The position numbers and the translations under genes are program-made. From contig NC_049984.1 in the NCBI RefSeq assembly GCF_000003815.2, positions 9,802,878 through 9,866,877 on the forward strand: a stretch of 64,000 bases of DNA, in the 5' to 3' direction. Shown in pieces: positions 1 through 64,000 of the stretch (its first letter is position 1; every line of letters begins with the position of its first letter). The notes beneath the pieces are model-generated. The model saw only the letters and a program-made list of their open reading frames with translations, was not told the DNA's origin and did not search any database. The DNA comes from Branchiostoma floridae. Lineage: Eukaryota; Chordata; Leptocardii; Amphioxiformes; Branchiostomatidae.

Positions 1-35
1 GAGTTAAGCTGTAATGTATGACTGTGTCTTCCTAC

Positions 36-3000
36 CTCAGTATTAACCTTATAAACACCATGGTTCCTGGCATAGGTTACATCTGCAGCTACTGTTATAG
101 CACAGACACCATCAAAATCTGTCCAGTCCACCTCTGAAATCAAACAGGCAATGAGTTTACTATTCCTCCAGAAGCATTGCATGTTTACTTATACCATTGA
201 GAACAGTTTTACTAGATATATCATTGCATGTTGATATCCATAAAGATACAAAAGTTCATCCTGACCTAAAATGTTGGGAACAGTCAGCAGCATATCTGTA
301 CTGCAGACCCAAACTCCAGGGGGAGACCCAGGTGAGATCTGGAAGTAAAAATGAACTTTTAAGTCATTGTGTCATTGTGTACTGATGAAATACATCATTA
401 CACACTATTTACATGGAAGGTCAACATATTCAACTATTATTGATGATCACTGCATCAGACTATGTTGAATACTATAAATGCAGAAACTTTCACAGTGGTT
501 TAATGTTTGCGGTTTTCGCAGTGGCCACTTCACCGCAAACTTAAAACCACAACAAACAGTGCAAAATTAAAACCACCGCGAAAAGTCGTTTTTTTCCGCT
601 ACCACAAAATTAAATCCCCGCAAACTTTAATGCATTTACAGTGGTGTTGCAGTAATAGAGACCCTGCCCACCTTCCTGGTCATAGTGTCCAGCAGGCTGT
701 CTAGGTTACAGAACAAGCCATCATATCCAACAGCAGTGTCGGCAGTCAGGGTGGCTGGGAGGGTGGTGAAGGCCTTCCCACAGGGATTGTATGGGAAGTC
801 ACGTCCCTGACAAAACATACAAAAGATCGTTGTCAAGCCATGTGATTGTATTTGTACACTCTTGGCATAATGGAGAAACTACACCACTTAGGAAAGATTT
901 TCTAATTAAATACCATAGCAACAGAGAGGGTTAGGGAATTAGGGTTAATATATTGCTTGTACTGTGCTACACTGGCAACCTGGGAAAAATAAAGCAGGAA
1001 AGATCAAAACTAACTTGGAAGCATAGCTACAGAGGGGCCTTGACCAACTAGGCATAAGCCTGAAGGAAGCAGAAATCCTTGCACAAAACCACCCTTCATC
1101 TGAGTGGAGACTGCTTGCTGCCAAATGCGTCACCAGAGGATCTAAGTCTAAGTAAGTTATAGAGGCTAAGGTACAGGATGTCAAACTAGGGGTGGGTAGT
1201 GGAATGATGTACAAGACTACAAGTACAAAACTCTTTTTCTTGTTGAACCAGTCCACAGAAAACAGACTGAAAAAATCGCTGGACCAGATTTTGAACAGAG
1301 GAGAAAATTACTGTATTATATCAGCAGGGGTTTACACATTTTGGCCCTTCCCAGATCAAGAAAACAACAAGCCACCTAGAGTAGAGTTTTCTACAGTAAA
1401 ACTTACAGACTTTATATGTAGACAGGATTTTGAAATGCCAGTGGGAGTCGGATAATCCATCAAATAGATTCCTTTGTAGAAAATTGGACCATTGTCTTAA
1501 GAATTGCATACATGTATTTACAAGTTTTCACAAACAATTACATCCAGGATTAGGTCTGGACGAGGACCTGATCCTCTGGCCTGAACTGTAGGTGGCCTGA
1601 ATTTTCTGTACCTGTACATATACAGTACCCACACAACAGTGTGACAAGGTGACAAAATTGTAGGATTGCCCATACATACCATGTGCATGATGAGGACATC
1701 AGCATCACTAAGCACATCTGAATTCACAACCTGAAAGTTAAATGAAAAAATAAACATTAGCATTCACATGTCTACAACACATGGATCAGAAGAATCCTCA
1801 AACATGTACAAAGAATGAGTGACCAGCAAATCCACCTGCAATATTTTTGTGACAATCTATAATAAGCACTTTTGAAACATTTTCTTGAAAATAAAATATA
1901 TGAATTAGATATAAAATATTGATTCAAAGTGCCCTGAAATAACCACGATTCCCTTCCAATTTCTTTTTTTTTTAAATGGATACATGAAGTATTCCATTCC
2001 ACTTGAAACATTGCTAGTCATAATTTATAACTGATAGTATAAAATCAGTTAGATCCTTTAACAAGGCGTGATATCATAATTACTGTAAAGTGACTCCTGG
2101 CACTGAGGTGTTCTGCCACGATGAGTAGAGCATTCAGCGTGGCCCCCCCACTGCCAACATGAGCCTTGGGGTCCTCCACAGTCAGCAGCAGGGTGTCTGC
2201 TGGGATCAGCCCTTTCCTCTGTCGTAAGGTCAGCTCTGAAAACGTTTAAGGTAGATCATTAAGTGATTAAGTGCAGCTTTTCACAATATCGTTGACTCAA
2301 ATCATGTAACTTAATTGGATTCCAAAATGATAACAGCTTATAATATAATGCCTGTCAAATCAAGGATATACTAGTAGTCAAATGAGGAAGCAGTACCAAA
2401 AGTTTGAATATATAAGTACCAAAAATGATTTCATCATGTTGGTAGATCATTATAGAAGATAGAAGTTTCTTGAACTCTACTCTTTACAAACACATCATTA
2501 AATAACTGCTTGTGTAAAAGAATTAAAGAATGGAGAAGTAGTGATTAAGAAAAATAAGGTGATGTTTTTAGCATACATTAAACTTTCACACATAGAATAT
2601 TGCTCTCAACAGCTGATACCATGATAGTCAATGCAGGTATTATAATTCCAAATTTCATTATTATTGTTATTGTTTATCATTGGTTGAATTGTTGTGTCAA
2701 TTAATATTATAAATAATTAATTGCTGACAGGATCCATGCGCCGTGCAGCAAAAGGCTCTAAACAGCCCCAAGCCCAAGTAGGTTAATGTTTACACTAAAA
2801 GCTTTCTTCATCAACACAGCATTAAATTTATGATTACACTGCATTATGATTAATACTGTTGTTATTGTTTATATTTTGCAATGTACTTTGTGTAATAAAA
2901 GTTGAAAAAAATTCTTACTCATCTAGCTCTGGACTCAGAATACAGTAGTTTAGATGCTACAGTAGAGTAAGTCTGCAAAAGTAAGTGTAATACATGTATT

Positions 3001-3190
3001 CTCCTTGCCTGAGGCCCGTTATTTTAGCCGGCAATAAAGGATAATATCATGGTTCCGGGTTTCCGGTCTCACGAGAGGATGCTCACGAAGCACGCAAACA
3101 ACGTAAGTTGAACTTCATACCATCTTGGTAGGCATGGGCGCTGTCTATGTTCTGACAGGTCAAAACGATCGCTGTCCAAGATCTCTTCAT
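36..3190 (-). CDS. FCSK: L-fucose kinase, N-terminal part (six exons, continues beyond left edge)
   Basis: Fucokinase phosphorylates free L-fucose to fucose-1-phosphate in the cytosolic salvage route to GDP-fucose. Six minus-strand exons join in frame: 3121-3190, 2084-2235, 1680-1730, 672-806, 266-338 and 36-133 (579 nt, 193 codons). All have GT-AG borders with matching phases. The start is the ATG at 3190; the product begins [13 protein letters not shown], like vertebrate FCSK. Family signatures seen are TLLLTVEDP followed by [12 protein letters not shown] (the glycine-rich nucleotide-binding loop of the pyrophosphorylase-like N-terminal domain), [33 protein letters not shown] and YARNHGVY. 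The remaining exons, including the GHMP kinase domain, lie left of the window. The gene is divergent from the ST3Gal array. Identification is from remembered family sequence and is strong. Confidence 0.93.
471..643. mobile_element. Palindromic MITE, copy 1 (terminal repeat TGTAAATGCA-type)
   Basis: The left end reads actataaatgcagaaa and the right end reads tgcatttacagt, giving near-inverted termini. The interior is a run of imperfect inverted segments rich in gcggttttcgc and accgcaaac words. A second copy with the same ends and interior lies at 55204-55330, inside GSS. It is a short non-autonomous element in FCSK intron 4, between exons 266-338 and 672-806. Confidence 0.6.
1190..1625. repeat. 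Interspersed repeat family R1, copy 1
   Basis: A block starting near a gggtagtgg word, followed by a ctttttcttgttgaaccagt-like stretch, and ending with aggacctgatcctctgg and ttttctgtacctgtac. Diverged copies in the same orientation lie at 5566-5925 and 53722-54035. No coding potential is evident. It occupies FCSK intron 3, between exons 672-806 and 1680-1730. Confidence 0.5.
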
Positions 3191-4540
3191 GTCTTCAAGT
3201 CATTGCAATAATTATTTGAAGCTGGAGGAAACTTTCTGACGCTGGTTTGCTTGATTCAATTAGTGGTGGACTATTTCACTTAGAGCAAGGAGCTTTTAGC
3301 TAGCCATGATTGTTTTTAATTATGAAATAACGTTAATAAAACACTAAATACTGTTCACAGACGTTTGATGTTGTAAACTTAATATTTCAAAAAATAATAC
3401 TAACGTTATATTTTACATCTATTTGCGTGTATAATTTGTTCCGTTTTGTACACAGTCCACCCCTATATTACATACAATTTTAAAGTAGCACAGTCCAAAA
3501 TTGAGTATACCAACCATTTTCAAAGGAGGGGGAGACTACTGTATAACTAAAAATATGACATACCAGAAAGTCTCTTTATGATCGGTTGTGTAATTTTTTA
3601 CTTTAAAACAATATTACAACTTTTGTAGTTTGTTTATTCAGCATCTCAATCTCAGCAATACTATTCATTTATCCATTTATAAAAAATATTTCCCCCTATC
3701 AATGAATGGGCTACTCCAAATCACGTCATCACAGCGCACTGCCAGGAAAATGGCCGATTGTCACTATTATCTGAACTAACTGTGCCAAACAAGATGGAAT
3801 GTCATCTTTAGGTAAGGCATAAGCTTCTTTCTCGAACTCACAGCTCATCCGTTGTATTTTGTGGCTCAATATGTGGTACCTATCACTTCCAATGTGGTTC
3901 ATATCTCCGGAAAAACACGGTACGATTGTGGTATCCAAGCGTAGCTAATTGGCCGTAGGGCAGCACAGGTGTGCGTCCTTTCTTTGAGTGACGATCAGTT
4001 AGACAATGTCAGACATGTATATTTGTGTCTCCTTATGAGTAACAATAACGTATCTTCTGTGCTAATGGAAGAAGAAGAATACGAGCGATCGCGATGATGT
4101 CACGGTGACGCAACTTGTGGTAGGCAAAAAGCAGGTGTTTAGCAAAAGATGAATTTTACACATTAACCAGTAATTTGAGCCGCTAAGTTGAATATCAATG
4201 TTTGATCCAATCTACTGACGTCCTGGTAGGCAACAACCGTCTAATACCCGGATATAAACAACAACAGCAATCGCTCGTAACTATGGTCTGCTTTGGATTA
4301 GTTTGTTCACAGATACCGGATGGGTGCAAAATATGATGATAATAATAATAACGTAAATAATATTGATAAGCTCATGTCTTTTCCCTTTCTTTGTACAGGT
4401 CGCTTTGAGCTCTAACTTGGGATGTGGAGAAAGCCATGAACATTCCAAACTCGCTGACCACTTCAAGAACCTGACTGCTTTCGGATCTTCTACTTCACAT
4501 TTCCGTAGTACATTTTAAGGACCCTGACCTTGCTGTAAAT
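3191..4540. promoter_or_regulatory. Head-to-head intergenic/5' region between FCSK and sialyltransferase A
   Basis: About 1.35 kb separates the FCSK start codon (minus) from the gene A start codon (plus), so both promoters and 5' untranslated exons should lie here. CRE-like tgacgtc and tgatgtca words occur near 4096 and 4217. A splice acceptor (tttgtacag) precedes 4400 and probably starts the last untranslated segment of gene A. No TATA box is obvious. Apart from these sites no gene is visible. Confidence 0.45.
4436..4474 (+). other. Short upstream ORF in the 5' leader of sialyltransferase A
   Basis: An ATG at 4436 opens a 12-codon frame that ends in TGA at 4474, 66 bases before the main ATG at 4541. 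It lies in the leader segment that begins after the acceptor at 4399. It could dampen translation of gene A. No peptide function is implied. Confidence 0.3.
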
Positions 4541-7500
4541 ATGATAAGGATGACCGTCAAGCTCTTCATTACCACGATAGTGTTCGTACTGATCATGCTG
4601 GGTGCAATGTACCATTACGTGCAACCCGGAAAATCTCCAATCGCTCGAAAGACTGGGGGAACAGCGCCCCCAGATGAGGACGATAAGAACAACAGCCAGT
4701 TGTCGAGATGGTGGCGAAAGTTCCAGGGAGACGGGGAACCAGTGCAACTGCAAGCAAACAAAAGTGCAGCAGTGACCACTCCGCCTGTAGTGGTACCCAC
4801 TCCGCCTGTAGTGGTACAGCCCACATGTAAGAGAATATGGCAGAAGGGACGGTCGTCATGGTTTGATAGCAGGTTTGATGACAACATCAGGCCTGTCTGG
4901 TCACGGGCTAACATAGAGCTGCCTGCTGACGCCAGGAAGTGGTGGATGGTAAGGGTTGTCTCTTTCCATAGAACAGGTTACATACATATGTTACAGTGGT
5001 ACTGAGTAGGATCTGATGTGTATAATGTTACATAGTAACGCAGAACCATGTTGGTATGCTAGTGTTATTGGATAGATACCAAGTTTGAGGAGGAGGAGGA
5101 CAAAAATGTTCCCATGCTGATGATGCAAGATATATCCTGAAGTTGAAATATCCTGAAGGATAAGATTTAGTGCCATAAATCAGTAAGAAAACTCAACAGT
5201 CTGAAAATAGTGTATGAAGTATGAACTATGATCGTTATCATCTTCTGTTGCAGAGTCTTCAGAGCCACAAGGACGAGGACCCCGCCCCCCTCCTGAATGC
5301 GTTATTTGATATGGGAGCACCAGATGTCGACCCGTGGGCCAGCCGTAACCTCACAGGGTGTCTCCGCTGCGCTGTGGTGGGCAACTCTGGCAACCTCAGG
5401 CAGTCCAACTATGGGGAGGAGATTGATGGATATGACCTGATCTTCAGGTGTGGTTCCAATCGTTGATCATAAAAGTTGGAAGCTTGCACACATGGTTAGG
5501 TTCTTGGAAATATATACAATAACATAATATAGAATCATTTGTGGAGACATGCATGTATACACTAGTGGTGGGTACCGGTACATACAAAACTGTTTTTCTT
5601 GTCGGACTGATCCGGAAAAAAACAGACCTGAAAAAAATCAGCTGACCAAATTTTGGACCTATTAGGGAATGAATAGATTATACCGGCAGGCATTCAAATG
5701 CTTTGGGGCTTACAGGTCCAGGAAAATGGAAGAGCTCAGAGCAGAGGAGAGATGTTAGACATTTTACTACGTTTCTCCAGTCAAAAACTTGGTCCAAAAC
5801 AGAGGCAGTTAGTGTTGTTTACTTGAAGATGGCTATTGTGGCTCTCGCCCCTTTACAAGTTTTATTTCACAGATAATAAGGTTCAGGTTCGAACCTGGAC
5901 CTGGTCATCTGGACATGTTCCGTACGGTAGTGTAAATATTACCTATTCGCTCTATGTACAGAATGAACGATGCCCCTACTAAGGGTTGGGAGAAGGATGT
6001 CGGCCACAGAACCACCCACCATTTCATGTACCCAGAGAGCGCCACAGACCTGCCAGATGACGTCAGCTTCGTCCTGCTGAACTTCAAACCTCTAGATCTC
6101 AAATGGATGAAGACTTCCCTCACAGATGGGTCCATTACTCGGTAAGAGGGGTGAAATCTGCTTGTCTCTGGAACTTTATGTGGGGACATCGAAAGTCTTG
6201 TTCATACTCCTTGTGCATGTAACTTATGAGGACAAATTTTCCTTGATTTTCTAAGAAAACAGAGCCCCCGTCATTTTTATCTCTGGCAATAATGCACAGA
6301 ATACGAGTAATCAGAAGAATGATGTCACTGTAATGCTGTAGTAGGAAGTAAAGCAGGTCCAAAGATTAGTTTATTAGTAATGATTAGCTAATTCAATATC
6401 AATTAGTAATCTAATTCTTTTGCCTACCATTCTTTGAATACCCCAAATGTTAACAAAAAAGCAACAATCGCTTGTATAAGATTATTTTGTTACACCATTT
6501 TCACCCATGACAAGATTCTTGACCATTTGACTCTTTGTTGTTTCAGGACATGGACTCGTGTAAAAGGCAGAATTAAAGCAAACAAAACAAAGGTCAGAAA
6601 TGCTTTGCTTACATTTTCTAGTCAACACTTTTACTTTTTAGTAGGGTCCTTTGAGAAAACAACTCTTCTAAGGGTAGACTTGCTTGAATTTGTTGTACCA
6701 TTTTGCTGTACCTGACAATGTTGAAATTAGTGACATGTACTATGATGTAGTAGATCTAGAGTTTGCTAAACTGCAAAAGAAAACATATGCATGGAAAAAT
6801 GCTTTACTTGCCATTTACCTTTTGATAATTTTCATTCAGAATTCATCTCCCTTTATAGCCCTACATTTACATATTGTGGTTGACTGAGGCTTTTGCATGA
6901 AAATCGAAATAATTTCCTTCAACAGATTCTGGTGTACAATCCTGCGTTCTTCAAATACGTTAACGACAAGTGGACGGAGCATCATGGGAGGTATTCCTCC
7001 ACAGGCAGCCTGGTTATCCTGTTTGCAGTACACGTGTGCGATGAGGTAAGTCGAAAAGTTGAAGCAGTATATTTTCCCTCAATGGTAAGTAAGGAGGTTT
7101 GATGCAAAATTTGTATACAGTATGTTGTATACAGTACAAAATTTGTATACAGTATGTTGGTGCATGCAGTCTTCAGATTTGGCTATGTGTTACAAAGGAA
7201 CTGAGGAGAATTTAACATACCTACTAATTTCCACATTTTGACTTCTTTCTATTCATTGGGGGAGGTACCTGCTTGATGGTGATGGCATTTTGAGTAGGTT
7301 TCAAACTCCACAGATGACTACTCAGGCGGCATGACAACATTAACACAAGTACATGTAGATAGGCCAGAATGTTGAAGGTTAGGTATAACATTGCTGCTGT
7401 ACAATGAAGCTCACTTTTCCCTGTTTTTTGGTTGTGTGCAGCAGCACTTTCACCCTCTGCATAATAACTTCTGTTGTATACATACAGCACACAGTTGTTA

Positions 7501-8781
7501 CATGAGTGGGTCCTTTGTATAGTGAAGGTCTAGTGCATGGAACATGCACATAATTAATAGGCTCAACAGAATGCACATGTACGTAGCTATTCCTCTGCCT
7601 GCTAGCTTCTGTTGTACACAGCACACACTTAGTACATGGGTGGGTCCTTTGTACGGCGAAGGTCTAGTGCATGGAACATGCACATAATAGGCTCAGCACC
7701 ATAGCTATTCCATTAAAAAACATAGCATAAATTTGAACAAGTCTAGTTGAGCGAGTTGGAGCATTCATGTGCACCATTTTTCTGTGACTTCAGACAAACA
7801 TACAAGACAAAACATCTGACAGTTTCCCCTCCAATGTATATCTCCAGGTGGACGTGTATGGATTTGGAGCAGATGTGAATGGCCACTGGAATCATTACTA
7901 TGAATCTTCTCATGTAGAATCAAAAAATGTCAGTTATGAGGCCACTGTCCTGGCCAAGTTGGGATCAGAAGGGATAGTGAGAGTACACAGAAGGGATGCA
8001 GGCTCTCTGTAGACTGCTGCAAACTGCTTGTTGCATCACGTGTGTAGGTTCACTGGCCAGCCTTCTAACGCCTGTGCTTCTGGTGGTGGTGGCTACTATG
8101 GCAACTGCTTTCTAATAATTCTTTGGCACCCTTTGGTTCCTTTACTTACCAGAATGCCTTGTTATTATGTTTCCTTCCCCATACCTTGTATAAAGTGATA
8201 GAAAATATATTGTTTTTGTTCTCTTCTCCTTGATGGTCCTTTTGTTTAACCACACAGTCTTTTAACCAACAGTTTTCCAGAAGGTTTTGAAAGACTACAT
8301 TGCACTTGTTATAGTTTTTTTAGGTGTACCTTCTTGATAGATATTTTGACATGTGCCATGGTAACGAAAATAATGATTGGAAAGCTCAATTGTTAGAAAC
8401 ATGTAACCTTGTAAGGTCAATAGCATACACACAGTCTTGTATGTAAGTTCCACTAATCCTCATGGTGAAAAAAATGGTATAGTCTACTGGGTTCCTGTGC
8501 ATATTGTAGGTGTATCTTGACAACAATTAACTGATCTAGTTAGAAATGTGTAAATGTGAAGTGAAATTCTGTATTTCTCATATCTGTTCCTACAGGTGGA
8601 TGTGTATGGTTATGGAGCTGACAAACTTGGGAACTGGAACCACTACTGGACCACGCATTACTCTGGAGCAGCCCACCGGTCCACTGGGGTGCACGACTCC
8701 GAATTCGAACGAGTCCTCCTGGAGAAACTGCAGTCAGAGGGGATCATCAAAATCCACAGAGGCAATGCAGCTAACAAGTAA
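4541..8781 (+). CDS. Beta-galactoside alpha-2,3-sialyltransferase, ST3Gal1/2-like, gene A
   Basis: A type II Golgi enzyme expected to move sialic acid from CMP-Neu5Ac to Gal-beta1,3-GalNAc. Exons are 4541-4948, 5254-5447, 5962-6141, 6547-6592, 6926-7045, then either 7848-8012 (370 aa) or 8596-8781 (377 aa). All phases match. Residues ~7-25 form the membrane anchor; a variable stem with a duplicated TPPVVV word follows. Conserved marks are [16 protein letters not shown], sialylmotif L ([14 protein letters not shown] to THHFMYPES), sialylmotif S ([16 protein letters not shown], continuing VDVYGYGAD), motif III HYW, and motif VS (HDSEFE, only in the 8596 exon). Length is close to human ST3GAL1/2 (340/350 aa). 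It is the first of three tandem paralogues. Assignment to the ST3Gal1/2 group is strong; acceptor specificity is inferred. Confidence 0.93.
5566..5925. repeat. Interspersed repeat family R1, copy 2
   Basis: Starts near gggtaccggtacatacaaaa, contains tgtttttcttgtcgg and a run like ggaaaaaaacagacctg, and ends with ggttcgaacctggacctggt. It aligns by eye with 1190-1625 and 53722-54035. It lies in intron 2 of sialyltransferase A. Confidence 0.5.
7471..7710. repeat. Two-copy tandem duplication (~134 bp) in intron 5 of gene A
   Basis: The words tgggtcctttgta and gaaggtctagtgcatggaac recur about 134 bases apart (7507 and 7641), with the surrounding sequence also repeated. It is noncoding and lies between exon 5 and the first alternative last exon. 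Confidence 0.6.
7848..8012 (+). other. Alternative last exon a of sialyltransferase A (motif VS histidine absent)
   Basis: After a good acceptor (tatctccag) the exon reads in phase from exon 5. It encodes [19 protein letters not shown], i.e. the second half of sialylmotif S and a motif III-like HYY, and ends in TAG after 54 residues. Where other ST3Gal proteins have HxxxxE (motif VS, general base His), this exon has KNVSYE, so lysine replaces histidine. The reading frame is intact. Either it makes a catalytically altered isoform or it is a duplicated exon drifting under weak constraint. No AATAAA is visible just downstream. Confidence 0.75.
8596..8781 (+). other. Alternative last exon b of sialyltransferase A (canonical)
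   Basis: The acceptor is ttcctacag. The 61-residue exon begins [18 protein letters not shown], keeps motif VS as HDSEFE and ends GNAANK before TAA at 8779-8781. It matches the last exons of genes B and C in length and sequence. The stop codon overlaps a donor-like caagtaaag, so splicing to a distant 3' exon (acceptor near 10180) is possible. Confidence 0.85.
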
Positions 8782-11700
8782 AGAGGCACCCATATGTGTG
8801 ATATAATTAATCAACCTGCTACTGGATCTACCACATAGCTTTCCTGCACAGCTTCTTAATCAGAGTGATTCCACTTCTACACTTGATAATCACTTCTACA
8901 CAGTTGTGTGGCTTCTTATTAGCATTAGATTCCAAGTATTGCCAGAATTGTCTATCTAGATTCTTGTTGAGTATCTGTGATTTTGCTGCATGTATCAGTA
9001 ACCAGACTTTTGATTTTATCTCACGAAGTAATTAAAGCTTGAGAATCATTCTCAAGACCAGTAGTTTACTTTTTCAGTGAAATCATAAAATGAAATCTTA
9101 TTATGACCAGCTGCTTAATTGAATTGCTTCTCAACTGTCATTGGTGTAAATTTTGTTATGCATTCTGGGCAATCAATATTTAATGCATAGGTTGTTGTAA
9201 ATTACAACCTTATAATAGCTCACAGTGTGTGTTGTACTATAGAATAGTAATCAACATTGATTTCATAATCATGATAGTTTTTCTGACAATGATTTATATG
9301 TAATTTAGACCACTAAGTGTGATGATTAAACAATGATCAACAGTATGTTGATGATATACTTGTTCACCAATTGTAATTTAAGGCAAATCACTGTGATATC
9401 AAACTGAATGTGCATGGTGTTGGCATGCTTGTAACAGATGTAATGGCATCTCCCATCACAACTGATTTAGCATGCTATTACATGTACTAGTAACATGTGT
9501 ACAACTATAGCCACAGTGATGCAATTCCTGCAAAGGGTCATCATTGCTTGCACATGTTCCTAAGCATGCAGTCCTATGCAGTATAGATTGACAGAAGGAC
9601 TCACAATTGTAATATCTATTTTGCCTATTTTGAACCACTTTTGTGATGAGGTCTAGTCATTTACATAAAGATTGAACTAATCTTCCTCTGTTGCTTATAA
9701 ATTTTTGCCTTTGTATCGATGAAAGTAGCTAAATGATGTGATAAATGAAACAACAGGACATATTTGCAGATGTATGGTTTATTCTATATTTACAGAATCT
9801 TGAAGCAACATTATATACCTGTAGTAAACAGTATCAACTGTTCTACGTCAAATGGAAGCTTTATATTTTAGCAAATGGCACCACTGTAGACACATGTATA
9901 ACCAAAAATGTAGCAATGCCCTGCTTTTTGAGCAAATCTGATTCTAGTGTATGTTCCTTGCAATGACACACTCCTTGATCAAATTGTTGTACACATTGTC
10001 AATATAATTATGACTGAAAAACTGAAATTAAAAGTGATTTCCTCTTGATTTTATGACATTGAATCACTTCTCAATTCTGGTGGATAAGCATCTGTATATA
10101 ACGTTTTTGCTACATTTTCCCTGGCTATACTAAGATCCCTGTACATGAAATTGACTTCTGTGTTGTCTCTTGTTTCAGTGAATGACTGCGATGAGACTAA
10201 AGCTGTCAGCAGTGGAAATATTTAAGGACAACATACTTGTACTTAATGGATTTAGTTTAGCATGAAAGCATTGCTATACAAAGATAAAGAATGTTTGGAA
10301 ACATTTTCCTGAAATACCGTTTCCTTGTTTGCTGTCATTGGCTGTTTGCTTCTGCATAACTTACATGCATATCAAACATAAAAATGAACCTTCGCTTCCA
10401 TCTCAAGGTATCCTGTTTTAAACTTTCAAAAAATGGCCTCTGCAGTCCCTAGGAAAGTTGCAAGGGGCCAGCACTATGACGAAACTTTGAATATTATCAT
10501 TATATGGCATATCTAGTACTAAACCGCTTGCTGTGTATAGCATCAAATGCCAAGCGAGCATCTACTCGTGTGATCAATAGTTCAGACCTAGTCATGCCAA
10601 TATCTGGAGTGATACTAAAAGACCAAACTTTGAACAGGAAACCAAACTTTGAACAATAGCAATGGATGATTTGCTGTGCAACTGATAAACGTGTTTACAA
10701 CATGTTTTTCCTATATTCAGTGTTTCTATATTCAGTGTACTAGTATGTTACAGTGGGAACCAAAAGTTGTTGTTTTTTTTTTAGTTAGGTGAAAATCAAT
10801 GTTAATGTCATCAATAAAATTTACATCACTGGCCATAACTGAAAGGAAAACAATAGCTATAACATTGCACTGATGTACCATATGGGAGCCTCACTGGGTG
10901 GACAAATTAACCATTATACACATGTGCCATTGTTCCAGGTGGAAAGATTTTGATTTGTTATCTGTGATTGGTCATTTTCAAGTGTTCTTACTGGTAGAGA
11001 TGCTACTTTAATGCATTGATCAATGGTAGTGTATAAATCTAACACCTACAGCACATATTGCACCATTCTGCCATTGGTTAGCAACGATAGACTCAGCGTT
11101 AGTCAATCAACCCCAGCTATTCGTTGCTTACGGTCGCCATAACGGTATGAAATGATTCCTACATTCATTCATTGTCTACAAGGCAAACATGCCTGTCCTT
11201 GGTCCTGAACATCTACATACTACACAGTTCAGTTCAGACAGGGACCTCATGTCTCTCATGCGCGAAAGAGTCATCTGGAAGGACTTCATAGCGTCACCAG
11301 ATCGATGACTGAACAGACTACACTACACACATGTAAACAAACATGCCCCTGACGCTGAACACAATACATTACACATAAGCCATACACCCAAATAAAGTAA
11401 ACACACCTGTCCTTTCACAGCGCATGCACATATGGCCTTTTCCCCAGCCATACACAGCACACACGGCCCTAGATACTTTAAGTTCTGCAGTGTGCCTTTG
11501 CACTTTTCAGGTTTGGCACGATGTTTTCCCTCATAGCAGTTTGGTTGGGGGTATAGAACAAACATATTTTGGCAGCCCCCTCCCCCTATTTGGTGGTTCA
11601 CCTTAGACTAGTTGTAGACCGAATGGAGTGCCTGTCTCGAGCATATTTCTGATTTAGAAGATAACGTTATGCTGCTTCAGTTCTACTCATGTAACCAGAA

Positions 11701-11978
11701 ACGTTAACATTTAAGTTATCTTTGGGTCCTGTTACGTTCTTACAATTGAGTAGGAATAAATAGTTTGTTTTATTTTATCATTTTTGTAATAAACATCTGC
11801 ACCATCTAAACTTATTTCTAGTACTCTAATCATTATTTAAAACTAACATACACGTATGTCCACGACAACCAAGACAATGCAATGGGCACGAAAATGCCGC
11901 CGCTACGAGAGGTGAATAAAGTTTATAGTTCAAAGGTAAAGTTACTCATCAACATCACTGAAGTAAACTATTACGAAC
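8782..11978. other. 3' UTR and intergenic stretch after gene A
   Basis: No coding exon is convincing here. A polypyrimidine-AG acceptor (tgtctcttgtttcag) precedes 10181 and could start a 3' untranslated exon of gene A. AATAAA at 10813-10818 is a plausible polyadenylation signal for such a transcript. The rest is AT-rich sequence with no recognised element. Confidence 0.4.
10813..10818 (+). terminator. Candidate polyadenylation signal AATAAA (gene A)
   Basis: A canonical hexamer in catcaataaaattt, about 2 kb past the last stop of gene A. It would serve only if the transcript is spliced or extends this far. No closer canonical hexamer was noticed. Confidence 0.3.
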
Positions 11979-11981
11979 ATT
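11969..11981. repeat. Target-site duplication, left copy
   Basis: The 13-mer tattacgaacatt at 11969-11981 is repeated exactly at 13758-13770, on the two sides of the Penelope-like element. It marks the insertion boundaries. Confidence 0.75.
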
Positions 11982-12154
11982 CATATAGTAAGGTTCTTTT
12001 AGCACAACCAGAAAATAACTTACTTCCGACGTTTCGGTGTCTGTCAGACACCATCATCAGGGTGGAATGACGGGAACTACTTCTTACTGCTACTTATAGC
12101 CGATGTAGGTGGCGTTGCAGCAGCAAGAATGCCATCCCAGACGTGGCTCAGCTT
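11979..12154. repeat. Inverted terminal repeat of the Penelope-like element, left arm
   Basis: This arm is the reverse complement of 13552-13727, running from attcatatagtaagg to acgtggctcagctt. The hammerhead core (CTGATGA on the minus strand) is at 12054-12060. Confidence 0.85.
12018..12070 (-). ncRNA. Hammerhead ribozyme motif in left arm of the Penelope-like element
   Basis: Read on the minus strand: CTGATGA, T, then a six-pair stem GGTGTC/GACACC with a five-base loop, then GAAAC and GTC. This is the minimal type I hammerhead core, which is known to occur in the terminal repeats of Penelope-like elements. It mirrors the copy at 13646-13678. Confidence 0.75.
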
Positions 12155-13597
12155 GTATCCCCCCTCGTCTCTGTTCATGACTGGCACTGATTTTCTGATC
12201 CAAACTGCTTCTTTAATCCATCGAGTTCTTCTGTTTTCCTCTCTGTCAATGACTCTTGCCCCCTCCCAGTCTATTACGCAATTGTTTCTATGAATATGGT
12301 CTGTGACTGCCGATTTGTTCTCTGTTTGTTCTGCTGCCTTCTTCTGAGATCTTGTGTATGCACTGCCTTTGCTGTTTTGTGCCTCCTTTTTGTGTTCTTC
12401 AAGTCTGGTGTTGAAAGTCCTGCCCGTCTCTCCAATGTACACCTTGTCACAACTTTTGCACGGAATCTTGTAGACGCAGTATGTTTTAGAGGAGTCTTCC
12501 AGTCTGTCCTTGGGATGCACCAACAAGTTTCTGAGCGTGGTCTTGGGCTTAACTGCCGTGGCAATGGCATGTTTTCTGAAGATCCTTTCAAGTGTCTCTG
12601 TAATGCCTTTGACATAAGGTATGATGATCATGCCCTTAGACTTCTGTTCTTCTTTCTTCTTTTCTTTCTTGGGTTTGGGTTTATTGGACTGATGTTGCAC
12701 TCTTTTGAAAGTCCAGTCTGGGTAACCACAGAGTGACAGGGCTTGTTTGATGTGTTTGACCTCTTGTTGTCTGTCTGTTTCCTCTGTGACCACTGTTTTG
12801 CTCCTGTCCATCAGCGTTCTGATTACTCCTAGTTTCTGGTGGAGCGGATGATGGGAATTGAAATCTAGATACTGGTCTGTGTGGGTCTTTTTTCTGTAGA
12901 CCAAAAGTTTCACCGTGCCGTCTTCTCTCCTCACTAGTAAGGTGTCCAGAAAGGGTAGAGTGCCCTGATCTTCTTCCTCATGGGTAAACTTGATACTACC
13001 CGTGGGGTCTATGGAGTTTAAGTGGTCGGTAAGTTCATGTTGTGTCCCCTGTCTTATAATTTCCATGATGTCATCCACATATCTCTTCCAAAGTTTCGGC
13101 CTACAGTTCACCGGAGCTGTGGCCATGGCCTGCTGTTCTAGCCATTCCATGAAGAGGTTAGCTAGAACCGGGGAGACGGGGCTTCCCATCGCTGTACCGA
13201 ACCGTTGTTGGTAAATGTTGCCTCTAAAACTGAAATAAGTGGTGGTGACTATGAACGTTAACAACTCCATAATGTCCTCCACTTGGAGCTTGGTTCTGTT
13301 CTTGAGGTCAGTATCAGCCAGTAGTCTATCCTTGATGATGTTGAGAGTCTCTGGCACTGGAGTGTTAGTGAAAAGTGACACTACGTCATGAGATACAAAC
13401 ATCTCACCCTCTTCTACTATGATACTAGCCATTTCTTCGGCGAGGTGTTTGGAGTTTTTGATATGGTGCTCAGTTTTCCCAACCAAAGGGGCCAAAAGGT
13501 CAGCTAGCGCTCGTGACGTATTGTAACCGATCGACCCGGTGTAATCTACAAAAGCTGAGCCACGTCTGGGATGGCATTCTTGCTGCTGCAACGCCAC
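12077..13597 (-). CDS. Penelope-type reverse transcriptase with GIY-YIG endonuclease (5'-truncated)
   Basis: A 506-codon open frame. Reverse transcriptase blocks are visible: FVSHDVVSLFTNTP with the first catalytic Asp (residue ~70), FGTAMGSPVSPVLANLFMEW, RYVDDI with the catalytic Asp pair, and GTLPFLDTLL. A lysine-rich linker near residue 320 (KPKPKKEKKKEEQK) is followed by a cysteine pair (IPCKSC) and the GIY-YIG nuclease segment DKVYIGETGRTFNTRLEEHK. RT plus C-terminal GIY-YIG is the signature of Penelope-like elements. The fingers upstream of the first Asp block are missing. The last part of the frame lies in the left inverted arm, and the nominal start at 13597 lies in the right arm, so the true start codon was probably lost by truncation. 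Confidence 0.9.
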   Translation of the reverse strand: MALQQQECHPRRGSAFVDYTGSIGYNTSRALADLLAPLVGKTEHHIKNSKHLAEEMASIIVEEGEMFVSHDVVSLFTNTPVPETLNIIKDRLLADTDLKNRTKLQVEDIMELLTFIVTTTYFSFRGNIYQQRFGTAMGSPVSPVLANLFMEWLEQQAMATAPVNCRPKLWKRYVDDIMEIIRQGTQHELTDHLNSIDPTGSIKFTHEEEDQGTLPFLDTLLVRREDGTVKLLVYRKKTHTDQYLDFNSHHPLHQKLGVIRTLMDRSKTVVTEETDRQQEVKHIKQALSLCGYPDWTFKRVQHQSNKPKPKKEKKKEEQKSKGMIIIPYVKGITETLERIFRKHAIATAVKPKTTLRNLLVHPKDRLEDSSKTYCVYKIPCKSCDKVYIGETGRTFNTRLEEHKKEAQNSKGSAYTRSQKKAAEQTENKSAVTDHIHRNNCVIDWEGARVIDREENRRTRWIKEAVWIRKSVPVMNRDEGGYKLSHVWDGILAAATPPTSAISSSKK

Positions 13598-13727
13598 CTA
13601 CATCGGCTATAAGTAGCAGCAAGAAGTAGTTCCCGTCATTCCACCCTGATGATGGTGTCTGACAGACACCGAAACGTCGGAAGTAAGTTATTTTCTGGTT
13701 GTGCTAAAAGAACCTTACTATATGAAT
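13552..13727. repeat. Inverted terminal repeat of the Penelope-like element, right arm
   Basis: This 176-bp arm is inverted relative to 11979-12154. Its start, aagctgagccacgtctggg, also forms the 5' end of the RT frame on the minus strand. Confidence 0.85.
13636..13690 (+). ncRNA. Hammerhead ribozyme motif in right arm of the Penelope-like element
   Basis: The core CTGATGA lies at 13646-13652, the stem II halves at 13654-13659 and 13665-13670, GAAAC at 13671-13675, and the putative cleavage triplet GTC at 13676-13678. Stem I pairs only partly (CC/GG plus scattered pairs), as expected for minimal type I forms with loops. The motif is on the strand opposite to the RT frame. Confidence 0.75.
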
Positions 13728-13757
13728 AATTGCCAACCTGATGAAGTTATTTACGGA

Positions 13758-13770
13758 TATTACGAACATT
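13758..13770. repeat. Target-site duplication, right copy
   Basis: Exact copy of tattacgaacatt at 11969-11981. Confidence 0.75.
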
Positions 13771-14277
13771 AGTTCAAGTAGAAAATCAGTGGCTTAACTG
13801 TATATCCATCGATTGAGTCATATAGAACAACATAATCCACTTAAGACCACCTTTAGCGACCGCTCAGTGTAGAAAGTGACGTCGACGAACCAATACAGCT
13901 AATATTGTTACATGGGTCCTACATACCTATGTAGCAATTTGAACATGTCATTTGCCCCCAATCTTGTTCCAAGTATGGTGCAAATTGTTTAAATAAACCT
14001 TGATCAAAAGCAAGCTTTGACAGGAATTTTCGACGCCTAAACAAAGAATTGTCAAGGATCAGTATCAGTGTAGTCTGTGTAATACAACTAATGGCCTCTC
14101 TCGCTCGGATCATTGGCCTAATCGGGCTAGCTATAGAGTCAATGATTTGACGCTGAAAGGCACCGAACTGGACTTACCAGTTGAGATGACCCCGGGCCCA
14201 GTCATGCGGGGACACATCATGGCGGACCGTAAAGTTTAACACAACAGTACGGTACAGACCACTTCCAGAAGTGCCAG

Positions 14278-14482
14278 GTATGTAAAAACTTGATGACAAT
14301 ATGTATTTTAGTCTTTGACGAACACAGTCATTATCATCTGCATGTACTTGCAAGCACCACTTAATCTTTGAAAGATTGCATTTGCGCGAAAAAAAGTCTC
14401 ACAGCCGCGGCATGCTGACATGTATACGTTTACAAGACCTTGAAGACATGCAAAGTGTAACATTTTGTCATATTGTCTACAG
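14278..14482 (+). other. Intron in the 5' UTR of sialyltransferase B
   Basis: The donor gtgccag|gtatgt at 14277/14278 and acceptor ttgtctacag ending at 14482 match in position and flanking words a donor at 19865/19866 and acceptor ending at 20322 before gene C. This supports a conserved untranslated first exon in the array. Confidence 0.5.
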
Positions 14483-14764
14483 GACACTGGTATTGAAGAA
14501 AAAGCTGAAAAGGAAGGAAAACTCCAAACCCACAGACCACTTAGTGATTCCAAAAGTCTAGCTACGGACGTCACCGCTTATTACTTTTCATCGTTTACGT
14601 AATGCAAAGACAAATTTGTACCTTGACGCTTACATGATAATTACGAGTATGCACCAAGTAACGCTCTTCGCTACACCGATATTGTTAATAGGCGTACCAC
14701 CTGGGAAAACACAACTTACCCGAAGCACTCAGAGTGACAAGCAGTTGTCAAGAAAGTTCCCGAT

Positions 14765-17700
14765 ATGTTAAGGATGAATTTAAGGCACCCTGTTACCACG
14801 GCACTGTTTGTACTGACTATGGTTGGCGTAATGTACTATTTCGTGCAACCCCGGAAGTCACCCCTTGGCCTTGCACAAAGCAAGGAGAGAACTGCGCCCC
14901 TTGATTTAGATAAAGTGAGTGACAACCGGTTCTTAGGAACGGAAGAACGAGTATCAGTCGACAAAATTGCAGCAGGGACCTCTCGAGTACAGCCCACTTG
15001 TAAGAGAATATGGCAGAAGGGACGGTCGTCATGGTTTGATAGCAGGTTTGATGACAACATCAGGCCTGTCTGGTCACGGGCTAACATAGAGCTGCCTGCT
15101 GACGCCAGGAAGTGGTGGATGGTAAGGGTTGTCTCTTAAAGTTTGCACTTTGATAGAACAAGTTGTACGTATGCTTCAAGCGTATGCTTGTATGGTAACA
15201 TTTTGCTAGAGTAAGGGCTTTTTCGTTTGTTTGTTGAAAGTTATTTATTCATGAGAAGCTCTAATCGGCCTGCAGGCCGCTTTTCATTGAGGTCAGGGTC
15301 AGATGAACATACAACAGAGCAAGGAGGTTCCCCTTTTTCAAACTCCTTGAACAGAGGTAAAGGTCAATTGTCCGAAAAGAATGTTGTGTGTTGTTCTTTT
15401 TTCTAATCTATGCTCTGACTAACACCCCATCATTAGCAGCTGTGCTGAACTTAATTACTTTGTTCTCATAAATGATGTGTGAACTGATTATTACCATAAG
15501 CTATCTCAACTCTTTCTACAGGCTATCCAGGAGAGCAAGGACGAGGACCCCGCCCCCCTCCTGACTGCATTATTTGACATAGGAGCACCAGATGTCGACC
15601 CGTGGGCCAGCCGTAACCTCACAGAGTGTCTCCGCTGCGCTGTGGTGGGCAACTCTGGCAACCTCAGGCAGTCCAACTATGGGGAGGAGATCGATGGATA
15701 TGACTTGATCTTCAGGTGCGCTTGCCTATATGTATACTAGTCATTAGCGATGGGTGTTTATCATTGCTTCTCGAATATAAGCTGTATGGAAATGACCTGC
15801 TCTATTCCATTATAGGACTATTGCAACATGTGATATTTGTAACTGATGATGATGTGATGATGATGATGATATTTGTAACTGAGAAAGAGAAGAATGTTGA
15901 TAGATATTATGCAAATTAGATAGAATATGCATGATTAATGAGAAAATATCATAATCCCACTGCCGTAGTTTTGTACAGGTGAACATCATTGAACATTAAT
16001 TATGCAATTGAGGAGCATTGATTATGCAATTGAGGAACTAATTTGCATAAAAAATGACACAATCAATGCACCGGTTGCAAAGGTGATGTCAAATCGTTTA
16101 GTAAAGATATGGGGTCGTCACTGTCATCAAGATCAAAGATAGAAAAATGACGTTAGTCACTCATACAGTGTTGTAAAGATAATGAAAAGCTCCCATTGTG
16201 TTTTGCAACTGTGGAGTTCACAAACCCACACATACACAAATCCATTGAGAGTCAAAAATGACCTTTGCATTGACTCCTTGTACAGAATGAACGGTGCCCC
16301 TACTCAGGGCTGGGAGAAGGATGTCGGCCACAGAACCACCCACCATTTCATGTACCCAGAGAGCGCCATAGACTTGTCAGATGACGTCAGCTTTGTACTG
16401 ATGAACTTCAAACCTCTAGATCTCAAATGGATGAAGACTGCACTTACAGATGGGTCCATTACTTGGTAAAGGTTACTTGAAAATTTTAAGTGGACCTCTG
16501 AGTTAGTTATTGGAAGTCTTCGCACTGCTTTTCTCCTTCCTCTTGCAACATACAAACAATGCCATTTGTGCCAGTCGTTAACAGTCTTTTATATCACTGC
16601 ATGCTTACATGACTGGTAGCCTACTGTTTCGATATCCTCACTCGTGGAAAGTCTTTTGACAATTTTAACTCTATGTTTCAGGACATACATGACAGTGAGA
16701 AGTAGAATTCAAACGAATAAATCAAAGGTAAGAAATGTTACATTAATTTCAGGACATTGAATCGTAGGAACCCCATCAGTTTAATATGGAGGACAAGTTT
16801 GGTAGGAAACCAATAAAGACTTCTACTTATATTTACTCTACAATCAATAAACAATCAAACTTCACCTTAACTTGAAAGTTCATCTGTGTTGGTAAGAGTC
16901 ATTCTTGAATTAGTTTATTGTAATATCCAACACACCAACACACCAACTTTTATGTTATAATAGATATTACAGTTCAAAACTAGTTCAAAAACAAACTTCC
17001 CCTTATTACAATTGGTAAAGATTTAAGTTCTATGACTTCATTGTCTATTTCAACCATAACATAGGTAGAGAGAATGATGAAATACATGTACAAACTATAC
17101 TAAATTGCAAAAGAAAAATTCTTTGCTGCATTGAAAAACATCCTGCTTCATTTATCATTCACATTCACTTAGTGTATAGAGACTACTAGTATTTTTCAGA
17201 TTCATTCCCTTCGAACGGATTATCTCTCATCATATTCTGCTGTTTAACCGTGTTTCCAGCATACGAATGAACAACATAATTCTTTAGTAACGTTACCTAG
17301 CTGTATATGGAAATCAACGTATAATATATATGATTACCATCCACAGATTCTAGTGTACAATCCTGCTTTCGTTAAGTACATCCATGACAGGTGGACGGAG
17401 CGTCACGCGATTTACCCATCCACAGGAAGCTTAGTGGTCCTTTTTGCAGTACACGTGTGTGATGAGGTAAGAAAAACATAACTGAAAGCCAAAGATGTTT
17501 TGTCCTAAAGGTTGCATTCCACATTGACGTAATATCGTGGACACTACATATCGTGTTAAAATAATTGCGAGCCAGATATGAGTTGAAGGTATGGGGCTAG
17601 CTGAAGTAATGGTGGTATTTGTTTTACTTGCAGTATATATTCACAAAGCGATCCCATTCTTGCCTATACGTTTTATGTTATCGTTTGTATATCTGCCATG

Positions 17701-18254
17701 CTGTGCCCTAATATCATTATATGATCAGTGTGAGTGAGAACGGCGCACTGTATTGTATGTATCTTTGCAATATATAAACCTTATGGCTGCAATACTATAG
17801 ATGTTGTGTGGTGATCTGCATAGTCACGAGCTATTACATTTTATTTGCGTAATATGTCACAAGGTGGTTGTCAGGTAAAGATGTACATTTTTATTTTTGT
17901 TGGTAGACACGTTTTTTTATTTGATGACAACGTTTGTGTACCTGAACATTTGAGGAATATAGAACAGCGAGAGCTTGTGTAAAGCTATTGGTGAAAGAGC
18001 CATGCCTTTTTCTATGTTGACTAGTGGTTCATGGAGACCTTTGGAAACTGTTTTGTCTATTATTTCAGGTGGACGTGTATGGTTACGGAGCTGACAAACA
18101 CGGAATCTGGGACCACTACTGGGACCCGTCGCACATCGGACAGACCATCGGACAGACCATCGGAGTCCACGACTCCTCATTTGAACAGCTTCTCCTTCAG
18201 AAACTGCAATTGGAGGGGATCATCAAAATCCACAGAGGCAATGCAGATCACTAG
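14765..18254 (+). CDS. Beta-galactoside alpha-2,3-sialyltransferase, ST3Gal1/2-like, gene B
   Basis: Second tandem paralogue; 360 aa from exons 14765-15121, 15522-15715, 16286-16465, 16682-16727, 17347-17466 and 18069-18254, with phases identical to gene A. The membrane anchor ([16 protein letters not shown]) follows a short cytoplasmic tail. Motif L includes [14 protein letters not shown] and THHFMYPES; motif S is [16 protein letters not shown] then VDVYGYGAD; motif III is DHYW; motif VS is HDSSFE. All catalytic signatures are present, so an active Golgi enzyme is expected. The last exon holds an in-frame 12-bp duplication that repeats IGQT. Upstream, a donor at 14278 (gccaggtatgt) and an acceptor before 14483 outline an untranslated first exon, also seen at gene C. 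The exact acceptor is inferred. Confidence 0.93.
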
Positions 18255-18534
18255 TTACCACTGTATGCTATTATAGAGACGAGAGAAATGAACTGTATTG
18301 TCTAGTAAAAAAATCTATTCCCCTATTTCATACACTTAAGTTCTGTAAAAAAATTCATGTTCCTAATGAAACTAGACAAACTATCGATCATAAAACATAT
18401 CTGTCATTTTATCTCCACCATAACTGAAAAGCGAGAAGTTGAATTTATCTAACAATAGTTTTTGTCTTGTTTCTGTTCAACGTATTTCTTGTCTTGTTGT
18501 GACCTGTAGTTAGCCCGGTGTGGCAAAAATGTGC

Positions 18535-18540
18535 AATAAA
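18535..18540 (+). terminator. Polyadenylation signal AATAAA of gene B
   Basis: A canonical hexamer (gtgcaataaaagg) about 280 bases after the gene B stop codon, a normal 3' UTR distance. Confidence 0.6.
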
Positions 18541-19039
18541 AGGTCTACGTTCATACACTGTATGTAATCACGCTACTGTTGGCTCTGTTAGCTAAATGTA
18601 AGTAACTTTTTGCACGGCTTCATAATGAGAAACCTAACCGTGTCGCTAACCTAACCTAATCAGGCTCGAGATAAACTGCATATAATTAAAAGTGTCAAAA
18701 TACACTAAATTTTGTAAGTCTGTAATGAGCCTTATAAAGGTTCAGAGTACGAGTTGTATAGTTTAACTTTGTTTGCGTCCATTATTCTGATTGATTTTCT
18801 CAATGAGATTTGTGCGAAATCAAGAGTGTTACCAGTATAATTAATTTTTCCCCAACCGAGCTAAGTATAGGTCACAACAGAGACAGAACATACATAATAG
18901 TATCATATACCTACTCTAACATAGAAGTTCGGCTTCTATACACGTATCTATTTACCGTGTACATACAATATTGTAACTGTTATTAAATGACAGTTGCATT
19001 GGTCAACTCGGCGAGCGTACTTTCTCCATAGGGTTGGTT

Positions 19040-19395
19040 TTGAGCAGCTACCGCCATGCTTTACATGTTGTTCAGTCCCAATTCCATTCCGTCATTCAAG
19101 ATTGTTCGTCTTAGTGTAATTTTTGACCTACCCCTGGGACTGGTGCCCATAGGAGCCCATGACATAGCTGCTTTTGCTGTTCTCTCATCTGATAGGCGCC
19201 AAACATGTCAAACAAATCTCATTAGTCTTCTTTTTCTGACTGTCTCACTTGCCAGAGGTACCTTAGCTCTTCGCCTGAGCTCTTCATTTGTGACGTGGTT
19301 ACGCCAGGAGATGCCTAGGGTTGTCCTGAGGCATTTACGTTGGAATTGAAATGGAACTAAAATGTCAGAGGGGATCCTTTGTACTGTCACTTTGT
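19040..19395 (-). mobile_element. LINE retrotransposon 3' fragment (RT C-terminal region)
   Basis: The minus strand encodes a piece typical of the C-terminal end of CR1/RTE-type LINE polyproteins: FQRKCLRTTLGISWRNHVTN, EELRRRAKVPL, VRKRRLMRF, then in a neighbouring frame VWRL and RGRSK. Frame shifts and stops show it is dead. It lies between genes B and C. Confidence 0.65.
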
Positions 19396-20489
19396 TTTTA
19401 TTCTATATATATAACTTCAGCTGATTACACATGAGGTATTTTACAATTTCGATAAGGCACATGCGTGTTTTTTAATGATATTTTGAATGACATGTTATAT
19501 GTTGTGTATGTTATGTGTCCAACAGTTATGTGTGATTATTACTCCTGGAAGAGTAGATGTTGCAGACTGTGAAAAGTTGTCAACAACTAAAGAAACAATA
19601 AACAATAATATTTTGAAAACTTAGTCATCCTGTTGGTTTTTTTACCCATCTTGTTTTTTTGTTTTTGCGCTATCTCATTATTTTTGCACTTTGTACAGGA
19701 TGTCAGCCATAAAAATGACCTTTACCTTGCTATGGCCTAACTGGATTTACCAGTTTAGACGCACGCATGACCCCATGTGCCGCATGATTCACACAAGAAC
19801 ACATGCAAGGGCCTCTACAAGGCTGATACAACAATAATGTACAGCACCACGTCAACAAACGCCAGGTATGTGAAATCTTGTATATGTTAGTCTTTGCCGA
19901 AGACATATGAGGGAAATAGAAAGCGAATGGTAAAAATGAGCTTCACGGTAAAGCGAAATATATCTAATCACTAATCTTAATAAAAAAATGTCATCTGCCA
20001 TGTTGTTTACCTGTTCGGGGTCATACAGTTTGAGTGTATATCCAAAATACACGCTTACTTTCTAACTATCCCTGACAATGAGATATCAAAGAAACCACAC
20101 ATTATGAAAGTGCTGGGTAAATTCGTCTTCCACTGCCTACAAAGAAGAAGTCAAACCCAACAAAACTAGTATAATACACTTAAGTAGCACAGCATAGTCA
20201 TAGAATGTAGTTCTTATCACCTTTGTACTTTCCTTATTACACATGTTGTTTGTACCTGCAATTAACCCTCGGACATGAACTTGCAATAAACATATTATTA
20301 TTATTCTCAATCTTGTCTACAGAATACTCACATGTACGTATTCCAACTAAGGATATTGGAAGAGCTACAAAGAAAGGAGATTTCCAAAATCACAGATCAG
20401 TTCGAAATCCCGGAACCTAGCCATAGACTTCACCATCGACTCTGCATTTGCATTGGTTCTGTAATACACGTCACAAATCTGCCCCCGAC

Positions 20490-23400
20490 ATGTTAATGGC
20501 GAAGCTAAGGCGCCCCGGTACTACTAAGGTAGTGTTTGCTCTGACCATCGTGGGCGCAGTGTACTATTTCGTGCAACCGTGTAAATGCCCCCTTGGCCCT
20601 GCACGAAGCACGGAAAGCATTGCACCCCATAATGTAGACAAAGAGAGTGAAAACCAGTTGTTAAGAGAGGTTCGGGGAGACGAAGACCCAGTCTTAATCG
20701 GCAAAAGTGCAGCAGTGACCACTTCTGAATCAGTACAGCCCACATGTAAGAGAATATGGCAGAAGGGACGGTCGTCATGGTTTGATAGCAGGTTTGATGA
20801 CAACATCAGGCCTGTCTGGTCACGGGCTAACATAGAGCTGCCTGCTGACGCCAGGACGTGGTGGATGGTAAGGATGGCATCTTTGCATTTGATAGAACAG
20901 TTTGTACGTAACATGCTTCAACTTTAAGATTGTTTGGTTACAGTTTGCTGGAGTAAGGACTGTTTCGTTGAACATATTAAGATTGAATGTTAGTGTGCAT
21001 GAACGGACGAATGAAACCTAGTATAGAAAGGGTAATGATCATGACCTTGTCCAAGTTCAGCGGCCTGAACTGAATAAGTAGTGAAATAAAAAAAAATAAC
21101 CCCAAGCTCTTTTGACCTGGAAGAGAATTCACCAGTCTGAAAAGGGTGTAGTTGTGTGCTGTTTACATATTGTATTAATCCATCTTACATCTTCCCCATG
21201 TGCAGGCTGATAGCATCGTCTTTCTCATTCTTATTCCCATTATTACTATTTCCCATTCAAGTCTGTCTAGTCTTCTGCCCAATCCGTACTTTGTCAGACT
21301 GAGTGTCTCTTCGATGTTGTCCCTCCATCATTTCCTGGGCCTACAAAGGGGGCGCTTCCCATTTGGCTTGTATTTGAAACTTTTTCTTGGGAATTCTTCC
21401 CCCATTGTAACCTGGGTAACACCCCGGGGTAGTCAGCTCGCTCCTATGTTCGCTTCTTCTACTGGAACAGCAGTGAAGCTACTATATATAGTGTATGATG
21501 AATTTCAGAGCGAGAAGCGACTGTATATAGTGCATGATAAATGTCAGAGCGAGAAGCGACTGTATATAGTGAATGATGAATGTCAGAGCGAGAAGCGACT
21601 GTATATAGTGTATGATGAATGTCAGAGCTAGAAGCGACTGTATAAAGTGCGTAATTAACGCCGGAGCGAATTAGTTTCCGGATGGTACCCAGGCTACCGT
21701 CACTGATCATTACCATAGAATATCTCAACTATTTCTGCAGAATCTGGTTGCTCAAAGGAGCAATCAAAGGATCAAGGACGAGGACCCCGCCCCCCTCCTG
21801 ACTGCGTTATTTGACATAGGAGCACCAGATGTCGACCCGTGGGCCAGCCGTAACCTCACAGGGTGTCTCCGCTGCGCTGTGGTGGGCAACTCTGGCAACC
21901 TCAGGCAGTCCAACTATGGGGAGGAGATTGATGGGTATGACTTGATCCTCAGGTATGCTTGCATATACATGTATACTTAGCGATGTGTGTTTAGTATTGC
22001 TTCTTGAATATATATAAAACAGGTACATGTATCTTCAAATTGCACTCAGTCTGGTATCTATACAAAACATGCATTACGTTAATCACTCTGCCATGTAAAT
22101 GTTGTAGAAATAATTAAAGTGAAAAGCTTCTATTATGTTTGGAAAGAATTGTGGATTCACAAACACATATACATATATACATACAACAAATCCACTGAGA
22201 GTGGTGTAAATGACGTATTTTTACAGACTAAACGGTGCCCCTACTAAGGGTTGGGAGAAGGATGTCGGTCACAGAACCACCCACCATTTCATGTACCCAG
22301 AGAGTTCCATAGACCTACCAGATGACGTCAGCTTTGTACTGGTGAACTTCAAACCTCTAGATGTCAAATGGATGAAGACTGCTGTTACAGATGGGTCTAT
22401 TACTCGGTAAAGGTTACCTAAAGTGACTCCGAACTAGAATTTGGAAGTCTTCGCACTGTATTGCTCCTCCCTCTTGCAACATGCAAACAAGGCAACAGCT
22501 GTCAGCCTTTTACAGAACAGAACAATGTTCTTGTCTTTTCCATCACTTATGAAGACCGGACTTAGCCTAATGTTCCGTTAGCATCTGACAATTCTGACGA
22601 TTCTCTTTGTTTCAGGACATGGACGTCGGTGAAAAGTAGAATTCAAACGAATAAATCAAAGGTAAGAAATGTTACATTTATGGTTGATAGTTTTCAGGAT
22701 ATTTGATCGTATGAAAACCTTTCACTCCGATATGGAAGACATGTTTGGTAGGATAAATAAGGGAGACTTATATCAATGGTAAAACATATAGATTAGTCAC
22801 TCCACATATTAACTAATCATAAAGCTCTTTGATTTTATCATCTATTTCATCAATCTACACATATGTGAGCCGATGATGAAATAAAACATTACTAAATCGC
22901 AGAAGAAAACTTCTCTGCTGCATTGAAAAACAGCCGGCTTCATATGCAATTTTTTCCTTCGAACTGGTTGTCCGTTTCCAGCAATATGAATAATTTTGCA
23001 GCCTTCTATATGAAACTCATCAACATGTAAATATGATTGCCCTCCACAGATTCTGGTGTACAATCCTGCGTTTTTTAAGTATGTCTATGACAAGTGGACG
23101 GAGCGTCAGGGACTCTGGCCATCCACGGGCACCTTAGTGGTCATGTTTGCAGTCCACGTGTGTGATGAGGTAAGAGAAACTTTCTTGATAGCTGAAGTTA
23201 TTTCGTCCTAAACATTCGACTCCACACAGCTGACGTAGCCACTACACAGTGAATATGAATAGGCGAGATATGGGTTGAAGGAATGTGGCTAGCCTAACCA
23301 AGGAGGTTTTTTTAACCTCCTTGGCCTAACTAACGGCTAGGATTATGTTTTACTTACATTATCTCTTTTATAATCATTAGCAAGACTGTTCCATTGACGT

Positions 23401-25014
23401 CTACATACTTCATTTTATCGATTGTATGTCTGCCTTGTGTTGTCGTTAATGCAAGCAGTACGCTTGAACAAGACACCACTGATGACTTTGATCGATGCTT
23501 TACATGCCGTTGTGTTGAGATCTACATTGTCACAAAAGGTTATATAGTTTACGTGCATCATGTGTCATGTGTCATAAGGAATTGTCACGTAAAGCCCCGG
23601 TCACAAAGCGCGTACGATTCCTTCCGATGGACTATTTCGCATATCGTACGATGAGCGCAGTACATCGCAAGAAAATCGTAAGCATCGCAAGCCATCGCAA
23701 CGCATCGGATGGTGTTCAAAATTTTTCCAGCGTCGCAAGATTTTTCACTTGTGTCTCTTCTGTATAGCCGTCTGACCGCTTTTGTGCTTCTTTAACCAAC
23801 AAAATGTGGACATAGCTGTTAAATACCTTCCTATAATATCTCTAACTGTAAAAATAAATTTAAAAAGACCATGACAACAAGAGTATTAGAAGCAAAAGTT
23901 CAAATCAAGCGTGAGTACTGGTATGGTTATCTCGGCCTGCTTGCCGGCTCTTCGTGTCAGGCTCTTTCGAAGATCGTATCATGATATGCTATCAACAAAA
24001 ATATGCCATCATACAAAATCATATGATAAGCATTATATCATATATATTTCCGACTCATAGAGCCTGCCTTTATGTTCGAGTTGTCCCCATGGTTATTACG
24101 ATTATGGTAAACTGACCCAAGACCGACGAGAGCTGAGATTTGATCTAATTATAAACTCACGTGCATGAAGCGATCAAACAATTGTCTGCATCACCTGTGC
24201 GGGGCGCGCTGTTCTCTTGTTGCGACTGTGGCAGTTGCGACTGATATATTTCCCCTTTTCGTCAATATCGACAATATCAGGGAAAACTGAAACCATCACA
24301 ACATGCTAAAAAATCATAAATCTATAACTTCATCAGTAGACAAAAATTGCCGTAATGAACTCTGCTATGGGGGCAAATAAAATCTTACGACGATAGCGAA
24401 ATTTTGAACATGTTCAAAATCCATTTCAGCTCTATTTTTCGCCATACGACGCTCCCCGATTTACTATGATTCACTGCGATTGACACAGGCACGCTCTTAT
24501 GACCTCATCGTACGATGCACTACGCGCTTTGTGACCACGGCTTTATATACTTAAACCATTGCTTCCGATTTTCTTCCGACTTACGTCGCACTGCGCTTAT
24601 CCTGCGCATCGGAAGGAATCGCAAGGAATCGTACGCGCTTTGTGACCGGGGCTTTAAGATGTAACGTTATATATATATATTTGACGGTGTTTGTATACAC
24701 GTCTGTGTATCAGTGAAAGTTTATGCAAAGCTATTGGTGAAAGAGCAATGCTTTTTCCTATATTGACAAGAGGGTCTGGAAGGCATTTTGGAAACTACTT
24801 TTTTTATTTTAGAAACTTGTTTTGCTATCTGTCACTTCAGGTGGACGTATATGGTTACGGAGCGGATATACATGGAAAATGGAACCACTACTGGACCACG
24901 ACTTACATGGGACAGTCCATCGGGATCCACAACACCACATATGAACATCTTCTCCTTCAGAAATTACAATCGGAGGGGATCGTTCAAATCCATCTAGGCA
25001 ATGCAAATCATTAA
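20490..25014 (+). CDS. Beta-galactoside alpha-2,3-sialyltransferase, ST3Gal1/2-like, gene C
   Basis: Third tandem paralogue; 369 aa from exons 20490-20867, 21741-21952, 22227-22406, 22616-22661, 23050-23169 and 24841-25014. The ATG at 20490 is preferred over 20448 because [19 protein letters not shown] aligns with the starts of A and B. Exon 2 carries six extra residues at its 5' end ([15 protein letters not shown]). Motif L reads DLILRLNGAP where A and B have DLIFRMN. Motif S ([25 protein letters not shown]), motif III HYW and motif VS (HNTTYE) are intact. It is probably active. Exon 5 reads [10 protein letters not shown] where A has [10 protein letters not shown]. Intron 5 holds a 1.07-kb DNA transposon and intron 1 a 39-bp minisatellite. 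Confidence 0.92.
21481..21660. repeat. 39-bp minisatellite, about 4.5 copies
   Basis: Units begin at 21481, 21520, 21559, 21598 and 21637 with core actgtatatagtg, then atgatgaatgtcagag, then cgagaagcg. The fifth unit is decayed. It lies in intron 1 of gene C. The repeat is open in one frame only because 39 is a multiple of three. Confidence 0.85.
23590..24656. mobile_element. Non-autonomous DNA transposon with long terminal inverted repeats
   Basis: The left end (aagccccggtcacaaagcgc, continuing gtacgattcctt) is matched inverted at the right end (ending gcgctttgtgaccggggctt). A TA dinucleotide flanks each side, as for TA-targeting transposons. Internal sub-repeats of tcgcaag/atcgtacg are present. 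A second, inner 3'-type end occurs near 24500-24546, suggesting nesting or a duplicated end. No transposase frame is present. It lies in intron 5 of gene C. Confidence 0.75.
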
Positions 25015-25598
25015 TTTTCAATAGACAGATATCGCTGTGCGCCCACTATAATCACGCTGATACCTTTTTTGTAAAACTTTATGACAAGAAACTTGTCTTC
25101 ACCTATCTCTGTGGCTACTGTAAGAGAATCAGGCACTAAGTGTTGTCAGAATTGCCCAGGACAGGAGACTCTTGAGTTGCCTATCTGTGTGTAGCCAAGC
25201 CGAGAGAGATTTGTGCGTAACAGTCTTACTGTACGTGTAACTGCAATCAGACTGTGCTTTCAAAAATAGACAAATAACTATTGCTATGGCGCCAATATAC
25301 AATGTATCCATGAGTAGCTTTGTAAGGTTGGTATCCACTATTCAATGGTTGTCAAAGACTTTATAAGCATGCGTTACAACGACATATGAGTGGTTGCGAT
25401 GAGCTTTATAGATGATCCGTTTATGTCTTGTATAGTAGAACTTTGCTAGGTTATAGTTTAACTTTGATTTGATAGATTTTTTTTACGGACATGTATACTC
25501 ATATGTTGTCCCTGTACACAGCATTTTTGCAGAGCTCCTGAAATAATCCAGAAGGATTAGACATCGTGAGTGTAATCTTGCCACATATAACTATTATC

Positions 25599-25604
25599 AA
25601 TAAA
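25599..25604 (+). terminator. Candidate polyadenylation signal AATAAA of gene C
   Basis: A hexamer in tatcaataaatgg about 590 bases past the gene C stop, the first canonical one noticed. Confidence 0.45.
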
Positions 25605-26288
25605 TGGTTTTAGCTTATCAACTAAGCAAATGATATAACTACAGAATGATGTGTCTGTGTGTTCATAAGATGAATCATTGAAAGGCATCTTAAAATAATC
25701 AAAATGTTGGAGTGTACCAATGTTCGATTGCCGTAAAATATGAATGATTTTAATCTCGCACTAGAAACTGTATCAAATTTTGTATTCATACTGTTCATAG
25801 CCTTTCAAGTAGCCTGTTCTGTATTACAAATTCTACAAAGCAGTAAAAATCAACATGTGATAATTAGGCTTTATTGATGTACACATAAACTGTAGTGTTG
25901 ACTTATAGAGTACATTAGAATCATAATGGACGCTCGTATGATGATGTCTCAAATGGTACATCTGTAGTTACTACCAAAAAGTAGCTAGCAATGATGCTCT
26001 TCTTCCTCACTGCATTTGATGTGACGTTACAAGCCACTCTACTGCTTTATTGAATATAATCATGATTGAAATGCTGATATATTAAAGGTGATTCCTCTTG
26101 ATTTATGCACATGTCTGTTGATTCTAAGTAATTAACTTATATGGACTGTCTGTTGTTACAAGACCCTAAGAGGACGGAATAAAATTCTAGCCTCCTTCAC
26201 CTGCCTGTCTGGGGGCATTGGCGTAAGTTGTCAGGGGGAGGTCGATTCGCGATTTTTAACTGAGAACACGCCGGGAAGGAAACTAGAA

Positions 26289-26590
26289 CGCTAAAGAAAA
26301 AAGGCCGGGAAATGAATATATGCCAGGAAGCTTGTTCTCGCCCCCTGAGAGCCTGTGAGATTTCGGCTGTATCAAAGCCCCATTAAAACACATATAGCCA
26401 TTTGGTAGATCTATGGATGTGCGAACTTCCTACTACGAACTTCCCGTCATTAACGCTACCAGCGATGGCAGCCTGCAGCCCGGCTCACGCCCCGTCGCGC
26501 GATGACTTGCATCTTTCTTTGTAACGGTCGTCTGGGGGCGAGTACAAGCTTCCCGGCATATATTCCTTTCCCGGCATTTTTCCTTTCGCG
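26289..26590. mobile_element. Foldback element with ~60-bp inverted arms
   Basis: The left arm at 26289-26348 (ggccgggaaatgaatatatg, gaagcttgttctcgcccc) pairs with the right arm at 26529-26590 (ggggcgagtacaagcttccc, atatattcctttcccgg). The 180-bp middle has no frame. It could be a MITE or a remnant of a larger palindromic element. Confidence 0.6.
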
Positions 26591-26753
26591 ACATATTTAT
26601 TTCAATTAAACTTTAAATTAACGTTAGATTTTGAAGAAATATTAGCCAATGATGAATGACGAAGCAATTTACTTTAAAACTGGAGTATCAAGTGATATCA
26701 GCCGTATTATTTTGATAGAAAAACGTGGAAATACTGAGATTTACTTGTATCCG

Positions 26754-26796
26754 AATGTTGGTGAATACATACAACTTGTACGTATTCACCAACATT
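26754..26796. repeat. Perfect 15-bp hairpin
   Basis: Arms aatgttggtgaatac (26754-26768) and gtattcaccaacatt (26782-26796) are exact reverse complements around a 13-base loop. The flanks extend the symmetry weakly (gagat words). It may be the tip of a decayed inverted-repeat element. Confidence 0.7.
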
Positions 26797-29700
26797 TACA
26801 ACTCAATATCTCAATACACTAGAGTGTAATATTAGCTTTTTCCAGCTAATACGAGAACAGGTTTGCGCGTGAGTAATTTATGTGCGGGAATTAACATAAA
26901 AATCAAAATCGACATTCAAAAACACTTCTGAAGACCTGCCAAAGAAATGACTCTTGCATTATCATCCCAATTGAAGATTGAATCTTTAAAAAGTAGTAAC
27001 CTCCGTGCGAGAAATGACTCTTCTTGTGGCAACTTCAATTCGGTGGACCAGTTCAATATTAAACCCTTCTACTCAAAAATTGACTTTTGCATTTTTTTGA
27101 GCCTTAGTCCAAAATTTATTTATTTTTTCATATGAATTACCCGCACTATGCGAGAATAGACTCTTTCATTGGCATTCGCATGTTAAATGAAGCTATAGAG
27201 CAAGACTTGACTTTAATCTCAGGACAAACTTATTGTGGAAACAAAAATTGATATAAAATGGAATTGCTCAGAATGGTCCATTTCAACTGTGAACATTTGT
27301 TGTAGGTGAACTTAGTACACATTGGGAATTCCTATATCTCTTAGTTTTGCATTTTATAGATTTAGCTTCTGAGAGTATCTTGTATTTCTGCCACGGAATT
27401 ACAATACTATGGATGGAAGGAGTTACGGGTTGAGTTTGTGTACCGCTCTTTTATACTGGAGGCGGGGCTTGGCGAGGCTGGCGTCTGGACTAGCCTAGGG
27501 TCACTTGCTCTCACCACGTGATCCCGGACCGTCCGGACGTGATCGTAACACTTGCTACACTCTCTTGGGTCTTTAGCTATCACATTGACTGCTCAGTCAA
27601 ATAAATGGTTTAGGGGCACCACAGGTCACCCGAAGCCTGCAGCTGGATCAATGGACAGGGGCCAAACTTCCGAATTATCTTCAACTTCCCAAAGGAGTTG
27701 TTGGGTAAATTTTCCCACAATCACAAATTGGAGGGGGTCGTTTCAAAGAACGGCGGAAATTTATACAAATGCAAAATGACTGTGATTGAAGGAAATATTG
27801 GAATTTACACAAATGCAAATATGACGTCTGTGATTGACGTTAGACACATGCATTCATGACAATTGTCATTCCAAGAAACCTGCGAATTTAAACACATGTA
27901 AGTACATTTGTATAACAATTATGAATAAAAAAAGGTGGACATTTAGGCACATACAGTTATATATAACTACAGAAGTAGATATTCTATCATGATGTTAAAT
28001 GGTATACAGTATAACATGGTAGGTAATAACGTATATGGAATAGCATACATTTAATCTAATTGTACTTATCTAATTTGTCAATAGAAAGAGAAATAGAGGT
28101 ATATTTATATGATATTGTACATACCAACGTGACTGATTCTATCTACAGGGCTGTCTCTTGATGTTCTCGCAGAATACAGAAATTGGCCACGGGATTTTAA
28201 AAACTTATTATTTGCTGTGTTACGTAATAAAATGAAAAACGACAGGTCAAAGTACCCAAACGTTTGGAAAAAATATATATCTGTGAGATCCAATCAGTTA
28301 GTTGACAGCTTTGAATGTACTCACACCTGTAGACTGACCTCTGTAACCTATGCTCTGAAACAAATACGACACTTTCAAAGGCTAGATTAAAGCCAATTTC
28401 TACATATTGTATCTGTGCAACTTTAATCAACATAATACGGTAGAAGTGACCCCCGTAATTCCAACCATGGGTTGCGGATACTACAGTAGTTTAAGTTTAA
28501 GTGCTAATCTGGCCGTGTTGGTATTTATGTTCCCATGGCACTATGGCCAGGAAGCGTAAACACACCTTTGAGGGAATACAAGTCCCAAAGCTCAGAGCTT
28601 TCCCACGGATACATTACAGGTCGGTCGCAGCCAAGCCTGATCTCATTGAACAGCTGTGTCTTTTCATAGGCTACACCTGCCTTGGGGTGCTTGATTGACG
28701 GGACATGTGCGTGACCGGTGCATGAACCCCAGAGTTGACCCCGGGGTCGTCACGCTGAGGACTGCGTTCAGGCGAAGTAATCTTGCAATAACATCTTAGG
28801 CACGTAATGTGTCATTCAACCGGTCACTGTAGTTTTCCGCCTTGACAAATAAAATTTTGCATAGTCATTAATATTAATTGTATTTACATCGTTTTTACCG
28901 AATCACGGTCGAGAAATTTGCATATACTAGCCAAATTTCTGTGTGTAGGCGGGACTCAAACAGTTACAGAATAACACAGACCAACTCCTCGGTTCCAGGG
29001 GGCGACCTGCCCGAAGAAAACTCTACAACAGACCTGGGAACCCCCTGAGTTAGAGTCTCCGCGCGATGAAATTTATAGAGATCAGGGTAGCATCCAGGCT
29101 ACCAGTCTCTGGGAGTTCTTCCACATTTATTTTGGGAATTGTACCGCTGAGGAGTCCGCTGTAGCTCCTAGACTTTTTCATAGAGTCTAGAGACGTGTTG
29201 CCGCCCGTCGGATCACCACAATATGTTTTGTGCCGGAAGTAAACAGGCAAGGACAGTACTTCTAAAAATTTGGGCAGAAAACGAGGTAGGTGTTGTTTTT
29301 TTTAATGTGACTGTGTTCGACTAACGCCGGCGGCATATGTCCATAAAAGGACCCAGTCGGACAGTTTGGGGGGAACGAAAAGTACGTTACAAATGATAAC
29401 AAGAACAAAAAACGAGCAAACTCCAATTCCCTTGTAAAAAAAACTTAAGGTATGTATGGATATGATCAACGTTAATAGGTACGTTTTCATTATGGTGGCT
29501 ATCATGCCGATGCAACATTCGTAATTTCTCTTCTTTTGGGCTGTTTAATTTTTTTTAAATTTGTGGGTTCGACATCTCTCACGCACCCCGGCCATCAAGC
29601 ACTAATCTGAAGGGGCTATTGTTTGTTGTCCGTAATCTGGGACGTTGTCCGTATCTGGGACGCAATGTAACCATATCCACATTCCAGATGTTTCACGTCG

Positions 29701-29831
29701 AGTTTGCGTGGGGTTGTGCAATATACAGATCAGATTGTGTTAGAACTATGGTGTTTTTCTATGTTTCGAGAATATGTTCACGCTTTCAAGTTTGGTGCAA
29801 TTCCTTTTTTTTGTACATTTCAACTCAGCAG
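26797..29831. other. Gene-poor stretch
   Basis: No frame here shows codon structure or a recognisable protein, and the short open frames have no supporting splice context. A gggtagcatccaggctacc block near 29086 resembles words near 21690, suggesting another dispersed repeat. Confidence 0.3.
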
Positions 29832-30034
29832 ACACGAGGTTGGGGCTGCAGGTGGGTTAAAACCAGGTGCAGGATGATGGGACGACGAGGAGCGGAGATC
29901 AGATTAAGCTACCGGTGGTCGACAAGGCAAGTCCGAGGAACCGGTCGCCGACGTAGCCAGGAAGCCATAGTTCCAACAGCCTCTACACAATTCCCCATCT
30001 CCAGAGCTGACGCCACCCCAAGGAAAGCATGAAG
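29832..30034 (+). pseudogene. Decayed copy 1 of a coiled-coil-encoding exon
   Basis: It begins after an acceptor-like ctcagcag and ends at a donor-like atgaag|gtgggtttcaccc. The nucleotide sequence aligns with 33966-34136 and, inverted, with 34317-34499. The original reading is broken by indels here. The parent protein is not recognised. Confidence 0.4.
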
Positions 30035-30317
30035 GTGGGTTTCACCCGTATCATTGTTAGCTTAATGCAAATTTTAAGACCTGCTTCCAATACCATATTC
30101 TGCACGCCCCACGTGGTGAACAAACCTTGAGGCAGACGCTTCGGTAAATTTTAAAGTTTTTCTCGTTGTATTTTAGGTACCGCTTTTATTGCCACATTTT
30201 GTCCGCTCCACATGGTGAACGTCATAATTCCATTCGTCGAAAATCCCTATAAAGGCAGGTCTGACATTCTTTGCCAACTTTTTAAAAACAATAAAACACA
30301 ATGGGGTCACAGGGCAT

Positions 30318-30341
30318 ATATATATATATATATATATAACT
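30318..30341. repeat. (TA)n microsatellite
   Basis: An uninterrupted run of TA dinucleotides. Confidence 0.9.
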
Positions 30342-31430
30342 TTGTTGGTAGCGTCACTGTTTACCCGTAATTTTGCTATTCAAAACAACGATTTACTTTC
30401 TCAAATTACGTCTTTTTCAAACATCAGACACACTTGCACGAGTTAGCATCGGCAGTCACATTCCATCTGTGCACTATCGGTAGCTGCGATCAAAATATTG
30501 TTGGGCCTAGGGTTCTAGACAAATATACTCAGAATTGCATGGAATAAATACTTGTTCAAATGACGTCAAACGTGGTGAAAATTACACGCGGCAAGGAAAG
30601 TGTTCATTTTCTGACCATTGAAGGTACCTGGTGTGCTTGTATGACAACCGTCGAAAAGGAAAGGCCTATACTAGTTTTATACAGCTAGTAATTTCTAAGT
30701 ATGTAAGATTCATTCATTAACGGATCATCAGGGTTTTAACCAGTAGATAAAAAGGTAGCAGATGCAAGTTAAAAGACTGGCTCGTTAAAAATAATAATGT
30801 ACACAAAAATGTTTAAACGTTTCCAGTACACCAAGAGTTCTGATCGAACATGTCCGTGACTCATCGTGATTCACCGTTAACGCGTTAATTTGACGTTCTG
30901 GTCAGGTCTAATTATCGCAAGTGTTCTGATACGTGTATGTAAAGGGTTAGTGTGTGACCACAATCGTTTCCCTCTCATAGCAAAGAAAATGGAATGTAAA
31001 TAATATAACGAACTGTCCCTTAAAATGTTTGAGTTGTCAGAAGAGCGCAGTTGGTAGTTTCAATTACAGAGAATCACGTCGCAGCTTACTACGGGTCACT
31101 AAGTCGTCACCCACCTGTCAGTTAGCCACACAGCTGCATCGGGATTATGTTTCTCACAGGGAAGGTTAATAACAGTGACATTAAGGGCGTGTGAACAGCT
31201 CAGGTCAGCTAGTGTAGTTTATAAACAATCAACTTGCATGCCACACTGTACAGTAGAGTTACGTGTAATTTGTTAGCATTTACAGTTACGCTGCCCTGTC
31301 ATATCACATGTCAACGCACTAGAATACCCTCAAAAACGTATTACTATAACGCCTGTGCACATGTGTATTTCTTCACTCATGTTATTACCTGCATGTATGC
31401 AGGTATGGTTTTGATGCTGGTGGGAACTTT

Positions 31431-32035
31431 TCGGTAGCCGGGGATGTAGGGCGCTGTATCTCGTGAACGGATGGTGCGAGCACGACGATTTTTGGTACGT
31501 GGGTTGGGGGTGGTAGCCTAACACTCAGGTTTGATTTTGGGCCTCCTGGCGTTTGAACTTGACATTGAAGGTGGCATTTTTGGTGTTTTTGGGGCACTTT
31601 TGGCGCTGTGTGTCCGGAACGATACGCGCGATTGCGACGATTTTTGGTGCATGGGTGGGGGGTTGTTGCCTGTTGCCTAGGATTGACTTTGGGCCTTGTC
31701 GCGTTTGAACTTGACCCGGCAGGTCGAATTTTGTGTCCGAGAGGGGTGTTTCCGGAGTTATATCTTCTGAACGGCTGGTGCTGGCGCGATGATATTTGGC
31801 ACATGTGTCGGCGGTGGCTGAATAATGCTCAATTTTGATTTTGGCGCCCTTGGTGCTTGAACTTGACATTTTAGGTTACCTTTTGTGCGGGCACGGGGCG
31901 TGCGCTGTATCTCCGGAACGCAAGGTACCATTGTGTTGCTATTTGGTACGTGAGTTGTTTGTGGTGTCCTGGTGGTCAGGTTTGATTTTGGGCCTCCTAG
32001 TGCTTGAACTTGATACTGTATAGGTTGATCCTGTT
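31431..32035. repeat. Four-copy tandem array, ~150-bp unit
   Basis: Each unit contains a gcgctgtatctc-ggaacg-like block, a gatttttggtacgtggg-like block, then ttgattttgggcctcct and gcttgaacttgac. Copies are diverged. The gaacgg...tttggtatgtgggt layout recalls the arrays at 44300-44980 and 56990-58600. It has no coding function. Confidence 0.65.
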
Positions 32036-32305
32036 TTTGTGTGGTTGGGGCATCCTCCCAATATCTGCTTGGTTTTAAAAACAGATTATGGTTGGGTGTA
32101 GAACCATCATCTGGCCTGGGCCACCTTCAATGTATCAGGTTACTTAGTGGCACTGACAGTTTGCCAGATGACGGGAGTGTACAAGATTATATATCTGTTG
32201 GTCAGGTATAATTGGAGTTTGCTTATTACTCTTTGTGGTGTTTCTAGAGTTGTATAGTACTGAGTTTTAAGTTTCGGTACAAGTTCCTTTACCCTGTTGG
32301 CAATC

Positions 32306-32389
32306 ATGGTTGAACTTGAACTTAAACAGAAGAAGATGCAATTTTCTAATGTGGAGGAGAACTGTATAGAGTGTGGGCATAAGAGAAAG
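32306..32389 (+). CDS. Possible first coding exon of an unidentified gene
   Basis: An ATG at 32306 opens 28 codons (MVELELKQKKMQFSNVEENC, then IECGHKRK) ending precisely at a good donor, aaag|gtatgtg. It has a charged composition and a CxxC. No following exon was found with confidence before the gap, so this may be chance. Confidence 0.25.
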
Positions 32390-33965
32390 GTATGTGTATG
32401 ATTTGTCCTGTGTTTCTTTTTGTTTCTTTGGTAATGCCATTTCCATACTGTATACAGGTAATTTGTTGTTTTGGGCTAGTCATATTCGCTTGGTTTTTGG
32501 GCCTGCTTAATCTATGGTACAGGCAGGGTTAAGTGGTGGAGGCTTAGCTTTGTTCTGTTTTAAATTCAGTATCGTTGGTTGCATTTTGTCGCGGCAAATA
32601 TATGATGAAATTCCCCTTCTAAGCAACTGCTCATTGGTTTGCGGGGATGTTTGCTGGGTGTTTGCTCTGACTACAACAGCTTCTGAACTTTTCAAAGCTT
32701 CCATTGCCAGTATACGTAGTCTGTGTAACACAAACTCCGCTGTCCAGGGCTGTAACTGGCCCCTCCCCGCGGGCCGGCGGATGTTTGGCGGGCTGCTATA
32801 AGCGAGATTTAATCAGGCTACATTGCCAGCAGCTTGCCATCTATAAATGGGATTGACAAGGACATTTTTCATAGTAAATTATGCTGTTAAATTTGGCTTA
32901 GATACTACAGGAGATTTAGGTTTGGGTTGGATGGATTGAATGAAAATATCATACCACCCTGGGGACTAACTGTTGCTGCTGCATGGGGGCTACCACTATT
33001 CATATTGTCTAATGTCTATGGAACTACAGATAAAAGTATCATTGGTCAAATTATGCAAGTAACATTCCGATGTCAAGTGAATAACACCCCAGAAATAAAT
33101 CTTTAATGAATATCATTGGAAGAACACAAACCAAGGAGACTTAGCAGCTGCATTAGGTCAGTACATTGAAATAGGAAGATATTAGTATATCATGTGACAG
33201 AGTAACTACATGTGCATGGGCCATCTGAGACAAAAAAAGGTAGCGTCTCAACAACTTCAAAGTACTGTGGTTGGTTACATACTTAAGAAATCCAAAATAA
33301 GTAATGTTCATCCATGTCCAAACTTACAAATTCAGAAAATGGAATTTCAGAGTCAGACTTTTGCATGGTGCACAACCAACACGGTAAAAAGCTCATTTTT
33401 CCAACCACGTACCACAGACAAAAAGGCAAAAATACCCAATAGGTCTACAGAAACCCAATACATTTCATGCAGGCCTGAGGTCTACGAACTCTTGTTATGC
33501 GTAGTTTTGTCTGCTAGCCAAATTTTCTCACCACAATGCAGGAAATAGCGTTTCAAGGGGTCAATAGTTCAAACTGTTCCCGGGGAGAATACCCTCAGTC
33601 CCACTTGTCACGCCTTCCATGATGCACATGCTGAAAATTCGGCCAATAATATTTCGCCCAAACCTTAAAAGTAAGAAATTCACTGCCGCCGCCTCTGAAA
33701 AATGTTCGTCGTCACTTCCAAACAACATAAAATTAATACTTTGATGCAGAACTAGCTAACTTAAGATAGTTGAATCCAACTCTAAGTGTTGAAGTAAGCC
33801 TCACGAGGTAACGTAATTCGTAATACATTAGTATCATTCGCGTGCAATACCCTGTACAAGGAAACTAATATAGTATGTTACACAAAATCGCACAATCACG
33901 TGAATGGAATGTTTGGAGAATATGTCTTGTGTGATTCTTTTATTTTTTTCTTGTCAAATTGGCAG

Positions 33966-34136
33966 ACGTGAGGTCAGGGCTATAGGATGGGTTGAAACCA
34001 GGAGTAGGATGATCATGAAAAAAGGGACGACTAAGAGCGGAGATGAGATGAAGCGACAGGTGGTTGACAAGTCACGCCTGGCCGAGGAACTGGTCATTCA
34101 AACAGGAATATTCTTGAGAGACATTTCAATGTTTTA
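33966..34136 (+). pseudogene. Decayed copy 2 of the coiled-coil-encoding exon
   Basis: After the acceptor ttgtcaaattggcag the frame reads ACG-containing EVRAIGWVETRSRMIMKK, then DEMKRQVVDKSRLAEEL, a heptad-like charged helix. It then diverges to a stop. It is nearly identical to the inverted copy next to the gap. The function of the parent is unknown. Confidence 0.4.
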
Positions 34137-34316
34137 AAAGCCTAACGAAGCACTTTTGTATGGAACAGTTAGGTTTCCGTACAAATCAAGAATAAATTTT
34201 GCTTCTCCAACGTTCTTTGCGGATAAGCCTCAACACGATATTTTCGCGAACAGAACATCTGGGTAAACAATCAACAGTAGTTCAAAATCGGTAATAATGA
34301 TCTGGGTGAAACCCAC

Positions 34317-34499
34317 CTTCATATTTTCGCTGGCACGATGTTGGTCCTGGAGTTGTTCTGTGGCTTCCTTCTGGTTAGCTATTAGGTCGGCGGTTTGTTC
34401 AAAGCGGCCAGATCCTCGGCCAGGCGTGACTTGTCAACCACCTGTCGCTTCATCTCATCTCTGTACTTCGTCGTCCCTTTTTTTCATGATCATCCTGCT
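34317..34499 (-). pseudogene. Coiled-coil-encoding exon copy 3, minus strand, abutting the gap
   Basis: On the minus strand it encodes DEMKRQVVDKSRLAEDLAAL and, one base out of frame, DLIANQKEATEQLQDQHRAS, ending at donor aatatgaag|gtgggttt. A run of seven A where copy 2 has six, plus a second shift, break the frame. A long helical segment is implied for the parent. Sequence continues into the gap. Confidence 0.45.
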
Positions 34500-34809
34500 N
34501 NNNNNNNNNNNNNNNNNNNNNNNNNNNNNNNNNNNNNNNNNNNNNNNNNNNNNNNNNNNNNNNNNNNNNNNNNNNNNNNNNNNNNNNNNNNNNNNNNNNN
34601 NNNNNNNNNNNNNNNNNNNNNNNNNNNNNNNNNNNNNNNNNNNNNNNNNNNNNNNNNNNNNNNNNNNNNNNNNNNNNNNNNNNNNNNNNNNNNNNNNNNN
34701 NNNNNNNNNNNNNNNNNNNNNNNNNNNNNNNNNNNNNNNNNNNNNNNNNNNNNNNNNNNNNNNNNNNNNNNNNNNNNNNNNNNNNNNNNNNNNNNNNNNN
34801 NNNNNNNNN
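34500..34809. other. Assembly gap (310 N)
   Basis: Unsequenced bases. Translations through them are meaningless. The left flank is an inverted copy of sequence 400 bp upstream, which may explain the assembly break. Confidence 0.99.
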
Positions 34810-34980
34810 TGATGATCACAGCCAAGCAGTCATTTCGCTGCCAGACAGAGAGGAAAAAAGCCACGCCATGGGTCTTGAGCTGGTCTCTGATGATCAATAA
34901 CACCTGCTGCCACGAAGTCAACACACTCCCTTTCACTTCGGTAAGTAACTCAGCTTCCACTTCTGCGTAGCGAAGAGGAT
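34810..34980 (-). CDS. Partial exon of an unidentified helical protein gene
   Basis: The minus-strand frame is open from acceptor ttttctaag| at 34980 into the gap (57 codons). It reads PLRYAEVEAELLTEVKG, then SWQQVLLIIRDQLKTHGVAF and FLSVWQRNDCLAVII. The composition is protein-like and the exon lies on the same strand as the coiled-coil copy across the gap, so the two may belong to one gene. The family is not recognised. Confidence 0.4.
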
Positions 34981-34982
34981 CT

Positions 34983-37020
34983 TAGAAAAGTTCCTTTGTC
35001 TGGTTTGATCAGAGCCAGGTATACAAATTAGTAGTTTATCAAAGATTATCAAATTGTTAGCTTCGTACTTTTTTTTAATTTGTACGTAAATGCATTTGAC
35101 CTGTTCTTTTTGTCAGTATATATATATTTTGTTTTAAAAATGGGATATATCTTGTGGTATGCAGTGTCCGGAAAACAACGTCGTTTGGGTTGTCTCCCGA
35201 GGATTGCGTCCCAGATTTCGGACATTGTGTGTAACAGTAGAACACAATAGGGCTACGGAACTGCTAAACTGTAATGATATATCTCATTTTCAAAACAGAT
35301 ATGTATTCAATTTGATTCCTTCTAAAGGGATATATTATTACATTTCTTATTATTCTTACTCTATTTCTTATAATTCTTATTCTTATTCAAAAGCGAAGTA
35401 TCATTTTGAAATAGCTTGGATATTTCAATCGGCTAGAGCGTTCAAGTTGATATACGTGTGCATGTTCTCTCTCATCTCTGCACAGGTCGGGCAAGAGAGA
35501 TACACACGGGCAAGACCGACTCCTCCCGCCGCAACGGACGTCGCTGATGGCTTGCGCTGGAAGACGAGCTGTATCACTGTGGGGAAGGACGCCCGTATGC
35601 AAATTGCAACAACGGGACCAAGGCTGGGAGCCATGCAAAATCCGGAACAACGTCGCCCTAAGGAGCAAGGCCATGAGAGGAAAATGCCAGACCGGAGCAG
35701 AGCCGCGTACAGCCAAGATTGCGCTGCTACAACTATAAATACTGACGCCAGTTTATGGACTGATGTACACGTATTGTCTGCATTGCTAGTATTTGACTTT
35801 ACAGACACAAATACGTATTGTCTAGTCTATTATGTGTATCAAAGAATATACAAGTAATGTAATTGACTCAGACGACGACGGTCCAAATCAAACCATGTGT
35901 GGATTTACGAATGGTGGAAATCCCATACAAACGCACGTAAGGTCTCATTGATGAGTTTTTAACTGCATTGGGAGTAATGGCATGCAAAAATACGTGTTTC
36001 ACATGGGCGCGTACAAAATGAACGCACTTGAAAAATGTTTATTCTATCTATTCTTTGTTGCGCTCATTTACGTTTTATCTTGTAAAAAAATTACGACAAC
36101 AGCTAAACATTCAGTCTTATATGACAATTAGAACATGCATGAAGTTAGTACACACCGCAACGGGGACTGCACAACTCAGAACTGTGTGCCTCCGACCCAG
36201 ACCGCAGCTACCGAACATTGCCTGCTAATTTCTTGAAGCAGAAAGAAACTTTCACCAATCTAACGTTAGAGATCAGTTGGGCTGGATAAAAGGAAAATTC
36301 TCATCGCTAAAAAACACCTCCGTGCAGCCGCTTACTTTTTTTGGGCCGTAATTTGGAGTAATACATCAACGGGACCTTACAAATATTATGTATGCAAGCT
36401 GATGTTGCATTTCAGTCCGTCACTTGCAACAAGCTAGATACAACGCAATGGTTGCTGTATGTACCGGCATGTATTTGTCTATATTGTGCCATGATTATTA
36501 TTCTCAGACGGTTTCCGGTAATTCGTTAAATTTGATAATGTGAACTGCAACAGACCGAGATAAAGTACTAGTAACCAATGTTGTGTGATGTGAGCGGACA
36601 GCTGTGTAACTGTCTGTCAGGTAAGACAGAATATAAAGACGAGAGATTTATTTCTAAGGCAATTCAGGAGAGCAACAGACCGAGTGACATAGCATTATGA
36701 CGTCGCAGTTAGTATACGTTCAAAGTCTCCCGTGCCCAGTGTACGGAAATCCCTATCTCTGTGTCATTTCTTTATCGTTAATTATACGTGGTCGTCTTCA
36801 AATCAGAATCCAAAAGAATTAGTTACATGTCCAAGAATACCATTGTTTATCAGAGGAAGAAAATCGTTGTCAGAAACATCGGTAAACATTTATTTTAATT
36901 CTGAATCATTTACCATATCAAATTCTACTTTGTTGAATTCCAAAACCGAACAAATACAAAAATGAACAGCTATGACTCATATAACATTTTAATCTCATGC
37001 CAAACCACTATCTCACCACA
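34983..37020. other. Intergenic stretch
   Basis: A 232-codon open frame (35159-35857) has a low-complexity Tyr/Ser-rich middle and no family match. A tract after cacag at 35485 is open in more than one frame. I see no supportable gene. Confidence 0.3.
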
Positions 37021-37960
37021 ACACTGACTGACCATCATTGTTGTGCGGCTGTCGTCGCTACTATGGAATGTCTTTCCGACAAGTCCACAAGTCCACAAAG
37101 CTCACAACATTAAACAGCATCGTTAACACATCAAGATCGCATATAAAACCACCATCCCATTGTTGTTGTTTTGTTGTCTTTGTTTAAAACAGACTAATCA
37201 TCTGTTGTGCGGCTGTCGTCCCTACATGTCTTTCCGACAAGTCCGTCACAACAAGTTCACAACGTTCCACAGCATCGTTACCACCATCCCATTGTTGTTG
37301 TTTTGTTGTCCTTGTTTAAAACAGACTAATCATCTGTTGTGCGGCTGTCGTCCCTACATGTCTTTCCGACAAGTCCGTCACAGCAAGTTCATATATTTCA
37401 CAGCATCGTTAACACATCAAAATCGCATATAAAACCACCATCCCATGGCCATTGTTGTTGTTGTTTTGTTGTCTTTGTTTAAAACAGACTAATCATCTGT
37501 TGTGCGGCTGTCGTCCCTACATGTCTTTCCGACAAGTCCGTCACAGCAAGTTCACAACGTTCCACAGCATCGTTACCACCATCCCATTGTTGTTGTTTTG
37601 TTGTCCTTGTTTAAAACAGACTAATCATCTGTTGTGCGGCTGTCGTCCCTACATGTCTTTCCGACAAGTCCGTCACAGCAAGTTCATATATTCCACAGCA
37701 TCGTTAACACATCAAAATCGCATATAAAACCACCATCCCATGGCCATTGTTGTTGTTGTTTTGTTGTCCTTGTTTAATACAGACTAATCATCTGTTGTGC
37801 GGCTGTCGTCCCTACATGTCTTTCCGACAAGTCCGTCACAACAAGTTCACAATATACCACAGCACCGTTAACACATCAAAATCGCATAATAAACAACCAT
37901 CTCATTGTTGTTGTTTTGTTGTCCTTGTTACAAACAAACCGTGAAACTGTGGTGCCTATA
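37021..37960. repeat. Satellite with alternating 132/163-bp units (295-bp higher-order repeat)
   Basis: The word agactaatcatctgttgtgc starts at 37191, 37323, 37486, 37618 and 37781, giving spacings 132, 163, 132, 163. Units include gttgttgttttgttgtc, gcggctgtcgtccctacatg and tctttccgacaagtccgtca. The ends (37021-37150 and 37880-37960) hold decayed units. Long open frames through it are a by-product of repetition. Confidence 0.85.
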
Positions 37961-38084
37961 TCTTCCGACAAGCCCGCAACAACAAGCTCAAAACATAACC
38001 ACAGCTTCCCCAAGATGCCTCAATCCCAGCAGGCCCACACAAAACATGACGACACATTTCCCAACATGCCTCACACAACATGGC

Positions 38085-38200
38085 ACCAACTTTCCCGGCA
38101 TGCCTCACTCCCAGCATGCCTCACTCCCAGCATGCCTCACTCCCTTGACATCATCCAACATGGCGGCGCCCTATAATACAACATGGCGGCGCCCTACTCC
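38085..38200. repeat. Short tandem duplications upstream of GGCX
   Basis: cagcatgcctcactcc occurs three times, and caacatggcggcgcccta twice, 25 bases apart. The ATGGCGGC word resembles the GGCX start and YY1-type sites (AAnATGGCGGC), so this could be part of a promoter region. Confidence 0.5.
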
Positions 38201-38558
38201 GCTAACGAAAACAAAACAGGTTGTGCTATCGCAAACCTGTAACTATCGCAAACCTGTAATTACATTGCCCTCTAGATCTAGCTCTTTTACAATTATTTTT
38301 GCACAAGCTTAAGACTTGGTTTTATTACTTTGACAACAGAGCCTGATCGTGACACCTGTTAACTAGGGTCAGTTGATCATACATCGACAAAAATGTAGCC
38401 ATAAAAAGTATAATTCATTCCATATTTGAATGCTCATTGCTAGTGTAGCCATAAGTAGTTTAAGCCTTGTTGTAAACGGGTGTTGTAAATTCAACGTGCT
38501 TGGAACAAAGCCAAAACTTTGGCGAAGTTTATTTTCACGCACGGCATCCTGGGTAAAA

Positions 38559-41500
38559 ATGGCGGCACCTGACAGAAAGGGAGGTACGTGTCGTTCGGTT
38601 CTGTATTCTGTCGTGTTTTTAGTCTGTATTCGTCCCCTTTTGCATGTTGTCACAAGCACACAGTAGGGTTAACTGTAGAGAACTCGGTACAATGTTCATA
38701 AAAAGATCTACTGCTAAATTCTCTGTTGAATGTTCTGAACAACCAGACATGTTGTAACCATATGTCGCGAACGTCGAACAAGCTAAAAAGGGGAGGGGGG
38801 CAGGAAAGTTACAATCCATTGTCTTTATCCCGTTGTAACGTTATACAACAGGATGATATTATGGCTCTGATGACGTACGTTATAACGTCTCCCTGCCTCC
38901 TATATCTCCATATAATCTAGTTAACCATACCTTTTATCACCAGTTTAGTGATGAAATACCTCATGTTTGATAATGTGGACATAATGTCAAAGGTCAGACC
39001 ATGAATGTTGAAGGCTCCTTCATTTTATAAACAGACTTAGATAAGGGGATCTGACACAAAGTTGACAGGCTTTTGGAGTCTGAAATGCTAGTTTCTGCAT
39101 TTTGTAAGGCAAATGTTTGGGATTGATTTTATTTGACGGGTGTTGCTTACAGACTTGAAACACAATCTGAACAAAAAACTGTAATAGTGGGGTTCAAGCA
39201 CCACGAACCGCTGTCACCATGCCAAACGTCTGTCAGGCTTTTGGCCAAATTGGTTGGGTGCTTGGTTTGGGGAGCTTGGCTGCCTGGATCCGTCACAATA
39301 GGCCCAGGGTTCGAATCTCGTGAGTTAGCATGGAGTAAAAACTGTTCTACTCGCCTCTTAGTGTGTTTCAAAACAATCATAATGTAGCCTGACTAAAATG
39401 GTGCTCCTTGCGGCGCTGCAGCCTAAAACATTAACCCCAGCCAATGAGAGATTGTGTAAACACAATCTGTCTATATCATAATAGTGCATTGAAAATATTC
39501 ATTATGATTACGTAACAAGATCAACAAGTAGTTTTGACAGATGTTACTTAATTTTGTCAGTGCGGCACAGGAAAAAAGGCCCCCCTCTAGATGGAAGCGG
39601 GGACGCCCTGCCGCCACGCCAGGAAGCCGTTACCAAGGAAACCAGGTTCAGGAGGTTGTTTGGCTTTGACCTTGAAGAGCTGCAGTCATGGTCAGGGTTT
39701 GTCCAGCTGCTCAATCGGCCAGCGGACCCAGCAAATCTGGGGGTACTCCGTTTTCTCTTTGGTAAGATATCACCTAGTATGCTAAGACCTCTGGAGGTAA
39801 ACAATATTCAAATAAGATTCAATCTCCACAACTTACAGTATACAAAATGGGGATTTACTTCTGGACGTTGTCTAGTGATGCTGAAGAAGAGTGATGCTGA
39901 AGAAGAGTGATGGATGTCACTCGAAACGTCCGGAAGTAAATTAATCTACGTTTTGTATCCAGTTGTAGAGATTGTATTGTATTTGGATATATCATTCATA
40001 TGACCTAATACTGAAAACTGTAAATCTGTCATTGCCGGGAAAATTAGTTTTTACAAAAATATTTAGAAAAATATTATTTTAATCCTTTGGTTATGTTAGA
40101 GCAATGACGTGTCATTCATTTCGAAGGAGACAAATATATCGTAATCGCTGAGATAAAACCAAAGAAGCAACCCTCCCTTAACCATTTAATCTAATGTTAA
40201 CTTTATATTTATTAATGGCTACCTTGTCCACCCAACAAGGGACTAGGTAGATATGTACAATGTACATTTACATGGCATTCATAAATACATGTTTCTCCAT
40301 TCCGTTGCGCAGGGTTTCTGATGGTGCTGGACATCATGCAGGAACGGGGGATGTCCCACTTGGACATGCGGTTTGGGAACCCAGACATATGCCACTTCCC
40401 TCTCTTCAACTTCCTGCAGCCACCCTTCATAGACTGGCTCTACATAGTCTATCTGGTCATGTTGATAGGTACTCAAGTTATTTCCTTCAAGTGTTTGATA
40501 AAGTAGAGTTAACACATGTATTAGGGATGTATATATACAAAAGAACATACATGTACAGTAGGTGATCCAGGCAGTAGTGTATGAGTTTTTCTGTATCATA
40601 GTTTGGTAATTAAAATTATCTCCATTTGAGTAGAAGATATCATGCTGAAGTTTTATTTCTGTTTGTGCAAGAGGTATCTCACTGGAGTTTTGTTTCTACA
40701 GGTGCAACAGGTATCATGCTGGGGTTTTGTTTCCGCCTGAGCTGCCTTTGTTTTCTGGGGCCGTATTGGTTCATCTTCTTCTTGGACAAGACAGCATGGA
40801 ACAACCACTCCTACTTATATGGACTCACTTCATTCCTCCTGATGTTGTCAGATGCAAACAGATACTGGTGAATAAATGAGGACTTTTGACCTTTTTCTTA
40901 ATAGCCTGTTATACCAAATTGCTAAATTTTTTTTCTAGGAAAGTTATATAACAGTCACATTAAAGACAAGTTTATAGAAGTACTCTGTCCCAGAATTTTT
41001 GTGGAGAACTTCCTACAAAAGTAAGTCTGAAATTGATTCAGATCATTTATCTCTTGATAGAGGGGTCTTGGGGATGCCATTTTGTAATCTACAGTTCACC
41101 ATCATTTATTCTTTTTCAGGTCTGTTGATGGTTTGTTGAATAAAAAGCTGCGGAATTCTCACGTGCCTCTTTGGAACTACACTCTACTACGCTTCCAGGT
41201 ACCTGTCATTTTGGCTATGTAAAAACTTCTTATGATGGAAGTTAAAGTTTTACTTCAGGGATGATTTTACTGCTGCAAAAGATTGTACATAGTATGCACT
41301 AGAAGTCATGTTGATGTCAACATTTACAGCAAATGGAGGTGCCAATTACATGATTTTGATACCCATGATTGTGTGGTTGGTACAATTCTTCATTGTTGAT
41401 TATAAATTCCTTCGCTTTTCACTTTTTGTCTAGATTTTCACTGTTTATTTCCTTGCTGGATTGAAGAAGCTGGATGCAGACTGGGTGACAGGACACTCCA

Positions 41501-44500
41501 TGACCCACATCTCCAAACACTGGGTCTTCTCACCATTCACGTCAGTCCCTGTTACATTATCCACATTATACTGATGTATCCCAGTGCTCAAAATACCTTC
41601 TTGCACATTTGCAAAGGCAACCACATTTTAAACCCTGGTAGCGCCGTGTGCAACCTGAACTTTTGCAGCTGGAACATTGCTTTTCCCCACCTACGTGCAG
41701 AAGCATTGGTATTTATTTCTTAAAAAGTTTAAACATAACTAGAAAGGCCGACATTTGCTTAAGAGCAAATACAGCATATTTCAGCCATACCCCTTCCCAC
41801 GCAACATTGGACTGTTCCAAATCACCCCTGCGCAAAAATGGAACATCCTCTTAACAGTACATTATCCCCCAAAGTGGACTGGTATTGTGAATTGACTCCA
41901 GGTAAAAACAGAGCTTGCTTCTATTTTTCAGAAAATGACAATAATCACACCTTCCATTCAGAAAATTTTCATCATGACTGAAAATTGTTGAATGACTTCA
42001 TGTAATGTCATTAACAATTTTCAGTACGATAACTAGGTGTAAGTTTAAAAAAGTATAAGCTCCTTGTGATGTGGGTACAGTTATTATTGCAAGGAACTTT
42101 TTTTATTCAAGTAGGGCATACGATTTAATAATTATCAAGCAGGTGCAGGTACTGTAGGAGCGTTTGTTTTCTTCAAGCTGTAAAACTGTTAAACTGTTTT
42201 ACTTTGTATGCAATCAACCATCGAGCCTATTCTTATTTTAGTTTAACAACTTCCTGCCAGACCCGGAAGATACGATTGAACCTTGTTCGAGGATTTATTT
42301 TCGTCTGTCTGGTCAGTCTGTTCATACCCTGGCGCTGAGAGTGTTTTATTGGGCTGAAACTCTGGCAGTTTAAAGTTACTAACAATTTAAATGTTCAAAG
42401 TTTATGCCAAACAACAACAGCACTAGGAAATGTGGCCACTATAGACAGGTGGTCACTATAGAGAAAATGCTGATCTATTGACTAGGAGCCATACGTTACA
42501 CATGATTTCAGTACACTGATCATTAATCATATAAACATTGCACAGGTAAGCCAATTGTTTAGATGTACAATTAAGTTCAAATAATTCTGAAGAGAAATAT
42601 TGATGAGAAAATAATCATTCTCGCCACTGTCTAACTTATAATTACGTATCAAAACTAAACGCAGATTTTCTAACTAACGCACCTTTCGCCGAATTCATCA
42701 TAGGACCGCCGGCTATCAATCAAACACGGCTGTTGATTAGACTTAGAGTTTCAAACAGTCATGTGCTGTGTGCCAGTTGACAGCGAACTTCATGCTACGT
42801 GATGTTTTACATTGCTTGGACCTTCTTTCTTACAGCGGTGCTTCTACAAAATATTTAGACTGTAACACTGAGTTTTATAGAATAGAATTTGACGCAGAAC
42901 AGCGTTTTTTGCTGGGTATTTTTTTTTAAACATGTCCGTGGGAATATCAGCGAGGCGGCGACGTAGGGATATCAGACCGTCAACAAAAGTCGCACGGCGG
43001 CTAACGGCGCAGCGAAGATACTAGCGCTATAAATAAGCGCTTCAACTAAGGATGGCAACCCGTACAATATTTTTGTATACTGTTGAGCTAAGTAAAGTTT
43101 GTTGTTTATGAGGTTTTAGTTGTCTTTGAAGCTTTGACCCGAAATATTTTAAAGTCAAACTGCTGAAGAGAAATAAGTGACTGCTACGATTATCGTAGAT
43201 ATGGCCCTAAAAAAACTGATAAAAGAAGCCTTCTCAATAGCCTAAAATGCAAGAGCTTCCGGGGGGGCTTCGCCCACCTGGGTCCCCCCCACAGTGGCCC
43301 TGCCCCTGGACCCCGCCAGGGACATTCGGCGGCCCCCGGACCCCTCTCCGACGCTTTGAAAAAATCCTGGCGAGAAGTCTGTACGGCCTGAGTCTTCAAG
43401 TTAACGTATTGTGTGGTCCCGCTTATGAATATTAATTAGCCTTCGCTTTCCTCTTCGCTGATTGGCTGAACCATTAATTGAATTAACTCTTCCTGCCGGC
43501 TAGACGCAGGTGCAGATGTCGGCTCTGTGGGGTGAACGTCCGAAAGGTCACGGCATGGAGAACGAAAGAAAACCAATTTCCCCTAAAAAAAAGTGCTGTA
43601 ATTAAGCCTTTTACAGTACTTTATGCCAAAAATTTTACTTGGATCATTTTACCAACTATATTATGCCTATCTATACCAAATGTTACTCATACCAGGGTAC
43701 AGGGGTGCAAAATATACCGTTATAAGACCGTCAACAACAGTCGCACGGAGCTAACAGCGCAGCGAAAATACCATCGCTAGCGTTTCAACTTCGGATAACA
43801 AGTTATAAGTACTGTTGAACTCAGTAACGTTAAAGTTTGTTTTTAGTTGCCTTTGACGGTTTGACCTGAAACAGTGTTACGCTAAACTCCTGAAGAGAAG
43901 TTAAGTGACTGCTGCGATTATCATAGATATGCCCCTAAGAACTGATACAATATAAAGCCTTCTGAATAGTCTAAAATGCGAGAGCCTTAGGCGGGCTTTG
44001 CTCCCCCTGGCGGGAACACTGCTATATACGGGATCATGAGGCCCCGCTTATGAATATTAATTAGCCTTTGGCCTCCTCTTCGCTGATTGGCTAGGTCTTT
44101 GATTCAATTAACTCTCCGGCTGACGCGCACAGGTGTGGCTCTGTGCGGGGTCACGGAAGGTCACGTCAGGAGGCCAAAAGAAAACAAATTTCCCCTCAGA
44201 AAAGTGCCAAAATTAATCATTTTAAAGTTGTTTATGTCAAAAATTTTACTTGAATCTTGTTACCAAGTATCTAATGCCTATCTATACCAAATTTCAGGTC
44301 ATTTAATTGTAATACCAGGGTACAGGAGCCAAAAGTGTCCTTTTTTGGTCAAAAATTGGCCAAAAATCGCAAAAATAAGCATTTTGTTGCACTGTACACC
44401 AAAAGTGTTATTGAATTTATATGAAGGGATTATCAAGGCACATCTGTGTCAAATTTCAGCTCATTCGGTTGCAATACCAAGGTACAGGAGCCAAAAGTGT

Positions 44501-47500
44501 CCTTTTTTGGTCAAAAAGTGGTCAAAAAATCGCAAAAATAAGCATTTTGTTGTACTGTACACCAAAAGTGTTATTGAATTTATATGGGGGCATTATCAAG
44601 GCACATCTCTGTCAAATTTCAGCTCATTTGGTTGTAATACCAGGGTACAGGGGCCAAAAGTGTCCTTTTTTGGTCAAAAATTGGTCAAAAAATCGCAAAA
44701 ATAAGCATTTTGTTGTACTGTACACCAAAACTGATATTGAATCTATATGGGGGACTTATCAAGGCACATCTGTGCCAAATTTCAGCTCATTCGGTTATAA
44801 TACCAGGGTACAGGGGGCCCAAATATACAGTTTTGGTCTTAAGATGACCAAAAAACCTTAATAAAATCATTTAAGAGACAGATATGAAAAAAATGAAAAA
44901 AATGCCCGAGGGTATTGGCCCACTCTACCCTTGTGCCAAATTTCAAGTCATTCGGTTGAGGAACAACGGAGATACCGTGTTCTGAAGATTTGACAGGAGA
45001 AAGAAAGAAACATTACGAATACAATATATTTCACCATACCTATGGTATGGCTGAAATATAAGTAGTAACTATGTAACTAAAAGAAAAGATAGTGGATATG
45101 TAGCTGATTTGAAGAAGTAATAACGTGGAAGTGGGCAACCCGAAATGGTGATGGTGCATTACCTGACTTTTGACTCAGGCTCAGGTCATCTGGCAAACCT
45201 GGTAGAAAAAAAAAAGGATTTTGAGCACTGTTTAAAGGCTTACAACTTGTTTTCATGCCATTTTTAGTTCAAATGATTGAGATTTATTTCAGATATAGAG
45301 TCCATTCCAAGACACCATGCGGATGTTTGTTGCCATTGTTTAGAATTGATTTTAAAGTTTTGTAATTATATGTCTAGGACATTTGATACTTCAGAAATAT
45401 TCTTAACACTGTTTCAACTTTATAAATATTTCCCTGGTCCTGTAAAACTTTGGAAATATTCATGGTGTGGAATTGGATACTTCTAATAGTTTCTAAATAA
45501 TGATAACAGCATTCTACCATTATTTACCATTTTCTACCATTTTTTGTAAATGGTTCGGTGGGCTGGGAAGATAGCAATTCACACATCCTTGCAAAGTATG
45601 GTTGGGTGCCATGCAACAATGGCCCACCACAAAGGATCCACCAGTACCCAGCAGTGAAATCTAAAAATATACAGATGCAACAATAGGGCTTACTTTTATG
45701 AGGGCAATAAACTAATTTTACCATTTGGCCAGGTTTACCATTTTTTGTAAATATTTGTAAATGTGAAATAATCACAGAGAGGTTTCACAATTATTATAAA
45801 TAAAGATATTTTTGTACAGTTACTTTCAAAATGTTTCTAAAATATTCAAAGAAATTCAAATGAATGAGTATTTTCTTAGTCAATTTTTTGAAAATAATTT
45901 AATTATTGTGGCTCAGATATTCTTTTATTCAAAATAATTCAGACTAATTATAAATATTGCCTAAAAACCCTCATGGTGTCTTGGAATGGACTCTACATGT
46001 ACATAAATTTCAAATCTCATGTATATTTTTGTATGTTCCGAAGATGGTCTTTCCATGCCCCCCAAAAATTAAAGCACAAAGCAGTAATTATATATTTGTA
46101 TGTCTGAATGTAGGATGTTTTTCTCTGAGGAGTTTGTGAGCGATTGGATAGTTCACATGGGAGGACTGATCATCGACTTGTCCATGGGGTATCTCCTGTT
46201 CTTTGACGTCACCAGACCAATAGCCTTCTTCTTTGGGGGATCCTTCCATGCCATGAACTCACAGCTCTTCCACATAGGTCAGTTCACTTGCATGCCTGGT
46301 ATTCAATAATATTTTTAAAATAATATTTTTTTTACTAGAACATTTGCCGTACTCGTAGTATTGTTGGAGCTGTACACCTAAATGTTATTCTGCTTTGTAC
46401 AAGAGTGTGTGGCATTGAATGGTTGAGTGGCTAGGGCTAGCTCACTCCGTCCAGGTGTAAAATGGCCACATGTACATGACTTCAGTTCAGGGGGTTCAAT
46501 ACTACTAATCACATCCCCTCAAGTTGACCTTAGATTATGAGTAAGTAGAGATGTTTCACTCACTCACTATCAGTTTATCGTCAGTTAATCCCATCTTGCA
46601 AGTATTAGACTTGCATGTGCTTGTGCTTACATGATGATCACATTAGGTGCCTTTATCCTTCTTTTCAGAGTTCAGGTTTGTTAAAGAGGTTCATCAGTCA
46701 CGTCTGAATACGGTGACTACAATATTTTTCCAACAGTGACAGTTTTTTAAAGGCATAGATATATACCTTGAAATTTGAGGGGGGAGGGACAGAAGATCCA
46801 CAAAAGTCTTGACCTAGTCTTGCACTCTCGTGAGACTAGGTCACTCCGTGAACAAGATGATAGCCATTGAACAGAGTACAGTTGAAGTTTGTATACCAGG
46901 AGTTGTGATTAACCAGAGGTACTTGTGCCCTATCCCCAGGTATGTTCTCCTACACCATGTTGGCCACCCTGCCCTTGTTCTCGTCCCAGGACTGGCCTAA
47001 GAGACTGGTGCACAAGTGTCCTGACAGGATGAAGGTCATCCTGCCACTGGACACACCGGCGCAGGACAGCAGGAGGTGTCTGTACACTAGGGATAAAGAG
47101 GTGAAATTCACTTGATAAGTTGCATTGTATGGTCAGGTGATTGCATGATCTCTTTTATCAAACCAGAAGGCAGCCTTTCATAAGTTTTCACAAAATTAAC
47201 TCTAAGTTGTAACTTCTCTTTGTCAAGCATACATAATATATATATAATATATATTATATATATATATATATATAGTGGGTCTTGTCACTGACAAAATGTT
47301 GTTCATCTTATAAAATTAATTAAAGTAAATCATTCAATAGTTTCTGTGTATGTTTAATACGGGTTTGGTGATAGTGAAGAAATTAATAAGATTTAATAGT
47401 CTGGACACAAAACCAAAAGGATGAGATTTCCATCATTAGATAATTATGTTTAACTATTTTTCAGTGTCACTGACGAAAGATAGTTTATACTATCTGAAAC

Positions 47501-50500
47501 ATCTGACCGTTTCCAAAATCATATCCAGTTGCTTGAGTAACAGCTTTTTTGGCTTAACTATTTTGTCTCTACTATTATGAAGGACCCACAGGCAAAGTCG
47601 GGGAAGCAGAAGAAGCCACCTACACGACTGATCCACCACCTGTCTGCAGTGTTTGTACTGCTGTACATGTCAGAACAGCTGTTCCTCCCCTACTCACACT
47701 TCATCACACAGGTGGGCGTGGTGTACATTCACTTTGGTCATATCATACCTCATTTGCATGATGAATTACCTAATGAGCAAATGCTACATCCACAAGAAGT
47801 AGACAACTCATTCATCTCTCGTTCAATGCTTTTAAAACTTCTTTCATGTAAATGTCAGAATTTATTGACTCAAAAATAAAAGGGGTCAGTCAGGGGCATG
47901 ACAGCATACTTAGCGGTCCATGCGAGGCAGGAAACTTGCACCTCCGAATTAATCACCCTTAATGTTGTTTTTTTACATTTTGCTCTGAGACACTGAATTC
48001 ATGCAATCTCTATGGGCCAGCGGCACAAGCGACCCAGTACATTTGACATAGCAATAGCAAATCAATAACAAGAGTAATGAGACCTTATACCTCCATGAAA
48101 CATTCTAATTATGCAAATGCCCTCTGCAGGGTTACAACTCGTGGACCCAGGGGCTGTATGGGTACTCCTGGGACATGATGGTCCACACATGGTCAGTCCA
48201 GCACATAAAGGTCAAGTACGTGGATGCAGCCACCGGAGAGTATGGCTACCTTAGACCTGGGGTATGTACTTCTTTTAATCTTAGATGAATGATTATTACA
48301 CAAGACTACTTCAAAATATTACTTTTGAAACCCTATTTATTGTTGATTCTGCTTTTTATTTTTTCATCTCAAAATGGGTGGGTGGCTCCTACAACTTTTG
48401 AAAGTTGATTTCCAAGGGGTCCCACCATACAAGACAAGATGTGTAACATTCAGTTGGACAGCATAAAATAGATCACATGAAAACCAAGGCATCAAAACAA
48501 AATCAGTGTCCATTTCACCAAGGAGCTTTCATCTAATAAAACCTATTAATATTTGCTGTTACATCTCTGCAATACATATAACTAATACTAGCTTTTACGC
48601 TGAATATTTTAAGAGATTCATAGTTCTGCTCCAAAGGAAATGATCCAAAAACACACGACTGTATCTTAGTACAAAGCTATACTTTCTTACAACACAAAAG
48701 TACACATGGATCAAATTTTCAGTCCTCAAGAAGGCGACAGTGGTCGTTGACAATTTGGTTCGTGTGTACTTTTGTGTTGGAAGAAAGTTTAGCTTTGCAC
48801 TATGATTACTAGTACCAACACAGATGAGCTTCCATCACGACTGAATCTCATTGCTCTCTGTGGCAGGTGTTTACAGGGTCGAGCCGTTGGAGCAGCCATC
48901 CCGACATGCTGAAGCAGTATGCCACCTGTCTGCAGCACAGGCTGCAGGAACACAACATCTCACAGCCACAGTTCTACTTCGACATCTGGAAGTCCATGAA
49001 CAACAGGTTCCAGCAGAGGTCAGTCAGTTCACTCGTCTTCTCAGGGACAGAGGTTTTCTACACTGACTCGACCTTGTTCAGGGAGAGTACCATATGCAAT
49101 ATTCCTGGGAATCGCTAGATGGTGCACACATACAAAGAAAGGAAAAGAAAAGCAAAGCATGATGGGACCTCAGGTTTTCTACAGATTATAGTCAATGAAA
49201 CATCAAATCCTGAGTCTAACAGCAACACCCTTCATTGCCCATTGCTTTCCCTAATTTTTAGCAGTTTACTTGCAAAGTGCACATTACAAGCATGTAAAAA
49301 GCTACACTCTGAGGAATTATAGAAAATGCTTAAACACTGGAATTAAAACTATAGGGACTTACACCTCTAAGTTTTTTGACAAATTCTGTCACCATGAATT
49401 AATGACCCTTTCATCTCCAGCAGTGACGTCAGGAACAAACTGACAAGTTCGAAAATTTAGAGGGGTGAGTCCCTACAGTGTTAATTCCAGTCTTGGAAGT
49501 AAAGTGTTAGCATTTTTCTATGTGTTCTACTACAGATAAACTTTCATGATAAGCTAGAGAGGACATTTGTACCATCAAAGTCCTAGTTTGAAGAAATATA
49601 AAGAATCTCTGTATTTCAAATATGAGAGTTCACTAGCATTACTAACTTTGATATGAGAATGTTACATTACTTGACCCCCCCCCCCTCAGGATGGTTGACC
49701 CCCGTGTGGACATCGTCACAGCTGACTGGTCTCCCTTCAGCCCCTCGTCCTGGATGATGCCACTATTGGTCGACCTCACACCATGGAGGGAGAAGTTTCA
49801 GGAGATAGAAAAAACAATGGCAAATGAAACAGAAGTGGTCTTTGTTGCAGATTTTCCAGGTATGTACATATATCTGGTACTAGTATCTTGATAGTGTATC
49901 AGTTGAATTTCATAGTCGTGTTCAGTACTGTTCCTGTGAAGTTTTTGGTGCAGCGAGGTCATCATGTTTTGCCATATTTATTCGTGTCTATAAATAATGA
50001 TTGGGCATTTAACAAATGTCCTAGAGTGAGTTAGCAAGCTAAATGACTCATAGAGTTAGACAAGAATAGATATAATTATTATAGCTTACTGCTTACTATT
50101 GGACGTATTAAGTTACAGCAATATTTGGAAAGACAGCCCCATGACAAAATGGTAGGTGAACGTAAATCCCTGGCTGAACTTTCCTTTGCCTTTTGTTCAT
50201 CCTGCAGGTCTTGAGCTGGAAAACTACATCAACTCTGACTTTGAGAATGTCTCCCTGACCGTTCTATTTGGGGAGGTCAGGGTGGAGTTTAGAGGCCAGG
50301 AGAACAACGAAAGTCTGAAGAACATCACTTTGAAGAAAGATGACAAACTCGAGGTCAGATCATGAATATATTTAGCTTGATCTTGATATTCACACAGTTA
50401 ATATTCATTGTCTTATTGTGCGGTGTTTTGTATGATATTGCACAAACCTAATGTCTTACTTCCACAGATTCCTTCTGGAGAGTTTCACAATGTCCTCACC

Positions 50501-51752
50501 ACCTCGGAATCCCCATCCTGCTACTTCTACATCTCCACTAACCAGACAGAGGTGGAGTTCAAGAAGAATGTGACTGAATACCTGGAGAGACAAAAGTCAA
50601 CTGCCTCTGGTACAGATGGGAACACTGCAGGATCAGGTACAACATGTACTACAGATTGTAGATAACAAAATTGACATATAAAAAAAAAAGGTTCTTAGTG
50701 GCAAATGTTAACACGCACACGAGGACATTGAAACATTAGATCTGTGTGTTTTGGGCACACTATTGACAGATTAGCCAAACAGGATTGGTGGGCGTCAATC
50801 TACTGTCAGGGAAAGCCGTGTTAAGTGCCTTTCCTAAGGGCACAACGCCAGGAGCTAGTATTGAACCCCAAACCTCTAGATTCTGAGCCCAACACCACAA
50901 AATTTATATACCAGGAAGTACAAATAAAAAATGTTTAGCTGTATATTGTCTACAGACATGCACTTGTTAATGTCCATAGTGACGATAAGTTTTGTTTTGA
51001 GACTTAATTTGAGACTTGTGGATATCTGCATTAAGTAAATACTACCAGAAACGTCTTGTTTTTCCCTGCCACACAGTGAATGAGAGCTCAGACGACCCTC
51101 TGGTAGAAAAATACCAAGAAGTTGCCATGAGAAGAAAGAGGAGGGAACTCTATAACTCTCTATCTCAGCTGGACTACTTGAAGTTGTGGGGTTTACAAAA
51201 GTACTTCACCTTCAGGCGCAGGTGAGACAATGCCTCAACCATATGTAACATTTTAGATGAAACTGGAACAGAGATTATAAATCATGCAACTTACACCTAA
51301 CATATATCTTGCGGCCACTAGCAAGTTGCGGCTTCAATGTCCGAGGTTCTGTTATTCACGCCGAAACATTCAGGCATCACTATACATGTGTTACCCAATA
51401 CATTGTGAAATGGTGAGAAGATGATTTTGTCAGCAAATTGAGGCATTAAAATAATATGCTTCACGTCTGAAGGCACCCTACGTCTGCATAGAATTTTGTT
51501 TGTAGTAGAAGTCTGTGATGAGGCAAATACAACGTAAAACAGGAATATCGGAATGGAAAGGACACTAATTTTTGTTCTCTATAACCTATTTTGTACAGTT
51601 TGCTGATGAGTGGGCTGGCTGTGCGCAATATTGTATTTGGAACTCCAGAGCTGGACCAGCTGGCAAAGGACATACACTGGGCCTCGGGACAGTTTGACCC
51701 CGAAAAGTACTTGGACGAACTCGCAGGAGTTCCAATGATGGAGAATCCATGA
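38559..51752 (+). CDS. GGCX: Vitamin K-dependent gamma-glutamyl carboxylase
   Basis: An ER membrane enzyme that converts Glu to gamma-carboxyglutamate in vitamin K-dependent proteins, using reduced vitamin K, CO2 and O2. Sixteen exons join without phase conflict: 38559-38583, 39561-39761, 40313-40468, 40702-40867, 41120-41198, 41434-41540, 46114-46277, 46940-47100, 47583-47711, 48130-48261, 48867-49018, 49690-49859, 50208-50353, 50468-50636, 51077-51221, 51599-51752 (751 aa; human 758). Signatures are [42 protein letters not shown] (Lys221 corresponds to the catalytic base Lys218 of human), [45 protein letters not shown] and FDPR-like [16 protein letters not shown]. Several hydrophobic membrane segments precede the lumenal half. 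Start context is aaaaATGGCGG. Intron 6 (4.6 kb) is filled with repeats. Identification is very strong. Confidence 0.96.
39190..39390 (+). mobile_element. Candidate tRNA-derived SINE
   Basis: A B-box-like ggttcgaatctcg at 39309 is preceded by an A-box-like ttggttgggtgcttgg. Short inverted words tgaaacac/gtgtttca bound the block. The assignment is tentative; it lies in GGCX intron 1. Confidence 0.35.
39801..39990 (+). mobile_element. Inverted-repeat element with a degenerate hammerhead motif
   Basis: The left half (aataagattcaatctccaca, tatacaaaatgg, gatttacttctggacgtt) is the approximate inverse of the right half (aaacgtccggaagtaaatt, acgttttgtatcc, tagagattgtattgtattt). The right half holds CTGAAGA (39897-39903), stem GAGTGA/TCACTC and GAAACGTC (39923-39930), i.e. 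a hammerhead core with one changed base (CUGAnGA is otherwise kept). A 15-bp unit, tgctgaagaagagtga, is duplicated just before it. It is probably a Penelope-derived remnant in GGCX intron 2. Confidence 0.55.
42970..44335. repeat. Tandem pair of ~750-bp repeat units in GGCX intron 6
   Basis: agaccgtcaacaaaagtcgc near 42974 recurs as agaccgtcaacaacagtcgc near 43726. Matched blocks follow in the same order: gactgctacgattatcgtag, taaaatgcgagagc, tatgaatattaattagcc, ctcttcgctgattggct, ggtcacg, ttttacttg, atgcctatctataccaaa. The first unit has an extra G/C-rich insert (43259-43350). No transposase frame is visible. The second unit runs straight into the 162-bp array. Confidence 0.7.
44300..44985. 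repeat. Tandem array of ~162-bp units, orientation 1
   Basis: The words taccagggtacagg, gtcaaaaattggtcaaaa, gcattttgttgtactgtacacc and caaatttcagctcattcgg recur at about 162-base steps (for example near 44398, 44560 and 44722). About four units end with a hairpin-rich tail to 45060. Long open frames in it are repeat artefacts. The same unit, reversed, forms the array at 56990-57790 in GSS. Confidence 0.75.
46405..46560 (+). mobile_element. Candidate tRNA-derived SINE in GGCX intron 7
   Basis: An A-box-like tggttgagtggctagggc and a B-box-like gggggttcaatac lie about 70 bases apart, the spacing of a tRNA-type internal promoter. The 3' limit is unclear. Confidence 0.4.
47235..47275. repeat. (TA)n microsatellite in GGCX intron 8
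   Basis: Interrupted AT dinucleotide run with self-complementary segments. Confidence 0.85.
47460..47560 (+). ncRNA. Hammerhead-type ribozyme motif in GGCX intron 8 (sense)
   Basis: CTGACGA (fits the CUGANGA core) at 47470-47476 is followed by a seven-pair stem AGATAGT/ACTATCT with a TTAT loop, GAAAC at 47496-47500 and the triplet ATC, an allowed NUH cleavage site. The tail tatccagttgcttgagtaac is typical of Penelope-derived repeats. It sits in sense orientation and ends about 80 bases before exon 9. Activity depends on stem I pairing, which I could not establish. Confidence 0.5.
48670..48800 (+). mobile_element. Palindromic element with decayed hammerhead-like centre
   Basis: The left arm (acaaagctatactttcttac, aacacaaaagtacac) pairs with the right arm (gtgtacttttgtgttggaag, aaagtttagctttg). 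The centre reads CTCAAGA, a GGCGAC/GTCGTT stem and GACAA, a degraded relative of the core at 60086. It lies in GGCX intron 10. Confidence 0.55.
50690..50910 (-). mobile_element. tRNA-derived SINE, minus orientation, in GGCX intron 14
   Basis: The reverse strand starts gtgttgggctcagaatctag (A-box-like) and has ggggttcaatacta (B-box). It continues with a tail containing gggaaaggcacttaacacgg-like words, and a poly-A-like tract lies at its end near 50685. This layout is common in deuterostome SINEs. Confidence 0.5.
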
Positions 51753-52441
51753 TATCCTGTACTTGGTGTTCTGCTAAAACAAGATACTTATTTTACATTT
51801 CCTATTCAGAATACAGTTCCATAATTCTTGGACCTGATCTATATTTTAACATCTTCACTACAATGACCATTAGGTTGGTTTAGGTAGTGTGCAGGCTACA
51901 TGGACCATTACACACACAGAAGTCAAAAAGACATTGCTCTAGATATACATGTATTCAAATTTGTTAAGCTAGACTAGCTAGATTTCAGAGTTATTTATTT
52001 GTAAGTTACGTAGTGCACTTTTGTAGTGTCTAAGTCTAAGTAGTGCACTGTAAAGCATATCAGTCCTGGCTGCTAAGAAGATGGGATGTTGCTTGATAAA
52101 TAATGAAGGAAGACTTTCCCAAAGAGGTGCCGCTGTTGCTTCCTTAGAGGCAGTGTTACTTTCTATTGAGCATTCTCAGTGGGTATCTGTGGACCAAACT
52201 GTTATACGTGTGCCTTGTAAGGAAGAAGGTCGACATTGAGATTTTTCAGAAGTTTACTTGATGTTTTATCACAATACTTATTGGTTATCTTGCTGGAAAC
52301 AGCTGGTTATATCCACTATTCATCACCATTTCAAACTTTTGTTTTAATCTACATCGTATACCAAAAAAGTTTGAAGAAAGCAAACCGACTCCAGACATTC
52401 TAATGGCAGTGACATGTCATTGTATTTGGTATGTGTACTGA

Positions 52442-52447
52442 TATTAA
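52442..52447 (+). terminator. Candidate polyadenylation signal ATTAAA of GGCX
   Basis: A variant hexamer in gatattaaagtaatg about 690 bases after the GGCX stop and before the convergent GSS 3' end. Confidence 0.35.
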
Positions 52448-53050
52448 AGTAATGATGTATGTTTAAGGTTGCCAGAGTCCAAATCATAAAAATAATATTT
52501 TATTCTTGCACTGATTTTAATAATTTTCTAGTATATTTGATTTTCATTCCTGGACCAATAGAATTGATGTAACTAAAAGATGCTATTTTTCTTCAGCAGT
52601 TGTTATTTCTTAAGATGTCAAGTAGGTCAAGTAGATGTTAAGTGGGAGACTTGGTGCTCATAGTCTAGCTGCTCCACACTTTTTGCTGCATAGCAATAAT
52701 GGTATTTCATGCCAATGTTGGGAACATTTAAAATCAACATTAAATACAGCTGTATCAGTACTGTTCCACCAGTTGTCTTCTCTTTTGTGAGCACAGATTC
52801 AATATATTATCTTAATCGTCATGCTATAACAAAAAACGTGGGTATGAATGCATGCATTTTCTGTGCTGATTTTGAGATTAACTGAGACTATGTGCTTTCC
52901 AAAGTTATGAAATAGTTTTATGAAACTTGTTTCCAAATACACAATGTACAAAATTAATGGAGAAGACAAAACACAGAAAAATAGTTATATTGAACTCCTA
53001 CACCTGTGGTATGGAGTGAAATATAGCTATTTGTTAGGTCCTTAGGTGCA

Positions 53051-56000
53051 TTAGACAAGATAGGGGCTGTCTATGACAGAATTTCCAACAGTGATTCCTC
53101 CGTCCGCTGTTGATGAATGGTTTGTCCTCAGGTAGTGTCCCCCCTGCTTGTTGTGTAGCACTCGGTCCCCATTACTGAAGAGCAAACAAAACAATGAATG
53201 TTGTACATGTGTCACAATTCTCAGCAATCAAGAAATATCTTTCAAATTATGTCAGGGTCTGCTACATGTACCTCTATAGAAAAACTTTTTTCAAATCTTG
53301 ATGTAACAAATCTCAGACTTTGAAAAGTTTTGCTAGATATTCATACTCAGGCTTTGTTGAGGCCCATGCTTTCAGCCATAATCAACTGCTAAGATTTGAA
53401 CAAAGAAGATGTATGTAGATTAACAATACACTTACGCCATGAAGACTCCAAAAATGCCCAGTTCACATGAAGAACCCTGTAGTTTAGGCCTGTCTCCAGG
53501 CCTCATGAGGTAGTTTTGTACCACAGTAGGGCAGATCAGGTCCATGATGATGTAGGCTGTTCTCTCTTCAGAGCCCTTTAGTTTGTTGATGACAGTCTTA
53601 ATGTCGTCTCCATAGATGTTGTTACCTGGTCAGGAACAGGTGTTACAGCATGTAAATGCACTGCCACACATAGCACCCCCAAGAGACACATTTCTCAGGG
53701 CTTGAAGTACACATTGCACATAGGGCTAGGTACTGGTACAGCATAACAGTACAAAACCGTTCTTTCTCATTGGACCGGTCCAGAAAAACTGAAAAGAATA
53801 GGTGGGCCGGATGTTGGACTTGGAGTGAAGTAGAAAAGAGTTTATAGTCATTTGTACCAAGTTTTAAAGTCAATTGTACAGGTGCAGTTAGCGTTGTAGG
53901 ATTTTTAAAACACCAGTGTGAGTCTAATACTCCACCAAACAGATTTCTTTGTAGTGAAATTAACCATTGGTATGAATCAGGTTCAGGTCTGGACCTGATC
54001 CTCTGGACCTGAACCGGACCTGGATTTTCTAATTGCAAATAAGCCCTTTATTTTCACCCGAAATTGGAACTGTGCACTAATTTTGTACACCAGTACAATG
54101 TTCCAGCATATTTATGACATCTAACTGACATACAATTCAAAAACCTTTGGTGTATCAATTGACTTGAATGTGTGAAATGTTTACGTCTGCTATAAGAGAA
54201 CTTCAGATTCAAGCCGTGAAGAGCAATATTATAGTAAGTAATAATATGTAATTTGTTCTCGCTCACATTCTATCTTTATCATAATTATTCTGCACCCAAA
54301 ATCATTTCTTTGCACCTACTTTACAGATTAAGTGCATGAATCAATTTTGACCCCAATTTCTAAGTGATAACTGGTCTTACCACCCCCCTCTCTTTGTGGC
54401 TTCATGACGTAATCTTCAGGACATCTCATGGCCATCTGTACTGTCCGATCTCCCTCTAAACCCTGAGGGACAAAGACATGTTAAGGTCCATGATTTTGTT
54501 GCACTGAATCACAATGATGAGATTTATCTTCATTATACACAACACTGGTACATACGTGCATGTATATCTACTGTAGTTTCAATTTTGTTAAAAAGACAAC
54601 ATCGCAATTGCGCTGGTGGCCATCAGAGGTGTAGCCCCGACCGGGTTACGAAGTCACCATTAGTCCCGGTGGACTGCCAGATACCGTGGAGGTACCTCTT
54701 GGTGTTTTCACGACTAGGTCATGGTATCAATTTGTCGCCGGGTCCCAGGTTGATTTTAACTGCAAGTTTTACAAAATCCAGGGCCTGCCCGTGCCCATAT
54801 ATGGCCCAGTAGCCACAGGATCTCGTAGGTGTTGTGCCCGAAAGTGAAAAAAACACAGGTCGTAAACTACCCTGCGGGGCCCCTTTTTCGGCTTGTGAGA
54901 TAACACAGGTTTGATGCACTTTAAGTTTTGATTAACAGAGGGTAACACTGTTTTGCTTACCATTTCCAGTGTATGTTGTCCAACAAAGGTGGCCCTAACT
55001 CTGCTCACTGCCTTTGGATCTTCTAGGAACTTCTCCAGTACACCAGGCTGGGCTAACTCCTGCTGCACCTTCTTAGTCCCTGCCAGGTGGTAGGATATAC
55101 ACGGGCACTTGATCGCTCCGGATCTCTCAATCTTCAGGCGGGCAATCCATTCCTAGGTACATAAAATTTAAAATTAACTTACTAAACCAAGATAAATATT
55201 ATATACTGTAAATGCAGAAATTTTCCCGGTGGATTAATGTTCGCGGTGGATTAATGTTCGCGGTTTTTGCAGCGGTCGCTTCACCGCAAATTTAATTTAA
55301 ATCCCCGCGAACTTAAATGCATTTACAGTACAATGTAATCTAATGGGTCTTTCCCACAATCAAATACAATAAAAAATCTTATACACTAACTTAAAGGTAA
55401 TGTACCTCACCTTTTCAGTTGGATAGTGGTCAGGTGAATATCCAGCTCGAAAGTAGACAACAGCAACTTCAGATCCATGACTAGAAACAGCAGAAATAGT
55501 GCTTATTAGTAACTTTATGTTTCAAACTATACAATGCATGACTGTGTACTTCCAGTAAAGTTTCATACATACCATATGCCTGCTGCCACTGTAATAACAA
55601 TGCATTACATTGATAGACTTTATTTCAGAGCATTATTAGGTTTGTTGCAGAGCTATCGGCCATTATTGATACTCACATGAAAAGTGTCTTGTCTGATTTC
55701 AGCTCAGCATCCTCTGCGATCTGTCTCAAGCTGTACCTTCTTACTGTTATGCTGGGATGTCTGAGAAGATGTGAACAGTAATCTTTATTTTTAGTATATT
55801 ATGTAATACAAAATCTGTTTGGTTGGCACATTTTGCAAATGTGTTATGAAGTATCCTCTTTTGATAGGCTGTACATGTGTTACACTGATACAATGTAAAC
55901 CTGTTGATTTGAATGATTTTACTCACCTTTTCATAACTGTAAATTCTGACAGTCTCTGCCCAAAGACGTTTCTACACCTCTCCTCCTCTACTACAAACAC

Positions 56001-59000
56001 TATGATGGCTCTGGTGGAAAAATAAGTTTTGCTGAATTATTACAATTAGTGCTTGTTTGAACAAACTATATTCGTGAAAGTGGTTTAACTTATACTGAAG
56101 CAAAACAACTGATTGTATCAGCAGTGTACTTAGTATTCAAAATCCTTCAAATGTTCCTAATTCTGAAGGAAGGAGTGGGGGACATCAGACGGTTAGACGT
56201 AGGATATAGGATTTGTCAAATACATAAATTACCTCAGCAACATCACACAGGAAAATGGTGACATTTTACAAGAAAAATGGTGACACTTTTTATTTTTAGA
56301 AGAGTAAGGACTTACTTCTGTGATCCATATTGCTCCCATGCTGCTACAAAGCCATCCACCTGGGAGTCCAGAGCTCTGTTCTCAGGGATCTGGGCATGTG
56401 CAAGATGTGAGAATGGGCCACGGATCCAAAAACATAGCTGTATACTACTCATCAGTCAAACAACATTAATATTGAAGACCGAATATTCTCAGCATAAGTT
56501 CAACTTGATATCTGCTCATCTGAGGAATGCAATTGCGACAACATAGAACAATTTAACTTATTATTCAAGAGTAATACATGACACATGTATGCTATACTTA
56601 CATGCTTGTAGGCATTAGTTATGCCCAGAAGACTCAGCACATGTCTGTAACAATAAAATAAAGAAAGAGCCTATAGTCCTATAGAGGAACATTGGTGTGA
56701 CCTCCAACTACTAGTAGTCAAGGTTGGAAATCTGAAAAAAAAGTGCCTTCTGCTACAGCACTCTACATTTTTGTACCCACTTCTATTTATTCATTCATAG
56801 AACGAACATTGTTGTACTATAAACAACAATGTAGTACAATGTCTTTAAACAATGCTTCTTGTTCTTATTTCTTTACATTTCATTTCATTACCTCCATGAA
56901 ATGTCATGGAGGTTATATTTATATTGCAATCCATACATAGTATGGGATTGCAATATATTGTTTTTGCTGAGTCTCTTCTCCTCCTGTCAAAATCTTCAAG
57001 TTGATTCAACTTTTTCATTTTTGGGCCAAATGAGCTGAAATTTGGCAGGGTGGTAGAAATAGCAAATACCCCCAGGCGTTTTTTTCACTTTCTTGATAGA
57101 GGACTTAGAATTTATGATATTTCGGGTTTTTGGTAATTTTCAGACAAAATATGTATATTTTGGGCCCCTGTGCCCTGGTATTACAAGCTAATGACCTGAA
57201 ATTTGGTAGAGAGGTGCATTGGACATATGAGCACAGAAAACCATCGGCACCTTCTTCATAGATCACTTCAAAAATGAGTTATTTTAGGGGTTTTGGCCAT
57301 TTTTGACTAAAAATGTATATTTATGGCTCATATGCCCTTGTATTAAAACCAAATGACCTGAAATTTGGTACATAGGTGCGTTTGACATATGACCACAGAA
57401 CCCCATCAACGCTTTATTCATTGTTTACTCCAAAAATGAGTTATTTTAGGGTTTTTGGCCATTTTTGACTAAAAAATGTATATTTTTTGCTCCTATGCCC
57501 TTGTATGAAAACCTAATGACCTGAAATTTGGCACAGAGGTGCATTGAACATATGCTCACAGGACCTCATCGACACTTTCTTCATAGATCACTTGAAAAAT
57601 GAATTATTTTGGGGTTTTTAGCCATTTTTGTCTAAAAATGTATATTTTTGGCATATATGCCCTTGTATTGAAACCAGATGACGTAAAACTCGACATGAAG
57701 GTGTGTAGGACAAGTGCCGAGAGTACTTCATTTTCCCTTTGAGTAGACATTACTTCAAATTGTTGAATTTGGGGATTTTTTCCAGGATGAAGATGGATTG
57801 CAATATGCTGTATTTGCTCCTAAGCAAATGTCGGCCTTTCTAGTTTACCCTGCGTTTGTGTGTCTGTCTGTCAACAAGATAACTCAAGAACGGCTGGGTG
57901 AATTGGTTTCATACTTGGTGTGTTGGTAGGGTGTGATGACAGCTAGAAATGATTAGATTTTGGGCCCCCTAGCGGCTTCTCTTGGTACTGCAGCGCAACT
58001 TCCGGTTTTACTATCTCGTGTTCTGAACAAGCTATGGTCACGATTTTGGGGTGTTAGATAGCTCTTGTGCTCAGGAATAAGTGAAAAAAGTTTGGGCCCC
58101 CTAGCGGCTAGTTTTGGGGATAGCAGGGGTATTTTTGTCAAAAACTTCTGAAGACGATAACTGAAGAAGGGAACAACGGATTTTCGTGATTTTTGGTATG
58201 TAGGTACCTTAGACAATGTTGTACAAAATGAAACACCAATTATGCATAATAGGAGCACATTTGCATAATTAATGAGAATTTTCTATCATAGCAGTTTTTT
58301 CTATGTATCTCTTGTCCCAGATGTGATATGGTCTTGACATTTGGGTGGTAGATAGCTTTCAGTGTCATGACAAAGTGGGGCAAGTTTCAGCCCCCTAACA
58401 TTTAATTTGGGAACTGCAGGGGCATTTTTGTCAAGACATTCCAAAGAGGATAAATGCAGAAAGGGTTGACGGATTGGCATCATATTAGGCATGCGGGTAC
58501 CTTAGGCAAAGATGTTCATAATGATATACATGTTATGCAAATGAGGAGTTGATTTGCATAATTAATGAGGAAATTGTATAATTCCATTGTTTTCAATAAC
58601 TGGACTTTAATAAATGTAACACAAGTTAATTATGACAGGTGGAATATAAGCAGATACCAAATATGGTAATGAGGAACTTATTTGCATAATTTATGTAAAA
58701 ATTGCAAAACTGCTTTATGATTAATAATGGGAATTTTATAATTGTGACATGTGTACGTTAGTCAATGGTGAACAATGCCATGCATAAATTATGTTAATGT
58801 GTTAGTCAATTGCATGAAATTTACAAAAGCTCTAAATTTTCATGGAGGTATGAGGTCGCCGAACTCTAGTTGTATCTAATTTTGGAGATTTCAGCAGGAA
58901 GAACCATGTAACAGTACAATGGAGATCTTGATGAACAAATAAACAAACAAACTTCACAACAAGTCCGTACTTGTGCACACTGGCTATCTTTTCCCCAAAG

Positions 59001-61767
59001 CCGGCCCCAGCGGCAGCAATAGTGTTGATCTCTGTCTGCTTGAGCTGGGGCTGTCTGCAGGCAGTTAGCCCATTTGTCCTGATGACAGTGTTGTTGGTGG
59101 TGTCTAACAGGTAGTCTGATCTGTGCAGTCCGAGGCAGATTGGCTGGGTACACAAAATAATTATTTGATTTTCCATGTCAAGACATTTTTGATGCACTGC
59201 ACCAAGGAGCTTGACTGCACCACAGGAAAGGCTTAGAGAACAGGGTAATGTCAGACATTTGTGACATATTTTCATCACAGTGTCTCTCCATGCATAAACA
59301 TTGACCCACTTTTCCACGCCTTTTAGGTACTTGTATTACCAAGGACGTTTTTGCCATACTGTTTTTTTAATGAAATAAACAAATATAGTACTAGTACTTT
59401 GGCGATGGTGATGCCATTATAAAGATAGGTTGACACAAAGGAAAGCTCTTAGTCAGTAAGCATGCAGCATCAGTGTATACTATCATTGTAACAGGTGGCC
59501 TGTCCAAAATACACCAACAAATTTTGCCTTGTCATCTTTTGAAAGAATCAGACCCAAAACTTCAACTTGATCTTAATCTTTATAGTCAGAATCAAAAGTT
59601 TATATTGTAACAGCCTGTAATGTACAAATTGTAAGGCAAACATGTATGTTGTGTAGATGATAAGTCCCAACCTGAGCCACACCTTCCTCCTGGACCTGTT
59701 CATATATGTGGAACAGAGCAGCTGTGAAGTGGTCCACCTTTACAACACTGTGAAAATGAAAAATACAAACTTACTTCAAAAAGGCTCACTTGGCAACTTA
59801 CTTTGTCATAAGTCCAGTTTCTTCAAACAACATAGATATTTATTTACTACAAAGTACACAAGAAATATGGCTCATATCATACTCTTCTGTGTTGGTAGTA
59901 ATCATAGTACATGTATAATGATTGACATTCTTCCACAAGGTATACCTCACCTCACCAGTCCGAGGTATTCACTGATAAATTTTTGACAACCACTGTTGCC
60001 TTCTTCAGGTTTGATACTGATGACCAATCACTTCCAAATGTAAAACTGTCTTGCCTTCTGAAGTTATTGGTCATTAGTATTGATCCTGAGGAAGGCGACA
60101 GTGGTCATTATCATTGAAAATTTGATCTGTGTGTAATACCTTTAAGTTGGAAGAAAGTTAAGCATTGTACTAACTTAAAGTTAGAAATCCCAGCAAATCA
60201 GTTGAAGAGGTTATAGTCTGTTCTGTCTGAACCTCACCTGCTGAGACATCTGGTGAGAAATGCCCTGTCATGGCTGACCCTGTGCACCAGTAGGTTGAAG
60301 TCCTGCTGCACTGCTCGAGCTTGGTCAAACAGGGCTCTGAAATACAATCATTGTGGGGTCACCCAATAGCAGTTAATTACACAACCAACTTGATATGATA
60401 TTGGGTGAGGTATGTTAATTCTGGGGGGTACGTTCTTAGATTTTGAAGATTTGTCCTGAGGGATATATTTATTTTGGACATAAGAGCATTTGTCAAGGGG
60501 TTGGTTAGTTGGGGCAGGAGTATGATTCTCAAGCAGTTTAAGGCCTGTGACACCTGCGGATTGCCCAGTCGAGCAGTTATATGGCCGTAACCTTTGATGT
60601 AATGCATCTGTTTTCAACAAAATTTGGCCAGTTGACGTAACTGACGCATATTCAAAATATGATTGACAAGGAAATTACGGATCATGAATATTTTGGGTAA
60701 AAAAACAATATTTTTTGGTAAAAATTGTGATGTTTTTAATGAGGATCTGTGCCCACTATGAAATTACTGTCTAACAGAGTCATGTTTTCTAGAGTAACAG
60801 ATTACATCTCTGTGATATCTACTGTGACCGGCAATCTTGCCCATATACCTCGGTAAGGCTTCATTTTGGGGCAAAAACAGAATTTTTTTGATAATCTTGA
60901 GTATTTTTTGTACAATAACCAATACAGCCCACGAAATCAACAATATATTTGCAAAAAGAGACGCTTGATTTCTGAAGGTCTAAGGATTAATGAACCTAAA
61001 TCTGTACAAAAGTTGTGATAAAACTGGTGCCCTGATGTGGGCAGGGACTGACAAAACACTACTTACCCTTCAAGAACTGCGCCCAAGTAAGACAATTGTT
61101 TCACTGTACGTAACATTAACCGATTGTAAAACATGAATATTTTATGTGTAAAACATGAATATTTTATGTTTGTATCTGTTAAATAGCGGTTGTATCAATG
61201 TGAAATTTCGCAAGCAGTTAGCCTTATAAGGCATCAGTCAACTGACATACAATCATTTTGTGTATAATAGTAATAAGAAATGTACTAGTAGTAAGTGTCA
61301 CCCATATATCGTAAGTTCCTGTTTTTGAAATGTAACATTAGATACTGACATTAGACCATTCTAAAAATGTCCCGGTCATGCGAGGTCACCTCTGGTCACA
61401 CTGTGGTTCAAATTTCATGTTCGACCTAAATTGTCACAGGCCTTGAATTGCCTGAGTTTAGGGAATTCTACACACATGTAAGACACTGGACATATCAAAG
61501 TCAGATTGTATTATTTATCTTCAGTAGCTCTCATTCCTAACTTACAAATCCACACTAGATAAACATGATGTTTAGAACTTGGCCTTGAACATACCTCGGA
61601 ACTGGGGATGGTAGAAGCGCAAATGGAGCAAAGCTGACAAGGTCAGTGTTGTCACCTGGATCATCGGTCAGATACGCCAGCCCACTTAGAACTGCGTAGT
61701 CCTTTGCTGATGCAGTCAGGCTACCCAAGGTTGATGGGTCCAATGGTAGGGGCACAACAGGCTCCAT
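53051..61767 (-). CDS. GSS: Glutathione synthetase (reading frame interrupted by one base)
   Basis: A cytosolic ATP-grasp enzyme that joins gamma-glutamylcysteine and glycine. Exons (high to low) are 61595-61767, 60238-60336, 59672-59747, 58971-59143, 56602-56644, 56316-56389, 55927-56010, 55677-55761, 55411-55480, 54961-55152, 54381-54462, 53436-53625 and 53051-53174. The start [15 protein letters not shown] precedes [15 protein letters not shown]. Landmarks are FLGLNRSDY-like [72 protein letters not shown] with GNNIYGDD (glycine-rich ATP loop), and the C-terminal [13 protein letters not shown] to SPYLV. Summed exon length is 1465 nt, one more than a multiple of three. The extra base lies in exon 8 (five A at 55680-55684 on the plus strand). 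Without it the protein would be 487 aa (human 474). All other borders are GT-AG and in phase. Confidence 0.93.
53722..54035. repeat. Interspersed repeat family R1, copy 3
   Basis: It begins ggctaggtactggtacagca and contains ggaccggtccagaaaaactg. It ends with caggttcaggtctggacctg, atcctctgg and ggattttcta. It matches 1190-1625 and 5566-5925 in order and orientation, and lies in GSS intron 11. Confidence 0.5.
55204..55330. mobile_element. Palindromic MITE, copy 2
   Basis: Ends tactgtaaatgca and tgcatttacagta are exact inverse words. The interior repeats ggtggattaatgttcgcgg and has the accgcaaatttaa block found at 530-640. It lies in GSS intron 9. Confidence 0.7.
56890..57795. repeat. Tandem array of ~162-bp units, orientation 2, in GSS intron 5/4 region
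   Basis: tgacctgaaatttggta-type words recur near 57037, 57196, 57357, 57519 and 57683 (steps about 160-164). Each has gcatttgacatatgagcaca-like and gttttggccatttttgac-like blocks. The array is preceded by hairpins ctccatgaaatgtcatggag and attgcaatcc...ggattgcaat. By sequence it is the reverse complement type of the 44300-44985 array. It lies between GSS exons 56602-56644 and 58971-59143. Confidence 0.75.
57840..58620. repeat. Diverged tandem repeats following the 162-bp array
   Basis: Two or three loose units share gggccccctagcggc, gcaggggtatttttgtcaa, aacgg...tttttggtatgtagg and atttgcataattaatgag. The same atttgcataa/attatgcaa words occur at 15950-16050 in gene B intron 2. No coding frame. 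Confidence 0.55.
59971..60127. mobile_element. Inverted pair of hammerhead-like motifs
   Basis: The left half (59971-60028) and right half (60066-60127) are inverse copies. On the plus strand: CTGAGGA (60086-60092), GGCGAC/GTCATT stem, then ATTGAAAA. On the minus strand: CTGAAGA (60002-60008 complement), GGCAAC/GTTGTC stem, then AAAAA. Both keep the CUGANGA form, but the GAAA side is decayed. It is a Penelope-type solo palindrome in GSS intron 2, between exons 59672-59747 and 60238-60336. Confidence 0.5.
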
Positions 61768-62544
61768 CCAACAACAGCTCTACACCAACACATACACCAC
61801 AGCCGGCCTCGGGCAGTGACCTTTGGGAGCGGACTAAAACGAACAAAGCTCAAGGCTAAAGAATGTCATGGGCTAATTAGACACATCAGAGGTACCATGG
61901 AAACAATGACTGGATAAACTGGAAAGACTGGATAGTGTGTACGAGTGTGACGACTTCATATCAATACAGCAGTGACAAATTATCAACCTGCTTCTCAATG
62001 TTGGCAATTTTCAATATCACTCTTATCCTTTGAGCATGCAATGCATACATTGTACACACAAAGTAACAGGTAAAGTTCAGATTGTTCCCAAAATTTATAA
62101 TTTCATTGTATGGATGACATCTGCTGGAAACCCCAAACTGATGCGAGTGTGCGAATAAAAAAAGTTTGGCCAAAATAAACAGTGCCTTCATTATGAAATG
62201 TTAGTGGTCAAAACTGCAGTGTTATGGACCAAACAACCTGCCATTACACCACAGAACCTGACCCCTAATTAGGAGACTAAACAGAGACACTGGATCTTTT
62301 GTCTCTCTTCTTAATGTACCCATGCCCTACTTAAGTTCTCAGGCCAGTTACTGGCCCCTTGCTGCCTTTCCACCTTTTACCATCAGCATAGTTCTTATCT
62401 ATCACATTATCCATCTTCCTAGTTACTTACTACATTGAACTATTCAGGCTCAGTCAGCAATGCATACATGTAGAGTCTTTGCATAAAAGCCATCTAGCCT
62501 AAAGGCTTTCTATTAAGAGATTGGAGAATTGTGTATAATACACA

Positions 62545-62625
62545 TACCTGAGAGACGAGTCTGCCCTAGTGTACGTGTGATGGCCAGAATGGACCAGTAG
62601 GGTAGACAAGTAGCAGGACTTTAAA
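62545..62625 (-). other. Possible 5' untranslated exon of GSS
   Basis: A strong donor ctctcag|gtatgtg on the minus strand at 62548, with acceptor gttcgttttag just upstream of the GSS start-containing exon (near 61834), would make a noncoding first exon. The upstream boundary is not determined. Confidence 0.3.
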
Positions 62626-62695
62626 GCATAAACAGTCATTCATAATGTAAAAAGTGAACTGAACTTGTCTTATGCATTGTCTGTAGGTTATGTAG

Positions 62696-63070
62696 GCAGG
62701 CCTCGAAATTCATTTTTGGGAAAAGGTGCAATGGTGCACCCAGCTTAAAAAATTGGGTGCACCAAAAACCAAAACATTTTTGGGTGCACCACTTAAATTT
62801 AAGTAGAATGTCAGAAAATCCTAATAATAAAACCTGGTTACCAGCTATCAAATTCTTAAACAAGTACAAAGACAGACATTTTTATTATCTTTCTAACACT
62901 TTGTAGATGTCAAGAAGAATATGATATATACAAGTATACTTTGATATCTTTACATACATAAGCCTATGAAAATATTTGGGTGCACCAGTGCACCCACAGA
63001 AAATAATTGGGTGCACAGCTCCTATTTTAGGTGCACCTGGGTGCACATGCACCCAGTATTTCGAGCCCTG
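62696..63070. mobile_element. Non-autonomous element with gggtgcacc internal repeats
   Basis: The termini caggcctcgaaatt and atttcgagccctg are near-inverse. The interior has two inward-facing clusters of tgggtgcacc/ggtgcaccca words (62725-62800 and 62975-63055), so it can fold back on itself. No transposase is present. Confidence 0.65.
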
Positions 63071-63228
63071 GTAGGTTATGAAACCTACATTTTCACACCC
63101 ACTCAATCAGATCATTATAGCAACCCTTTTACATCTACAAAATCTCACAACCTCAACCAAAGTACTAGTAACTGAAGTTTTACTGCATACAGCACTATTT
63201 GAAGTACTACAAATGTAGTATATATTAC

Positions 63229-63260
63229 CTCCTTCGGTCAATATAGACCATGGTAAAATC
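63229..63260 (-). CDS. Possible 32-nt exon of the unidentified minus-strand gene
   Basis: Between acceptor tatatttcag and donor ggag|gtaata the minus strand encodes DFTMVYIDRR. The phase (0 in, 2 out) is compatible with the upstream exon if that ends at 63443. DG(M)DFTMVY recalls the DG..DF.LVY segment of anoctamin N-termini, but the match is too short to name. Confidence 0.3.
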
Positions 63261-63442
63261 CTGAAATATAGTAATTAGTATATACAGTGTAGATGCTGAC
63301 TGCTGATACCAGCCCACAAAAATTGCATGTTGTTTCAATAACATTTTATACTTAAGTCTTAAGCTGCAATGCACAATTGTTTTCTGCCAATCCCAGATTG
63401 ACTGAGGTTACACATAGGTATTTTCAGCCCCATCTACTCTAC

Positions 63443-63794
63443 CATACCATCACATGGGCGTTCATCTTTTTCTACAACGATTGACTGCCACACTCCTCCT
63501 TTGTGTTCTGTTGGGTCGCAGAACAGAGGAAGGACATTGTCCTGGCTTTTCAGACCATCTGCTGACTGAGACAAATACTCCAGTGATGGTTCTTGCAGTC
63601 TTCTCTTTAAGGTCCTGTGACTCCTGTTTGTTTTTGAGGGTAATGTTTGATGTCCAAGTCTGTGAACATGAACAGATGACACTGTCCTGGTTACTCTGTA
63701 TGTGCTGGTATCATCAATGGTGCCTTCATCATCATCCAACAGAGTCAATTCTTCATCTTCTTCTTCCTTACTGTCTGCTGAATCTTGCTCCATG
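63443..63794 (-). CDS. Unidentified gene, acidic N-terminal exon
   Basis: After acceptor cttccctgcag an ATG at 63793 opens 117 codons. An acidic start (MEQDSADSKEEEDEELTLLD) leads into a Ser/Thr- and Arg-rich middle (KRRLQEPSLEYLSQSADGLK) and then LPLFCDPTEHKGGVWQSIVV. It probably ends at donor ggtatg|gtagag (63442) or gatg|gtatgg (63447). It looks like a real, mostly disordered N-terminus. No downstream body of this gene was found before GSS, so it may be a short gene, an alternative 5' end, or a remnant. Confidence 0.45.
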
Positions 63795-64000
63795 CTGCAG
63801 GGAAGTCAAAATGTAAATTTTAAAACTCTCCCACAATATTTTTACAACATGGGGAGCAGCTTGAGTCCCAGCTCCATGTACGTGAACAGAAAACTGATGT
63901 ATGACTTTGGCGTACTTTGTAATGTACGATCAGAAATTTTCCTCCATTGTATTGGGCCTTTGTTTGTCGAGCCATAATAAATCCACACACATACATGTAT

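Follow-up and report, generated by a model that had tools for sequence, protein, structure and literature searches.

A putative alternative last exon without the motif VS histidine in a tandemly arrayed ST3Gal1/2-type sialyltransferase gene of Branchiostoma floridae

We analyzed a 64,000 nt stretch of Branchiostoma floridae contig NC_049984.1 (hereafter the window), in which a plus-strand gene for a GT29 sialyltransferase of the ST3Gal1/2 type (gene A) has two possible last exons. In our in-frame gene model, exon 1 (4541..4948) carries the start, a hydrophobic stretch identified by eye as the anchor, and the stem, and ends at a GTAAGG donor. The bulk of sialylmotif L, which is involved in donor binding, is encoded by exon 2 (5254..5447), and its end and the part that follows by exon 3 (5962..6141). 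Exon 4 (6547..6592) leads in frame to exon 5 (6926..7045), which encodes sialylmotif S as far as HVCDE and ends at the highest scoring of the five donors scored (GAG/GTAAGT, the slash marking the junction). Either of two exons can follow. Exon a (7848..8012) encodes motif III as HYYE, a 6-residue loop and KNVSYE in place of motif VS, and stops at TAG; the canonical exon b (8596..8781) has motif III as HYWT, motif VS as HDSEFE, and stops at TAA. Joined to the five shared exons, they yield in-frame, stop-terminated proteins of 370 aa (isoform a) and 377 aa (isoform b). The model confirms to the base the coordinates, stops and phase with exon 5 given for both exons in a preliminary description of this DNA, as well as its statements that sialylmotif S is rebuilt across the junction by either last exon (HVCDE/VDVYG) and that exon a has lysine where exon b has the VS histidine. 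Two terminal exons that are phase-matched to exon 5 and that both possess an acceptor and a stop have the layout of alternative last exons.

Two tandem paralogues follow on the same strand, gene B (14765..18254) and gene C (20490..25014). Both have six exons that read through in frame and, as had been claimed, only a canonical last exon (18069-18254 with VS HDSSFE, and 24841-25014 with VS HNTTYE, respectively). Genes A and B are 99.3% identical over 151 bp spanning the exon 1 donor into intron 1, and the array seems to have exchanged sequence in the donor-binding half. A relaxed tblastn search of the window yielded no further convincing copy of exon a or b (best other match E=0.22), and a protein search of the assembly revealed no other exon a, its five matches being exon a, exon b, the last exons of genes B and C, and a locus on contig C12 (L069). 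The last of these reached only E=1.15, and we rejected the idea that exon a is one of many dispersed copies; examined by eye, L069 is not a GT29 sequence and resembles a beta-propeller protein. Exon a itself has a weak, sub-cut-off match to an EML beta-propeller model.

Splice sites were scored with matrices of approximate base frequencies, and the scores are rough. On this scale the exon a acceptor scores 3.6, a value reached or exceeded by 2.7% of the 3662 plus-strand AGs scored. Six other acceptors (5254, 5962, 6547, 8596, 18069 and 24841) score higher (4.5 to 7.4), and that at 6926 (-1.2) is the sole one of the seven others below it. Thus, the “good acceptors” of the preliminary description hold for exon b and less so for exon a. 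Downstream of exon a, a scan of eight hexamers identified weak poly(A)-signal-like sequences at 8189..8209 on the plus strand (TATAAA at 8189, AATATA at 8204), which are not proof of use, and no AATAAA or ATTAAA between exons a and b. Past the exon a stop are donor-like sites at 8411 (2.0) and 8443 (2.5); the five real donors of gene A score 2.8-7.6.

Both isoforms exceed the cut-off of the GT29 profile PF00777, isoform b with 250 bits (E=3.6e-74, profile 2-272) and isoform a with 238.4 bits for the whole protein. Exon a by itself also matches PF00777 (26.5 bits, E=5.2e-6, cut-off 23), and the match is therefore more than chance. For both isoforms the best solved match is pig ST3Gal1 (2wnb; E=2.1e-90 for b and 4e-82 for a), and the next family among solved GT29 enzymes is ST6GalNAc2 (6apj; E=1.5e-17 and 6.8e-18, respectively). 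By these comparisons, gene A is a member of group GR1 of GT29, which comprises ST3Gal1, ST3Gal2 and ST3Gal8 (PMC5000683), and its nearest solved GT29 enzyme is ST3Gal1. Mapped against pig ST3Gal1, isoform b has all of motifs L, S, III and VS, including the VS His and Glu, and phmmer aligns it nearly to the C-terminus. The corresponding alignment of isoform a stops at residue 337, just past HYYE, so that the C-terminal 33 residues stay outside it. Isoform a is a GT29 member by sequence and is not predicted to be a working sialyltransferase.

Comparison of individual residues (human ST3Gal1 numbering) places Lys in exon a at position 316 instead of the catalytic base H316, with no residues aligned to 310-312 and 315. 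W297, the catalytic acid H299 and Y300 are retained; this retention of motif III had not been mentioned in the preliminary description, nor had the shortening, by 7 residues relative to exon b, of the segment from motif III to the VS residue. The donor-site residues N147, S148, N170 and Y191 sit in shared exons and so are present in isoform a, and the eight contact residues listed, from 105 to 269, also all lie in shared exons and are identical by construction. Of the 18 columns in which pig ST3Gal1, exon b and genes B and C all agree, exon a keeps 13 and alters five. Between motif III and the VS Glu its only other His lies 2 residues past HYYE, and a shifted register that would supply another VS His was rejected. 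The earlier notion of an enzyme missing a key residue is sound insofar as PF00777 and the residue map indicate a genuine GT29 C-terminus in which the VS histidine is missing. In human ST3Gal1, the nearest enzyme to have been studied, catalysis requires this histidine, and the H316A mutant is inactive (PMC6884586); the same His-to-Lys change in ST8SiaIV (H331K) is reported to give an inactive protein able to compete with the active enzyme (PMC12682141).

We read GT29 C-terminal exons across the genome. The census comprised 55 rows chosen by eye, from among the listed matches, for extending to profile position 268 or beyond (the listing scored 142 of 425 candidates), and five more exons from a further 29 matches; several are close paralogues and not independent, and the non-GT29 L069 was dropped. 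Among the matches listed, the VS His is kept in 62 of the 63 other C-terminal exons read; by eye, L067 has DNYPVE and L062 HSIPEE at the VS place. Motif III as HYYE is of a form common among the exons read. The loop between motifs III and VS is 7 residues long in 18 of the 52 cases measured by script (a count without L022, L039 and L067; the loop of L044 is 11 by eye), and 7 is the shortest true loop, vs. 6 in exon a.

Between exon a and the other last exons, 45-53% of aligned residues match, and silent sites are saturated (pS 0.72-0.78 vs. pN 0.31-0.39). The dN/dS check on exon a proposed in the preliminary description gave a branch-average omega below 1 (0.29-0.35), and omega=1 fitted worse under each of three topologies (p=0.035, 0.007 and 0.009). 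In 20,000 neutral simulations begun from the aligned codons of gene C, similarity to gene C never stayed as high as that of exon a, and 7.9% of the simulations kept an open frame by chance. Because residues still match where silent sites are saturated, and because no simulation did as well, exon a is judged from its sequence to have diverged mostly under protein constraint. Such constraint is averaged along a long branch, and exon a may have experienced it before coming to lie where it now does. GC3 of exon a is 0.418, compared with 0.50 in the gene C last exon and 0.61-0.66 in the shared exons, exon b and gene B, and is nearer to intron GC (0.34-0.40) than to the latter.

The best protein tree groups exon a with the gene C last exon (bootstrap 66) and not with neighboring exon b. 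The three trees that pair a with b have AU p values of 0.026, 0.0005 and 0.0004, and trees 4, 5, 7, 8 and 9 of 15 remain in the AU set. By the SH test the best a-b tree is not rejected (p 0.18; the other two, p 0.03), and in four-sequence codon trees the a-b pairing is just 1.6 lnL units under the best. The tree, codon and simulation alignments were set by hand, with the Lys put under the VS His. We rejected a recent copy of exon b as the source of exon a, given the AU results and the saturated a-b silent sites, with the SH test weaker on this point. Silent divergence puts exon a before the A/B/C split, by a clock that is unreliable because of the apparent exchange among the three genes.

We propose, with a probability of roughly 0.4 for the proposal as a whole, that exon a is an old, protein-constrained alternative last exon that encodes an inactive competing isoform. 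Exon a would be spliced to exon 5 in exon b’s stead, the choice being one of acceptor coupled to polyadenylation after exon a. Isoform a would share the N-terminal anchor, the stem, motif L and most of motif S with isoform b, and would be placed in the Golgi. It is predicted to fold and to bind CMP-sialic acid without the ability to transfer it, and as a competitor or dimer partner it could damp sialylation by the exon b isoform and by genes B and C. We infer its splicing use, Golgi placement, folding, inactivity and decoy function. Counting against the proposal are the weaker acceptor and intron-like GC3 of exon a, the lack of AATAAA or ATTAAA ahead of exon b, and the phmmer alignment that ends just past HYYE. 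The shortened acceptor-side loop, if anything, argues against binding of the same acceptor. Of the “regulatory or lectin-like” roles suggested previously, a regulatory one fits the ST8SiaIV competitor as reported (PMC12682141), and a lectin-like one receives no particular support.

A serious rival, itself short of probable, is that exon a is a relic, stranded in intron 5 of gene A by unequal crossing-over or a partial deletion within the array after serving as the last exon of a diverged copy that has since been lost. The constraint would then have acted in that earlier gene, and splicing today would rarely or never include the exon. The signs of exchange between genes A and B would suit such an origin, as would the grouping with the gene C last exon and the poor AU standing of the a-b trees. 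Intron-like GC3, a weakish acceptor and a degraded motif VS point the same way, and the share of simulations that stay open makes a neutral phase after long constraint compatible with the open frame. Against this, nothing is broken in the acceptor, phase, frame or stop of exon a, and the branch-average omega is below 1; moreover, five changed invariant columns are probably fewer than free decay would have produced at such a distance.

Two further readings appear improbable. Exon a could act as an attenuation or poison exon, producing a truncated transcript or an unstable product so that the splice choice merely reduces enzyme level and its residues hardly matter. Its position ahead of the canonical exon b is in keeping with this, and the donor-like sites past its stop make internal, stop-bearing inclusion conceivable, yet both score under all five real donors (8443 only just), and protein-level conservation would not be expected were a stop all that is needed. 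Slightly less probable still is an active enzyme with altered acceptor or linkage, in which exon a remodels the acceptor side and the Lys or another residue serves as the base. HYYE is of a common motif III form, and the many 7-residue loops indicate that a short loop alone need not disable the enzyme; however, the exon a loop is one residue under the shortest of these, the VS His is the family’s base and nearly universal among the listed exons read, the corresponding ST8SiaIV mutant is reported inactive (PMC12682141), and the one remaining His before the VS Glu lies beside motif III.

If the competing-isoform proposal is right, the natural His-to-Lys change is the one by which an inactive, blocking sialyltransferase was made in the laboratory. 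Were isoform a used, a natural Golgi glycosyltransferase would be turned off, or turned against its own kind, through the choice of last exon, providing an easy entry point to how sialylation is adjusted in cells while transcription stays unchanged. That a chordate sialyltransferase gene has long carried the means to alternate between a functional enzyme and a dead decoy of its own, by exchange of the last exon alone, seems rather unlikely at present. Exon a also lies in a tandem array whose members apparently exchange sequence in the donor-binding half, and so illustrates a route to new C-termini.

Both isoforms resemble vertebrate ST3Gal1/2/8, including pig ST3Gal1 (2wnb), in matching PF00777 and in motifs L, S and III, and isoform b also in motif VS, whereas isoform a differs in lacking the VS His and the residues just ahead of it. 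Tandem copies of st3gal1 are known in zebrafish (PMC5000683). In the literature searched, we found no alternative last exon that replaces motif VS and no dead sialyltransferase made by splicing. The works-like analogue is GnT1IP-L (MGAT4D), a glycosyltransferase homologue from a different glycosyltransferase family, encoded by a gene of its own and not by an alternative exon. It is reported to inhibit MGAT1 in the Golgi via its luminal domain (PMC4572887). ST8SiaIV H331K shares with isoform a the His-to-Lys change at the VS base; as reported, it is a man-made point mutant in another subfamily (PMC12682141), whereas isoform a occurs naturally, differs further in its shorter loop and additional changes, and is only predicted to be inactive. 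Plants have GT29-like proteins described as lacking motifs III and VS and proposed to transfer Kdo or Kdh; like isoform a they are natural GT29 relatives without the VS motif, and unlike it they are encoded by separate genes and, by that description, lack motif III as well (PMC5811610).

The five shared exons of gene A (4541-7045), an ST3Gal1/2-type GT29 sialyltransferase gene, can be followed either by exon a, a candidate alternative last exon (7848-8012), or by the last exon b (8596-8781), giving six exons per product. In-frame reading of both joins bears out the claim that the gene has two in-phase last exons, each terminated by a stop. The predicted isoforms a and b score 238.4 and 250 bits against PF00777, and exon a by itself passes the cut-off (26.5 vs 23 bits). 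The top solved-structure match of both is pig ST3Gal1 (2wnb), with the isoform a alignment ending at residue 337, directly past motif III (HYYE). The downstream tandem paralogues, gene B (14765-18254) and gene C (20490-25014, exon 2 starting at 21741), are open in frame throughout. The assembly searched (513,431,437 bp, 431 contigs, with the window at C6:9802878-9866877) contains at least 151 PF00777 matches at exon level, and C5, C12 and C19 are among the contigs that carry clusters of them; the GT29 family is greatly expanded in this genome. A run of N at 34500-34809 of the window is either an assembly gap or a stretch that was withheld.

We then compared exon a with known ST3Gal1 sites (hST3Gal1 numbering). 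Q105, N147, S148, N170, Y191, Y266, T269 and the residue at position 230 (gene A has W where pig ST3Gal1 has Y) are encoded in shared exons and are thus present in both isoforms. Exon a itself retains W297, H299 and Y300; positions 301 and 302 are Y and E, nothing aligns with 310, 311, 312 or 315, and position 316 is K, in agreement with the preliminary description, which had the histidine of sialylmotif VS replaced by lysine. In the human enzyme H316 is the catalytic base and H299 the catalytic acid, Ala at 299, 300 or 316 abolishes activity, and V315A by itself strongly lowers it (PMC6884586). Taken with these roles, the residue map indicates that isoform a keeps the donor side and the acid and loses the base and the residues preceding it. 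In gene C, two substrate-contact sites of ST3Gal1 are occupied by W: 266, which is Y in pig ST3Gal1, A and B, and 230, where A too has W. The gene C loop preceding motif VS is 3 residues shorter than that of exon b. From these residues and the loop length, its acceptor preference may be different.

The census covered the C-terminal exons of 60 other GT29 genes among the matches listed: 55 from a set of 56 stretches, whose remaining member, L069, was excluded as non-GT29, and 5 further ones. The VS histidine is present in 59 of the 60, or in 62/63 when exons b, B and C are added. The sole exception in the census, match L067, has Asp at this place. This putative gene (L067/L070, C18:12057706-12057912, minus strand) reads DNYPVE where its relatives begin with H; its N-terminal (205 aa) and C-terminal (130 aa) parts are open in the same frame and are separated by ~200 bp holding seven stops, perhaps an intron. 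The profile search gives it a 404-aa open frame, which plain reading does not confirm. Motif III and the VS residue are 6 residues apart in exon a, compared with 13 in exon b, 14 in gene B and 10 in gene C. The minimum true length among 52 scripted loops of other genes, again among the matches listed, is 7 and occurs in 18, so a short loop is ordinary, whereas the lysine is not.

Exon a could also be an internal, stop-bearing exon. Of seven other acceptors, six score higher than its own and one lower, and the best donor-like site past its stop reaches 2.5, compared with 2.8-7.6 for five real donors (rough matrix, approximate frequencies). A hexamer scan found no AATAAA or ATTAAA between its stop and exon b; the same interval contains TATAAA (8189) and AATATA (8204), then a T- and G-rich stretch. 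On these signals, a terminal exon appears somewhat likelier. Shortly 5' of exon a, intron 5 carries a direct repeat of ~110 bp (7454-7568 and 7592-7698, 81.7% identity).

Exon a shares 45-53% protein identity with b, B and C (pS 0.72-0.78, pN 0.31-0.39); dS among the last exons of the latter three is 0.45-0.94. Over 52 codons aligned with gene C, 67/156 bases differ and 26/52 residues are equal. None of 20,000 neutral simulations matched to this base distance reached that number of equal residues, the highest count being 24; 7.9% of the runs were without stops. The codon model gives the exon-a branch an omega of 0.29-0.35, and omega=1 is worse under three topologies (2dlnL 4.46, 7.2 and 6.89; p 0.035, 0.007 and 0.009). 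Sequence comparison thus indicates that most of the divergence arose under protein constraint, although these are long-branch averages and not evidence of constraint at the present location. Base composition points the opposite way: GC3 is 0.418 in exon a, 0.61 in the shared exons and exon b, and 0.66 and 0.50 in the last exons of B and C, and overall GC of the introns is 0.34-0.40.

The three trees of last-exon proteins that pair exons a and b have AU p of 0.026, 0.0005 and 0.0004 (SH p 0.18, 0.03 and 0.03). The best tree joins exon a to the gene C last exon (bootstrap 66), and the AU confidence set holds 5/15 trees. At two positions, the F of GFGAD and the E in motif III, exon a agrees with pig ST3Gal1 and differs from b, B and C, a hint that the split is old. 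Across the exon 1-intron 1 boundary (4814-4964, 14987-15137 and 20733-20888), A and B are 99.3% identical over 151 bp and A and C 96.2%; between-gene identity is 91-93% in exons 2 and 3, 74-83% in exons 5 and 6, and 65-87% in exons 4-6. The array seems to exchange sequence, with the donor-binding half kept alike and the acceptor-binding half diversifying. A natural origin of exon a would be an extra last exon remaining after unequal exchange between copies, which leaves its present use undecided.

Our preferred reading, at a probability of about 0.4 and so still tentative, is that exon a is an alternative last exon encoding a decoy isoform. Isoform a would have an anchor and donor site in common with active enzymes and would compete for donor, acceptor or partner while performing no transfer. 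The lectin-like role suggested earlier gained no particular support. Alternative last exons and catalytically dead relatives are already known kinds; their combination in GT29 looks new. Searches of open papers on alternative last exons, splice-made inactive sialyltransferases, VS His-to-Lys changes and lancelet ST3Gal turned up no description of exon a, and the B. floridae text in PMC5000683 and PMC2564942 is on other GT29 groups or general; within open papers, this absence is weak evidence of novelty. GnT1IP-L, a Golgi protein that inhibits an active transferase (PMC4572887), is of the inhibitory kind proposed for isoform a. The strongest precedent for a decoy, by analogy, is ST8SiaIV H331K, in which, as in isoform a, lysine takes the place of the VS base histidine (H331; PMC8433944); this mutant is described as lacking catalytic activity, competing with active ST8SiaIV and blocking NCAM polysialylation (PMC12682141).
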